Below, piece after piece: positions 1-64,000 of a stretch of 64,000 nt of DNA. The first letter of the stretch is position 1, and every line of letters begins with the position of its first letter. The stretch covers positions 62,001 to 126,000 of the forward strand of contig VCMS01000036.1 of the NCBI GenBank assembly GCA_022539475.1. The letters are read 5' to 3'. The notes below the pieces were generated by a model. The model was not told the DNA's origin. It saw nothing but the letters and a program-made list of their open reading frames with translations, and did no database searches. The stretch comes from Gracilaria domingensis. Taxonomy: Eukaryota; Rhodophyta; Florideophyceae; Gracilariales; Gracilariaceae. The position numbers and the translations under genes were made by a program.

Positions 1-1276
1 GGAACCGGCGGAAAACATCCCGCAGCACTTCTTCGTGCGCTACTGGAAGCGCGTAAGCCGAGCGGAGTCGTCATAATCTAGGAGGGGGGATCACCCCCCA
101 TTTTTCCTTCAATGACTCCGACCAGTTTCCGAATGGTGCAATGTAGGAACAGTAGTCTACCCTAATTTTCAACTAACAAAAGTAACGCAAAGACTATCCT
201 AGCTCACGCATGCACTTTGGGACATTCCTGCACGGCATATGAGGGCTCCGAGTTGAAAAGGTCACCGGATGAGGCACCCCACGGACTATCTGTATTGGAT
301 TCTAAATCGCGGGAGGTCATGCACAAACACGCCTTGCCACTAACGTGTTTTGGAAACCGAATGGCCATGGTTGCGTCCTATCGACGCACTCTGCTGTAGT
401 CGTGGTTTCCGATTCAGCACCGACCAGCTCACTGTGCCTCACGCTCGGCAGGCACACTTTCCAAACAGACACGCACGGATGGAACCTTCAACACCTTGTG
501 CGCGCTCACCGAGAATGAACACAAGGTGTAGGGAAGCTGCTCAGAGAGTTACAGTAGCGCAAAAAGTGACTACATCTCCGCTCATGCTCTCGAAACGTTT
601 GGGGCACAATCGGCTTCAAAATAGTCCCGAAAGATACTTGACAGGTTCAAATACACGAGCTTGAAATGTTATAAGTCTCACAGGTGTCTATGGCAGCGCG
701 CACAGCGTTGTGCACCGCCAGCAATGTTGCAGAGCGAACAAAGCGGTGGACGAGCGTGCATCGCATATCGCTCTTGGAGCGCATGCATCCGAAACGGCCG
801 CTACCTGCGAGGCGAATCAAAATTTCCAACGCGGAAATTACCTGCCCGCACTGGTCGAAAAAAGCCGGTTTACTGTTTCGTCCGTAGCTCCGAAACGGGA
901 GCGTTTCAGGCGCTGAAAATGACGGAATTGAACTCTCCGCACGGCCGAATTACTTGGTGATCTTTTGGTCTGCAGGCGCACCGCGCTACTTGCAATGCTA
1001 TTAACTGAATCGGCTACTCAACGAGGCGCCACGCGCATGCATTCCATACGGTAGTTTTTCTGAATTTTTTGGATTGCGCCGCAGTGCCGGTACATGTGCT
1101 ATCGCGTGTGAGCGGGAACTGCATCCTACAGCGCCGGTAGCGACGAGGAAGTGTGGAGTCGGAAAGCTCAGGAGCACAGTAAGTTACGACGTAGGGAACG
1201 ACAGCTGTTCGGCAAAACGATTACGCTCAGCGCAAGGGGAGCCTATCTTTATTGAGCGAATCATACAGCAAGTCCC
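1..1276. other. No gene recognised
   Basis: Open frames here are short, overlap one another on both strands and match nothing I recognise. No terminal repeat or RNA gene was seen. It is probably degraded repeat DNA at the edge of the transposon-rich left arm. Confidence 0.4.
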
Positions 1277-1948
1277 TTACGGGTTGGGCTTCTTAAGCAT
1301 TCGAACAGTGTTTGATATACCACCACGGACACACGATGAACCACGGCGATCGCCACGAGAGCCGCGATTGAAACGAACAGCAGACGCCGCGTCGCGAACT
1401 CCATCGCGTGTCGTACATGGAGGCGCAGTGCCCCAACCGCGACCAGAACTGGTCGGCTGGAAGAGCCTAGCTACTGAGCGTGTGTGAACAATACGGGACT
1501 TTGCTCGCATTCTTCTTCTCTGTGACCTCCGGGGGGATGGCGACTCACCTCTTCCGACCGGAGTGATGTAGCCGGGAGTCGTTGTTTGTAAGACCGAACC
1601 GCTCTGTATGTCCGAGCTAGCCGCTTCCTTCAACTCACCCGACGAAGTGAAAGTAGACGGTAGAAAAATATCGCCACCAGGCGGGATAGCATCTGACGGC
1701 GTAGGTTTTGTGCCACGTCCGGGTGCTCGAACTCGAATTTCAGCCGAATGGCCAGATCCTTGCGCCCCAAGCGCTGCGACGGGCGCCGTAGGGTTCGGTA
1801 TGGTCGGAACCTGGATGGTAATCGGGGCAGCATAGTTGGGAACCACGGCAGGCGGCGCAGATGGCGCTGAACTGCTGCGCGGCAGTTCCTCAGGCCCCGG
1901 CGCGGAAGGAGCCGATGGCGGCGAAAGCAAAGCGGTAGATGAGTTCAA
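1277..1948 (-). CDS. Uncertain Pro/Ser-rich open frame
   Basis: A 223-codon open stretch without an ATG at its start; the first third is rich in Pro, Ala and Ser, and a basic Arg-rich part follows. No domain is recognised. Composition bias alone can keep such a frame open, and a plus-strand frame is open across part of the same DNA. It might be a remnant of the uncharacterised minus-strand coding region that lies upstream of it (2.3-5.3 kb), but nothing proves this. Confidence 0.15.
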   Translation of the reverse strand: MNSSTALLSPPSAPSAPGPEELPRSSSAPSAPPAVVPNYAAPITIQVPTIPNPTAPVAALGAQGSGHSAEIRVRAPGRGTKPTPSDAIPPGGDIFLPSTFTSSGELKEAASSDIQSGSVLQTTTPGYITPVGRGESPSPRRSQRRRMRAKSRIVHTRSVARLFQPTSSGRGWGTAPPCTTRDGVRDAASAVRFNRGSRGDRRGSSCVRGGISNTVRMLKKPNP

Positions 1949-2328
1949 CCCCGCAGCGGTTAACGCAGCTAATGCAGCTGACGCATCTTCACGGAGAGGA
2001 ATATTTGGAGCCAGAGAATGCAGTGCCGTTCACACATTCTCAAACCACCAACGGCTATCCCGGGCAAAACTCGTTAAGGGAAAACTAAAAGTGGTGTCAG
2101 TAGACTTGCAGACAATATGACTGGTGTAGTAAGGTAACATGACCAATGTCATTGAAGACTAAGTAAGTTTTTGTTTCACTGACATTTCCATGAGTGTGAA
2201 TTTTTGAAAAAATTAAATTCCTCGAAAGTGCCGTTACATTTTATTGAAAGGCATCAATTTCATTTACCGCCGCATGATGGTTCAATGAAAATGGGTTTTG
2301 CTAGTTTATGTTCCTGGGCAAGATGCGC

Positions 2329-4481
2329 TTACGAGGCGGCGTGTTGGTATCTTTGGAGCAGATCCTTCATCTTCATTCTGTGTGGACCGATCGGAACCTC
2401 TTCGAACACCTCGCAATAGCGATCTATCAAGTTGTTCGCCATTCCAATCATGAAGAGGATGACGTCTATCAGCCCTTGATGTTCAACATAAATGAAGCAC
2501 TCCACCAAGGCCAAGCGCTTCATTCACTTCTCCGCACGGTTAACAGCGTCCATGACCGACCTGGGCACTTCCTGCTTCTACTTCACGACAAGCGTCTTGC
2601 ACGCACAAGACGGCAGCGTTCTCCTCTACACCGATCGTATTGATCTGAATCTCAGTCTCTCTCGATATTGAAGACGGTAGAACCCTTTTCGGACTCCCTG
2701 ATGGACCCGTCTCATTGTCATCATCTCCAATCTTGTTCGGGTCCATAAACCCAAACGGATGTAAGTCTTCTACCTGATGAAACTTCCATTATGGGCCTGT
2801 GGATTCTGGTAGAAGGGGTTGCATCACTGCTGGAGTTCCTCGGTATTGACAGACATCGGAGGAAACTGATCTGTTTGTGGACTAAACCACAAGAAGGCGG
2901 GCGTACCTGACCAGTCCGTCATGACCGAGAGAAAGAGCCACTTTTTGATCGTCTGTACTCTAAAATCGGTACCACTGGGCAAGTTCTGTAGATCTATCTG
3001 CATGAGCAAACTCACCAAGCCGTACGGAAGAGGGAACATACGGCCAAGTCCGGGCGGCTCCTGACTCCCCGGATTTTCTGGGAAAGCTCGGAAGTAGTTC
3101 AAACGAGGATCCTTAGCTTTAGTGAAGACCCTCACTCCATCCGTGATGGCTTGTAGGAAACCCATTAGGGCGCAAATAGCCCACTTGGCATAGGCAATGG
3201 GCATAATCCGCTCGGCAATTGGATTGTCACTCAAAACGTCATCTGAGTAATACGCGAGAACGGGCGTAGTGATGACGGAAAGCCCTATGAGAAATTTTTG
3301 GAAAAAGGGGAGTGAAATTTGAGGTTGGATGGCACCAATGGATGATACATGGATGCCAAACGGATGGCGCATTGAGTGCGATCAATGTGCGATTGCAGCC
3401 TAGTTTCGCGGTGTCACATTGGAGGACGCCCGCTAAGTACATGGAGCGCACTTGGAGTGCACGCAATACATGTTGCACTCCATCTGCGCCCGCATTGTCC
3501 GCACTTCGCCCCCCACGATCTCAGTTTGCACGCCACCCGCACTAACAATAATGAAATAAACAATTAAAAAATTAAAATGCCCTGCCAAGGGTGTCAGATT
3601 GGAACGCGGAGGGCTTACAGGCAGAGTGCAGTTGGAGGCTAAAACCCCCAAAAGATGCACTCCATTTGCACTCACAAAAATGAAAAAAATTCTTGTAGGG
3701 AAGGTTCCGCGGAGCGTCCATATCGGACCAGTTTTCTAATATCTTGACATAAAAATTCTCCCATGACGGTGCGATGTCGAAGAACTCCACATACTACACA
3801 TTGTGCCATCCGAACATTGAAACCGCCCAAACTCGAACGAACTCTGGACTCGGTCGCGGCGTTTTTGCCCCAGCGGCGTCTGTTCAGGATGTACAACTTA
3901 TCGTACGGTGGCTTCAACATAACCATCTCCAGTAGATTCTCGTTCGGATTTAGGATGCTTACATCAGCTAGCATGCGGGTAATAAAGCTACGCATCCTGC
4001 CTTGATATTCGTATTCCTCCGGGCAACGAAGGAATGGCATATCACAACTGCCGACAGTGTTGTCGTCACTCCGACCGGTTATTCCAGGCAAATGCCTCCA
4101 TCTCGCCTGCCATGCTTGCTTCTGTGTGCGCTTGAGGTTCCGGCCAGTCCTCTTTTGAAAGGAACGATGCATAGGAATAGAAGCAAACCGAAGGGCGTCC
4201 AGGTAGCCATTCAGAGCGTTGTTTGCGAGATACTCTTCCACGGTATATGGCGGCTGTTTAGTTCCGCTCGGAGGTTTTGTTTTACTCCGAAATCGATTCA
4301 AACGATGGTCGAATTGCTGACCCGGAAGCGGAAACTGGAACACTGCTGGTAGATTTGCACCCATGTGGTTCATCGGCTGAGCCGTTCCGACCGGATTGGG
4401 ACCCATATTCATCGATGTTGGTATTGGATTGGGCGAAGGCTGCAACACTCCTCCGAGAGGGAGCCGTGTGAACCTCGGCAT
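2329..4481 (-). pseudogene. Uncharacterised decayed coding region split by a MITE
   Basis: Several minus-strand stretches read like real protein. The longest begins at the ATG at 4481: a Pro/Asn/Met-rich N-terminus, then a basic middle, then a short Cys-x2-Cys stretch near residue 235. Below the MITE (3283-3700) a further coding-like stretch of about 150 residues runs to 2824, and another to 2329. I do not recognise the family, and it could be a host gene or an element ORF. The region is clearly not one intact frame. A low-complexity minus-strand stretch at 4563-5313 may be its 5' part. Confidence 0.35.
3283..3700 (+). mobile_element. MITE copy 1, 418 bp, 3-bp target duplication (PIF/Harbinger-like)
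   Basis: The block matches 48560-48975 in inverted orientation over its whole length. The ends are imperfect inverted repeats starting CCCTA (left CCCTATGAGAAATTTTTGG, right end reversed CCCTACAAGAATTTTTTTC). AAG precedes (3280-3282) and follows (3701-3703) the block, a 3-bp target-site duplication. Three-base duplications are typical of PIF/Harbinger elements, and two decayed Harbinger transposases lie in this window, so a Harbinger-mobilised MITE is the best reading. It has no coding capacity of its own. It lies between two coding-looking stretches of the uncharacterised minus-strand region. Confidence 0.8.
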
Positions 4482-5889
4482 CAACGGTCTTGTCTGTGAG
4501 TGGTTCGGTACAAATACTGGCGCGAGCGGTGTAGCAGTGGAGGTAAGATTCTCAGACGTAGCTTAGAATTGAACACCGTGAGAAAGACTGGGAGAAGGTA
4601 ACCGCACACTGCGACGCGGGATGGGTAAATTACCCACGTTGCCGCTCGGGTGATAACCACTTGAATAGTCCGAGGAACCAGTATTCCCGCTCGGTTGATT
4701 CGTCATTCTTGAGTACGCCGGCCGGGGCAACCCAGAATCTGTTCCTAGTAGCAAAGTACGAAGATCTTCAGCCTCGCGCGTGAGGCCTATTAAGACTTGC
4801 GCGCCCTCGCGCTCTGCCTCGGATGGATGTGAGAATAACGAGCACTCGGCGTCGTTTCTGGTCGATTGGCTCATCTCTTAAACTCCGCGCGGTGTTTGCA
4901 GATTCATGAATGGGCGCAGTGTTATTGAGAGGGAGGGATATCACCAGAATGCGGTGCACAAAAGGACTGAGAAGATTTCGATCAGTACCGACCGGGTTCG
5001 GATTTGGTTTCCCACAATTTAGCTCACGAAAACCAAACTCGGAATGCTCTTCATCGAGAACCGAACGGAAATGGGAGTAAGATTTGAAATGGGCGAGCCG
5101 TGGAAATCGCGAGTTCTGGGAAGGAGGTCTGTAGTAGAGTGAGGTCAGCGCTGTGGTATCGTTGACTCGATCGGTATTGCAGGTAAGAAGGGGTGCGTGA
5201 GAGGCTGGCTGGACATGCGAGGTGTCCCATGGGTGCGGAGATGCCACGCAGTGCGGACTTGTACGATAGGATCTACACGTAGCGTAGTTGTAGATAGATG
5301 ACACCCGCTCCACCTCTGGATATTTTTGCCACGTGGACAGGGAGCCGATTCGGACTGTACGCGGTGAGTACTACGTATGCACCTCCGCTCCTCCCATACT
5401 CCCAACTTGTAAACGGTAAGCACCACCATCCCAAACTGCTAGTTCGCTAAAGCAGACCTGCGATACTATACCGTGCGGGGCAATTACTAGGTTTACAAGC
5501 CGTTCGGACTCAACGCGCGTATCTCGACCACGTCTGACGCTCCCAAACACCCAGTCTCCCTACGACCACCCGGTGCTGGCGTTCGTTTCCACGCGTTACA
5601 CTCATATCCAACCGGATCACAGGACTACACGCCCCGCTTACGAACTTAACTCGGATCGCGCCTCTAGAACTCTTTCGCCTAACGTCGCTACCTCACAAAA
5701 TCTCATGACTGATGCCGCAGTAAGCGAGATTTTTTCGCTTGAAACGCGTACATACCACCCATCATGGTGTTATCAATGCGTCGTCAGGATCTTAGAATCC
5801 GAAAACGCTGCGTTACAGAGTCTGAGCGCTGCGAATGAAAACAAAGAGCAGTAGCAATGATGCAAAAATAGCCTGACCTTCCATTTAGA

Positions 5890-7625
5890 ATGATAGCAGA
5901 GCATAAATATCTAAGCAAATCTACCATTTTTGACCTGAGAGGTATGTCTCAGAGCAAAAAGAATGATGCCTTCCACCTTCAAACAGAAGATGCATCCCGT
6001 TCCGGGGTCGGTAGGCGGCCAGTGCTTACGCACGACGAAGAACATTTAATCTTACGATATCGTACGATCGTGCAGCGCGTCATGGAAGCTGCAGAACGCG
6101 GTTTCACAGTTGACTAAGACACTCTGGGGCATGTTATGGCCTCTGTAGTATCAGATGGTAGACTGGGGTGGAAGAATGGCATCCTCTCCAAGGATGCGAT
6201 CCGATCATTCCGTTGCCGTCACAGCAGAACCTTATGCTTCCGAAAGTTTTAACGGAAGGAGAATGAAGAGCTAAAGGTTGAAAATGACGAACATGTCACG
6301 ACTTTTTTTGACATAGCACAGAAACTCCAAGAGCAGCACGAAGGTTTGCTGCTCGACCCCGGTCGAGTATGGAATATGGATGAGACTTCCCTTGATGCAA
6401 CTTGTGGAAAGGAAAAGAAGGCCTATGGTCCCACAAATTCCAAGCATGGTGGCTGTCGTGTGCAACAGAAGACAAACGCTCTTAACAAGCATGTCATACA
6501 AGTCATGGTTTGTTCGTCCTCTGGACTTAAAGCTCCACCTTTTTTTATTGTTGCAAGAAATGCTCCCCTGTCACGATGGCTAGCACCCTTATCTAAGGTC
6601 TATGATAGACGTTATAGTGCCTATCAGCGGTATTGCAAGCCAGAATGGATGCTCGAAGGTTCTGTTATCAGGTGCAGAGAGAATGGATCGATTGACAGAG
6701 ACACACTGCACGCCTTCATGAAACATGTCAATCTGTTTGTCCGAAACCATTTTCTCTCATGAAAACCTTACCAATTGACACTGGATGGACATTTCTCTCG
6801 CAAACGAATCGAATAGGTAGAAGAGCTAGAGAAAAAAAGTGTTTAGCTGTCTTCAGTTAGGGAAACACTTCTCACCTTCTGCAACATTGTGACCGCCGCA
6901 TTAACAAAAAGTTCAAACTATCAATGCGTTTTCTACGCGATGAGTTCCACAAAGCAGTTATTACTGATACCCGTAACCCACAGTTTAACCTTGTCTGTGC
7001 TTCCTATGACCACCGTTTAATTACCTCGTCCGATATTAGAAATTGGTTTGCCGACACTAGGTTGTATCCATTCAAATCTAGCTTTGTGGATCAACATGAG
7101 AAGTCAGAACCGTATGAAAGCATTCTGGAGGGGCAACAGAGGGCAGTAATTGTCTCTAGGCTACCATCAGTGCATCTTAGACGAACAGACGACCAAATGG
7201 AGCAACAAGGTCGGAATACTGCAACGCTGTATCAGCCACTCCACTAAGATTAACAATTTATCTAAGCTCATCTAAAATGCTACTACGGCATACCTCATCA
7301 TCTAAAAAACCACTGAACCTGCCAAAACTGCAACCGAGCTTCAAGACGATGCAGTGCAAGACAATAAAGCTTCATCCGTACGACTAGATTGTCATGTTTC
7401 TTCAAAGCATAAAAACGTCTCTAAAATGCTCCAAGAAAGAGAACAGAGAAGATGGATAATCTGTTAGAAGCAAAGATTGCAGCTGCTGCAAAGCAGCAGC
7501 AGAAGGTCTTGAAACAAAAAGAAAAAGCAAGAGTTGCCAAGAAAAAGGCATTGCAGCGTGATGAAATGCAGAGATCAAAGAAGATGCTTGCGTTCGGAGA
7601 CTGTATGGCAAAGACATGCGTTTGA
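5890..7625 (+). mobile_element. pogo/DDE_1-type transposase, broken
   Basis: Three plus-strand blocks in order form a decayed DDE_1 (pogo/Tc1-mariner) transposase. The N-terminal block (5890-6117) has a helix-turn-helix-like region ending in EAAERGFTVD, followed directly by a stop. The middle block (6346-6762) carries the first catalytic signature VWNMDETSL and a typical core down to the stop at 6760. The third (6924-7247) matches the region after the last catalytic residue. A Lys/Gln-rich coiled-coil tail from 7452 suits pogo C-termini. The second copy at 58.5-60.7 kb has the same architecture. In-frame stops and frame changes make it inactive. Terminal repeats were not found. Confidence 0.75.
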
Positions 7626-8301
7626 AAGAAGATTGAGTTGTCGAAGAATGCGGGCAAGAAGATGACCAATTTCGAATTTTGAACGACTCTATTGTAAGCA
7701 GTATAGGTACGTGTTTTTGCGGCAATAGTGTGTGATGCTGTGGGCATAGCTGTTGTCTATAACTGGCCGGCACGAAGCATGGTAAGAGTCCTCTGCTTCA
7801 GATTGGAAATTTTGGGTTGGGTCTAGGTGAGTACTGCGATCAATACGGCGATGTCTTCCACTAGATGGAAGAGACCCTGTTGAATCGATTGCGCGCATTG
7901 TCAGAAGCCAGAAACGAACGGTTTTAGAGTTAATACCACTGTGAAAAGTTGTCCCAGATTGACCTTTTATGGACGGTACCTGCTAAAATGTTCGCTCCTA
8001 CGTTTCTTCTGGACCGAAATGCTACCAATAGAGAGCTTACGAAAAGCTCGTGAAACAAGGCGTGAGCTAAATATCGCTCAAAGAAATTACAGCCTGACAG
8101 TACTGTTGAAGTTTCCGGAAACTCGAACTACAAAGAGCTGAAATGTGACCATTTGCTGAAGAACATTTCACAAACAATTCATGCTTTGGGTACTGCACTT
8201 CGCGCCAAAACATAGGAAGTTCAGCTCGCCCCGATGCGGCTTTTCCGCTCCATCTCACTCTGTTTACCCTCAATATCCCACCACACCCATCGCCTAGAGC
8301 T

Positions 8302-9198
8302 ATGAATGACAATACCCAATGTGAATCACAGTCTCGTGACAAAAATGAACCGCTTCAGCAAAATCAAAACATCTGTCGTAGTTCCTCACAACAGCCTCCA
8401 GTTATTCACACTTCCCCTTCTTCACGCAATAATCTCCTTTCTACTACTGTTGAACATAATGCATCGTCAACCACGCCTCAAATTGCTAAGAAACGAGGCA
8501 AGTATTTACCACCCGAAGAACTCAGCATCGTTCGTGAAGTAGCCGCATGTAAGGCACACATCGCCAAGTATGGCGAAACAAAAAAGCAGTTTATGATAGC
8601 TTGCCGTATGGTTAATCAGAACCCAAATATGCGACAGAAAGTTTCGTGGAAGGCACGACAAGATCACCACAAGAGGTTACAGGCTGATTTTGATTCAGAA
8701 GATACTAACAATCAGGGTCTTTCCGGAGTCGCAGGTGGTGAAATGGGAGAAATGTATCAACTGCTTTCGCAGCTTCGTGAAGAACGAGAGTCGTTCGTAA
8801 ACGACAAAAATGCGGACAAGAACCTACGTCAAAAGCGTGATGAAGAGAAAGAACGAATGGGAAGAGAGGTTGTGGAAATGGTATTGCGGCCTAAAAGAGG
8901 GCGAAGCACACCGAATACAAGTGGTTCAGGCAGTGCTGTTGAGTCGCCAACTGCCCAAGGTCAAGAAGATGCAGCGCAGCTGATTAGGGCAGTGTCTGGG
9001 CGCTCTACACCAGCAATCAAACGACGCAAAAGAGAGAATGTTGATGAAGGGGGTGAACTTGCTCCATTTGGACAGCAGCTGAAGAGAGCTGATATTGTGC
9101 GGTTGAGGTCCGAATGTGAACACTTAGCGTTCGAGCGAGAAAAGTATACAAAGGAACTAGGTGAACGAGAAAAAGATAGAAAGGAACGTCGTAAATAG
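8302..9198 (+). CDS. Myb/SANT-like DNA-binding protein of a Harbinger element
   Basis: A 298-residue protein from an ATG. The N-terminal 70 residues are Ser/Asn/Gln-rich; residues about 70-135 (starting KKRGKYLPPEELSIVREV) look like the Myb/SANT-like DNA-binding domain that accompanies PIF/Harbinger transposases, and the C-terminal half is charged coiled coil. It is convergent with the Harbinger transposase at 9456-10230, the usual two-gene design. After the TAG at 9196-9198 the same frame continues as coiled coil (REDTLRHELEKLK) to about 9275, so this stop may be a late nonsense mutation that trimmed about 25 residues. Function is inferred from family and position. Confidence 0.6.
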   Translation: MNDNTQCESQSRDKNEPLQQNQNICRSSSQQPPVIHTSPSSRNNLLSTTVEHNASSTTPQIAKKRGKYLPPEELSIVREVAACKAHIAKYGETKKQFMIACRMVNQNPNMRQKVSWKARQDHHKRLQADFDSEDTNNQGLSGVAGGEMGEMYQLLSQLREERESFVNDKNADKNLRQKRDEEKERMGREVVEMVLRPKRGRSTPNTSGSGSAVESPTAQGQEDAAQLIRAVSGRSTPAIKRRKRENVDEGGELAPFGQQLKRADIVRLRSECEHLAFEREKYTKELGEREKDRKERRK

Positions 9199-9301
9199 AG
9201 GGAAGACACACTGCGACATGAGCTAGAGAAGTTAAAGACCATGTTTGATTCGTCTCGTGGTAGAAACAGTGGCTAATGAGGCTGGGTGTAGACGAGGTTG
9301 C

Positions 9302-9400
9302 GGTAGGCTTTTCCCTTGTAGGGCTGTGCCTTTCCTCCTGCTCGCCTACGGCTGGCATTCCGAAAGACTTTATTTATCAGTCTGCAGGGAAAAGCCTACC
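9302..9400. repeat. 99-bp fold-back unit with perfect 15-bp inverted repeats
   Basis: GGTAGGCTTTTCCCT at 9302-9316 has its exact reverse complement at 9386-9400, enclosing 69 bp. It sits in the gap between the convergent Myb-like gene and the transposase. It could be a tiny nested MITE or a shared 3' processing/termination hairpin of the two element genes. I see no clear target duplication beside it. Confidence 0.75.
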
Positions 9401-9455
9401 TTTGTGATGTATATTCCTCCAGACTTGGGCGGGCGCATGCAAAGTATTTCGAGAT

Positions 9456-10230
9456 CTAGTTCAGGGAAATGAAATTGCGTAAGTTACACAGTAACATAGT
9501 AGCGATATACAGCAGTCCAACAGGCGAGTCGCAGATCTTCAACTTTCTTTTCATATCGACGATTGAAAAATAAGACTTAAATTCCTTGAAAATACACTCT
9601 ATGGTTATCCTAACGCTTAACATCGGCGTATTGAACACCTTCTGTTTTGTTGATAGATTGCTTCCTTGAAAGGGTATGTCAGGGAATGGACGCCAATTGG
9701 ACCCTGAATTACCATACAAAAAAATTGCTTTCCATCGATATTGAGTATTTCATCTAAGGTACTATCGAGATCGCTGTAAACCTACAAAAACCAGTCGTGC
9801 TTACGTTCTTTAGTAGACCCATGAGCATGCAGAATCATACCATCAAGCGTATTTACGGCCTGGTACTTAAGCGCGTGCATTCTTTTGTAACAACTGTAAA
9901 CTACAAGCTGTAGTGTGTAAGATGTCCGACGTGCAACACCGACCCCTTTCCTGTCGATGAAGCCGATGAAATTTTCAACTCTGTCACACCTGTCTTCGAT
10001 TGCCTCTGCCCACGTTTTTGCTTGGTTTTAAAGGTACGTTTGTGGTATATTGTTCAATGAAAGATGGCTCCTTACTTCTACAAACTGTTCTATACCTTTT
10101 CAAAATATCTCTTACAACTGAGATTCATGATTTCAAAAACGTAGTTTTAAGTCAGACCATCTATCTGGTACGGAGAGACGACGTAGTATCACACTTAACA
10201 AAAGAACTGTGTCCCCTTTATAACGGTTGA
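9456..10230 (-). mobile_element. PIF/Harbinger DDE transposase, decayed
   Basis: Minus-strand translation shows Harbinger (DDE_4) core sequence in more than one frame. Around 9830-9960 it reads like the family core (MHALKYQAVNTLDGMILH), which holds the second catalytic region. The C-terminal part (9456-9719) reads FNTPMLSVRITIECIFKEF and ends in the usual GLLYIATMLLCNLRN. Breaks in frame show it is inactive. With the Myb-like gene at 8302 it forms the standard two-gene Harbinger element. The N-terminal part above 10230 is not clear. Confidence 0.7.
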
Positions 10231-10487
10231 TTTTCTGTTGTATGGGTGTTTCTTGTTAGCTCTGTATTCACTGGAGTAGGAAAAAATACGTCGCTGACTG
10301 AAAATCGAGAAAAAGGTATCATGGCCGCAAAGCGATTAAAATTAAATCCAAAGTATGTGGCCGCAATACGTTGTGATTTTTCAAGCAATGGTTTAGCGTG
10401 CAGTTGCTCTGTGTTCACAGATACGCTAAAAACAGAAGTGATTCCGTGGAGCAAAAAAACGATCGTCGTTGTTTGTGGCGTGAACAT

Positions 10488-11187
10488 AGTTTTGCAATGA
10501 ATTGCAAGGCCACAGACATGTTAAGCAGACGACGACTGCACTGTCGTATGGTGAAGTATTTTTGTTTCACCCTCTTTGTGTACTTTGAACAAATTTCTGG
10601 AAGTCGTGAGGGCAAGCACGGGGTGATGTAGATGGTGGCGATTACTTGTTTGGACGTTTGTTTTGAACTCTTGAAGTTTTGAAAGGCGTAAAGCGATTTC
10701 AACACTTCAGGAGATCAAATCTCAGTCAAATGTTGAAGTGGTTTTTTGTGAAACACTTCAGAAATTGTGTTTTGGCGTAGATAAGCTCTCCAGTCTCGAA
10801 GTAAAAGTGAAAAATTGGGTGCCATGTGTCTTGAATTCATCTGCGCTAGTCTCTATAGCATCCAATCATGTTGTGCCAAGTCCAGAGAGCCCTACTTGAT
10901 CGGGGCACGGCAGCCGGTCATTTCTGCGCCATTGATCTGAGATCACCAGGCTATTGACCGTGCCATCAGTAATAATACATGTACCCTCTGTGATAGTGAG
11001 CTCCCTGTTTTCAGGATTAGGAATTGGATAGCAGTAATGGTCTGAAATCACTACAGCTTCTTCCCCAAGTTAAGGTCCTGTTCGTTCGTCCTTCCCCATC
11101 TGACCCAAACGGAGATCCAGACTTGTCTCTTTGGAAGGCGTCTTCCGTTTTTTCACTTCCTACCGAGTGTTTTAAGTTTGAATTTTC
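10488..11187. other. No gene recognised; boundary between element DNA and host genes
   Basis: Only short overlapping open frames on both strands. The last 100 bp or so before 11188 should contain the promoter of the FKBP gene, but no clear core-promoter motif stands out. Confidence 0.4.
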
Positions 11188-11912
11188 ATGGCGTTCATCG
11201 GGACACCCGTTTCACAGCCGCGACTAGACCGACGTTGCTCACTTCGCTCCATGCCAATGTGCAATTCACAACCCGCGGCGTATACGACAAAATTGTCTCG
11301 TCGCTCTATGCTTGCGGGCATGGTAGCCTCTGCTGCCTGCTTGGTACAGTCTGCCAAAGCAGGAACTGCTCCATCAATACAGTATTCTGTGGTTAAGTCC
11401 GGGGGAGGCCCTTCTGCGGAGGTCGGCGATCTTGTCGGGATAAGATTTAAAGGAATATACAACGGCGTGGTTTTCGATAATTTGTTCAACGAGACAACTC
11501 CATACTTTTACCGTGTGGGTTCCGGTACTATTCTTAAGGTAAGGCAAAGAAGTCTTTCTTGCACAATGCGCTCGGTCACACGCTGACGTTTCACAAGCCG
11601 CGAATACATTCGTATGCGTTGATTTGGCGATGAACGCTTGATCTTTATCATTATCTGTCTTCCTCTCACAATTGCATTATTCCCCACGAACAGGGTCTAG
11701 AAGAAGCCGTTTTGAAGATGAAAGTAGGGGATGTTTACGACCTTACTATTCCTGGAGAGCTAGCCTTCGGTACAAAGGGCCGCCGAGCCAGTGCTGGAAA
11801 GCCTTCAATCCCGCCGAATGCAACGGTGTTGTATACATTAGAGCTTACCACTATTCCGGGAAAAGAGGAGGAATTACTAGAAGGCATTGACTCGGACGAG
11901 ATAGGCGCATGA
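11188..11912 (+). CDS. Thylakoid-lumen FKBP-type peptidyl-prolyl cis-trans isomerase
   Basis: Two exons, 11188-11538 and 11694-11912, joined across a 155-bp GT-AG intron (GTAAGG...CAG, phase 0), give 189 residues. Residues 1-40 resemble a plastid transit peptide. SRRSMLAGMVASAACL and then AKA form a twin-arginine signal and cleavage site, so the mature enzyme should reach the thylakoid lumen by the Tat pathway. The FKBP fold follows: VGDLVGIRFKGIYNGVVFDN, then GLEEAVLKMKVGD after the splice, then AFGTKG and IPPNATVLYTLEL. It isomerises prolyl bonds and assists folding or assembly of photosynthetic complexes; FKBP16-type lumenal proteins are the closest class. Some active-site aromatics of FKBP12 are not obvious, as in many lumenal FKBPs. 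Confidence 0.88.
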
Positions 11913-12152
11913 GCACACGCGGTTAGCAACGATCATCCTAGGAGTATGTTTTCAAGTCGTATTCGTTTGACTGACCCAGGCGTTGTGGCACAAACTGAGG
12001 CGAGGTAACTTATAGTCACTTGGCCATAACTTGATGCGAAATATCGCCCTAAACAAGCTTGCGAATGCTTTGACGCTTGTCATTAATGCTTGTTCATGCG
12101 TTTACGGTGTTTCTTGCAAAACTTGGATGACCTGTTGGTATCGTAAAATTAG

Positions 12153-13076
12153 TTACTGCAGCCAGCTTCCGGAAGCCTTCTCACCTTCCGCCTTGTTCCT
12201 GGCATTGTCATTTACAGAATCGACTGCACCGAGATTGAGTTGCAGAGTATCCGCATCGAGGTAAACTCTGTTTTGACTTCTCTGCACAACGGTGGCGATC
12301 TCCCTTGCAGCTTCAATTCTTCGGAGTTGGATAAAGGCAGGATTATCACGCATGGCATCGCCAATCATCTGAGCTGATCTGGCTTCACCTTCCGCGCGAA
12401 TGATTGCGGACTTCTTGTCCTGCTTTGCCTTCTCAACGATGAATCTTGCCCGTTCGGCTTCTTGTTGAGCCACTTGCTTAGCTTCAACGGCAGCAGTGTA
12501 CTCCTTTCCGAAAGAAAGGTGAGTGATGGACACATCATCCAACAGGATATGAAAATCGAGTGCGCGACGCGTGAGGTTTTGAGATATTAGCTTGGACACT
12601 TGTTCTCTCTGCGTGATAAGCTGAGAAGCATTGAACTGAGCAACGACGGACTTGAGCACCTCATTGACAATGCTGGGCAACACGCGATCGTCCCAGTCTG
12701 TTCCCAACGTACGATAAATGCTTGGCAGAGCTTCAGCATCTGGGCGCGACAGCACACGCAGAGTTATGGTAACCATCTGCAGATCTCGCGAACCAGTAAG
12801 CGACTGAATGTTGCGCGGCTTCGCACGGACATCATAGATAATCGGCATGTCAATGAAAGGAATGCGAACATGAGTGCCTTCTCCGTATACGTGTTCGCGC
12901 ACGCCGATGATTCGGTTGAAAAGCACAGCTCGGTGACCACCGTCAACGTTGAAGAGTCCATATCGATACGCACTGGACAGACCAACAACGCCCGCTGCGA
13001 GTGCGCCTAGAGCGCGGGCTCCAGGCGGTCCACCCTGCGGCATGCGCATGTTGGGCATGGGAGGGACTTGCGCCAT
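12153..13076 (-). CDS. PHB2: Prohibitin-2
   Basis: A 307-residue single-exon protein from the ATG at 13076 ([10 protein letters not shown]); the frame is open 35 codons further upstream, but PHB2 proteins begin about here. An N-terminal hydrophobic segment ([21 protein letters not shown]) anchors it in the inner mitochondrial membrane. The SPFH/PHB domain follows ([32 protein letters not shown]), then a long Ala/Glu/Lys coiled coil used in ring assembly with PHB1. Prohibitins scaffold respiratory complexes and regulate the m-AAA protease. It is divergent from the PI3K-like gene at 13596. Confidence 0.93.
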
Positions 13077-13595
13077 TGCGAAAAGATGAGAAAGCAAGTT
13101 AGGGATGGAGAAGGATTTGTATTGAAGTCGGGGAAGGCCGATCTGCGATCTTCCGGCAGGTGGGCGCCGGCGGGGATGCACGCCGTGGCGCCGGGATCAA
13201 CTTGGCATGTGGAATGGGATCAGCGCGACCACGACCGGAAGCGGTGCTTTGCTTGCATGCGCGCGTGGCACAAATGGCAAACGGCGATTGGCGAAGGCGG
13301 CTGACGGGCCCAAGCGGCTGACCTAGAGCTGACGCTGCCCGGAACGGGGCTACACTTAGAGGGCAGTTTGCTGAGATTCACCTTTGTGACTTACACCATA
13401 TGACGTGTAAGAAACACATACCGCGTTTACTCGCTCTCAATGAGGCGGCCGATTTCCGATGTGCCCTCCTGTAATCATGTATGGCATCCTACCAACGGTA
13501 GATAGAACAAACGAACGCTCTCGACGAGCAACTCCACTCTTTGGCCCCTCTTCTTCGACAACGAACATGTCCAGCCTTTTACATCAACAGCAACA
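13077..13595. promoter_or_regulatory. Shared intergenic region of PHB2 and the PI3K-like gene
   Basis: 519 bp lie between two divergent start codons, so both promoters must be here or within the first exons. Part of the right side is open in the PI3K-like direction, so that gene may start earlier. No specific site is recognised. Confidence 0.45.
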
Positions 13596-15361
13596 ATGTC
13601 TCCTACATTGCCGCCATTGCCACCCACCCAGGCCTCCAGCAGTCGGGGCTCATTCCCATCGCCATCAAAGCCACCGCTCGCCACACCTTCCCCTCTGAGA
13701 GCGTCTGCAATGGCGCCATCCTCACCCCCTACGGCGTCATTAACCTCTGCTGCCCGCTCTCCGTCCAATTCGTTCACTAGCTCAACTTCGTTTCCCCCAA
13801 GCACTCCCCCGTCAAATGCGTCAGGCTTCCCTTTCGTATCTGAGTCATCACATGATCCAAACTTCGAGCAAATGTCAGTGGACCATGTATTTCAAGACCT
13901 TTTGACAGAAAAAAGCGTTACCCCACGCCTTGTTGCAAACTGCTCCGAGCAGCAACTGCTGCTAATCTTTCCTCTTGTACTACATACCGTTCAAACTCAT
14001 CCACCCGCGGATCCCTCCCCACTTTTACGACCATTGCTGATGAGGATGTGCTCATCGAGGCTCCTCAAGCTGCGCTTTCTTCTGCTCAGAAATCACCCCG
14101 CTTTCTTACGTTTACATTCAAAGCTTTCATTTGTGTCCCGAGGATACAATCGATGGTGTTTTGCGCGCGGCTGCACTCCATCCAATGCAAAAGGCATACC
14201 TCAGAAGCACTGCAACTCCGACGACAAAGCCTTCCGTGTGCCGGTCGATATGGTATGTTTTCATTCATAGATGTATCAATGCTATTCACTCTCCGCATCA
14301 TATACAAATTATATCAAAACTGTCATACTAACGTTTGCAATACTCATCCAAATGCTGTGTTTCAGGTTGACTTACAAAGTGAAGATTTTTTCCGAAACAT
14401 CGTCTTTGAACAACCGCGGAAAGATAAGTATGACTTTGGTTTTCAGCTAATATCTCATCCATTTCGCGTGCACAACCTTCCCCATGAATCTTCCTTCAAT
14501 GGTCCCGACGAAGAAGAATCGTCTTTCTTTTCGTCACAGTCCGATAATACAGAGGACTACTATCCTGACCAACAACTTGCCGAATCCGCGACTGTACGTA
14601 TGGATGCGGATAAGACAACAATTGAACTTCGTCACCTATCGTTCGAGGAAGAAGTAGTGAAATCTTCGAATATGATACCGCTGTTGCCCCGTCTCAGCAT
14701 TTGGAAAGGAACGAATATGCTCAAGATTCAACTTTGTCAAATGTTGTTCGTCTTCTTTAACTGCATGTGGTCCACTCCGAGCCCCAAATATCCTGATGTT
14801 CACTCTGCGCCGATATGCGTAACTTTTGACGTAATTGCATGTGGGCAACATCATGGCTTGATGCGCACTTTCTGCCATGTTCAGAACTTCTCTAATTTCC
14901 GCTTCGACTTCTGGCAAGACACACGAGGAAGGGATCATGTTGTAGCGGATGAATTCATCAGAAGCGCTGCTGGAGCCTTTACTGCCGCTTATATCTGTGG
15001 TATCAATACGCTGCAAAAAGATACGTTTTGCGTGAAAGATGGTGCTGCGTTTTACCTGCATGTTTTTGATGATATATTCCAGGGTCCCCCACAACCGCGG
15101 ATAGGCATTCCAAAGACAATGCGGCGTTGTCTGCTTGACATAGGATTTTGGGATGATTTTCATAGTTGCTGCATGAGAGCGTTTCACAGTCTGAGAGAGA
15201 GGCACCTCGAGATATTTTCGATCATGTCGCCATTGTTTGCTGCTCTTTGCAACATGGATGAGAAAAGCATATCGGATCACTTATCCTCCAAGCATTGCTT
15301 TAATCTGAAAGAAGGGAATGCTCGCAAGGCGGCCAATAACTTTCGAAGGTGGCTTGGATAA
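13596..15361 (+). CDS. PI3K/PI4K-family protein with degenerate catalytic site (pseudokinase)
   Basis: Exons 13596-14252 and 14366-15361 join across a 113-bp intron (GTATGT...TTTCAG, phase 0), giving about 550 residues. The N-terminus is Ser/Pro low-complexity, then comes a short helical region. The C-terminal half follows the PI3/PI4-kinase fold: FDVIACGQHHGLMRTF matches the usual GCLSTGDRIGLIEVV segment, FIRSAAGAFTAAYICGI matches the helix before the catalytic loop, and the C-lobe helices fit to the end. Yet the DRHxxN loop reads TLQKDT, the DFG position reads VFDD, and the DLRQD segment reads TNMLK. It should therefore not phosphorylate lipid. Around 14050-14250 a second frame also looks coding (DGVLRAAALHPMQKAYLRS), so another small intron or an indel is possible there. 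Confidence 0.68.
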
Positions 15362-16309
15362 ATAGCAGTATCACCACTCATTCATTATGCCCCCCTTTCT
15401 GTGGATGATTTTGCGGGGCACATGGTGTACAGTCTCCTTTTCTTCAATATGTCTTTATGATGGGGCACAATGCATGAACAAGCGCCATCTTGTTCAAATG
15501 GCCTTGAGTACAGTTTCTCGGTGCAGCCAACTTGCATCATTGTGAATAGTGGGTCCCGCTTTCTAGCATATATGTGTCTTTAAAGCAGTGGGCGTGTTTT
15601 ATAGAGCAGAGTAATTTCCGCGTCTCTGTTCACTGTATCAAATGGTTTGCTTTCGCATGGAATGGAGAAACGTGTTGACAGGTCTTGTGATGTGCACTCC
15701 TTTTCCTTTTACGCATGGTCTTGGCATGCTAGCCCGTGGCCAACAGGAGCAAAAGGATATCAATCAGATTCAAACACTAAGATTGACGACGCTTGTCCTT
15801 AAAGCTTTTCAAAGAAGTTTTCTGGTTGTCAAAACAACCTTTTCTCTTTCACCTAAACGCAGAATCATGTTCGTGTGTCTACCTTGTTAACTTAGAAACG
15901 TCAGTCGACAAACTGTTACACGTAAAGACACGCATGGTCACTGTGTAAGGCACTTTGTAATACTTCATTAAAGCAGCAATCCTCACCGTCATATAAATAG
16001 TAAACTCTGCAACGCTCTAGCAAGACTGCACCTTATTACGCAAACTTAACGATGAGATACGCTTATCTACCAGAGCAATGACATGCGGGTTCGTCTACCC
16101 GGTTTTCGCCAAAAGGAATGGCTCCATGGTTGCATAAACAGCATTGCTAAGGAATATCATTAGGCAAGGCCTTGTACTGCTATTCTTCGCACACGGAGTG
16201 ATGAATAACGCAAACGCTGATAGAGCACTGCGCAGGAGAATGTTTGGGATCGTCAACTTATTTACCCAGGCGCTTGTTAAAGTCGTACAGAGTTGGAAGA
16301 GTTGGCGAC
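15362..16309. other. Intergenic, convergent gene ends
   Basis: No coding stretch or repeat recognised. It lies between the 3' ends of the PI3K-like gene (+) and RPSA (-) and should hold both 3' untranslated regions. Confidence 0.5.
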
Positions 16310-17447
16310 CTAAAATTGTTGAGTGAACCCGCTGGGATTCTCTGTTGATGTAGTAGTAGTAGTAGTAGTAGTAGCAGCAGCAGCAACATCCCACGAACCG
16401 CCTGCAGCACCACTAACTGCAACGTCCGCCGTCCAATTCTCCATATGTTCGGTGGCCGCGCCGGCATCCCAATCTCCAACGGCAGGTGCGGCAGCACTCC
16501 AGTCCGCAGTAGTGTCGGGTGCAGCAGTGGTGAAGGCTGTGGGATCACCAAGTGCAGTGGCATCGTAAGCAGTAGTCGGGGCGGTAGGAAGCCCACTTGT
16601 CACAGCAGCAGCAGCTTCTTCGGCCTTATCAAGCTCTTCAGGATCACGGTAAAAGAAGAGATCCACCATCACATCCCACGGCTGCACGCGCTGAATGGTG
16701 CCACGCAAGTACAGAACTTCACGAGCAAGAAGCCACCAAAGAAGAGCAATAGAGTGCTTTGCCTTGTTGTTAGCCGGAATAGCGACGTCCACAAATCTCA
16801 GTGGCGAGTCTGTGTCACAGAAGGCGATGGTGGGAATATTGCAGTACGAAGCCTCAGTGATCGCTTGAGCGTCAGTTCGCGGATCAGTCACAACAAGGAG
16901 CCGGGGCTCTTGGAACTTCTTCTGGATCTGGTTGGTGAGCTGACCGGGGGTCCAGCGACCAGCAATAGCATGAGCTCCAGTATACTGGGAGAACTTGAGC
17001 ACAGCGCGTTGCCCGTACGGGCGAGCAGATACGGCGACAACATCGGCGGGGTTATCAATTGAGGCGATAACTCGGGCAGCAAGCATAATCTTGTCATAAG
17101 TAGTGGCGATGTTGATGAGGTGAACACCTATAAAAGGTTGATTGAGAAGAGCGGGACAACATGCAAGTCAGTACGCTGTACATCATTCTGTTCTCCAAGA
17201 AGTTACACAACTTCCTTATTTCTTGCGACTACATCAACCTTGACATGTTTCGGCGTGATCCGACTAGAACGGCAAATTACGCGTGTTTCCCTGAGCACGT
17301 TGGTATTGAAAACTTACCATCATATCGACGCTTGTAGACGTAAGGTTCCATGAGAACATCGCAGTTCTTGGTGCCCAAATGGGTGTTGCACTTGAGCATC
17401 TTGCAAATGTCCTCCTCACGCGGGGACAAGGCAGTGGAGGCAACCAT
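16310..17447 (-). CDS. RPSA: 40S ribosomal protein SA (uS2)
   Basis: Exon 1 is 17447-17318 and exon 2 is 17127-16310, joined across a 190-bp GT-AG intron (phase 1, inside the Gly codon of the DGVHLIN motif), giving 315 residues. Start [20 protein letters not shown]; signature stretches [22 protein letters not shown]-type [12 protein letters not shown], and [20 protein letters not shown] are all present, followed by the Ala/Thr/Trp-rich acidic tail with AAADW-like repeats of eukaryotic SA proteins. It belongs to the head of the 40S subunit and is needed for late 18S rRNA maturation. A trinucleotide run at 16351-16374 encodes eight Thr near the C-terminus. Confidence 0.95.
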
Positions 17448-17947
17448 GGTGAAATTTCGAGCAAGCAGCAATCACGCTTTCCGCAAGGGTCGTGAACACA
17501 AAACGCACGCGAGAGCAACCGCGATCGCTTCGGAGGAAGGCGAGAAGGAGATGACTATATACCGCCCGATTTGAGCTTCAGTATGTAGCCTGCAAGAAGA
17601 GCGTAATCAATACGGGGACGCCGGCGATGACGGCGGTGACAGAACGACGGTTTAGGGCAACGTGGTCCCGTGGACACGAATTAGACTAAGAACTTTCACA
17701 AACTTTCAGAGTCTGAAATTCAGACCAAAAATTTGCTCTCGTCTCGTCTCAGTTATGGAAATCGGAGGATTTTATCCTCCATTTTGTATCGACGTTGATC
17801 CGCTCACTTTCCGAAAGCCATCGTCAGCGCCTGTTATCCTTAAGGATACCCTTGTAGCTCGTTTTCCACCTGCGTCGCCAGAAGTCGCGTTTACCTATAG
17901 CCTTCAGTCCGAAGCATTTTCATTTGCACATCGAAGAAGATACGAAC
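17448..17947. promoter_or_regulatory. Shared intergenic region of RPSA and the TPR gene
   Basis: 500 bp between divergent start codons. The plus-strand frame starting at 17662 overlaps the true TPR gene in another phase and looks like a shadow. No defined regulatory motif is recognised. Confidence 0.45.
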
Positions 17948-18769
17948 ATGGCCCGGGGAGAAGAAACGCCGGAAGTCAATGCGGAATTGCGTTGCCCTCT
18001 AGAGGTTTCCGGACCGCAACCGGATTTGAAATATACTGTCTGCAAAGCAGAAGAGAAACCAGAGGCAATCGTCTCCTCTCAAGGCGACGTTGTGTCAGTG
18101 TCAGTCAAGCACCCAGAGAAACAGCCGATAATCTTTTCTTTCATTATCGGTGAGAGGCAAGCGAGACCATGGCTGCAAGAGTTGGCCACGGGCATGGCGG
18201 TCAATTCTACATCAACTCTTATGCACGAGGACAATCAAATATGCACGCTTACTGTTACAGCGATCACAAAGGCTCCCCATCTCACAAAGGAACAGTTGCA
18301 AACCCGTGCAGATAAATTGCGTAAAGAAGGGAACGACGCCTTTAAGGTCGCGGCCAAATTCAAGGATTACATGAGCTCCCTTCTACTTTACGCGAAGGCA
18401 TTGGACGCCAGTCGAGCCGCCGCAGACCCGGCCCGTATTGCGACTGTGCGTTCGAATCTTGCTATGTGTCATCTGAGGATGAACCATTGGGTGAATGTTA
18501 TAGCGGACTGCGATGCTCTGGAAAACCCGGACGCGAAAGGTTATTATCGCCGCGCACAAGCCAACATTGAGCTTGATCTTATGGTTCGAGCCGTCCGTGA
18601 TCTGCGATGTGCCAAGAATTTGGTCCCCAACGATGTCTACGTCGCAAAAGAAGCAACCCGCATTGAAAAGCAGACCGTTGACGTTCTCAATAAGAGACGT
18701 CAAAACTTTGCAGAAACGTACAGCATTATGCTTCAAAGCCCCATCTTCAAGCAACCAATCATAGATTAA
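17948..18769 (+). CDS. TPR protein resembling the C-terminal half of large FKBP co-chaperones
   Basis: 273 residues from the ATG at 17948. Residues 1-105 form a beta-rich region that resembles a divergent FKBP-like domain (VVSVSVKHPEKQPIIFSFIIGE, then ICTLTVTAI) without the catalytic residues. Residues about 118-240 hold three TPRs: RADKLRKEGNDAFK opens the first, VRSNLAMCHLRMNHW the second, KGYYRRAQANIEL the third. This layout is that of FKBP51/52-like or CYP40-like Hsp90 co-chaperones. The carboxylate-clamp Asn and Lys positions look at least partly kept (N in EGNDAF, N in SNLAM, R in YRRAQ). Its end is 121 bp from the convergent CDC16 gene. Confidence 0.7.
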   Translation: MARGEETPEVNAELRCPLEVSGPQPDLKYTVCKAEEKPEAIVSSQGDVVSVSVKHPEKQPIIFSFIIGERQARPWLQELATGMAVNSTSTLMHEDNQICTLTVTAITKAPHLTKEQLQTRADKLRKEGNDAFKVAAKFKDYMSSLLLYAKALDASRAAADPARIATVRSNLAMCHLRMNHWVNVIADCDALENPDAKGYYRRAQANIELDLMVRAVRDLRCAKNLVPNDVYVAKEATRIEKQTVDVLNKRRQNFAETYSIMLQSPIFKQPIID

Positions 18770-18890
18770 CCCATCAAAACCTTGAGGAAGGTTTAATCTC
18801 TGCATAGTGTTAGTTAACTTCATTAACAACCTTGAGAACTGTTTTCCACTTGAATCAAATCAACATTCGCCTACGCAATAGTAGAACTTG

Positions 18891-20567
18891 CTACAAGGGC
18901 GCCATCCCGCTCGAAGGCATCAAATCTTCGCCCCGGGAAGGCCTTACGAGAAACATGTCATAGAGCGCCCGCTCCAAGAGCTCGCTACAGTTCGCATCTT
19001 CCGGATTGTTCCGCAATGCTCGATGGTACATGGCCACTGCTCCCTCTAAATCCCACATTGCATGTAGGGTCATTCCCAGAGCGCTACAAGTACCAGCGCT
19101 GCGAGGCCGCAGAGCCAATGCTCGTTCGTAACACCGTTTCGCCGCATTGTAATCTTTTTGCCGCCGATAGCAATGGCCGAGATTCACGAGCGTAGCCTCC
19201 TCCGCTTCTGCTCGTTTCCCACTTCTTCTCGAAACATCTTTCGACGCATCACCAGACTCCCAAAGTCCCAAAGCCTCTTTGAAGTAGGCAGCAGCTCCTG
19301 CATGATCGCCCATACGATACAAGACCACCCCAAGCTCGTGTACGGGAGCTGGATCCCTTGGACAGGCTTCCGCTGCTCGCCGAAGCATAGTCGCAGCCTG
19401 GTTAAGAGAGCCTTGTCGAACATACTCCATCCCCATGAACAACAGAGGTTCCTGCGAGCCGGGGAAAAGTCTGGTTACCGTTCGGTACGCCGCCATGGCT
19501 TGGTCACTTTCATCTTGAGTACCAAAAGCGTGTCCAATCGCAATCCAAGCAGGAGCAACGCGCATGTCGAGAGCGGTACACTTCTGGAAGAAGCGGCGCG
19601 CCAATTCTGGTTTGCCGCTGACCAGATAGTGGTATCCGACTGCAAGCCAACTAATTGCCGACTTGGGAGCATTGTCAACAAGATTGTGAGCGGTCAAAAA
19701 GAGCTCATTTCTTTCGTTGAGCTCCACCAGCGTAGCAAGATATATGGGGAGAATCTTGTGCGCATGAGGATCACTCCGCAAGATTTGTCGACAATCCTCC
19801 AGACAGCTGCCAAATTTCAAGGAGCTGAACTTGCGTTTAGCGTGAACGATCTTCAAATCAATGTTGTCGTTCATTGAAGGCGAAGAGGGGGTTTCGACGT
19901 CATGGTTAGCACACGCGGTATAATAAGAAGAAAGCCATTTCCTGGCGAGGGCGTGAGCTTGAGGTGTTGAGGGAGTATCTGAAAGCGATTCGTTGACAAA
20001 ATTGGCAGCTTCTGAGGGAGGAAGCAAGCGTGCATTAGAAAGGGCTTCAAATGCTTCGACACAAAAGATGTCGCAGCGGAAGGCACGTTTATACCACAGC
20101 AAGGCGCATTCTGGATTTTCAAGGCGTTCGTACACTCGAGCGCGAAGAACGCACAGAGCTGCATGGAGCTCGCGAGGGGCGCCTCTCAAAGTGAGGGTTG
20201 AGATGGCACTGTCCACTGCTTGCTCATCGCCCAATAGAGAAAGACATGCATCATAATCACGGAGTTCAAAATGACACTGTGCTGCTAGCAGTCTGGCTGT
20301 CTGATGCTGGGAAGGCAGATCGTTTGATTCCAGGACGTGCAACGCTCTGCGGTACTGAGCGAGTGAGAAGAATAATCGAGCCTGAATGATGAAATGCTGG
20401 GGTGTCGAAGATATGGAGGCGGCTTTGTCGGCGTAGAAAATGGCAGTTTGGTGCATTCCAAGCTGATGGTACAGTGATACCTTCTGCTGAAAGGAGGAAA
20501 GAATGGCATTGACGGATGGAGACGGGGGCTGATTGGCGTTGGATTGCTGCATTGCTTGTTGTCGCAT
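18891..20567 (-). CDS. CDC16: Anaphase-promoting complex subunit 6 (CDC16)
   Basis: 558 residues from the ATG at 20567; the frame is open further upstream, but that part is not protein-like. The protein is an array of TPRs. The diagnostic stretches are SAISWLAVGYHYLVSGKPEL, APAWIAIGHAFG, ATRLFPGS-type TRLFPGSQEPLLFMGMEYVR, PVHELGVVLYRMGDHAGA and ATLVNLGHCYRRQKDY, matching APC6/CDC16 in order. It is a scaffold subunit of the APC/C ubiquitin ligase that controls mitotic exit. The Gln-rich N-terminus is shorter than in animals, and the Ser/Lys insert near residue 455 is lineage-specific. It is divergent from the TMCO4-like gene. Confidence 0.9.
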   Translation of the reverse strand: MRQQAMQQSNANQPPSPSVNAILSSFQQKVSLYHQLGMHQTAIFYADKAASISSTPQHFIIQARLFFSLAQYRRALHVLESNDLPSQHQTARLLAAQCHFELRDYDACLSLLGDEQAVDSAISTLTLRGAPRELHAALCVLRARVYERLENPECALLWYKRAFRCDIFCVEAFEALSNARLLPPSEAANFVNESLSDTPSTPQAHALARKWLSSYYTACANHDVETPSSPSMNDNIDLKIVHAKRKFSSLKFGSCLEDCRQILRSDPHAHKILPIYLATLVELNERNELFLTAHNLVDNAPKSAISWLAVGYHYLVSGKPELARRFFQKCTALDMRVAPAWIAIGHAFGTQDESDQAMAAYRTVTRLFPGSQEPLLFMGMEYVRQGSLNQAATMLRRAAEACPRDPAPVHELGVVLYRMGDHAGAAAYFKEALGLWESGDASKDVSRRSGKRAEAEEATLVNLGHCYRRQKDYNAAKRCYERALALRPRSAGTCSALGMTLHAMWDLEGAVAMYHRALRNNPEDANCSELLERALYDMFLVRPSRGEDLMPSSGMAPL

Positions 20568-21124
20568 AACGTTGTGGGTGTCAGGTTCAGTTAGAGGTCG
20601 TAGATCTTGTGGGGTGAGTGAGTGAGTGAGGAAGGTCGGGGAAAACTTGTAGCAGAAGGCAGAAGCGAAGCGGGTGAGCAATCTGCGCAGTTGGGAGTCC
20701 CAATTTGGGACACAAGGCCGGTTGGAACTTCCAACTTGGAAGTTCCGACTCGGAACGAATGCAACGGTTCCGACGAGCAACCGTTGCAAAGAGTCTTTGC
20801 CAAAGACGAGCATCGCCTAATCAAATCGCATTTCTTAAAGAGTATTAAAATAAACAAGGCGCCCAGCAAGGAACGCACGCGCGAATCTCTCGCCGGTCAT
20901 ATTCGACTGTACGTGCAAAACACGACGCAGAGCGGCCTTAGCGTCGTTGCCGCGTTGCGTTTGCAGCCGATGGCCACACGCACACAATGCCAATTCGTCG
21001 CATTGCGCCGCGCTCGCCCGCCGCCTTCCCCGTGTGAGCAGCCGCCGCGCTGCGCCATGGCTGCTCACAGCTCCACGCACCCGCCTCCCGCCCGCCATGA
21101 CCTTCCCCCCCGCCGCCGCGCTCC
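20568..21124. promoter_or_regulatory. Shared intergenic region of CDC16 and the TMCO4-like gene
   Basis: 557 bp between divergent start codons. GC content rises toward the TMCO4-like start (20980-21124). A short direct and inverted motif cluster around 20690-20790 (GGAACTTCCAACTTGGAAGTTCC) forms an evident palindrome-like site that may bind a factor; this is inference. Confidence 0.45.
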
Positions 21125-24100
21125 ATGACGCACACCCCCATGGGCGCCGCCCCGACGGACCGCACCTCCGCGCCCGCTTTGTCCCCGCTTCCCACGCTGG
21201 AGGACGCGCAGCAGTCGCATCAACTCATCCCCTCGGTCACGTTGGAGCAACTTGAACAGCCGCTGCCCGCTTCGCCTTCCATTCCCTTGCTCTCTGTCGA
21301 TGAGCCTTTGAAGGGCTTTGACACCTTGGACGATGTGCAGCGCTTTTCTTTGGGGGCCTTGGCCGTCGTTCTTCTCAATGAACGCGCCAATGACTTGAAC
21401 GACATTGCCTTTGCCAGAACACAGTCTACAAACATTTTGCAAGCGCTCAATCTTAGCCCCAGTCAGCAAACCGCTCTCATTGCGCTTGAACCTTCATCCC
21501 CCTCTCGAAATGACGTCATAACGGACTGCGTCAATTTGGTTGGCGACGAAGATTCCCGCTTTCGATCCCTGCAAGCAATGTTGGCCATTTCGGTCGCAGC
21601 CGGAACCTACGACGCGAGAAGTCGAGCATTTTTGACCTCCGTTGCCGTGCATTTTCGGATACCATGGCCGGTCGTCGCTGCCGTTGAGCTCGCTGTCGCC
21701 ATTCATCTCCTTGAACAAGCACAAGCGGCTTCGTCGGGAGCTCCAGCCGAATCGTTGCCCCAACTACCTCTTCGCGGTTCCACTGCAAGTGACGATAGTC
21801 TATCCACCACCTCGTCCAGCGCGTCGAGGCCCAACGCCAAGTCAGTTGACCAGCTGCTTACTGAACGACGCAAGAAGAAGATTCGCGTGAAGAAAGCGAT
21901 GAAGATTGGTGGAATCACCCTTGCAGGCGGCGTCATGTTTGGGCTCACGGGTGGGCTCATTGCACCGGCGCTTCTCACTGCGCTTGCAGGCGTTGGTGTA
22001 GCTGGTGCAGCTGGACTTGCTGCATCTGGCTCCGTTGCATCAGCTGCTGTTGTGGGTGGCCTCTTCGGCGTTGCTGGTGCAGGCTTCTCGGTGAAGAAGG
22101 CAAAGAATCGCGTGAGCACCACTCTTGAAGAGTTTGACTTTGAACATCCGGATGACCCGCGCGTGATTGAGGAGCGAAAGCGTCGCGTACAGCGAGAGAA
22201 AAGACGATGGGAGAAAGAGGTCGCTGAACGACTCAAGGCAGAGGCTGCCAAAGCGCATATGGCCATTGAAGACGACCCCGGCGCAGAGTCGCAGAAAAAG
22301 AAGGGCGAAATCGATGCGGAGAAAGAACTTCCGCGTCCGCCCACACAAAGCGATGATGAAGAAGACGAATACGACGACCTGGAGACTGGTAGCAAGAAGA
22401 GTTCTCATTTTGGTAAGCGCAAGAAGAAGCGAGAGAAGAGAAAGGTCGGCTCTCGTGGCCTCGAGTCGAGAAGCCAAGTTGCAAGTCTACATGTTTGTAT
22501 ATGTGTACCGGCTTGGCTTACTGACCGAGGTTTTGGCAGTGCGCTTGATCAGTTCGAACCTGCACTCAAGGTCGAGCTACCGTGCTCACAGCACATTGTT
22601 TTGCGGTGGGAGTCACGGAGACTGTTTGAGATGGCGATGGCGTTTGCCAAGTTTTGGGCCTCCAAGGCCACCGTTACCACTTTGCAGCAGACCTATCCTC
22701 ACGCCGTAGCTGCCGCCTCCACCATGGCGGGTGCTGTTGCGTTTGCCATAGCCATGCCTCTCACGGTCATGTCTTGCATGGACTATGTTGACAATCCGTG
22801 GTCAATTCTCGTTTCCCGCTCTAACGGTGCCGGCGAAGAACTTGCAGATGTGCTCGTTGAGCGGAGCTACGGGAATCGCCCGGTAACGCTATTCGCCTAT
22901 TCTATCGGAGCACGTGTGGTGCTCAAGTGCCTCGAGTCTCTTGCATCTCGCAGAGCGCACGGTATCGTAGACAACGTTTTCATCATGGGTGGAGCCGTCA
23001 CCGCTGATCCAGAGCGTTGGAAAAAGTTTTTGCCTGTTATTGCAGGTCGAATCGTCAACGCATATGGTTCCGATGACTGGGCACTTGCCTTTTTCCATAG
23101 GGGATGTGGACATGGGATGTATGTTGCTGGCTTGCGCAAAATGGAACTAGAAAGAGTGGAGAACCTGAACATGGCATATCTTGGTTTTGAGGGACATCGC
23201 GAACTTAAAGATTGCATCCCGCGTGTTATGCGTGCAATGGGTGTGGGAACTGGATACATTACAATGCCTCCTGCGAAACTGGTGAAGAAACGCAGTCGTT
23301 CTAAGCGACGGAGTCATTCTCTAGTTTGTGAAGAGCCGGGTAAATTGCACCATACGTCAAATGGGAATCACTCCCCAACAGGAACGGACTCGGACTCGGA
23401 ATCCAAAAATTCTGTAACTTCGTCTTTGCAAAAGGGTGCCCAGAGCGATGATAACGGTGTTCTTCTTCCTCCACCAATTGCGCACAATACTGCTGATGAC
23501 AACACTCCTTTATCGAACTATGACAAGTTGAGAGCATATCGGTCCAACTCCGACGCAGCAATAGGCACGAAATCAAAGTCACGATCGAAGTCATGGCTCT
23601 CGTGGGGATCATGGCCAGGAGTTGGGTTCCAGAAAAAGTCGAAAGGAAGGCCGAAGAATCCCAGCAGCAGCGTGAATGACAAACAAACCGGTCATTTCAC
23701 AGACGAGTTTAAAATTGCAGATGATGTTCAAACCGTGAGTATAGTGGTTCCATCAGCAGAGGAGGAAGATGAAATTCCTATCGTTGGTCCCGATACGCTT
23801 GATGGTCCTTATCCTGAAGACCGAAACACTTCCTCCGTCAACGTGGCATACACGGTAGAGTCCGTAGATGAAGTTCGACTTGAAAATGCTGATTTGGACG
23901 ACGATGAAGTTGAGGAGACCTTTGACTGGGAGAAGCAGAGGAGAATTTGGGATGAACAGGAGAGGCAGATTGAGGAACGGGGCTATGCGGATTCAGCAAT
24001 CGAAATTGAAGCACAAGGGAAAGTTATCCTTGGGTTAAGTATCGAGATTGCCGGTCGGCGTCTTCATCCTTTTGTGGAACAGGATGTCGAGTTGCCTGTG

Positions 24101-24646
24101 TCAAAGAAAGAAGAGGTATTCACCAACTGTTTGGAGGATCAAAGCGGAGTTGTCGTTCGTTTATACGAGCATGAGAGGCGAACGAAAACGGTTCCTCTCA
24201 ACATGCTGAGATACACCGAGCGCTATCCCAAGCTGCTAGGCGAGTTGGAAGTGATGTTTCGTGGAAAGGCGCGGCGAGGAGATCTGCGAATCGCTGTGTC
24301 CGTGAGCGTGGATGAAGATGGTGATGTGAACCTAAGTGTGGAGGAGCGTTTTGATGACAATAATGTCGGTGAGCAGGCTGAACTGTCAGTATCGCGTTCG
24401 GATCTGTGCACCATGGGAGAACGGCTGCGACTGGAAGCTGCGGAGCGAAGTCGCGCCGAAGCGCGTCGAGAAAAGGAAAAGTTGAAGAGTGATCTGGAAT
24501 CAGTGAAAGCGCTTCCGGCGGCGGAGGAGTCGAAAACATATAGCCATGACAATCAAACCGGCCCTGTGTCGAACGAGGCACTGAATGTGAACCGTGCGGA
24601 GGAGGGGCAAAATGCAGCAGAAGAGAGTGACGTTACACGTCCATAG
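21125..24646 (+). CDS. TMCO4/DUF726-family membrane hydrolase fused to an Hsp70-like substrate-binding domain
   Basis: 1173 residues in one exon. Residues 258-325 are a Gly/Ala-rich hydrophobic double-pass segment (GGVMFGLTGGLIAPALL and following). The alpha/beta-hydrolase domain of the DUF726/TMCO4 family runs from about residue 455 to 705: nucleophile elbow AYSIGAR with Ser593, acid at Asp650 or Asp651 (AYGSDDWAL), and His691 (FEGHREL). A Ser/Lys-rich linker follows. Residues about 966-1090 look like the beta-sandwich of the Hsp70 substrate-binding domain (LGLSIEIAG, ELPVSKKEEVFT, EDQSGVVVRLYEHER, VDEDGDVNLSVEE), and 1100-1150 resembles the start of the helical lid. No Hsp70 ATPase domain is present. 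The hydrolase substrate is unknown; yeast Mil1/Yfl034w is a family member. The fusion is not one I know. Confidence 0.82.
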   Translation: MTHTPMGAAPTDRTSAPALSPLPTLEDAQQSHQLIPSVTLEQLEQPLPASPSIPLLSVDEPLKGFDTLDDVQRFSLGALAVVLLNERANDLNDIAFARTQSTNILQALNLSPSQQTALIALEPSSPSRNDVITDCVNLVGDEDSRFRSLQAMLAISVAAGTYDARSRAFLTSVAVHFRIPWPVVAAVELAVAIHLLEQAQAASSGAPAESLPQLPLRGSTASDDSLSTTSSSASRPNAKSVDQLLTERRKKKIRVKKAMKIGGITLAGGVMFGLTGGLIAPALLTALAGVGVAGAAGLAASGSVASAAVVGGLFGVAGAGFSVKKAKNRVSTTLEEFDFEHPDDPRVIEERKRRVQREKRRWEKEVAERLKAEAAKAHMAIEDDPGAESQKKKGEIDAEKELPRPPTQSDDEEDEYDDLETGSKKSSHFGKRKKKREKRKVGSRGLESRSQVASLHVCICVPAWLTDRGFGSALDQFEPALKVELPCSQHIVLRWESRRLFEMAMAFAKFWASKATVTTLQQTYPHAVAAASTMAGAVAFAIAMPLTVMSCMDYVDNPWSILVSRSNGAGEELADVLVERSYGNRPVTLFAYSIGARVVLKCLESLASRRAHGIVDNVFIMGGAVTADPERWKKFLPVIAGRIVNAYGSDDWALAFFHRGCGHGMYVAGLRKMELERVENLNMAYLGFEGHRELKDCIPRVMRAMGVGTGYITMPPAKLVKKRSRSKRRSHSLVCEEPGKLHHTSNGNHSPTGTDSDSESKNSVTSSLQKGAQSDDNGVLLPPPIAHNTADDNTPLSNYDKLRAYRSNSDAAIGTKSKSRSKSWLSWGSWPGVGFQKKSKGRPKNPSSSVNDKQTGHFTDEFKIADDVQTVSIVVPSAEEEDEIPIVGPDTLDGPYPEDRNTSSVNVAYTVESVDEVRLENADLDDDEVEETFDWEKQRRIWDEQERQIEERGYADSAIEIEAQGKVILGLSIEIAGRRLHPFVEQDVELPVSKKEEVFTNCLEDQSGVVVRLYEHERRTKTVPLNMLRYTERYPKLLGELEVMFRGKARRGDLRIAVSVSVDEDGDVNLSVEERFDDNNVGEQAELSVSRSDLCTMGERLRLEAAERSRAEARREKEKLKSDLESVKALPAAEESKTYSHDNQTGPVSNEALNVNRAEEGQNAAEESDVTRP

Positions 24647-25179
24647 TTCTTATTCTTCGCTGGGTTCTGAGTTGTGTATGTGTGTGGAACGGATAGTGCT
24701 TGAACAGCTCGCTTGAATGCGTTTTGTTAATATGTTGTCAACGTTACGATCTTGGTTCACTGCATGATTTGTTTAGTGGTAGACGATGCTGATTGTAAAG
24801 ACGCCAACCTAACTTTGACTTGTATCCGCATGGATGTTCCTCTTAAGGGACGGAGGTAAAGCCTTAGTGCTAACATGAGCTAAGGTTGGCCCACATACAC
24901 GGGTCACTGGCTGCGCTTTTTGCCTGTACTCGACTGTTAAAACGCTTGATGGCAAGCGTTGGTTCGACTACTCACGCCTCTCTCTTTAAGCTACCTCAAA
25001 GCGCATCACTCACGGCGACGTGAACTATGTACGGGGGACGACCAGTAGTACAAAGACAGACTGATTACAGGGGATCAGTAGCGTTTGAGTATGTGAAACG
25101 ACGTACGTCGGGGGTTCTTAGCAAACCCCGCACGATACGAGAATTTGCGTAACGTGTCTCACAATAAAAAAGAAGCGAA
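24647..25179. other. 3' flank, no gene recognised
   Basis: Contains the 3' untranslated region of the hydrolase fusion gene and then the beginning of repeat-derived sequence. No coding stretch stands out. Confidence 0.45.
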
Positions 25180-25690
25180 CAAGAAGAAACGACGAAAGGA
25201 GAGCGCAGAACCGTGAAACCGATACAACCAGACAAGAAGTTCACAAGCAGCGAAAGGAGGCAAAAGCAGAAGAAGAAAGGAATCTGAGAAGTTCGTTTAT
25301 TGGATTGTTGCGATGTTCCCAGAGTGCTGCGATAGGTCAAATTACTTCCACAGGATTGCTGCGATGAACCAAACTACTTCCAAATGAGTGCTGCGATAAG
25401 CCAAATTACCTCCGATGGCCTCTCTTCGAATTGTAGTCCTCTGCCGGGAATTGAACCCGCATCACCCACCCAACAGAAGCCGCCGTTGCCCACTGAGCCA
25501 TTGTATTCCACTCGGTTGCTCATGAGCAACATCACTGTGGTTTTTAAGCTGACACGTCGAGAGTACATTTGTAAATACAAGTAGGCATCTTTGAGTAATA
25601 CCCGAAAGCTTTAGGATTTATAACGTATGAACGACGTAGAGGCAAGGTATGAATAAAGCACAACGCCGAAGCAGTTGTAGGCTACAGTTC
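25180..25690 (-). repeat. Dispersed repeat copy 1 with tRNA-like core (SINE-like)
   Basis: This block aligns by eye with 28500-29040 along most of its length. Read on the minus strand it carries a tRNA-like core at about 25508-25439: a box-A match TGGCTCAGTGG (25500-25490) and a box-B match GGTTCAATTCC (25457-25447), spaced as in a tRNA gene. Downstream on the minus strand are three tandem units of about 32 bp (25415-25321, core GTGCTGCGAT) and then an A/G-rich, GAA-rich tail. A tRNA-derived SINE is the best guess. The homology also extends upstream of the tRNA-like part, which is unusual for a simple SINE. Confidence 0.6.
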
Positions 25691-25699
25691 AAGTACTCC

Positions 25700-26609
25700 G
25701 GATATCCCTGGTTACCTTTGGTAAAGACCTAGCACCATCTCTGCACAGCTTTACCCGTTTGCTTGATTCCGCAAGCGTGCTTATTTTGTCATGAAGTGCT
25801 ACTCTGATGTCAATATCTACGCCTCTTAGTGATACGTAATGTAAACACGCTTGAGAAGTGTTCTGAAGGCGCATTTGGCAAGAAGAAAGCACCAGTTTGA
25901 TGTCGTCATGGATGCAACTCGTCAGAAATGAATGTGGGTTGCGACAATTTATCAGTACCTTTTCTCTTGTCTGAACCTGAAGACCAACGGCAAAGAGTCT
26001 CTCTCTCGCTGCAAAATCTTGCAGCAAAGCTAGATGAGCTGAGCTCTTACTGCACTGTGTACCTTTCTTGGACCCCAAGCCACTGTGGTGTAGAACGGAA
26101 CGAACAAGTCGACGAACTCGCCAAGAGTGGTCTATGCATATCCCTTTGTCTTCAAGCAGATATCCCAATGGACTATGCAGACGTAAGGGCTATTTTGCGG
26201 CTCAAATCAAAGAGCAAAACAATCGCTGGCGAATGTATGGACACTCTCACCGATCAACGTGAGGCGCGAAGATCTGAAGTAGTGTTAGCTCAACTCGGCA
26301 CAAAACACGTTCCAGTGCTTCATCCGGTGGCGTCTTATTTAGACCAACGCCTATTGAAGTGTGATTGTGGTACGCACGTTAAAAAGGATGTAGAACACGT
26401 TCTTTTTCGGTGCCCACTCACAAGCATATCCCGGCGGGACACGCTCCCTAACTCAAGAGAGCGAGAAGACAAACCACTGTTAGTCTTGATTAAGCAATAC
26501 CCGTCGAAATTTTTGGCCTTCTTAAGGAGAGAAAATTACCTCTAGATTAGCGTAGTTTTCATGCTTCTTCGTAATAAGGAGTTGCAGACCATACTAAAGA
26601 AGAAGAAGA
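25700..26609 (+). mobile_element. LINE 3' end with RNase H and C-terminal zinc knuckle
   Basis: The open stretch 25928-26545 encodes the C-terminal part of a non-LTR retrotransposon polyprotein. RNase H sequence YLSWTPSHCGVERNEQVDEL includes the final His and Asp region, and CDCG...HVLFRCPL is the Cys/His knuckle common at LINE C-termini; the protein ends FLRRENYL. The 3' end is an A/G-rich (AAG)n tail at about 26596-26609. The RT and endonuclease parts are missing, so it is 5'-truncated as is usual for LINEs. The catalytic start of the RNase H domain upstream of 25928 is decayed. Confidence 0.75.
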
Positions 26610-26812
26610 GGGTGTAACAGCCTAATTCAAAACGCCCGCGGTCGGAAACACCTAAGATATCTAATTTTTCTCATCGTAGTCCAGTAGGTAGACAGTAAGT
26701 GTAGTACAACTACTTAGTTATGGCCAGTGGCTGCGATGTAGAGGTATTGTAGGTCGTTGGGTCTTGAGCCAACCAAGCGTAGAAGCGTAATTGGCTTCAG
26801 CGTTTCTATAAA

Positions 26813-26834
26813 CAGAGAGAGAGAGAGAGAGAGA
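26813..26834. repeat. (GA)n microsatellite
   Basis: About eleven uninterrupted GA units between two LINE fragments. Confidence 0.9.
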
Positions 26835-26934
26835 AGATCTCAACTCTTGCGTTGGCGGATTCTGCTGCGCCGGTGAAATCTGCCTGCATCCAGTTGCTTC
26901 GTACTTCAACGGAAAACGGAAAGGTGTACGTGTA

Positions 26935-27176
26935 GTTGTCGTACAAACGTCAAAAAGGACTCGGACCATGTGGTACTGAGATGTCCCCTGACGAACGCGT
27001 CTCGCGGAGAAACGCTCCCTCCACTATCTGCACGACAAAATCTGAGTTTTTAGAACTGATTAGACAACATCCGCATAGATTGCTGCCCTCTCTAACGAGA
27101 GAGAACTTTCTGTAACGAAAGTTCTATTTCGACCTCTAGGAATAGAGGTTGTTGTCCAGAATAAAGAAGAAGAAAT
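26935..27176 (+). mobile_element. Second LINE 3' fragment
   Basis: Translation ends in SEFLELIRQHPHRLLPSLTRENFL, matching the end of the LINE at 25.7-26.6 kb (PLLVLIKQYPSKFLAFLRRENYL), after a degraded knuckle region. The copy terminates in AATAAAGAAGAAGAA at about 27161-27176, the same type of (AAG)n tail. Three consecutive stem-loops lie at 27088-27149, just before the tail. Confidence 0.7.
27088..27149 (+). other. Three successive hairpins at the LINE 3' end
   Basis: CTCTCT/AGAGAG (27088-27093 with 27098-27103), AGAACTTTC/GAAAGTTCT (27102-27110 with 27117-27125) and ACCTCTA/TAGAGGT (27132-27138 with 27143-27149) are perfect inverted repeats with 4-6 base loops. The first two share two bases. 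LINE 3' hairpins are known in some families as the recognition site for their own reverse transcriptase. Confidence 0.6.
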
Positions 27177-27539
27177 CTGCCTGTAGACTTCTGAGATTCC
27201 CGAATGTGTTCCAGTCCATGCAATACCAAATCCTGACCCCAGTGTAGGGTATTGCCTCTCAGAAGCTGTTCGGAGCTCGAAAATGCTGCAGATGAGTTTG
27301 GCATTGAAACTCCGGGAGGTCCAGAGCGTAGATCGGATACTGCCTGTGCCACTCTTACCTCCGTGGTTGGCACTAGGTGTGCATTACCCCCATCCGGTCC
27401 ACTGTGCGCGCCTTTCGACGAACCCTCTCTGAAGCCCGTTTTGACGGGTTGCGTATGTAGTCAGGCTTCTTTCAGATAAGCAGAAAACAGGTTCACTTCT
27501 GCAGTAGCGCCCAGACTTTTTGGAAGATGACAAAATCGC

Positions 27540-27760
27540 ACACAGGGCTGAAAGTACTAATGGCGCATTCTTTCACAGGACATATACCGATTCTTCATCC
27601 AGTAGTCTCTAGTTGAAAACAAAACGTTAAGGTGCTCTTGCGCAATTAACGTGGAGAAAGACTAGGAACATGTCGTCCTGAGGTGTCCGCTGATAAACAA
27701 TTTCCGACGGGACCTATCTCCAATGCAGGACATTGATCATCTCAGCCACGGTTGTGAGAC
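27540..27760 (+). mobile_element. Third, strongly decayed LINE fragment
   Basis: PILHPVVSS and the following interrupted sequence match the VPVLHPVASYLDQRLLKCDCG region of the first LINE copy, with stops inside. No tail could be assigned. Confidence 0.5.
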
Positions 27761-27769
27761 AGAGAGAAG

Positions 27770-28309
27770 GTTACGAGTGTGCCGGGCGAATTGTTGGTGA
27801 CTTCTGCCAAATCATGACAATGGGACACAACTGGCGAACCAGAACCTTCGGAGTTTATTGTCCTCGATAACAGGGAAGCGCCTCAACCCGTGCGTGCCAT
27901 TGATTGAGCGAGTCCAGTTTCTTTAACAGAGTTGATGAGAAAACAACAAGTGTTGCCGAGTGGCTATTCTTAATGTGGATACCAGGCTTCGATTGCAAGA
28001 CGTGAATGTCTGAATTTGTCCGAAAGAGCTTGGTCAAATGGCGCAAAATGCGTGCTTCGGACTAGAATGTGTTCACCTTAATGATTTCGGGCACCATGTC
28101 CTATCTACACCCACCCACAAAGCAGCTGCGAAACAAGCCATCACACTGCGCGAAATCTTCCTTCAAGCGATCTCGCGATTGGCGTTCGCAAGAGATGGAT
28201 CATCTTGCCGTTGACGGATTACACGAACGGAATGGTTACAAGACACAAGTGTCCTCTAACAAAAGGCCACTTCCTCCGCACCGTCTCTCTGCTTAAGCAG
28301 AATATCGCA
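27770..28309. other. No gene recognised
   Basis: Short conflicting frames only; probably degraded LINE or repeat DNA. Confidence 0.4.
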
Positions 28310-29045
28310 CTGGGGCTGAATCACGTTCTTCTTCTTCTTCTTCGCTGGTGATGCTTAAGTCTTTTCTGCCTGTCTGGTTCTCCTTAAACCTGAGCCACTT
28401 GATGAACATCCGGATCACCTCATCCTTCGTCCTGAGCATGTATGTGTGAGAATAATGTTTGAACAGAAAGACGGAGAACGAGAGCTCAGGCTCTGAGTCC
28501 GAAGGAAAGAGTTTTCCTGTGGGGACGAAGAGGTTGAGACAATTGGTGAACGTCGGCAAAGGAGAAAGAATACAAAAGCAGAAAACAAAGAAGAAAGTTC
28601 GTTTATTCGTTGATTGCGATGCTGATGAAGTGCTTTGAGTACTGTGGTATGCTGTGATGTGCGGCGACATGTCGAATTTACTTTCACGGGAGTGCCGCGA
28701 GGTGTCAGATTACTTTCACGGGAGTGCTGCGAGCTGTCAGATTACCTTCACGACGGCTTCTTTTTCGAATTGAAGTCCTCTGGCGGGAGTTGAACCCGCA
28801 TCGCCCACCCGACAGAAGTCGCCGTTACCCACTGAGCCATTGTGTTCCATTTGGTTACTCAGGAGCGCTATCGAAGTGCTTTTAAAGCTGACACGTCGAG
28901 AGACCTTGTGTGAATCCAGCTTGAGATCTTTGTGTCATAGCCTGAAGTGTTGTGATCGTGACACTCAGGATCATAACTATTATTGATGTGAAGATAGAGA
29001 TATGAATGAAGCAACAGGTTGAAGAAGCTTGTGGAGTACATAAAA
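28310..29045 (-). repeat. Dispersed repeat copy 2 with tRNA-like core (SINE-like)
   Basis: Homologous to 25180-25690. The tRNA-like core lies at about 28847-28778 on the minus strand: box-A match TGGCTCAGTGG (28839-28829) and box-B match GGTTCAACTCC (28796-28786). Two clean 32-bp tandem units are at 28688-28719 and 28720-28751. On the minus strand the copy ends in a (GAA)n run at about 28337-28320, which resembles the (AAG)n tail of the nearby LINEs, so the LINE may supply the machinery; this is inference. Confidence 0.6.
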
Positions 29046-30578
29046 TAAACCCTTTCGCACGGAGGTTCTCTCTCAGTACTGCAGACAATGATCGATAGGG
29101 CGATATCAAGTGCTATTTCTGCATATTCTTGCAGCAGAGGTGTATAGACTTAGCATCGAGGTTAGACAATGACTACTATATCTACGGTAGACATGCGGAC
29201 GATTCGGTCCAGCATCCTTGGTTAATATATTGCGCTCGTTACCTCTCGCAGATATCTACAACTACCCTAGTTCAAGTCTGCCCTCGGTACCTCGTCACAG
29301 TGTTTTCAGGTTGCTTGCCTCCGCAACATTTTGCCCCCGTTGTCAGGAAAACTTGCCCTGCTGCCGACATCTGCGCCTTTTTAGATACGTCATGTACCGA
29401 AGGTGCACATACTTCAAAGCATTTTGGAGGCGTAATTGGAAGCAAGCAATCACAAAAACAAGTATTCGTGTTGTAACTGATGCGAGTTGTTGGAAGTAAC
29501 TGAAGGGATACAACCTCTTTGCAGTACATTCGCACTGGTTTAAACCTGGAACCCAGCAATAACGAGGCAAAGGATATCCCCCTTACGTTAACTTTGTGTA
29601 CAGCGAAAAAGAAGAAAATAAGAAAGTGCGAGCTTGCAGAAGCCGCTTCTGCTGAGCTTGTATTTTGCAGCGAAGTATTGTGGTGTGGCACGTTGCAGCG
29701 TAGCGCCGCCCCAAGCTGAATGAAAGTACTATACTCGAGCTCGAGCACTTTGTTTGGTATGGCAAGCTGTTGTTTGAAGTAGTAACAATGTATCTATCAC
29801 GGAATGGTCGATCGCCTTTCGTGCTCAGCCGACTTAGTTTGCTCGCTACCGTGGTTCACTCTCATCCACGCCGTTATGTTATCGTCGATGGCTACGAACC
29901 AAGAAACCAATCAGCTTTAGATGCTTCTAAAACATGTGGTAATCTGTGTTCTTCATCGTTCAAACCCGTTTGTGCTTTCTTCCATGTTCTGCTCCACGCT
30001 GCACGTGTTTGCCCATCAACGCTACTTCTATCGCGCGGCACCTCACATGAAGTTCATTGGCATCGCATACATTCTTTCGCTTTGATTGGCCTCTTTCTTT
30101 ACAGCAACCGCTCTTCCATTCCCAATCACACTTTTTGTTCATATCAGGCGCCACCCACTGTTTGTCCCGGCGTACGCATCGAGGCCGAGTCTGGACTGCG
30201 ACGGGAGCTCTTCTGAAACGCCAAACTCTTGCGTTGGATGCTGCGGGTTTCGAAGGCGTTTTGAGTCCATGCAATGCACCGAAAGGGAGAATGATGATGT
30301 ACCTTTGGTATACCTTCCGTCTATGAGGTTAGCCAGTGGGGGCAAGGCGCAACAGCGCATAAATCTGAATGAGCCAATGAGCATTCGTGGCACGAGCTCC
30401 AACGACGAGCGCAACTGGCGCAAAAGCGCCGCGGTCGATCAGCGGCCGCCACCCACAACGAGTGGCGACGTCGGCGCACGTCGATACTTTGTGCTGGCGG
30501 CAACATCAAGTGACACACACGACACAGCTTGCCGACCTGGGGCGGCTCCCCCCCCTATGTGCGCAGCAGCCGGCGAAA
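29046..30578. other. No gene recognised upstream of the PTPS gene
   Basis: About 1.5 kb with no open stretch that reads like a known protein. Base composition climbs steeply from about 30.4 kb into the GC-rich island. The promoter of the PTPS gene should lie in the last few hundred bases. Confidence 0.4.
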
Positions 30579-30995
30579 ATGTTCATCATCCGCAAAACGT
30601 TCAACTTTGAAGCGTCGCACCAACTGGAGCATCACGACGGCAAGTGCGCGCGCGTGCATGGGCACAGCTACAAGATGGAGGTGGAGCTTGCCTCCGCCAC
30701 GCTGCAGTCGCACGGCGCCAAGAAGAACATGGTGGTGGATTTTGAAGACATCTCGCGAGTGGTGAAGAAGCTGGTGCACGATCACTTGGACCACCGCCAT
30801 CTGAACGAATCGCTGGACACGGACAGCCCCACGGCGGAGTTCATCGCGATGTGGGTTTACTACAGGCTCAAAAACGCGCTGCCGCTGCTACGCTCCATCA
30901 CCATCCGCGAAACGCACTCCTCCTCCGTGACGTACGCGCCGCCCGCGGCATGCACGTGCGCGTCGCAGCGCGCGGCGCCCAACGGAACGGCGTGA
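30579..30995 (+). CDS. 6-pyruvoyltetrahydropterin synthase / QueD family enzyme
   Basis: 138 residues from the ATG at 30579 (MFIIRKTFNFEASHQLEHHD); the frame is open upstream, but the family begins here. Zinc ligands are the His of EASHQL and the two His of CARVHGHSY; the catalytic Cys is in GKCARVHGHSY, and the substrate-binding Glu is in RETHSS. MVVDFEDISRVVKKLV and LDHRHLNE are standard. The enzyme acts on dihydroneopterin triphosphate. The short length and HHDGKC motif leave open whether it makes pyruvoyl-tetrahydropterin (PTPS) or carboxy-tetrahydropterin (QueD, queuosine route). The Pro/Ala C-terminal tail is lineage-specific. Only 15 bp separate its stop from the end of convergent PUS10. 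Confidence 0.88.
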   Translation: MFIIRKTFNFEASHQLEHHDGKCARVHGHSYKMEVELASATLQSHGAKKNMVVDFEDISRVVKKLVHDHLDHRHLNESLDTDSPTAEFIAMWVYYRLKNALPLLRSITIRETHSSSVTYAPPAACTCASQRAAPNGTA

Positions 30996-31010
30996 GGGCG
31001 GGAGCGCGCG

Positions 31011-31887
31011 TCAGCTGACGTGGCTGATCTCGGTGACGTCCAGCTGCACAATGTCCGCAAAGCACTGCAGCGTGGAGGCGACGCTCGGAACGGTGCGGCC
31101 GTTGTCGCCGTGCACAAACTCCTTGATGTAGGTGCCGGCCTGCGCAACGACGTCCAGCACCACAAAGTGGCGGTTGAGCACGCGGCGCACGCTGGCGGAG
31201 AAGATGGTCTTGGCGCGCACGGCGTGCGTGCGGCGGTGCAGCACGCGCAGCGGCGTGCGCTGCGCGACGCTGACGTCTTGCATGTTGAGCAGCTGCACTT
31301 TACGCTCATCCAGGACAGCCTCGGTGTAAATGACACAGCGGTAGTGCTTGCGCTTCTCCGCCTCGAACTGGCGCATGGCCGCAAAGTACGCGGCGCGCTC
31401 CACGCGCAGCTGGTGCACGCGCACGCCCGCGCCGTCGACGGCGGCCTCGATGGCGGCCAGCATGCGGCGGTCCACCAGCGACGGCACCACGGCGGCGCGC
31501 TGCAGCTCCAGCACGAACGGGCGCCCGCGCCCCAGCATTCGCACGTCCACGTCCTCGCGGCCGCCCGCCGTGAAGGTGGCGCGCTCGTACGGGATCACCT
31601 GCCGCACGGCGCGCTCCACGCACGACTGCACGCTGCGCTCGACGCGCGCGCCGCCGGCGCGCGCGGCGCCCACGGTCCACGGCGTCTGCGACACGACGCG
31701 CGACAGCTTGGTGTAGCTGGCGGCCAGCAGCAGCGGCACCGTCTCCACGACCACGCTGACCGCCACGGGCTGCGCCACGCGCGGCAGCGCCATGACGTGC
31801 GGCGCCGCCACCTCAAACTCCCTGTCGGACATGACGTCCAGCACCTTTTGCGCCGCGGTGATCGACACCTCCGCGCGCGCGCGCTTC

Positions 31888-31933
<46 letters not shown>

Positions 31934-32347
31934 GGCGCGCGCGCAGGAACGCGCCCTCGGCGGCGGTCTCGGCGTGCTCGTAGAAGAGGCGCACGACGAC
32001 CTCGGCGTCGGCGTCGTAGCGCAGCGGCGCCAGCAGCGGGCGCAGCGCGGCGCGCAGCGCGTCGCGCACGGACAGCGCGCGCGGCGCGCGGCGGCGCAGC
32101 AGGAAGGCGCGCTCGCGCAGCAGCGCCGCGGACAGCGGCAGCGACGCGGCCACGCGGTACGCGCGCGCGTGGCGCAGCGCCGCCAGCTGCGCGAGCGCCG
32201 CGCGCGCCGCCTCGTGCAGCGCGCGCGGCTGCAGCACGCCCAGACACACCGCGCACGGCCGCGCGTCGCCGCCGCCCGCCGCCGCGCGCTCGTAGCGCCG
32301 CGGGTCGCGCTCGTTGCGCGCGCGCAACGCGCAGCGCGCGCACGCGC

Positions 32348-32381
<34 letters not shown>

Positions 32382-32399
32382 GCCGTCGTCGTCGTCCAT
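31011..32399 (-). CDS. PUS10: tRNA pseudouridine synthase Pus10
   Basis: 462 residues from the ATG at 32399, single exon. The N-terminus has an Asp/Gly run, then two CxxC pairs (CARC and CAVC) of the zinc-binding THUMP-containing half, then a (Gly)15 run encoded by a GCC repeat. The catalytic half has YTKLSRVVSQTPW, then the signature GREDVDVRMLGRGRPFVLE with the catalytic Asp, and near the end AQAGTYIKEFVHGDNGRTVPS. It makes pseudouridine 54/55 in tRNA in archaea and eukaryotes. The coding sequence is over 70 percent GC by eye and has a strong codon bias shared with its neighbours. It is divergent from the sigma factor gene. Confidence 0.93.
31888..31933. repeat. (GCC)n trinucleotide run inside PUS10
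   Basis: About fifteen CCG/GCC units that encode the poly-Gly insert of Pus10 between the zinc-binding and catalytic halves. Such runs are prone to length change. Confidence 0.9.
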
Positions 32400-32841
32400 G
32401 GCGCGTCGTGGCGGCGGCGCGCGGCCGTTGATCCGCCGCGTGATGAGCGATCACATCACATGCGCTCGCGCGCCGCGCCACGTCCCGCCACCACGTCCGC
32501 CACGAGTACCACGTCTGCCGCGTCGCGCCGCGGCCACGCGGCGCCAGCGGCCAGCGCTGCGGCGGCGCGAGCGCAGATATTATGCGAGGCGGCGCACGCG
32601 CGGCCAGCCGTTCGGCGGCGCGCGATCTGACGCCGCAGCCGCGCGCGCGCCGCGCAGCGCCTCCGCGCGACACGCGCGCGGCGCCGCGAGCGCCGCAGCT
32701 TCCGCCTCCGCGCGGCGCCCTCAAAGTGCTCGCCGCGCGCGCATCGCCCACGCCCCGCGCCCGCGCCCGCCCGCCCGCCCGCCCGCCCGCCGCCGCCGCC
32801 CCGCCCCCCCCTCCCGCCGCCGCCCCGCCGCCGCCCGCGCC
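32400..32841. promoter_or_regulatory. Shared GC-rich intergenic region of PUS10 and the sigma factor gene
   Basis: 442 bp between divergent start codons, very GC-rich with CpG-dense and CCGCC-rich stretches. No TATA-like sequence is evident. Long open frames cross it on both strands, but this follows from the lack of A+T-rich stop codons and is not evidence for coding. Confidence 0.45.
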
Positions 32842-34080
32842 ATGTCGCTGCTCGCGCCCGCCTTCCTGCCGCCCGTCGTGCCGCCGCGGCTGGCGCCGCC
32901 GCGCCGCGCGCGCCGCCTCTGCATGATAGCCGCGCCCAAGCGCCGCGGCCGCCCGCGCACGCGCCGCGCGCGCGTGCCCAATGCGCCGCCCGCCCCGTCG
33001 CTGGCCGCCGCCGCCGCCGCCGCCACCGTCGCCGCCGCCCCCCCCAACGCCTCCACCGCCGCCGCCGGCAGCGACGGCGGCACCGCCGCCTCGCCGCCGC
33101 CGACGCCGCCGCCGACGCACGGCATGTCCGACAACACCGTGCGCTGGTACCTGCAGCTCATCGGCTCGGACCGCCTGCTCACCGCCGACGAGGAGGTCAA
33201 GTACGGCCGCCTCATCGCGCTGCTCATGCGCTGGCAGCGCAGCCGCGTGCAGCTGTCGGACGCCATTGGCCGCCAGCCCTCCGACGACGAGTGGGCCGAC
33301 TTTGTGGACGAGGACCGCCGCTCCTTTCGCCTGCGCCTCGCAGAGGCGCGCAAGGCAAAGGACAAGATGATTGTGTGCAACCTGCGCCTGGTGGTGTCCA
33401 TCGCCAAGCGCTACCTCAACCGCGGCATGCCGCTGTCCGACCTCATCCAGGAGGGCACGCTCGGGCTCATCCGCGCCTGCGAGAAGTTTGACGCCGACAA
33501 GGGCTTCAAGTTCTCCACCTACGCCACCTGGTGGGTGCGCCAGGCCGTCACGCGCTCCATTGCCGACCAGAGCCGCACCGTGCGCCTGCCCGTCCACCTG
33601 TACGACACCATCACCGCCATTCGCCGTGCCACCAAGTACCTCACCAACGAGCTGGGCCGCCCGCCGCTGGAGCACGAGCTGGCCGAGTACTGTAACATCA
33701 CCGTCGAGAAACTGCGCACCACGCGCGTCAACATGCAGAGCGCCATGCCGCTCGACTGCCCGCTCACCAGCGCCGACGACGCCCTCACGCTCAGCGACGT
33801 CATCGAGAGCGGCGCCGAGAGCCCCGAGGACCGCGTCGAGAGCTCGCTGTTGCGCGACGACCTGGAGCACGTGGTCAACAGTCTGACGCCGCGCGAGCGC
33901 GATGTGGTTCGCATGCGCTACGGACTGGACGACGGCAGGGCAAAGACTCTGGAGGAGATTGGGCGCGTTTTTGATGTCACCAAGGAGCGTGTCCGCCAGA
34001 TTGAGTCCAAGGCGCTGCGGAAACTCAGACATCCGTTCCGTTCGGCTGTTCTCAAGGCGTACGCACCTCCGGGCGCATAG
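32842..34080 (+). CDS. Nuclear-encoded plastid RNA polymerase sigma factor (sigma-70 family)
   Basis: 412 residues from the ATG at 32842. The first 100 residues are Ala/Pro/Arg-rich and fit a plastid transit peptide plus linker. Sigma region 1.2 begins TVRWYLQLIGSDRLLTADEE. Region 2 is textbook: NLRLVVSIAKRYLNRGMPLS, LIQEGTLGLIRACEKFD, then GFKFSTYATWWVRQAVTR. Region 3 and region 4 follow (LTPRERDVVRMRYGLDD; TLEEIGRVFDVTKERVRQIE). It directs the plastid-encoded RNA polymerase to promoters. Similar genes occur in red algae, plants and cyanobacteria; the N-terminal extension and setting favour a nuclear gene over bacterial contamination. Confidence 0.93.
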   Translation: MSLLAPAFLPPVVPPRLAPPRRARRLCMIAAPKRRGRPRTRRARVPNAPPAPSLAAAAAAATVAAAPPNASTAAAGSDGGTAASPPPTPPPTHGMSDNTVRWYLQLIGSDRLLTADEEVKYGRLIALLMRWQRSRVQLSDAIGRQPSDDEWADFVDEDRRSFRLRLAEARKAKDKMIVCNLRLVVSIAKRYLNRGMPLSDLIQEGTLGLIRACEKFDADKGFKFSTYATWWVRQAVTRSIADQSRTVRLPVHLYDTITAIRRATKYLTNELGRPPLEHELAEYCNITVEKLRTTRVNMQSAMPLDCPLTSADDALTLSDVIESGAESPEDRVESSLLRDDLEHVVNSLTPRERDVVRMRYGLDDGRAKTLEEIGRVFDVTKERVRQIESKALRKLRHPFRSAVLKAYAPPGA

Positions 34081-34949
34081 CTTTCCACCTTTTTTTGTTC
34101 TATGTGCTAGCCGTTGCGCTTGTCGTTTTTTGTTTGCACTTGCCATCCAAGTCCATCTCTCTCTCTCTCTCTTTTTTTTTGTAGCCGTGTACGAAAAGGT
34201 GGCGTTCGTAGCTGGGGGATGGCGATTTTTGCAATCACGATGCTGCAGCCTTGCGCCGCCATTGATGCCATGTGCAACTTGTAGTTTATACGTATGTACG
34301 TGAAGCGAAACGCAACCTTGTTTTTTTTTTTTTCTGAGGCATTGTTATGCGGGCGTGTTTGGGCGCTCCCGTCGTGGTTTAGTAATGATAATGAATCGAA
34401 TCGCGCTTTGCTGCTTCGTTCTTGTGTCTTGGACTACTGTGTTTCATCGTTGCGTTTTTGAAACTCTGGTCTTGTACGGCTGCCTTCCGACTGCCAGCGC
34501 TGCCAACTCATTGCCTCTTGTCTACATCTTCTGCACCTATCTTGGCACGAGGCGGGAGCGTTTTTCCCTCTTGGCTTTGGTGAACTCGACAGCTTATCGC
34601 AAAAGGCTTTGTGTCATCGTCGACCGTGATGGCAGCGTGAGACAGCGTCAACCGAAAAGGAGTAAAAGCACGTTCGCAAACACATTCGCATACGCATCAA
34701 CGTAGAACAACAAGAGTAGCGGCTACACGTACTGTACCATACAAACTCAGGCAAATTCGCTCCTTTATCACGCGATGTAGGGGACAAACTAATAACAGGT
34801 CGAGGGAAGAGCGTCGTTGCTTCACCACAGTGACAACAGCCACCATTAGTCAAGTCTAGAGTAATCTGATAGCCCATCTCCCTCCACAAGACGCTTCGTC
34901 TTGCCAATGTACTTGCTCATACCACTCACCGGATTCAACTCTGAAGCAT
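34081..34949. other. Convergent 3' region, no gene recognised
   Basis: Contains pyrimidine runs ((CT)n then T8 near 34160, T14 near 34320) and the 3' untranslated regions of the sigma factor and fasciclin genes. GC content falls back sharply here. A coding-like stretch on the minus strand enters from the fasciclin gene down to about 34857. Confidence 0.45.
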
Positions 34950-35783
34950 TCACAGAATCGGGAGATACCACCACAGACCCTGGCGGCAACAGCTGGTAGT
35001 CCACCGACACCCCGGAACCACCGAAATGGGCTCGTAATCCTCCTGCTTGGCGGCGTTGTACGGTGGTCCGTACATCCAAAACGGCCGTTGCGTCATCAGC
35101 CCCATTGCCTTTCTACCGCCCAGCGTCGATGTCATTGCCGCGCCTCGTGCACGCGTGGTTGCATAGCCGCCCATCACGGGCGCGCGCGCGGCCGGTGGAG
35201 AGTACGTCTGCTCGAACGACGGCCATTTCTGGCTCGGTGGTTTGAGCACTCCTGAAATGGCGTGCACCACGCCCTTGTCGAACACCTTGTCGCAGAAGGG
35301 GTCGACGGAAACGCCGTCAATCTTGAGCTGCATTCCGTTGTAAGACGAGTACCCAAGCTCACCATCGTACGCAGCGTTCAAGAATCCGGTGCCAGTGAGC
35401 TTGCTGGAGGGACACACTTCCGGGACGACGTGACGACAAAGCAGATTGCGAGCCATGACGACGTCGGACTTGAGCATCTGCAGCAATTCGGCAGGAAGCC
35501 TGGCAAACGCCTCGTTCGTGGGAGCAAACACAGTTCCGCTGATTGAATCTGGTGAAAGGCCGCTGGCAGCCACAATGCTCAGCAGCGTGGAAAACCTGCC
35601 CCCCGATGTGAGAAGTGCGGCGATGCTCGGATCTGTGCAGACGACGGGGGCGTTTTTCTGCATCATGCGCAGGGTTGAACGCCCGTTTTGGGCAGCGCGT
35701 TTGATGCAGGGTCGGAGAGGAGCTGTGACGGGGATGGTGGAGACATGGCGCAGGGGAAGCGCTTGGGAAGAGGCGAACGCCAT
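34950..35783 (-). CDS. Fasciclin (FAS1)-domain protein with N-terminal targeting peptide
   Basis: 277 residues from the ATG at 35783. Residues 1-45 are Arg/Ser/Ala-rich without acids, like a plastid transit peptide. The FAS1 domain spans about residues 52-190: GRFSTLLSIVAASGL, TVFAPTNEAFARLP, LCRHVVPEV, and GVVHAISGVLKPP, which are the H1, FAPTNxAF, and YH-type conserved blocks. After it comes a Gly/Arg/Pro linker and PFWMYGPPYN. Near 35015 the coding look passes to another frame (GVSVDYQLLPPGSVVVS...KYIGKTKRL) that ends at about 34857, so the true C-terminus may differ by a small indel, sequencing error or unrecognised splice. FAS1 proteins mediate adhesion or, in plastids, have unknown roles. 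Confidence 0.78.
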   Translation of the reverse strand: MAFASSQALPLRHVSTIPVTAPLRPCIKRAAQNGRSTLRMMQKNAPVVCTDPSIAALLTSGGRFSTLLSIVAASGLSPDSISGTVFAPTNEAFARLPAELLQMLKSDVVMARNLLCRHVVPEVCPSSKLTGTGFLNAAYDGELGYSSYNGMQLKIDGVSVDPFCDKVFDKGVVHAISGVLKPPSQKWPSFEQTYSPPAARAPVMGGYATTRARGAAMTSTLGGRKAMGLMTQRPFWMYGPPYNAAKQEDYEPISVVPGCRWTTSCCRQGLWWYLPIL

Positions 35784-36260
35784 GGTGGAAAATTGGATGG
35801 GGCGATACGGTTACGTTGAGCAACGAGCACTCCGTTTCTAAGCAGGAAGAACAAACGAACGATGGGAGTGACCTTGAATGGAGACATGCTCGCAGAACCG
35901 GCTATTTGCAGGGTTTCTTCGCAGCTCCTTTGATGAGCTCGTTGGTCGCGCGTAGAAGCAGACAAAGGTGACACTTGGCGCTTCATAAGCGGCGCTTCGG
36001 TACTAATATCATGCGTGGATTACCAGGTTTGGCTGACTCTAGATCCAATGATGTAGGATATCAAATGTATCCTATACCCAAACTCAGTAGTACAGCAAAA
36101 CTTTTGTCTGTAAAGTCAGGTCCGTTCTACGAGTTGATGACGCTCGGAAAAGGAAACAAAAAATTTTTTCGTTCCGTTGTTTCAACTGTAGAACGTGTTC
36201 TATGAGTGTCAGTAAACGAAACAAAACGCCACCTCGAATTCCAAACAAGAGTGCATTCAC
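35784..36260. other. Fasciclin 5' flank
   Basis: Contains the promoter side of the fasciclin gene and the left boundary of the Harbinger element that follows. No clear terminal repeat recognised. Confidence 0.4.
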
Positions 36261-36308
36261 GTGTTGCCCCCACGTGCACCTTTCTTCACAACAACCAAAA
36301 TCTTCACC

Positions 36309-37580
36309 ATGAGCGGACAGAAAAGGTCCCTCTGCCGCACTTTGCTGCGACGATCGGCTCTGTTAAGAGCTCTTAAATTTTGGCGGTTGAATGACACAGA
36401 TCTGCCAGCAAATATCAAGCTTCTTCATTTCATATTGCAAACCGCGCAGTGTTTACCAATAAAACATTTGAGAAAATATATATTGCGTCCATCGTTTTCC
36501 ATTAAAAATCATTTCGAGACGTTGCCAAATACCTACTATAGAAAATTGTATCGGTTTTCATATACACAGTTCGAGGAAGTGTGCGATCTCGTTTGCGAAA
36601 AACTACAGCGCAGACAGAGAAACATTTGCTCTTTTTGCCAGGCAGTACCATTTGAAGTAATGCAATTTGTTACCCTCCGCATATTGGCCGCAGCTAGCTA
36701 TTTGAATGTTGGATAGCCTTACGGCATTCGGTTCTCTACTGTCTAAGCCGTCCTCAAAGAAACATTGTTCGCCTTAAATAGAAGTCTACCATCTATTCGT
36801 TTACTGCAAACAGAAGCAAAATGCATTCAAAACGGGGACATGTTTTGCGCAATGCGAAAAACATTACTTCATGCTGTTCTCGCGGCTCTCGATGGCCTTC
36901 CAGTACCAATTAGGAGGCCAAGATGTAACGCAGTCCCCGATGCGCGGAAGTACTTCAATCGGAAAGTATTTTTCGCCGTCTGTGTTCAAGCGGCAGTACA
37001 AGCTGACTATTGACTCTGCTTCGTATTTGCACGGCATTCCGGAGGAACGCATGATTCGACTGCTTTCGGCGCTACAAAATTGTACAAGCTCCTGACTAGT
37101 TCTGTTTTACCACGGTGGGCAGCCGTAGTGGCTGATCATGTCTATTTGAATGAAAAAGCCATTCGCACACCGTTTCCTGGCGAATCGGTATCACAGCGTG
37201 AAGATGCTTTTAACGCATAGCTGCCATTGTGTCGCACAGTCGTGGAGCGAGTTTTTGGAATGCTTATCTGTCGCTTCGGTATATTTTGGTCTGCTTTGCG
37301 CTATCTACTGGGAAAGGTAAGTTTAATAGTAATGGTAGCTTGCAAGTTGCATAATTACATAATCTCGAACAGTGATTCCTCACTCTTCGAGATGATCCAC
37401 ACGCATGAGGATAATCACGTCATTGGTACACCATTTGTTCACTTTCAAGATGTTTTGCACATGGAACAGGAAAGTATGCGAGGGCGAAATCGGAGTCGTG
37501 AGTCTTCAACGCTTCGCGAGGGCATCGCCGACCAGCTTCAAGCTCTTGGCTTGGTTCGCCGTAGACTCTTACATGAGTAG
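36309..37580 (+). mobile_element. PIF/Harbinger transposase, decayed
   Basis: Begins MSGQKRSLCRTLLRR at 36309. The first block (to 36716) is the N-terminal region of a Harbinger nuclease with FEEVCDLVCEKLQ-type sequence. The second (about 36765-37013) has LAALDGLPVPIRRP, the first catalytic region, and KYFNRKVFFAVCVQAAVQADY. The third (37227-37580) has VVERVFGMLICRFGIFWSAL and GKVSLIVMVACKLHNYI. At least two in-frame stops and frame changes show it is inactive. It is a different subfamily from the copy at 9.5-10.2 kb. An accessory DNA-binding gene was not found next to it, though the two small genes at 41.8-43.2 kb are candidates. Confidence 0.78.
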
Positions 37581-37599
37581 AAAATCTAAAGTTTTGTAA

Positions 37600-39385
37600 C
37601 ACCTATATCAGCCGTTCGTTACGCTCTGGTTCTCAATCCGCATCTTGGTGATCTTCTGCAGAACGGCGTTGAAGCGCTAATGTGATTCTCCTTCTTGCAC
37701 ATTGTGGGCAACAGCTCGTGCCACACCCTCTTCTGTGCCATACTGGATTTCTTTTGCTATCTCTGTTCTGCACGCGGATGGTGTTTTGGATGGTACGGCT
37801 CTTGCCCCGAAGCGGCGACAACGATATGCGTGTTACGACTGTTGCTGCTCGCCGTTGTGCAGCGGCAGGTCACTGATTTATATGCAGCGAGGGACGCGGG
37901 TGAAGTCGGTGGTGGTGGAATGGACGCTCACGGTGGCTTCGCCGGCGGTGGCAGCCGCATCACTGAGCGACGTGAGGGCGTGGTTCCCGAGCTCGACTAA
38001 AACACGGAGCGGCGCTCAGAGCGAGCGTCCATGGTGAGATGCATCGTTTAGAAGAAAGCTCGTCTGTGGCGGCCGAAGCGTCCAGCATGCGGCGTGCGAG
38101 GGGCGGAAGGCCGGTGCGCGTGCGGCTCATCATTCTGTACTTCTTCGTGGCACTGAGGTGCTCGCCGCTAGGAGGAGCGTGGTGCGCGCGTCACAACGCG
38201 GCTGCGACAGCGCGTACATGTCCGCCACCATCCTCAGAAAGGCTCCAGCTGCCCATCGACGACAGAGACCTAGCGCGCTGCTTGTCACATCACGTCTCCA
38301 ACGGGCTGCCGCAGCCTCCAGTTGGCGCTCACCTGCTGGCACTCGTGGTGAAACGAGCGTTGTGCGGCATGAAGCGCTCAAGTGTGGCGCGCAGTACGGG
38401 TTACGGTTTAATCTCCTTCCATCATGCGCGCGGCTAACGGCGGCAGGGATCCGGGTGCGCAGGGGCGGTCGTGGTCGTTACTGCACTCGCTGGGGTCACC
38501 GGTTGTGGCAGCACCGTTGCGGCGGTGGCGGCAGCTTGCGAAGCTGGGGTTCAAGACTCAGAAGCGAAGGGGCGAGGTCGCGAAGAGCGGCCTCGAGGCG
38601 ACGAAGCCGGGTTCTGAGACCGCAACAAGCAGCGATCAGGCGACAAAGGCGCAGGAGACTCTGGGCTCGGCGGCGGAGGAGCTGGTGAACGGATGGCCGA
38701 CGCGAGGCACGGGAATGGTGGGAGATATTTTGCGACAAGGTGATCTCGATGTAGTGCGCACCCAATGGGCGCCGCCCATGTGCTTGGTATGCATATCACG
38801 GTGTACAGGTGTCAACGGCCTCGCCAGTCCAATGAAGGCATAAAAACCGGTGTCGCCTCAGTGCCGGACATGGGCATTCCTCGTCGTGCTATTGAAGCGC
38901 GCGCACGGTGTGGAGAGCAGCGTGCGCGCTGTCGTCTACGAAGCGGACACTGTCTTCATTCATGCCTGCGTACGGCAGCTCGCGTATGTTCGCCATTGCC
39001 ACGACACCGCCGGCCTCGTCGCCGTCACCGTTGACGAGGCTGCCGCCGCCACGACCACCGCCGACAGCGACGGGTTCATCTTCATGGCGCGAACGGCCGA
39101 GTCGCGCAGCTCGACGATGCCGAACCGCACCTGCACCACGCTCGTGTCGTTGCCGTACCGCTGCAGGTCCACACCGTGCACGTCGAAGTGCTCGAGCAGC
39201 GCGCACTTCTTTCAAGCGCAGCTCACTGCTGGGTTCTCTCCTCACGCCCGCGTAGAACCGCTTCTCGGGTGCGTCCGGTGCTACAGCCTCACCCCTCCCC
39301 AAGCACGCCTCAAGCACGCCGTTCCGTAACCCCCCCTCCTCCACCCCCCATCCCTTATCCGCTTATACCCGGGGGATATCCCCCA
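37600..39385. other. GC-rich stretch without a recognised gene
   Basis: Long open frames occur on both strands but conflict with one another and match no family I know. A stretch around 38700-39180 reads partly coding-like on each strand. It may be a decayed host gene adjacent to the importin pseudogene. Confidence 0.35.
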
Positions 39386-41542
39386 ATTGGCCGCCAACGT
39401 CAAGTCGTTTACATACGCGCTTCTCTCCACCCTCTCCACTTCCGCCGCCGAACGCGGCGCCGCAAAGGCGCTTCTCGCCCACTGGGCCCCTCCATCAAGG
39501 CCATGCCGCCGCCCTCCCCCGCCTCTCCGCCATCCCCGATCCCGTCGTCGCCCCCGCCGCCGCCCTCCGTCTCAAAAACCTCGGCTACTTGGCTATGAGG
39601 TTGGTAAGCGCGTAGCCCATATCGCTCTGGACTATGTTGACGAGTGCATAGAAATCGCAAGTCTGTGGGCTGTCGCTTGCCCGTACGTGAGCAATTTGCT
39701 TACCCGCGTCCTCTTTTCGTATCTCTGCTTCTCAGATGCCGACGAGGAAGTGTGGATGGGCGATCCCAGTGAGTATGTATTCAAGCAATATGATTTCACT
39801 GATGACTTCACTTTGCCGCCCATGGCAGCCTCGAATCTGTTGTCGAAGATGGCTGATTTGCGATCTAAGAAAACTGTCCTCCCCTTCCTACAGTACCTGC
39901 ATGATGCTGTTTTCAATCCTTTTTTTACCGCTGCTCCTAACTCTCCCCAACGCCTGAATCTATCTCGTCAAAAAGTTGGCGCTTTTGCTGCTCTTGCAGG
40001 CGTGAAGGGCAAGCTAATGTCGAAACCAGAACTGTCTAGTACGTTTGTAATGATTCTCAAGAAACATGTTCACCCAGACTTGCAATCAGAATTTGGTTTG
40101 TTACGTTCTGAAGCAGCTTGGTTGCTAGGGCAGGTCACCTCATGTGAATGGCAAGAATTTGGAGGTGACCTCGCGGAAGCATCTTTGCGAGGCTGTGTCG
40201 CACTGCTGTCTGATAGGGAGCTTCCTGTACAAGCCGCTGCTGCTGGTGCGTTGCAGTATGTGATTGACCAGGACGGTCCAGAAGAACTGATTCGAACGTT
40301 TGCACCGCAGCTGATGCAGCGCCTTTTGGGTCTGATGGATAACATGACCGGCAGTTACTTATCTCTCATTCCTTCGCTGGACAAGCTCATTGTTCGATAT
40401 CCGGATGAGATAATGCCGCTTGCTCATCCCGTCTTACAGAGACTGATAGCCGCCTTCAAACATTCTGCGCAAAGCATTCTTGCTCATGGCGATGACGAAG
40501 ACCATGAGCTGGCGTTCACTGCGGCTCAGGTTCTGTACCTAATATCGTCAGTACTTTCATCTGTTGGTGAATGGAGTCGACCTAAGCTAGAGAAGAAGAA
40601 AGAGTTGCTGCTCTCCATTGAGAAGGAGCTGCAGCTGCTCTTGGAAAGGATGTTTGAAGAGAATCATCAGGTTTTTGTGGAATAGCTCCTTGACGTTCTC
40701 GGTGCACTCATCGTTCAACTTGGTGAACACCAGGTCGAACTGACTCCATTTTTGCGCGCTATGATAGGGAAAATGGCAAAAGCGTTCAACGAATGTGCGG
40801 GTGACCACGTTGAACAAATGATGGATGCGATTGAAGGCTATCTCATGTACGATATGCCGGCTATTGCACACATGCAAAACGGTATCAGTACGTTTGTGCA
40901 CATCATACGCAACCTGTGGTCTTCGGCGTATGATGATGGGGATGCCGTTTTTGGGACTATGATTGCCGAATACCTTTTGCTGAATCTTGAGAAGATCAGT
41001 CCGCGACCGACTGAAATGTTGACAGATGTTGCGATCGAAATCGCTATGTGAGCTGGTGACCGATGCGTGAGAACGAGAGACGACGAGATCAATGTGCCGC
41101 AGCGACTGTTTTCCGTGCTGATGTTATGCATGTACATAGATGCGGAGCATGTTCTAAACGCACTTGGCATGCGGTCTACTCTTCAGTTGATAGGATCGCA
41201 GACGGGGAAGCTGCAGTTGTCTGAGAGAATACATTCGAAAGCAAGCATAATTCTCAGACTGGCTTCAATGCTGAGTACCAGTGGTCACTTGGAGAAGTAC
41301 AAACGGCGCAACTTCTGCATATAGCTTTGTGTCTGCAACAGATGATCGACAGTCAGAGCGTAAGTGCTGCGAACAACGCAGCGAATGCTGGGAACAGTTT
41401 TGCAGCTCAGTGGCAAGCAGCAGCTAGTGGGTTTGGACATCACTCTACCTCGGATGAAAACGGCTGGGACTTTGAAGACGACCGCGATGGCGCCCGTGCT
41501 GTCGTACTGGAAGATCGAGCTGGAGGGGGTAAGATCTACTGA
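39386..41542 (+). pseudogene. Importin-7/8-like (Sxm1/Nmd5) karyopherin pseudogene
   Basis: At 39386-39600 an importin-beta N-terminal stretch (VKSFTYALLSTLSTSAAERG, then in another frame LSAIPDPVV and LRLKNLGYLAM) is cut short. From about 39735 a central part resumes: DADEEVWMGDPSEYVFKQYD is the importin-7/8 signature, followed by HEAT repeats to 40682. Some 200 residues between them are missing. The frame then meets TAG at 40683-40685, continues in the same frame (LLDVLGALIVQLGEHQVELT), meets TGA at 41049-41051, continues again, and changes frame before the acidic C-terminus (ENGWDFEDD) at about 41456. A further coding-like scrap (41540-41705, DMFGNGIHLAAKAHGE) is of unknown origin. Importins 7/8 carry ribosomal proteins and other cargo into the nucleus; an intact copy should exist elsewhere. 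Confidence 0.75.
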
Positions 41543-41854
41543 CGCTGGTGCACATCGTGGACATGTTTGGCAACGGCATCCACCTCGCGGCCAAGGCGCA
41601 CGGCGAGTGCAGCGTGGACGACTTTTTGGAGACGTTATGAAGAGCTTGGGAAAGAAGGTGACTGCGCGCTCGGGCAACGTGCTGCACGAGGGCAACGGCA
41701 GCGTATAACTGCTCAGCAACTTGATGCAAGTCTTCAATTCTAACGTTTACAGATGGAACGACATTGTGAAACCAACGTGAACGTCGGAGACATTCACTCT
41801 TAACGTGATGGGTACTGGCCAAATCCAAGGATACCAGGGCGCTACACACTTTAA

Positions 41855-42634
41855 CTAGACCAGCGATGAACGAGGTCCTGCGGCAAGGCTTTCAATAGAT
41901 CGTTGAAGCGTTCTACGTATCGCATCTCTTTCCTTATCGTCTGTTGCCTTTTCCATTAAAGATTTCGCTTTCTCGATAGCGCTCATTGCCTCATTGTTCC
42001 AACGCTCCCTTGCATGTAGCGCTTCGTACACCATTTTATCACGCTCTGCCGCTTCGAGTTCTTTTGCCACGACCTCTTCTCGCGGTTGCAGAGCAGAAAC
42101 CAGCTCATTTATTGCTGCACCGTGCCCTTCGGATACAAGTCTTTGCTTTCTACGCTTGTGCTCATGCACTATGGTGGAACTGGAGACATTCGGTCGCACG
42201 CCTTCCGCAACCCCTTCCTCTCTCTGTGCGTCTAAACTTAGCGCCCGAGTTGCCAAAGGAGCCATTATTGCATGCAGCTGCAGGAAGCAATGGGCGTTTA
42301 TAATATAGGTCCGGCCACCGGAGTAATAAACGAACCTTTCTAAATCTCCCTGACCAGAGCTTTCGAAGCGGGACTTGCAGGTACCGTAAAAGCTTTTAAA
42401 TTCTCCGAACTTCCTTTTAAGCACACCACCGTCGCGCAAATATGGTCTTGCTGAAGGGTCAATACCTATAATGTCACTCAAAGCAACTCCTCCACAGAAT
42501 GTTCGCACCGGTTCTGGTTTGAATGTAACATCATTAAATAGGGGAGAAACTCTTTCCGTCCAGAGATCAACTGTGTCAGCATCAAGCTCTTCTCGTGTAA
42601 GGCAACGCATTAATCTTTGCGTTGCTGACGCCAT
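41855..42634 (-). CDS. Conserved-looking protein of unknown function, probably transposon-associated
   Basis: 259 residues from an ATG. Residues 1-120 look like a compact domain: LWTERVSPLFNDVTFKPEPV, then a Gly-Gly-Val and IDPSARPYLRDGG, then KFGEFKSFYGTCKSRFESSG. The C-terminal part is charged coiled coil. It reminds me of a family widespread in oomycetes and red algae whose role is not known and which often sits near DNA transposons; this is memory, not a search. It lies 36 bp downstream of the ORF at 42671-43204 on the same strand, a very tight spacing for separate eukaryotic genes. Confidence 0.55.
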   Translation of the reverse strand: MASATQRLMRCLTREELDADTVDLWTERVSPLFNDVTFKPEPVRTFCGGVALSDIIGIDPSARPYLRDGGVLKRKFGEFKSFYGTCKSRFESSGQGDLERFVYYSGGRTYIINAHCFLQLHAIMAPLATRALSLDAQREEGVAEGVRPNVSSSTIVHEHKRRKQRLVSEGHGAAINELVSALQPREEVVAKELEAAERDKMVYEALHARERWNNEAMSAIEKAKSLMEKATDDKERDAIRRTLQRSIESLAAGPRSSLV

Positions 42635-42670
42635 TCTTGTGTCTCCTAGAACGTGTAGCAGTCGACAGTA

Positions 42671-43204
42671 CTAATTTGCTTCAAAAGACGGGCGGCGTCC
42701 ATCAGGTAAGGGATCATTGCGAAGCCCATGAGGCTGTCCAATCTGTATTTTTCCATCTTGGATAACGGGCTTGTCACCACTGCTCCAATGAACAACCTCT
42801 TCTCCTGATGACGTTTTGGTGATGCGCACCGTTGTACCTTGTATGTGCAATAACCGGAAGTACACAGGATCGCTTGGATCATAAGATCCATCCATTAGGT
42901 TGCAAAGATCACCTAACTCTATTTCGCGCTGCACGAGTTTTGTCCCAATGACAATTCTCTTCGTGCTAAGCTTTGCATTTTGAGCTCCAATAATATGTAG
43001 CTGTTTTAAAGCCTGTTTGCAATCGACCGTATGAAACTTGTGGTGTTGCAGGAGAGCGGTCGAATCTTCTGGTGTCTTTGGCACTACATTTGGCACATTT
43101 GTCGGCGTCACTAGTACTGGTCCGGTTGTGTGTGATGCAGTGCTCTCCGTTTGGGCTTTGGCTGTATCAGGTGCGCCATTTTTTAGGCTTGCAGTGGAGC
43201 TCAT
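42671..43204 (-). CDS. Unknown 177-residue protein
   Basis: ATG at 43204. A Thr/Pro/Ser-rich N-terminal 45 residues precede a folded-looking part (LLQHHKFHTVDCKQALKQLH, then VYFRLLHIQGTTVRITKTSS). No family recognised. It might be an upstream exon of the same gene as 41855-42634 or a second ORF of the same element. Confidence 0.45.
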   Translation of the reverse strand: MSSTASLKNGAPDTAKAQTESTASHTTGPVLVTPTNVPNVVPKTPEDSTALLQHHKFHTVDCKQALKQLHIIGAQNAKLSTKRIVIGTKLVQREIELGDLCNLMDGSYDPSDPVYFRLLHIQGTTVRITKTSSGEEVVHWSSGDKPVIQDGKIQIGQPHGLRNDPLPDGRRPSFEAN

Positions 43205-43399
43205 GCTTCTCTCTACCGGCGTGCGGTTGCGCGCATAACTCGAGAAAGACTAGGGACGGGTGCATGTGGTAGACCAGGAAGACTAGCCCTTCCACTTACG
43301 GGGTGCATGCGCAGAACGTGGTGTGGTCCGTTTCTGTCTGGAGAACAGCGGAAACGCCAGACGGAAACGAAAGAAGAAATAGCATTTACCCAACGTGTT

Positions 43400-45200
43400 C
43401 AATTTCGATTGGTTTGCCTCTTGTTCAGTTTTTCTTTTTCGCAATCACATCAACTGCTAGAACGCCCCTCATCTGCACCCAAATTATGAATAATTTAATA
43501 AACCTAAACTATTTTTCAAATTCAGAACCCTTTTTGTCAATTGATTGTTTTCAGGCAAATGCTATGGCTTCATCATTACAGTAGGGAGCTCTTCCTACGT
43601 TAAGGCACGGAAGCTTTGTGGTTTATGAAACTGTTTCGCAGTCACTGCTTAAAAGCAAATATCTCTTGACATCATTCTCGATATTTTTCTAATCCTTTGC
43701 TTTACATCTAGTTTTATTTTGACAACGCTCCTACTTCACTTCATACTTTGAAAAATCTATTTTTACTGCCTCTTTCAATCATTACTATTTCCAAAACGCT
43801 TAAAGCCTATTTTTACACTCGTCAAATTACTATGAACAACTTTCTCATTTTTAACAAAAGACACACCACAAGCACCCCACAACAAAAACAGTTATATCTA
43901 CAACACAAAAAATATATAACAACTACTTAAACAACATTCATCTGTTTTCATTTCTAATGAGTTTCTCTAATCTCAAGTAAACGTTCTAAACACAAATAAT
44001 TTCATTTACAATTTCACTATAACATAATATTCTACCCTACGAAAATGAATAATTTTTTATTGGATGTTTTCACCCCTGTATAGAAAATTTATTTGTTTAT
44101 ACAATATTATGTAAAATGCTATATGGCTTACAAAAAAGGATACAAATAAACTTTTGTATCATTTTCAAAAAAATGACAAACTTTAGTACAAATTTGGTAG
44201 AAAACATCTATTGTTTTCAAAGTTATGATAACATTTTAGTTACATTTCTATTTCCGCACAAAAAGCAGGCGATTATGACTTTCAAACGAAAAAGACTATA
44301 CCTTTATCTTGCTGTTACATCGTTACAACTAAATTTCAAGCATTTTTACAAACTCACCAACGTTTCTCTTCTTCATTTTGATTTCATATGAAAAAAAACC
44401 GAATTGGGGACACCACCAAATGTTTTCAATATATTTAATTGGCTGCAGAATAGGTTGTAAGTGTTCAAGACGCAATGTGAAGGATAATTAAATCAAATAA
44501 ATGTAAACAAACGTTTAGAAAAAAGTTTGAGACTAATTAATTATAATATTAGAGCCCTAACAAGTTTTGTAGGAACATCGTAGTACAATTTATGCAAAAC
44601 ATTGATCCACTCTTCTTAGCTCGACTTCTTATATCAGTTTTCATTCATTTTTTATATATCTATTGTTCTTCTTTCGCATTAAAACTAATGGCAAGTGCTT
44701 GTGAACGGCATTATCTTAGATTCCGTTTTTTGTTTCACTAGTAATTAATTTATAAGATCTTATTGCGAAAATGTCTTTCAATAATCTTTCTGCTTCTTTA
44801 AGCGATACATATGATCTGCTGTTCGGAAAGACTGATGAAATATTCAAAATCTCCCGCAATATTACCGCCGTTCATATTTATGTGTTCCGAGCACTACAAC
44901 CATACGACTTTACACATAAGAAGAGGTGTGCTTCTTTTATTAGTTTAAAAGGATATAGACTGACAGAGGAGACATTTTTGAAACATTACGTTACTTTTTG
45001 ATATGTAAGGCTACAAGAATATCCTCTGTCTAGATTCCGGGCAATCGTGTCCAAGACGAAAGGAAATCTTTTTCTTTGCTCCAGTGCCAAGTTTTGCGCA
45101 AGACATGTAGCAAAATGTAAGCAGTCTCATCACGTTTTATGGAACGTGGCAAAATTGGAGTCTGCTGATAGTAATATAAGTTCCACAGAGACCACGAAGT
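43400..45200. other. A+T-rich block without a recognised gene
   Basis: From about 43480 to 45000 the sequence is strikingly A+T-rich (roughly 70 percent by eye) against about 50 percent in its surroundings, with many poly-A and poly-T runs. Open stretches (for example 44116-44391 and 44771-45001) match nothing known. No tandem array is evident. It could be an organellar insertion, a centromere-like or matrix-attachment segment, or a decayed A+T-rich element. Confidence 0.55.
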
Positions 45201-45212
45201 GATAAGTGTGCC

Positions 45213-48200
45213 TTGAAGTCGTCTCAGCGACGTTTTGAAGAGATAGCAGTTTATCCGACATTTTCGAAGGATTCGCTAGATAGAAACGATCCTGCGTCTC
45301 CGCGTAACACATGGAATATGGCCGGGGTATCACCTAACCAGGAAAATTATCTTGGAGCTATATCTGAACAAGGTAAATATACTTTTGTCACGTCTGAGAA
45401 ACGTAGTTCTGTTCGACACATATCTGAACAAAAGCTTTATCGCGCGGAAGCAAAACAGGGTTCAGAATACGACAAAAGTCTTGCAAGGCAGGTCTTTTTC
45501 TTTGCGCAAAACGCTTTCAGGCTACTTTGTGAGCACCTTGACTTTGTTCCTAATATGGATCAACTAGAATCACTACAACATGTTTCAAATCCGCAACGAA
45601 GATGTTCAAACTGGGTATTTTGGGTAAGAGAGATGTCTTACAAGAAAACTTTGAGTGGAAGAATTGCCGGTTCCAAGTTACCAGACTTCATTGGCTCCTC
45701 AGATTTTGGAAATGAAGGAGTCAGAGATCCAAAGAAGTGCTGCCTAGTCAAACTACCTCCTCACCTGCAAGCTGCAAATCCTCAGCTTATCGCTAGTTTG
45801 GTGGCATTGGCACAACATGTAATCTTTCCCGAAAGACGTGCGGAGAGTTGAAACTGTCCTCTCCATCCTCTGATCTCTCGAGAGAAGTTTTGCACACGTC
45901 CAGTTCATTTGCAAGAGTCTCCAACGCTCTTACACATCAATTTTGATGTCGACTACCATTATTTCTTTTTGAAAAACGATGAAACATAAAGACATTTGTC
46001 ATGGGCAGTGTTTGCGGGTTTTGGAAGGCATAGGCACACTCTGCCTATGAGAAAGCTTTCCCCAAAACTAGTCCATAATTTTTATATGAAAACTTTGTCA
46101 AGGGGCCAAAATTCTTACTGGTCCAATGATTATTCAAAAGCTAGAGGAAACATTTGGCTATGCCCCCTCCCCAGCGATCGTGAAGAGCATCTGTAAAGAC
46201 TTTCCGAAAGAGCAGCATCCAGCTGGAAAATTGTTAACTGCTTTCTTGGAAGCATTTCACTCTCAAAAGCAGCTCATTAGAGACGAGCATTCTTACGTGC
46301 TGTCAATTGAAAATCATAGAGAAGATGATGAATTCAAACTGACACGTGAGCAAAAGGGTTCGTCAGTGGTATTTGGAGATCCCAGATTGTTGATTAAGGC
46401 TTCCTCAAGTCCTAGATTTGGCTGCGGTGCCACTTTTGGAATTGTGAGCAGACATGGCGCCAATTGTAGAGAAAAACGCCCTGGAGAGGGATGCACAGAG
46501 GTGCTTTTCATATTTCGTTGATCCGTTATCGGCTTCGACATCTCATGTTATGATAGGTTACTGTGGTAATGGCCCCATTTTTGGGTATGCCTAGGAAGGG
46601 TAGTGTTTCTGCACACGTGTGCTGAGTTGGCCCGATGCCGGGTGCGCCGTAGCAAGCCTGCCGCGGTTTCACACGAGTAGAGTGCTGGCCGGCAGAGAAG
46701 GATAGTTAGATGTTTTAGTTGATATTTTCAAGTGCCCTATATAAGTGGCTGCACTTACCGCCACTGTACGGGAAATAAACCTCAAGGAGGCCTTTGGCTC
46801 TAGGTTCTTGCGGCGTACGAACGGTTCTTCCTCCCTAACAGGGCTATACCGCCGCATCCCCGGAGTCTCTATCCACCTCTACCACTGAGGAGTCCTAGAC
46901 CGTCGTTACGGCATCTTTCCTATTGTTTCATTGTTGTTACCTCCGTCACACGGCTGTATTTAGTCTGCGCTGTTATACAGGTTTGGCCCACATTGTCTGG
47001 GAATATTTCCCGATCTCGCGAGTCAGTGCACCGCTGCGCGGCTCGTTTGTTGTTCGTTTTTCCCAACACCGTTGACCTGGATATTTCCACTCGCTGTGGC
47101 TCGCCAGAATCACCTGGATTCTACGCCGATTCTACACCCCCCTACCTCCGGCTGCACGCCCAAAACGGGCCTGCCCGGATTTACACCCGGCTCGTTTCGG
47201 CCCTACCGGAGGGTTCTACCGCTGTCCCTACCCCTATAGGGACCAGGGCTTGAACACCCTGTCGGTGGTTTTCCGCGACACGGATGCTGTTTTCCCGCAC
47301 GCGGGTTTGCAGCACACCAATGGAGAACTTCTGGCCTTAGAGACTTGATTTGAATTGTCGCCAAAGACGAAGAAAAAGAATGCGTTTATTCTGTAATTCA
47401 TCAGCCTGTGCTAGGAAAACTGCCCGTTTTCGCTCATTGCTGTTCCAAGAGTTTATTAAGCAGCTTCGATACTGTGGCCTTCATGATCTTCTACGTGGTA
47501 CAGGGAAAAATCCTGTGACAATGGCTAGGAACTTTGAAACAACCTATGCCTTTTAGCTTAGCCACCATTCTGAGTGAACAATTTAGGGCAGGGTCTGCTA
47601 CTGACTATTTGAAGGCAATTGCAGTTGGATGGGATGTACATGCAAAGAGATGCATTACTGAAAAGTGCAGTGTGGGGAACGAACGGACTCTTTTTCAGTG
47701 GGCTCTAGAAACTTGGGACTTAAACTGTCGTGTATTATGCAACAAGGCTTTGGATTTTATGAAATGCACGGGTGGAAAATGGGAATTGTTTGCCACTTGG
47801 TTGAACAACAACCAATGTGCGTTCATATTATGGTTTCAGAAGTTGAATTATTCCATTCCTACCGCAGAAAGGCATCTTGCTCTGTTTTCCGACACCAACG
47901 CGAACGAATCCTACCACAACAGAGTTAAGTCGCTGCCAAACTTTGCATTGCAACGGGGTCGTAGCTTAGAGTTCATGGATGCAATGAAGCTCTTGAGAGA
48001 GCTAGATTAACTGTATGCGGCAAATTTGTGCAAAACAACACCTCTCGAAGAATATCAAAAGATATCAAAACTTGAATGGAGACGTACTCAATCGGAAGCA
48101 CGAAAACGAAATGCTTCAGAAGTTACTGTTATTGATGACACGGTTGTTCCAGCACAGCAGCCTAAGAAATCTAAGAGGTCACCACCAATTTCTAAAAAGC

Positions 48201-48307
48201 TAAGAAGTACAATGGAAGAGAATAACTGTATCCAAGAGCTAAATTCGAAGATTGAAAAATTGGAAGCGATGCTTGTCAAAGTACTGGAGAAAAACAAGAA
48301 ATATTGA
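45213..48307 (+). mobile_element. MULE-like DNA transposon, decayed, carrying a solo LTR
   Basis: Coding-like blocks run on the plus strand: 45213-45851, 46126-46464, then after the LTR 47350-47556, 47534-48010 and, past an in-frame TAA in the same frame, 48026-48307 (Lys-rich coiled coil). TWLNNNQCAFILWF and SDTNANESYHNRVKSL resemble the C-terminal segment of MULE transposases, in which the Asn-x-x-Glu-Ser motif is typical. The catalytic core was not identified, so the assignment rests on this resemblance. Several stops and frame changes separate the blocks. Confidence 0.45.
46465..47316 (+). mobile_element. Solo LTR 1 (852 bp) with 5-bp target duplication CCAAT
   Basis: Starts TGTAGAG and ends CAGCACA (TG...CA termini), flanked on both sides by CCAAT (46460-46464 and 47317-47321). 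It matches 58660-59518 along its whole length. A TATA-like TATATAAG lies at about 46738 and an AATAAA at about 46774, the order expected for an LTR. No internal retroelement region is present, so it arose by LTR-LTR recombination. Superfamily (Ty1/copia or Ty3/gypsy) cannot be set from the LTR alone. The clean duplication points to a fairly recent insertion. Confidence 0.88.
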
Positions 48308-48559
48308 GAAATGGAAACTGTCGAGCAGAACGTGCTCGCGCGATACGCGGGGATTGTACTCATAACCCCCTTGGTAGGAGCGATTCCCGGTACTCGGAAT
48401 ATATGAATATTCGTATTCGAATATTGGCCCATGGATAGGATGTTTTCGCAGTATTGAGGTATGCACCCCCATGGAGTCCGCCATGACGTGACAGGGAGTT
48501 TTGCTGGAGGCGTGTACGCGTATAAATGAATAGGAGTGGTAACACATGGTATGGAATAT

Positions 48560-48975
48560 CCCTACAAAAAATTTTAATTTTTTTGAAGGTAAATGGAGTG
48601 CATCTTTCGGGGTGTTTAGCCTCCAACTGCATTCCGCCTGTACCCCATCTGCGTTCTAATGTGACACCCTTGGCAGGGCATTTTAATTTCTTAGTAGTTT
48701 ATTTCATTATTGTGAGTGCGCGTTGAGTGCAAACTGAGATCGTGGGGGGCGAAGTGCGGACAATGTGGGCGCAGATGGAGTGCAACATGTATCGCGTGCA
48801 CTCCAAGTGCGCTCCATGTGCTTAGTGGGCGTCCTCCAATGTGACACCGCGAAATTAGGCTGCAATCGCACATTGCTCGCACTCAATGAGCCATCCGTTT
48901 GGCATCCATGTATCATCCGTTGGTGCCATCCAACCTCAAATTGCACTCCCCTTTTTCCAAAACTTTCTCATATGG
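48560..48975 (-). mobile_element. MITE copy 2, 416 bp, target duplication TAT
   Basis: Reverse-complement copy of 3283-3700. Starts CCCTACAAAA; the far end reads TTTCTCATATGG, with small changes from copy 1. TAT lies on both sides (48557-48559 and 48976-48978). The independent 3-bp duplication here and at copy 1 fixes both element ends. Confidence 0.8.
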
Positions 48976-48979
48976 TATT

Positions 48980-50718
48980 TGTCAAATATTTCACTGGCCA
49001 CTGCCGCGGGCGGTCATGTGCCCCACCTGTGGACCTGCCCAGGTGTGCATTAGATTATTTAATTTAGTTTAACTAATTTATCGTTTACGATATAAGAGGT
49101 GACCTCCCGGTCACCTTCGCCTTCAGTAAAGGGTAACCGAGTGCGACTCTGGACTAGTTTCGCCTGCACGGAGTGTACAACGCCCTCACGAGGGTCACCG
49201 CGCGCGGTACGGACTAGATTCATCCTTCGGAATCATTCAGGCATTTCTCACCAATTGTAGCTATTGCCCTCTAGCTTATTCCGTCTTCGGGTCTGTTTCT
49301 ACTTGCATATATCTGCTCAACTACAAGTGGTAGATCTACTAGCTCCGTATAGGGATCTTTGCCGTGTGGACTTAGTCCACGTTATCGTCTCCAGCCGCCG
49401 GGTCTGTTGCCACTTTCCGCACCCCCCGCTGGGGGTTTCCTTCTTGCTTTTCCCATTTTTTCCGCCTTTAAGCCTGGCTTTTTTCCTGTTCTCTGGTGCC
49501 GCCCACCATGTGTTCTCCGTTCCCGGATCTTCACCGAGCCTGTTCCTCATCAACCTCCGAAGTATATTCCGAAGCACGAGCGGTCTTACAACCGCCATCT
49601 TCCCTGTACGGAGGGCTCATCCTCTCAGTCTACCTCCCACAAGGAGCAAGGACTCGAACGACTTGAGTGTTTCTCACGTTCCCGGGTTTTGCACTACAGA
49701 AACAGAAAAACAAAAGAGGACACATGGTGCTCAGTGCTACATAAGCAAAAAGTATTCTCTGAACCAATTCCTTACTTTCACACAATAAAACAATGTATCA
49801 AGTGCATTTTAGAAGCATGCCTTTCAATACTATGAATTAAGCATATAGGATTATGATGTCAAAAACATAGCTTTGTAGGTATTAGTACGGTATGGTATAT
49901 ATTTGTATTTTCTGAAAACTTTCAATTTACGATTTGAGCTCAGTTGAGCAAATGATATAACTTTTTGACTGATGTTTGGATATCATATATATTAGTTAGT
50001 TCTTTTTTTTCTGGTATAAATGTTTAGCTTAGAACAACAAGAAGTGCATATTTTTACCATGCTCTTAAATATGAAATAAATTACTATCCTTTACGTTATT
50101 CCAATATAGATGTTTATGTCATATTAGTATATGAGATATAATTTTCCAGTAAGGAAGCGACGTATCCACTACACTCGACCAGTTCTTTGTCAACCGTCTC
50201 ATTTCTGGTATGAAAACTTAGACTCAACATAACGTCCGCGTTTTTCCTTCGAACGTTTTGGTATTATAGTTTTTTTCCTGTTTGCCGTACTAGCGACATC
50301 ATCCTCTGCTTCCAGTTGCATCTCTTATTCTCCCGTCAAATGGTGCTGCGTCTTGTATCTCTCTCAATGCATCTTATTGAGTGAATTAGAGGGATTGGAA
50401 TCATAATAGTGAATGACGCATAACAGCTTCAACGTCTCCGATTCGAAGTCGTGGTACTGTCTCTCACAATTCGACTCTACTCTCCATGTCAGTTTCCCAG
50501 TGTGATTCTTCTCACAGAAGACCATTCTTATGTGTGCACGATACGTGACTTGGGTCGGGACACGATTGAAGTATTTGTCGAGTTCTTATTGGTTCAATAT
50601 GGGGGACAAGAAATCTCAAAGTTGTCTGAGATCCAAAACGTTGGATGTCAAAAACAAAACTCAACATAACAATCTGTAACATTTAACGCTCAGCCCTGAG
50701 TGGAGCTCCATTTCCTTC
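48980..50718. other. No gene recognised; A+T-rich from about 49.8 kb
   Basis: The first 600 bp contain GC-rich inverted motifs (for example GACCTCCCGGTCACC around 49103) that could be part of an LTR or untranslated leader, but no repeat partner exists in the window. After 49.8 kb the sequence becomes A+T-rich and featureless. Confidence 0.4.
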
Positions 50719-51623
50719 ATGTATAGTACAAATATACCCAGAGCAGATATGACGCAGCCATTCATTTGCGTCTATCATGCTGTGTCAAAGTGTCGAGTAA
50801 CAGATGGTATTATAAGAACACAATATGGCAACCAATGTGTCTCTTGTAAACAACCGGTTCATGCAACATGTGCTCAAGAACTTTCTTTTAACGAGGAAGA
50901 GATACAGGAAGGCTATGGGTCTTTTCGCTTTTGCACATCATGTTTTAAAGAAAAGGACGGGAATCTGTCACTCAAAGCACATCGGAGAGTCTTGATCGAG
51001 ACAGTAGCGCCTTTGAGAAAAATTTTGATGATTGTAATGGAAAGAAGGGCAATTGCTGTTCGTCCTCCCTGTGTATTCCAGAAGAGTTGCTCCCGCCCGG
51101 CGTAAAGGTTTTTATGCTAAGTGTGAAGAGAGCATTGTAACATGACATGCAGATTCAGTTGAAAGTTCATAGCACGTCAATGCCGAAGGAGTGGGACACA
51201 AATGGAATGAGTCGGAACATGAAAAGCAAACAACATTCGTCTGCAATCTTCTCTTCTAAGTGCGCTGTCAAGAAGAGAAAGTACAGAAAGAAAAAGTTGA
51301 ACAGGGAAAAAAAGAATGAGAGATGCAGGGCCCGGTATAGGAGAAGTAAGGGGCAAGGGACGAGAGCAAACGAGCCCATATTTGTACGCAGAGATAAGGG
51401 AGACAATTCCCTAATGCCATATGTGGAAGATATGACCGCTCGAAATGTCGAGTTCTTAAGCGAAGGTGAAATTAGAACAGTTCAAGTGCGAGATACGTAT
51501 GGAATAGAAGCATGGTATCATTCTTTGTTTCCTCACAGCTCGGGAACCGAAACATTGCCCAATGACCAATATCGTATAATTCATTCGTTTTTCGGAGTAC
51601 GAACTGCGGCTGGACATAACTGA
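50719..51623 (+). pseudogene. Zinc-finger protein remnant of unknown function
   Basis: At 50719-51105 the sequence QCVSCKQPVHATCAQ followed by FRFCTSCF gives a CxxC-x4-HxxC...CxxC arrangement like a PHD-type zinc finger. A second block (51147-51623) has a Lys/Arg-rich middle and GTETLPNDQYRIIHSFFGV. Stops and frame changes separate the blocks. It probably is an accessory ORF of an element, but it could also be a decayed host gene. Confidence 0.4.
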
Positions 51624-52239
51624 CTAGGGATGAAAAGGGTAGGAGGGATGCGATAGAGATAGAAGGGATCCGAGTTGCAGGCCAAAAAGCTGAGCGAAGT
51701 TTTTGTGATCGAGTGACCTAGGTTGACGATCATGTCGCAAAAACGGTCTGGAGAAGACACCTCGGTGACTCTCAATCAGAGACGGCGTTGGCAGCGCCTC
51801 CGTGGGACACGTTTGGTGGCGGTGAGCATTGATCGTCACCGAAAGCTCGCGGTGACGTAATCGTCGCTTCTGCTGAACACAGTCGGTAATGCGCGGGGTA
51901 CACAGTAGGCTTTGAAGCTCTATGCGATTAGAGACGCCAGCTGAGATCTGCCCTCGGTTGAGCAGCAGATGCTGTATGCAAGCCTTTAATCGATATAATC
52001 GATATTCTGAACATTTTTTGCTTCATTTACGTCAGATGGTTAAGATGTATACACAATTCCAAGGACTTCGCCCAATCGGGCACTTCATTAGCATAAATCT
52101 AATTTTGTTCCGCCTTACCCATTGACTACGCTTCTATTTCTGCTTGTGCACCACTTTAGGCGGGAACTTTATCGCGAACAGAAACTGTACTACACCGTTG
52201 ATCCAACAACTTGTCCTCACTAACATTCCAGTTCCCTCA

Positions 52240-53436
52240 GTGCTATTTTCAGCACCGTTCCACTGTCCAGGATGACAGTTTCTACTTCCAGATCCCCCAT
52301 ACCTGCCGGCTTTCAGCGCGGAGCTCAAGAACGGGCTCCCCTGCCCCCGGCACGTAGTATTCTAAGCTCCAACGCTTCCAACACACTCCATGAAGAAAAC
52401 CACAGTCAGAACTCAGCAGCATCCTTATCCCTACGGCCCACAAAGCCAAAAAAAGCAAACGCGCAGTCCATAATATGCTGATAATAACAGATCGCACAAG
52501 AATTGCTTCTTGGATGACGAAGCACGCTCTGGTTCACGGACCAAAGCATGTTAAATTAAAAGCAGTATCGCAGTTTTCCTCCTTATTTCGCAGCAGCAAC
52601 AACGCCAATCTTATGAAAGCGAGTCGTTCGTGGAGAAATCGGTATGAATACGTTCATGAAATGGCTCGTCTTAAAATCACGGATCGGGTTCTACGATAAC
52701 GCGCAACACATACAAGGGTACCAAAAGAGTCAATTTAAAAGTACGGGCTGGACGCGGGCGCAAGCAAAGGGACCGGGTACGAGATCTCGAGTTGAACATG
52801 GTATTGGAATTCGATCGATTGCATAAGCTGGTAGTCAAAATCAATTGGAAGACGCTGCAGACTCTGGCACTAGGTCTCATAAATGAATGTAATCAACGAA
52901 AATATAACAAGCACATAATCGATATCAGAACCCGTGAGTCCATACTTGAGCTCTTAACGCGAGGCTTAATCCAGAATTTTACTGATCGCAACTGCATCGT
53001 CAGTCGTGTTCATTCTGGAAAATAACTCGTTTTCCCAGAGAAGCAAGAAGATATTGCGAAGACCGTGCAATGTCACTTAAGCACATTGGCGATAGCGTTT
53101 TGTGGAGGGCGTTTGAGCGAAGAAGATGTCTGAAATGCTGATGAAACTCACTTTCAAATCAATCTGAATAACAGCAGAACACTCCGGTTCTGTGGGGAAA
53201 GAGTTGGTAAATACTCCAGCGTTTTCTCAGAAGGTGAAGAAATGACTATGATGGTGCGCATTAGCGGTGATGCTTACGCTAAAATTGAGCTGGTGTTCAT
53301 GGTTCTCCAGAACCGAAAATATTCGCACTTCATTCGTGGTGTCCCAGACGACGTGTCTAACGTTTCATATAGAAGTGGGCCAAAGAAGCGGATAGACACA
53401 ATTCTTATGTCTCAATGGCTCGTGAACAAAAGGTGA
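52240..53436 (+). mobile_element. DDE_1-type transposase, strongly decayed
   Basis: Blocks in order read as a pogo-related transposase: HGPKHVKLKAVSQFSSLFRSS (52500-52610), a basic linker, KLVVKINWKTLQTLALGLI and following (about 52790-53025), then around 53140 DETHFQINLNNSRTLRFCGE with the first catalytic Asp-Glu, and GVPDDVSNVSYRSGPKKRID at 53338-53436. I recall this type as common in oomycetes and red algae. It differs from the other two pogo-like copies in the window. Many stops and frame changes interrupt it. Confidence 0.7.
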
Positions 53437-53439
53437 TGA

Positions 53440-55199
53440 ATAATCTTCCAAAAGATTGAAAGCGATTACTGTATATGGAAAGTTGAAGTGGACACAATCT
53501 TACTGCCGACCTTGTCTAAGCTGCAGCAAATATTAAATACTTTACGGAAAACACGACAAACATGGTGCAGCGGGCCAATTCGTTTATTTTTCAGAAAATA
53601 AAAAGAAACGCTTTAAAATGGGGAAGATCAAAAATTTTTGTATGATCGAGCTCAGAGAAAGTAACGAACCCAGGAAAGAGTTAATTTCTTAAATTGGCTA
53701 CGCTTTAATTGCAAGATGTAAACCGAAAAAGGGATGTGCATTGCTTGACTTATGCTCGGAAGGCCATGATAAGGACAGAAATTTTGCTAGATTTCAATCG
53801 CCTCTGAGAGGAGAAGCAGCTTTTTTTAAGCGTCAAGAGGTGATCTCGAAGTATCGCAGTTATTTTGATCGGCAGATTGTAGAAGGATAAGATACGCATA
53901 TCACCCACATGAATTAATGATGAAATAAATAATGTGGGCCACTTTATTTGCGTTTGCATCTTAGTTAGTGTGGTACCATTGATAATGTGGGTCACGTTAT
54001 TTTGCGTTTCCCCGACCCCAAAACGCCTTCTTCAATTACTGTTACCCACTTTAATTACGGTCAATGGGGGTAAGGGGGAAAATCCTTCTTTAAAAACGGC
54101 TACAGAACCTAACGCGTGTTAGAGATAACAGACCCACGCGGCGCCCTAGCGAAAGCACCACTCGGTTTTTTGATAAATAAAGGCCTCAATTATTCATTCA
54201 ATATCTTTCTGGAGTTCATTTCATTCATAGATCATTAAACGCAAACGCAGTCGATTGCCTGTCTTGAATGGGATGTCTCTGGAATTGATAATGCGCATGG
54301 AGATTTGTGATGGTTACAGTTCTCGCAATGAAGATATAGTGACGATCAAATGCGCTTTAACCGAGCAGCGCTTTTTTTCCGAAGCGCTAAGTTGGTAGCC
54401 CGCCAGTTCCATACTACACACTTAAGATTAAACGGTTCAACGACCGCACAAGAAAGAAGAAACGACATGCTTTTGTCAGGGAGGGATGGGATGGAAAGAA
54501 ACGGACATACGGAGAGAGAGAAAGGCTGGCAGCGAGGGTGCGCAGGTAGGCGTTATATATGCACTCCGCAGTGCTTTTCGCTCGCGGCAGAAGTGCGTCA
54601 AGGACGCTTGATGGCGGCGCGGCATCCCGGCGAGAGCCAGTGTCTCCGAGAGAGACACTGTCTCTTTTCGTGAGTCGAAAACTGTCTTTGGACACTGCCG
54701 CCCTCTTGCCCTCTTCTGCCCTAGTGTAACGCTCGGCTAGAGTAGCGGTTGGCTGCTCCGATCGCTATCCTTTGTCCGCAGCTCTTCACGGCTGTAAAGG
54801 TCTGACAGTAGAGATGAAGATATAGTGAAGTAGCAAAAGAACACGAATGTGTTACGAAGGCGAAAGGCGCAACGAAGAATTAGGCAGAAGTTGCGAAGAA
54901 AACCACTTCGAAGCCGGTGACAGACATACCGAACTATCACTGTACACCCGAAACATGGAGTCTGAGCTCCAGTCTAACCTGTGCATAATCAGTTCGCGAG
55001 AGCAACTTAGCAATAGAAGTTCATTGAAAGACCATATGCGAGGACTGTGGGAGTTATACGAACACCCCGATGGAGCTCTCACGGACACAGTTGTAAGGGC
55101 ATGTTCAACGGCCGCTTGCAAGGTGATGGCCTTAGTACCGGACACAAATAGAAAATCGCCTTTCGATACGCGCTTCCATTTCCTTAAGAGACAGAACGG
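53440..55199. other. No gene recognised
   Basis: Holds two near-repeats of ATAATGTGGGYCACKTTAT about 60 bp apart (around 53930 and 53985), possibly an end of the preceding transposon. A perfect 9-bp inverted repeat CAGTGTCTC/GAGACACTG lies at about 54639-54661. Coding-like scraps are weak. Confidence 0.4.
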
Positions 55200-57910
55200 G
55201 TTCTCTTGGGAGCTCTAGCAGAGATTGTGCCAGTATTTGAGCGCCAGAGGACGAGCCAGGATTTTCCATTTGCGCTTGCGGATACGAAATTCAATGCAGT
55301 TCGGAAAAATGGAAAGGTCGTCACGCTGAATAGGAGCCACACTCACCGATCGAAGGTGAAATTGAAATCTAATTGTAGCGGCGCAGCAGCATCCAATTGT
55401 CCGGAGGTCTGTGGATTGACAACCGGCAAGCACGATCCACTGGAGGAGAGCTGCTGAGCATCTAATTCGAATCGCGCGCTGGGTGCCGTTTGCCTTATGC
55501 TTTCGAGCATATGGGGCTTGGAGGTCGTTCACTAGGTCACTTTGAGTTGGGGATTGTCGGCCATGATGTTCATGGAACTTGGAGATCGCTGACAGATACT
55601 GCGGCAACGACGTCGCTGGTATCCGACCCTCATCTGAGAGGAACCCAATATAGGCCGCGACGGGGCGGTCGGAGTTGACCAGTGGCTCCATATGTTCCTG
55701 TTCACAGTAGGAAAAACCATTTCTTGAGCTGAACAGAACGGTTGATCCAGCTCGTATCAGAGTACCCGTAGTTGGAGATCAAATTCGTTGCGGCTGCTTC
55801 ACCGTGGGTCCTGCATTCCCAGGCTGTCCGTGAGAGGACAGACTCCCGAACGCTGGATCGATACCTGGTCAGCAACGAATCTGTGCTATCACGACGTCCC
55901 AGCTTGGAGCCTGTCGACGACCTTGTAACACGGAGAACGGGAGCTGAAATGGGTGCATGACGCTGAGGCGCTGCGCTATTGATCGAAGCCGGTGATACCA
56001 GTGCTGATTTGGCCGTTGAGGTGCGACTGCGACTCCGCGAACAGATTTGGTTTCTATCTTGTGGATTATGAGGTTCAAGAAATCGAACGGACGGTCTAGA
56101 TGTAACACATGTTGGGATCCCAACGCTCGAGGAGATGCTTGTACAGATATTTGTGCCGAGCTGCCAGTCGTTCGCCGAAGGAACGATTCCAAAATACGCG
56201 ACGATCGAACTCGTATTCGCGCTTTAACGCTTGTACGAGGTGAAATCTTGCGCGGGTGTCGTGCGGGAGCCATGTGCGAGATAGGCGATCGGCGAACCTG
56301 TTCACCGCGCTTGGGAGCCAGCTTGACTGCACAGTTATCCCCAGGCACATCAGTACTTGCTGCAACTTTCGCAACTCGCCCATCGTCGCTGGCGACGCCG
56401 AGACCATCGCGTTCAACACCACCGCGACTGGCCCGTTGTCCTCGTGGATGAGCAGGTGCTTGACGGATTCCAGTTGAAGGTACTTCGTGAATGGGCGCGA
56501 CAATAGGAGCCCTACCGTCTGCAACTCTCTGAGTGTTATGGATTCCAGCCGATCTTTTGCCCGCCACAATCAACGACTCTCCCACAAACCGCGACTCCCG
56601 GCACGGAGATTGGGTTCCAGTGTACCACCGTAGCCTATGTCGGACGTGTCGCTGTGCAGGGCGTACTGGGGTGGTGGAGGCTCAAGTGGTCGTTCTTTGC
56701 CCCGAGTGAATGAACGCGAATGCCGAATGTCCCGAATGCCTTTCCGAGAGAGGCGGGTCCTCTCTTTGCTCGCATGACCTCGATGGAGTGCAGCGAAGAT
56801 ACAATCGTACAGAGACCTGGTGTAGTACAGTGCTAGTAAGTAGCCGAGGGAGAGGGATATGCAAACCCTGCAGAAATACCTTCTTATCTGGCACTCTCGT
56901 TCTGCTCAACGGCGATCTTTATTTCTGCGAAAGGAGACACAGAGCGAGCAACTGTTCATAAGGCTCTGCTGCATCGTACGGTCCCTACCATACGCGTTCA
57001 GCCCATCTTATCAGGACGAAGCTGCTCCAGGGGCGGGGGTGGAGGGTGAAGAAGCGAGGACGGCAGCGGCCGGCCAAACACACCAACGACGGCAGCGGCT
57101 GGTGTTCAGACGACGGCGGAGCGAAGGTGGTGGAGTGCGCGAATGCTTAGGTCATAAGTGCAGAAGCCGCCGGCGCTGTAAAGATCTGCCTCTCACGCAC
57201 CGCCGCTTACGATAAATCTTCTTCTCCGTACCTCGAAATTCCAACAATTTCACGGGCACAAGGCGCTTGTGCAGGCATGCGATGCGCAGCAATGCTTTCG
57301 CGAGTCCATGTACCCTGGCCACATCGTGGTTCACCAGGACGACCTGCATCTTCAAACTGTCGATATGAAACCCAAGATGGTCTATTATTGCGATCCCGTC
57401 CATTCTCTCTCGAGAGGATGTCTCGTAATACCAAGTCGATGAAGCCAGTGGTCCAGTTCTCGAGCGGCACTTGCGCAGTCTCGTAGCGTAGAAATAGTGT
57501 CGAAGGACGAAGGCGCGACAAGAAGGTCATCAATGTAAGCCAACAGCCTGAATCCGAAGGATTCACGGATGTAACGAACCAACGGCTTCAGAAGCATAGT
57601 AAACCAGAGTACGGATTTACCCCAGTCAAATGGCAGCGCGACGCAACGAAAGCATCGACAGTTGTAGTGATACATAAAGTAGTCGCGCATCTTAGGATGC
57701 GAAAAGAATGCCCTGTAACCGCCCTTCATATTCCACGAAAGTAGGTAAACGTTGCGCAGTAAGTCCAAAGCGAAGGCAGGTATAGTTCCTATCTTGATGG
57801 TCCCTCGCTCCCATTGCTTCGATTTTCGGCTAAATTTGACCACGAAGCGTCCTTTCATTTCACCCGCCGAGTCCGGCCTCCAGACTGTGAACTCGTATGA
57901 TATCATCTCC
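55200..57910 (-). mobile_element. DIRS-type (tyrosine recombinase) retrotransposon fossil
   Basis: Parts run in DIRS order on the minus strand: reverse transcriptase at about 57906-57380 (active-site region LLAYIDDLLVAPS), RNase H-like region at about 56600-56100, and a tyrosine-recombinase-like region at about 55720-55215 (YIGFLSDEGRIPATSLPQYL). No gag-like or methyltransferase part was recognised, and the terminal repeats were not found. The copy is broken, with at least four breaks. It looks old, since flanking repeats are not recognisable. Confidence 0.75.
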
Positions 57911-57959
57911 CCCTTTTTAACTTCTCCATAGCGTATCGTTCTGTCGCTTTTCCATATAA

Positions 57960-58455
57960 ATATCCCAGAAGTCCTTGCGCAAGATCCTTCTCCGCGTAGG
58001 TTCGATCTACCGGAGACTGTGGAATCGGTGGCAACACGACGCCGTTGGTAAACAGGACAGACGGAGGGTTGTATATCCCGTATCTGACGGCGCGCGCTAC
58101 GACATGAGACGCACCTAAAATGGTAGCCTTCTCAAAGGCTTAAATTGGTACATGGCTTCATTTGGTACGGCGAATATCCAAACTGCGTCGCACTTCCGCG
58201 CCTTCTTTCACCCCGTAAGCCTCGCTGCCCAGGGTAATCGATATCTTACTTCTTGAGTCAACTTGTGGCCGTCACCATGAGCGTTCTACCGGAGTACGAA
58301 GGCGCACAATGCCGCGCTCTATGCGCGCAATGGCTGCGCAGTACAGAAAACGAACCGAACACCGCAAACTCGAGCAGCAGTGGCGCAAACGAGCTTTGAT
58401 GTTGCTCAAACAGTAGGTACCTATGTACAAGACTGTTACAGAGACGGGGGTCTCG
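57960..58455. other. No gene recognised
   Basis: Sequence between the DIRS fossil and the pogo-like element; may contain the 5' part of either. No repeat boundary seen. Confidence 0.35.
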
Positions 58456-58456
58456 T

Positions 58457-61118
58457 TTGGAACTGTGCAGCGTATCCGTGAGGCACTTGCTACAGACAGT
58501 GAAGAAGCTGCAGAAACTGCTTGACCCCTTCAACAACCATGCGGGACGTAAATGCGTCGTAAGTCTTCTCGAACAACTGTTGGTCGTGGATCGCGCATTT
58601 GAGGCAGCACGTAGAGGTTTTGCGATGGATCAGCACAAAATGAAAACTGTGATCAGCAGTGTAGAGCAAAACGCCCTCTGTGGGGATGCACCGAGGTGTT
58701 TTTCATAGTTTGTTGATCCGTTACCGGCTTCGACACCTCAGATTATGAGAGGCTGCTGTGGTAGTGGCACTATTTTGGGGTATGCCTAGGAAGGGTAGTA
58801 ATCCTGCACACGTGTGCCAAGTTGGCCTGATAGCGGGTGCGCCGTAGCAAGCCTGCCACGGGTGCACACCTTTAGTGTATTGGCCGGCATCGCCGGATAG
58901 TTAGATATTTCAATTGATATATTCAAGTGCCGTATATAAGTGGCGGCACTTGCCGCCACTGTACGGGAAATAAACCTCAAGGAGGCTTCTGGCTCTGACT
59001 TTCTTGCCGCTTGTGAACGGTCTTCGTCCCTAATCGGGCAAGCCGCCACAATTCTGGGCTAGTCATCCGACCTCTATCACTGAGGAGTTCTAGACCGTCG
59101 TCACGGCATCTTTTCTGTTCTTTTATTGTTATTATTTCCGTCATACGGCCCCTATCGCTCTGCCCTGTTATACAGGTTGGACCCACGTTGTCCGGGAATA
59201 TTTCTCGATCTCGCGAGTCAGTGCACCCTTGCGCGGCTCGTTGGTTGCCCGTTTTGCCCAACACCGTTGGTTTGGATATCTCCACTCGCTGTGGCTCGCC
59301 GGAACTACCCGGATTCTACGCCAATTCTACCCACCCCCACCTCCGGCTACACGCCCAGGACGGGGCTGCCCGGATTTACACCCGGCCTGTGTCAGCCCTA
59401 CCGGAAGGTTCGACCACTGAACCTACCCCTAAAGGGAGCGGAAGCGGGGCTCGAACACCCTGTAGGTGCGCTTTCCGCGAGGCGGCTCTTGTTTGCCCAC
59501 TCGTGGGATTGCACCACAAGCAGCATTGCAGATGATGGGCGTGAAGGTTATAAGAATAAGCTGCCGTCAGATGACACAATTCGACGCTTCCGCGCGAAGC
59601 ACAGACAATTAGCGTATCAAAACGCAGAGAGCATTACCGCAGCCCGCGTAGCTGCGCAATCGTTTCAACACCTGAACACTTTGAAGAAAATTTTGAAAGA
59701 CCTTGAGCAGCAACATCCCGAGATTCTCACTGATCCTAATAGGATCTGGAATTATGACGAAACGAGCATTTTACCGGAGTATGGTAAACGTGTGAAGTGC
59801 TTTTGCCCAACGTTGAGTCACAGGGATGGAACCAGACTGGTCATGAAAGAAAATGGAAAGAATGTGACAGCCTGTATTGCTATTTCAGCTGCTGGACACG
59901 TTGCTCGTCTACTCATGATTGTAGCAGGTAGACGCAAAATGGAGCATTGGTTGGAACCATTGCGTAGCTCAGAGTTCTCTGAAATCGACGGACGACCTTA
60001 CTGGCTAACAAAAGAGGACTGTTTTCCTAACGAATTATGTTTACTTGTTAGTTAGTGCAAATGGATCTGTAGAGAAGAGCAACATGCACTTAGTTGTGAA
60101 GCACATAACTGATTTTATTCGAACAATTGTTCCCAATAAGAAGCCAGTTCTTCTTTTGCTACATGGTCATAGTTCCTGAGAGAGCATTGAGTGGCTCGAA
60201 GTGTGCGAAGACGTCAACGTTTTTGTAATCAAGTTACCGGCAAACACGACACATTTTTTACAGCCTTGCGATAAAGCGGTGAACAAGGCCTTTCAAACGA
60301 GAATCAGAACTACGAGAGATGCATTGATGCAGCAATGCTTTATCTCTCACTCAAATGTCGCCTTGAAGTTAAAAATGGGCGTTGCTGGGTTCCAGGCTGT
60401 CACTGAGAAAATTGCGAAGAAAGCCTTTGTTGAGGCCCGGTTGTGGCCGATGGATTATTGCTTTATTACTCCGTTCCGTGAGAAAGAGAATAGAAATTTG
60501 TCGCACACAGAGTTAGAAAGCGGTTACGTGAGAAACCATGATACATTCGATCTGAAAACACTGTCTATCTACCATAATCGGCGAGCGAGCCACAGTTTGG
60601 TCCGCAAAATACACGAGATTACAGGCCCTGGTTGCCCTCTTTCGCATGTTCTTGCAGAAATCAAACTGCTTACCCGCAATATTTAGTACGTTGACAATCT
60701 CCTGCATCATCGTGTCGTTCCTATACAGCGGAGTTCCAAGCCAACAGTTACAAACAAAGTGATTTGGTCAGGTAACGAAGCCGAGCTGCTCACTGCTGGT
60801 AAGATGAAAGCGAGATTGGCAGTGATGAGCCCCGATACAAAGAAAAAGCCAGCAAAAGCAAAGGGATGCAATCCAAAAGCTACAATGGACGCATCGAACA
60901 AGGAAAATGAAGCGAGCGGGGGTTCCTCAGAGTCGCCGGAGATAGATTGTGGCGTTTTCTGGGAGGCGTTGGAAGACTTGCCCATCGCTTGCTGGCCTCG
61001 GAAGTCAGCTGTCGCGAAGGTAGTTGGTCGTGTTCATCAACATGTTAACTCTAATCGGAACGCGGCGCAAGCGCTAGTTGCGATTTCGGACGGCTGCAGT
61101 GGGCGAAACGGGGTCTAA
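58457..61118 (+). mobile_element. pogo/DDE_1-type transposon split by a solo LTR
   Basis: The N-terminal helix-turn-helix region (AARRGFAMDQHKMKT, to 58659) is interrupted by the solo LTR at 58660-59518 and resumes at SIADDGREGYKNKLPSDDT (59524 on). The core has IWNYDETS (first catalytic Asp), and further down LPANTTHFLQPCDKAVNKAF with the next catalytic Asp; the C-terminal part ends at 60686. Between 60055 and 60200 stops interrupt the frame. A Lys/Ala-rich stretch (60759-61118) may be its tail or a separate ORF. Except for the LTR it is better preserved than the copy at 5.9-7.6 kb, which suggests it is younger. Confidence 0.78.
58660..59518 (+). mobile_element. Solo LTR 2 (859 bp) with 5-bp target duplication AGCAG
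   Basis: Same family as 46465-47316: begins TGTAGAG, ends CACCACA, with AGCAG on both sides (58655-58659 and 59519-59523). A TATATAAG motif (about 58934) and AATAAA (about 58970) keep the same order. It inserted into the coding sequence of a pogo-like transposase, so that transposon was already here. Confidence 0.88.
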
Positions 61119-61428
61119 GTTACTTCATCAAAATTGCGCCACTACTATTGAAAAATTATTGGCGCTCTGAAGAGTGTGGAAGCAGCAATATCGCTGTTTT
61201 TGAGCCAATAGATGTTTGTTTTGCACCTCACGATAAGAGTATCAAATTAAGGTGGCGAGAACGATAAGTCATTGGTCAGCTTTCCGGGAATTGTTGCTCT
61301 AAAGAGAGAAAATTCTAGTGCCCTTTTTGTGCGCGGAATCCATTGGAACTACTGCATTCTGGATGCGCCGTATTTGAGCGCTCCCTTGCTCTTGGATACC
61401 TTCTCATTAACCATTTTGGGACAAAAAG

Positions 61429-61458
61429 TTCTTATGTCTAGCTCACTAGACATAAGAA
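61429..61458. repeat. Perfect hairpin, 13-bp arms
   Basis: TTCTTATGTCTAG at 61429-61441 and its exact reverse complement at 61446-61458, separated by CTCA. It lies in otherwise unassigned sequence between the pogo-like element and the zinc-ribbon remnant. Confidence 0.8.
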
Positions 61459-61580
61459 ATAGCCAATGAGATTGAACGAAATGATCGAAGCTTGTGGCTG
61501 AAAACTCTTCCGTTGTTGATTGAAAAATACGGTACTGCGCGACTGCTTTGGCGATCTCAGAACGTGCACTATACAGAAAG

Positions 61581-62297
61581 ATGCCCTCGAAAGAATGCAG
61601 TTCAAAATCAGCGTGCAACGTTTCCCTTCAACACCGCGTTGACCTTTCCTTAGATCAAGTGTACTCGCCAACTCCTTTTTCATCCCTTCTCCAAAGTCCT
61701 TCTTGTAAGAATATGGACAACAACAATCTCTGCCGCACTCCCAGCAATGGAGCACACAAAACTGTGGATCCACCGCTCACTGTCACGGAGTCAAAACTTG
61801 CTATCGCTTCGTCAACCGCTCACTGCGTGGAACACCTCACCGCATTCACAAAGCACCCCAATGCAGCACATGAGGACTCTCAGAACGAACGTAAAGGTTT
61901 CTTATTTCATGCCAACATTGAAGCAGAAGAGAACAAACCTACGTACATACCTACGTACATACCGAAAATAACCAGTGCAAACGAAGACGTCGCGTGCCCT
62001 AAATGTGGGGGCACGCCATGCTACTGGTTTCAGTACGGCACCTTTGTTGTGGATACGCCGTTGCTGAGTATCCACTGCATTGTGACGATAGCAGCCACAA
62101 CAACTTGGCCCGTAAAACGGCGTACAAGTGTTACGTTCGCGAACGATACGGATACTTGGGAGCCGTACATCGACTTCAGCTTCCGCAGTGCGTTCTGGAA
62201 GCCATCCGCAGTTTATGACCTGACGAGAGAGGCACGTACATGGGCTTCAAAGAAGATTAGAAACTGTGAGCCCTTGGAACCCATTAGATATGATTAG
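61581..62297 (+). pseudogene. Zinc-ribbon-like protein of unknown function, frame-disrupted
   Basis: From the ATG at 61581 a Ser/Thr/Asn-rich leader runs to about 61970 and then CPKCGGTPCYWFQYG, a CxxC zinc-binding start. After about 62050 the protein-like sequence is in a second frame (NLARKTAYKCYVRERYGYLG, then PQCVLEAIRSL) and then in the first again near 62220, so one or more small indels break it. I recall similar short proteins of unknown role in algae and oomycetes, but cannot name the family. No intron that would explain the switch was seen. Confidence 0.45.
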
Positions 62298-62416
62298 AGT
62301 AGGAAATCCGCGACCCGGTAAGTGCATGATACAATCAGCATCCAGCAGGGGTATCTCATTGTGGCATCTCCCACTCACTGTTTCACTCGCTCACCATTTT
62401 ACACGACACTATGTAG

Positions 62417-62689
62417 ATGGGAGACAGGCCCCGCTTCTCTTCGCGCGGCGCATTGCATCTGCTAGATCTACCCGATGACGCCGTACTGCGCCTGCTGCAA
62501 AAGCCCATTGGCGTTGGCGACGTGCATATCTGGAGCAACCTACGAGATGCCTGGAATGTGTCTACGACATGCAAATGGTTGTGCGCGCTAGCAACCAACA
62601 TGCTTTCCCAACTGCCAGCGTCGGGTATGATAATGGTCGAAAACCTGGCGAAAGACGTGATGCAAGCCATCAACATGCCCGATTATTGA
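62417..62689 (+). CDS. Small F-box-like protein
   Basis: 90 residues from the ATG at 62417. LLDLPDDAVLRLLQ, then WSNLRDAWNVSTTCKWLCALA, fits the F-box pattern (Leu-Pro, then a WxxL/VCxxW-like second half), which recruits substrates to SCF ubiquitin ligases through Skp1. No substrate-binding repeat follows, so it may be the first exon of a larger gene or a truncated copy. Confidence 0.5.
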   Translation: MGDRPRFSSRGALHLLDLPDDAVLRLLQKPIGVGDVHIWSNLRDAWNVSTTCKWLCALATNMLSQLPASGMIMVENLAKDVMQAINMPDY

Positions 62690-62700
62690 AGGACTAAGTA

Positions 62701-63470
62701 GAACACAGCGTTTTCGATCTGACCGCTGAGCAACAGAACCAGTCCAAGGCGAAGAGTTTTGTTGGGTTCGTGTGTGAGATTGGGTTTGGGGGACGTATTT
62801 TTGTACAGAATCGAGATACTTGTAAGTTCGCCTTGGCATCGATTGAATCAGGTCTGCGTTTCATGTCACTTGACAGTCAGGCCGCCACTCTAATTGCAGG
62901 ACTGCGAGCCGGACAAGTGGTGGCGGCAAGGCTCAGCGCAGATAAAGAATGGTACAGGGCGTGTATCAGCTATGTGCGCAAGTCTGGCGAGATTGACTTT
63001 CGTTTCTTAGACTACGGAAACGAAGATCGAGTGTCTATGAAAGACATATGGCATTTTGGCACCGTAGGTGGCGTTGCAACTGCGGCTCCGATTGCGGTCG
63101 AAGTTGCACTCGCTAATGTGTTCGTACCTGCGGAAGACGAGCCATGTGGTATCCCTGCTGGAGAATATCTGCAGGAGATGATATGTGGAAGAGAAGTGAA
63201 CGTCTCCACCTCATCGACGAAAGAGCCGTCAAGAGTTATTGGTGGCATCTTAGTGTCGACTGCTGATGGTTTGGACTCACATGTGCGCTCTTCGAGTGCG
63301 AGAGAAGAGATGTTGAAGGCCTGAGTAGCACGGTTTATTAGAAAGCGCGATCGGGCCTCAAGAACGGCTTTCAAAAGCTTCGTCAGTTTGAAGAAGTCGG
63401 CATTGCCTCTCGTGCGTATTTGTGGAACTATGGAGAGGTATTGGAATTGGACTTTGATGAAGATTGTTGA
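62701..63470 (+). pseudogene. Tudor-SN (SND1/TSN) C-terminal remnant
   Basis: The frame opens after TAA at about 62692 with VFDLTAEQQNQSKAKSFVGF. The Tudor domain is clear: GQVVAARLSADKEWYRACIS and IDFRFLDYGNEDRVS hold its aromatic cage residues. Then comes part of the last SNase-like domain (VFVPAEDEPCGIPAGEYLQE) to a stop at 63324, after which the C-terminus continues in other frames (QFEEVGIASRAYLWNYGE, about 63385-63440). The four N-terminal SNase repeats of full Tudor-SN (about 900 residues) are absent. Truncation and frame changes indicate a pseudogene. Tudor-SN proteins act in RNA processing and stress granules. Confidence 0.7.
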
Positions 63471-63588
63471 ACATCTTTACCAAGAGTACAAGTAACAAAA
63501 GGTCTAAGATGATTTGTGACGAGAGAAGGCCATTGCAGTGAACTGCAACAGCTGGTGTTGATTGCATTAGATTTACGACGGCTAGCTG

Positions 63589-63963
63589 CTAAGACTGCGT
63601 CGACTGCATGTATTTGTAGGCGGGCGTGGCCCTGCACTTTAGTCTCAGGCGAAAACCGTCATTGCGATTGAGGTAGTACTTCTCGAGACGCTTATCTCTA
63701 ATGAATCCTAGATTCTGATAAAGAGGCAATGCGGCTTTGTTGCTTACTTCCGCTTCCAGAGTAACCTCGTGGAACCCGTTTGTTATCATCGTGTCAATGG
63801 CCGTTGAGACTAACTTAGAGCCCACTCCAAGCCATTTTGTCCCCGCGTACACGCACCATGGAGAGTCTCTTCCAGACGCGATGCGCACCGAAGAAGATAC
63901 AGCTTCTGCGCGTTGACAAGGACGACGGTCGCGGTGATCTTCTTCACGCCATATGGCGCCCAC
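63589..63963 (-). CDS. N-alpha-acetyltransferase NAA30/MAK3-like, 5' end partial or broken
   Basis: The C-terminal 80 residues are clearly GNAT, NAA30 type: GVGSKLVSTAIDTM is the acetyl-CoA loop region, then EVTLEAEVSNKAALPLYQNL and GFIRDKRLEKYYLN. NAA30 is the catalytic subunit of NatC, which acetylates Met-Leu/Ile-type N-termini. The N-terminal 40 residues of this open stretch do not match the family, no ATG opens the frame, and the window ends 37 bp further on. So either an exon boundary lies near 63840 or the copy is damaged. Confidence 0.7.
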   Translation of the reverse strand: MGAIWREEDHRDRRPCQRAEAVSSSVRIASGRDSPWCVYAGTKWLGVGSKLVSTAIDTMITNGFHEVTLEAEVSNKAALPLYQNLGFIRDKRLEKYYLNRNDGFRLRLKCRATPAYKYMQSTQS

Positions 63964-64000
63964 GCACGCGCGAATGCACGAGTGCGGACGTGAAGATGCA

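What the first reader, a model, noticed from the sequence alone, without database searches (positions are those of the whole stretch)
24010..24520. Hydrolase of the TMCO4/DUF726 family fused to an Hsp70-like substrate-binding domain
Seen: one uninterrupted frame joins a complete hydrolase (Ser593, Asp650/651, His691) and membrane segments to a C-terminal region that follows the Hsp70 SBD strand by strand (LGLSIEIAG, ELPVSKKEEVFT, EDQSGVVVRLYEHER, VDEDGDVNLSVEE) and the start of its lid. Known: the Hsp70 SBD binds extended hydrophobic peptides and normally works with an ATPase domain, which is missing here. Inference: a membrane-bound lipase/esterase-like enzyme uses a nucleotide-free peptide-binding module to pick clients or sense unfolded protein. 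I know of no described protein of this architecture.
Basis: partly seen in the sequence, partly recalled or inferred. Interest (0 to 1): 0.78.

Follow-up and report, generated by a model that had tools for sequence, protein, structure and literature searches.

The report
Lipase-like enzyme carrying Hsp70 peptide-binding domain
A red alga makes one protein that joins a lipase-like enzyme to the part of the Hsp70 chaperone that grips protein segments, without the ATP motor that normally drives it, and relatives in several red algal groups carry the same fusion, which points to an old and still untested use of a chaperone's grip to guide an enzyme.

Summary

The fusion is not a local accident. 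50 of the 52 closest proteins, the window's own included, have the SBD: named Gracilariales, Chondrus, Rhodosorus, Porphyridium, Galdieria. Some are transcripts. 0 of 69 other listed DUF726 proteins have it.

The apolar peptide cleft is kept; the ATPase-coupling linker and K414 are mostly lost. Ser593, Asp651 and His691 do not vary in 37 rows; Asp650 does. 'Membrane-bound' is unproven.

Best reading: a nucleotide-independent peptide-docking module that positions or regulates a lipid hydrolase. Binding, substrate, location and single origin are inferred. A basic-tryptophan motif in the linker could be a built-in ligand, but AlphaFold gives it no structure. Novelty: a new architecture of known domains; my paper searches met no description.

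The parts
21125..24646 (+). open frame of 1173 codons plus stop, encoding the fusion protein
21332..21736 (+). N-terminal all-helical domain, residues 70-204; weak TerB resemblance in 10 of 40 proteins scanned
   Evidence: AlphaFold ten-residue blocks 75-96 over 71-200; Pfam TerB best 0.0017
21905..22093 (+). glycine-rich uncharged hydrophobic stretch, residues 261-323 (possible membrane hairpin, untested)
22454..23245 (+). DUF726 alpha/beta-hydrolase domain, residues 444-707
   Evidence: Pfam PF05277 3.9e-68
22901..22903 (+). Ser593, putative nucleophile
   Evidence: 37 of 37 rows
23075..23077 (+). Asp651, putative catalytic acid (not Asp650)
   Evidence: 37 of 37 rows; Asp650 5 of 37
23195..23197 (+). 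His691, putative catalytic histidine
   Evidence: 37 of 37 rows
23339..23896 (+). disordered linker, residues 739-924
   Evidence: pLDDT under 50 nearly throughout, no helix or strand over 739-924
23576..23614 (+). basic-tryptophan motif in the linker, residues 818-830
23921..23980 (+). conserved helix beginning FDWEKQRRIW, residues 933-952, before the SBD
   Evidence: not in the Galdieria, Porphyridium and Rhodosorus relatives
24017..24436 (+). Hsp70-type substrate-binding domain, residues 965-1104
24413..24502 (+). helix 1097-1126, start of a lid; only low-confidence tail after it

Best explanation
The protein is a DUF726/TMCO4-type alpha/beta-hydrolase with an Hsp70 substrate-binding domain (beta-sandwich plus first lid helix) fixed to its C-terminus by a disordered linker of about 190 residues. 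Shown: both domains, one frame, wide conservation, conserved putative triad, conserved apolar cleft, no ATPase domain, ATPase-coupling residues mostly lost. Inferred: the fusion arose once, early in red algal history. Inferred: without an ATPase the SBD does not cycle; it works as a passive, reversible docking module that binds short hydrophobic segments of a partner or client and so brings the hydrolase to them, or regulates it. Inferred: the substrate is a lipid or acyl ester, because TMCO4 is called an orphan lipase and is recruited to the ER by RAB18.
For: SBD identity. Conservation: the domain is in 38 of 40 aligned rows, in 50 of the 52 closest proteins (window's own included; P0046 in part) and in 0 of 69 other listed DUF726 proteins. 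Named carriers: Agarophyton, Gracilariopsis, Chondrus, Rhodosorus, Porphyridium, Galdieria. Cleft positions (DnaK numbers recalled; mapped through the alignment) in 48 rows: I401 site I/V/L, Cys in four; F426 site F/Y/L; V436 site V/M/I/L; I438 site V/I/F/L; I472 site I/V/F/L, one Ser; Q433 and P419 sites 48 of 48. L390 site Glu in 29 of 37, D393 site Asn or Gly in 21 of 37; K414 site Gln in 38 of 48, Lys in 4. Triad 37 of 37. TMCO4 as orphan lipase recruited by RAB18: PMC10641524 (abstract and passages).
Against: No binding, enzyme or localisation data. Cleft positions are also core positions of a beta-sandwich, so staying apolar does not prove peptide binding. The arch differs from DnaK (M404 site A/T, A429 site Cys in 40 of 48) and the V407 site is Arg in 47 of 48, so affinity or specificity may have changed. 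The lid is cut to one helix. The full-length model is weak (mean pLDDT 59.6, pTM 0.48; hydrolase blocks 46-86). On single origin: in a midpoint-rooted tree the Galdieria SBDs fall with the Hsp70s (96/92), and the program warns that long branches meet there.
Confidence: 0.5

Rival explanations
1. The SBD is occupied in cis: the basic-tryptophan motif in the linker (SKSWLSWGSW) is a built-in ligand that folds back into the cleft and holds the enzyme in an off or stored state until a competing hydrophobic segment displaces it.
For: The motif recurs as an apolar patch in a disordered, charged linker. By my criterion a basic-Trp patch is found in 45 of 48 SBD-bearing proteins, Galdieria included (misses P0005, P0014, P0034), against 17 of 68 tails of other DUF726 proteins (one of the 69 could not be placed). 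Hsp70 prefers apolar cores with basic flanks (recalled). An Hsp70 linker and GrpE tails are reported to interact with SBDs (PMC3696110, PMC12915176; titles and starts of abstracts in the listing).
Against: The full-length AlphaFold model gives the motif no strand and pLDDT of 33-37. The patch criterion was set after seeing the motif. A basic-Trp patch may equally be a membrane anchor.
Confidence: 0.2
2. The SBD has lost peptide binding and is now a structural, dimerisation or docking domain read by its outer surface.
For: Arch residues and the V407 site changed, lid shortened, a loop of about ten residues holding a YPK motif inserted before the LGELE strand.
Against: The cleft positions remain apolar with few exceptions and the Q433 and P419 sites are invariant from Galdieria to Gracilariales; rmsd 1.7 A to peptide-bound DnaK SBD.
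Confidence: 0.25
3. The fusion is an artefact of assembly or of reading through two neighbouring genes.
For: None beyond the odd architecture; no transcript of this alga was seen.
Against: The same order in 50 of the 52 closest proteins, including transcript-derived records P0002 and P0045.
Confidence: 0.01
4. The C-terminal beta-sandwich only looks like an Hsp70 SBD by convergence.
For: Low identity in the structural alignment (about 23%).
Confidence: 0.02

Closest known systems
TMCO4 / yeast Mil1 (Yfl034w), DUF726 family (PF05277)
   Same: Same hydrolase family; Ser, Asp and His of the putative triad are also invariant in 35 other DUF726 proteins (S529, D588, H629 of P0053), which also have a glycine-rich stretch before the hydrolase.
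   Different: 0 of 69 other listed DUF726 proteins has the SBD. A 2024 review lists other fused domains (Gta3, Pex14_N, TRAM, radical SAM, fucosyltransferase) but no Hsp70 part (PMC11878206, section 22).
Hsp70 / DnaK substrate-binding domain
   Same: Fold, apolar cleft, start of the lid.
   Different: No ATPase domain; linker not kept; K414 site mostly Gln, V407 site Arg; lid cut to one helix; extra loop.
Second DUF726 gene of the same genome (L005 1482-3770, 762 aa)
   Same: DUF726 1.3e-65.
   Different: No HSP70 match at E<=1; the stretch between the glycine-rich part and the hydrolase differs in sequence (by eye).

Membership tests
DUF726 / TMCO4 family | Pfam PF05277 match above its curated cut-off | tested here: met
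   230.4 bits against 22.6
DUF726 / TMCO4 family | Ser-Asp-His triad | tested here: met
   S593, D651, H691 in 37 of 37 rows; counterparts invariant in 35 other DUF726 proteins. Catalytic role not tested
DUF726 / TMCO4 family | lipase or esterase activity | not testable with these tools
   substrates of TMCO4 are described as unknown (PMC10641524 passages)
Hsp70 substrate-binding domain | SBD beta-sandwich fold | tested here: met
Hsp70 substrate-binding domain | sequence homology to Hsp70 SBD | tested here: met
   7e-7 single sequence; 2e-8 profile; Galdieria relative 6.1e-11. Whole-protein Pfam score is under the cut-off
Hsp70 substrate-binding domain | apolar peptide cleft | tested here: met
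   five cleft positions in 48 rows apolar, counting Cys in four rows, with one Ser
Hsp70 substrate-binding domain | binds extended peptides | not testable with these tools
   needs a binding assay
Hsp70 chaperone (whole) | N-terminal ATPase domain | tested here: not met
   HSP70 profile matches only positions about 392-557 of 599
Hsp70 chaperone (whole) | conserved interdomain linker and coupling residues | tested here: not met
   L390 site Glu in 29 of 37 and D393 site Asn or Gly in 21 of 37; K414 site Gln in 38 of 48
Hsp70 chaperone (whole) | complete helical lid bundle | tested here: not met
   one helix 1097-1126, then a low-confidence tail

The most novel reading that the evidence does not exclude
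Before the split between Galdieria and the other red algae, the peptide-gripping half of an Hsp70 was cut from its ATPase and made into a nucleotide-independent sensor for a lipid hydrolase. The linker carries its own bait (the basic-Trp motif). Exposed hydrophobic segments of clients displace the bait, linking protein folding state to local lipid cutting.
Probability: 0.12. Interest if true: 0.88.

Novelty: new variant of a known kind. Interest (0 to 1): 0.7.

Why it matters
Hsp70's peptide-binding half is normally known as one half of an ATP-driven machine. Here it seems to have been kept on an enzyme without the motor since early in red algal history. If it still binds peptides, it shows how a chaperone's grip can serve as a plain targeting or sensing module. 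It also gives a handle on what the orphan TMCO4/DUF726 hydrolases do: whatever the SBD binds in red algae points to partners or clients of the enzyme.

Tried and rejected
Artefact or two genes: rejected. Convergence: rejected. Hsp70s of the same genome: the PF00012 search of G000 did not complete in nine tries, so I cannot say which Hsp70 of this alga is closest. Origin of the SBD: in a 22-row tree with 5 Hsp70s the Hsp70s form one side of a branch (99/97), as one origin would need; but at the midpoint root the Galdieria SBDs fall with the Hsp70s (96/92), the program warns of long branches meeting, and the sample is small. The best PDB match is cytosolic Hsp70 for the window protein and mitochondrial Hsp70 for Galdieria, so the source is undecided; a second-round SBD profile hit hydrolase regions because I had taken the span over all matches, weak ones included; I threw it out and rebuilt it from matches at E<=1e-3; the site first labelled I472 was off by one (1055); corrected to 1056. 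Pfam scan of 35 of the 69 other DUF726 proteins: HSP70 is not among the 25 families shown of 32; the other seven were not shown. One search scored only the 7988 and only the 7994 candidates sharing most words; of the 231 matches only 120 were listed, and the other 111 were not examined. N-terminal domain: TerB only at weak E-values; not followed up. Full-length Foldseek added nothing on the hydrolase: of 50 rows shown, 48 titles name Hsp70-family molecules, one (7sqc_Z0) is a ciliary entry that also holds Hsp70A, one (6u42_5F) is another ciliary entry. Paper searches showed nothing on this architecture in the rows listed; two searches found no paper. The Pyropia HSP70 family paper has no passage with DUF726, TMCO4, lipase or fusion in its main text (PMC8464122, passages only). 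Ten of the 16 window frames of 250 aa or more were scanned with Pfam; none of the ten matched HSP70.

Full report
What is there. The frame 21125..24646 on the + strand encodes 1173 residues without a stop. Pfam finds DUF726 (3.9e-68, residues 444-707) and a weak HSP70 match at residues 969-1139 (0.0037 for the whole protein, under the cut-off; 7.1e-5, above the cut-off, when the C-terminal 233 residues are given alone). The match covers only profile positions about 392-557 of 599, the substrate-binding half. The C-terminal piece matches Hsp70 SBDs in the PDB by sequence, best 7e-7. A 37-row profile gives 26 matches at E<=0.01, each an Hsp70, best 2e-8. NCBIfam's DnaK model matches 969-1135 at 3.2e-6.

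Is it one gene? The first homologue search gave 40 proteins. The second, with part of P0029 holding its SBD, gave 12, each a DUF726 protein of the first set. The third, with the divergent P0037, gave 231, of which 120 were listed. A profile of the SBD finds it in 50 of the 52 closest proteins (P0001-P0052, P0001 being the window's own; P0036 and P0040 lack it, P0046 has only its first part) and in 0 of 69 other listed DUF726 proteins (best E 1.5). Named records among the 69 are animals, fungi and one fern; many are unnamed. P0002 (TRINITY) and P0045 and P0046 (MMETSP) are transcripts, and P0003 is shared with a GEZJ record that I recall to be a transcriptome. So both halves sit on one mRNA in other species; no transcript of this alga was seen.

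How old? Named carriers are Agarophyton chilense, Gracilariopsis chorda and Chondrus crispus, Rhodosorus marinus (Stylonematophyceae), Porphyridium purpureum, Galdieria partita and G. sulphuraria, and a record labelled Galph1/Gphleg, taken as G. phlegrea. [quoted passage not shown] Galdieria P0050 matches mitochondrial Hsp70 SBD at 6.1e-11, and P0049-P0051 carry an IQ motif after the SBD. The simplest reading is one fusion before these lineages split. A shared change supports it: Arg at the V407 site in 47 of 48 rows. The small tree is equivocal: Hsp70s sit on one side of a branch (99/97), but at the midpoint root Galdieria falls with them (96/92), with a long-branch warning. A second, independent fusion could not be tested with the alga's own Hsp70s, since that search did not complete.

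Working parts. Ser593, Asp651 and His691 are invariant in 37 rows; Asp650 is not. In the SBD the cleft positions stay apolar in 48 rows apart from Cys in four rows at the I401 site and one Ser at the I472 site, and the Q433 and P419 sites do not vary (DnaK numbers recalled, mapped through the alignment). The ATPase-coupling features are mostly gone: the linker sites are variable and largely polar, and the K414 site is Gln in 38 of 48. Against full equivalence with Hsp70: arch residues differ, the lid is one helix, and a loop with a YPK motif is inserted. A helix FDWxxQxx[IL]W precedes the SBD in 38 of the 121 proteins, not in P0041-P0052, which include Rhodosorus, Porphyridium and Galdieria.

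Linker. Residues 739-924 are predicted disordered. Near residue 824 lies a basic-Trp motif, met by my criterion in 45 of 48 SBD-bearing proteins and in 17 of 68 tails of other DUF726 proteins. The criterion was set after seeing the motif, so this is description, not a test. AlphaFold gives the motif no structure (pLDDT 33-37).

Membrane. Residues 261-323 are an uncharged stretch of 63 residues and 515-552 one of 38. A 2024 review reports that TMCO4 is predicted to have no transmembrane element (PMC11878206, section 22). TMCO4-EGFP is diffuse in HeLa cells and is drawn to the ER by RAB18 (PMC10641524, passages). 'Membrane-bound' stays open.

What it does. Most likely a passive docking module: the SBD binds hydrophobic segments without an ATP cycle and places or regulates the hydrolase. 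I give this about 0.5 overall. The identity of the parts I hold at about 0.97, and an old, conserved fusion at about 0.9. Rivals are a cis-bound bait (0.2) and a purely structural SBD (0.25).

Known or new? Searches for TMCO4 (42 papers, 25 listed), DUF726 (16), DUF726 with Hsp70 (0) and wider ones showed no description of this architecture. They cover open-licence PMC papers, and I saw mostly listings. The Pfam pair PF00012+PF05277 is precomputed for seven of the proteins listed, so a database already holds the fact without comment.

Noticed in passing
L005:1482-3770 (+) (G000:C23): A second DUF726 gene in the same genome (762 aa) has no HSP70 match. Its stretch between the glycine-rich part and the hydrolase looks strand-rich and GOLD-like by eye (recalled, untested).
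   Followed up: partly
P0049, P0050, P0051 (Galdieria): An IQ calmodulin-binding motif follows the SBD in these copies, hinting at calcium control there.
   Followed up: no
window 32314-34077 +: A sigma-70 factor gene (regions 1.2, 2, 3, 4), presumably nuclear and for the plastid, lies in a 2-kb stretch of 76% G+C, while most of the window is 43-56%.
   Followed up: no
window 18894-20813 -: A TPR protein with an ANAPC3 match is divergent from the fusion gene, with 311 bases between the two frames.
   Followed up: no
window 31014-32399 - and 12156-13181 -: Pus10 C-terminal domain protein and an SPFH/Band 7 protein.
   Followed up: no
residues 70-204 (window 21332-21736): Confident all-helical N-terminal domain; weak TerB resemblance in 10 of 40 proteins scanned.
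   Followed up: no
residues 1001-1002 (window 24125-24130): An Asn-Cys pair at the cleft arch is invariant in 37 rows; in the wider set Asn is 44 of 48 and Cys 40 of 48. A redox-sensitive cleft is conceivable.
   Followed up: partly
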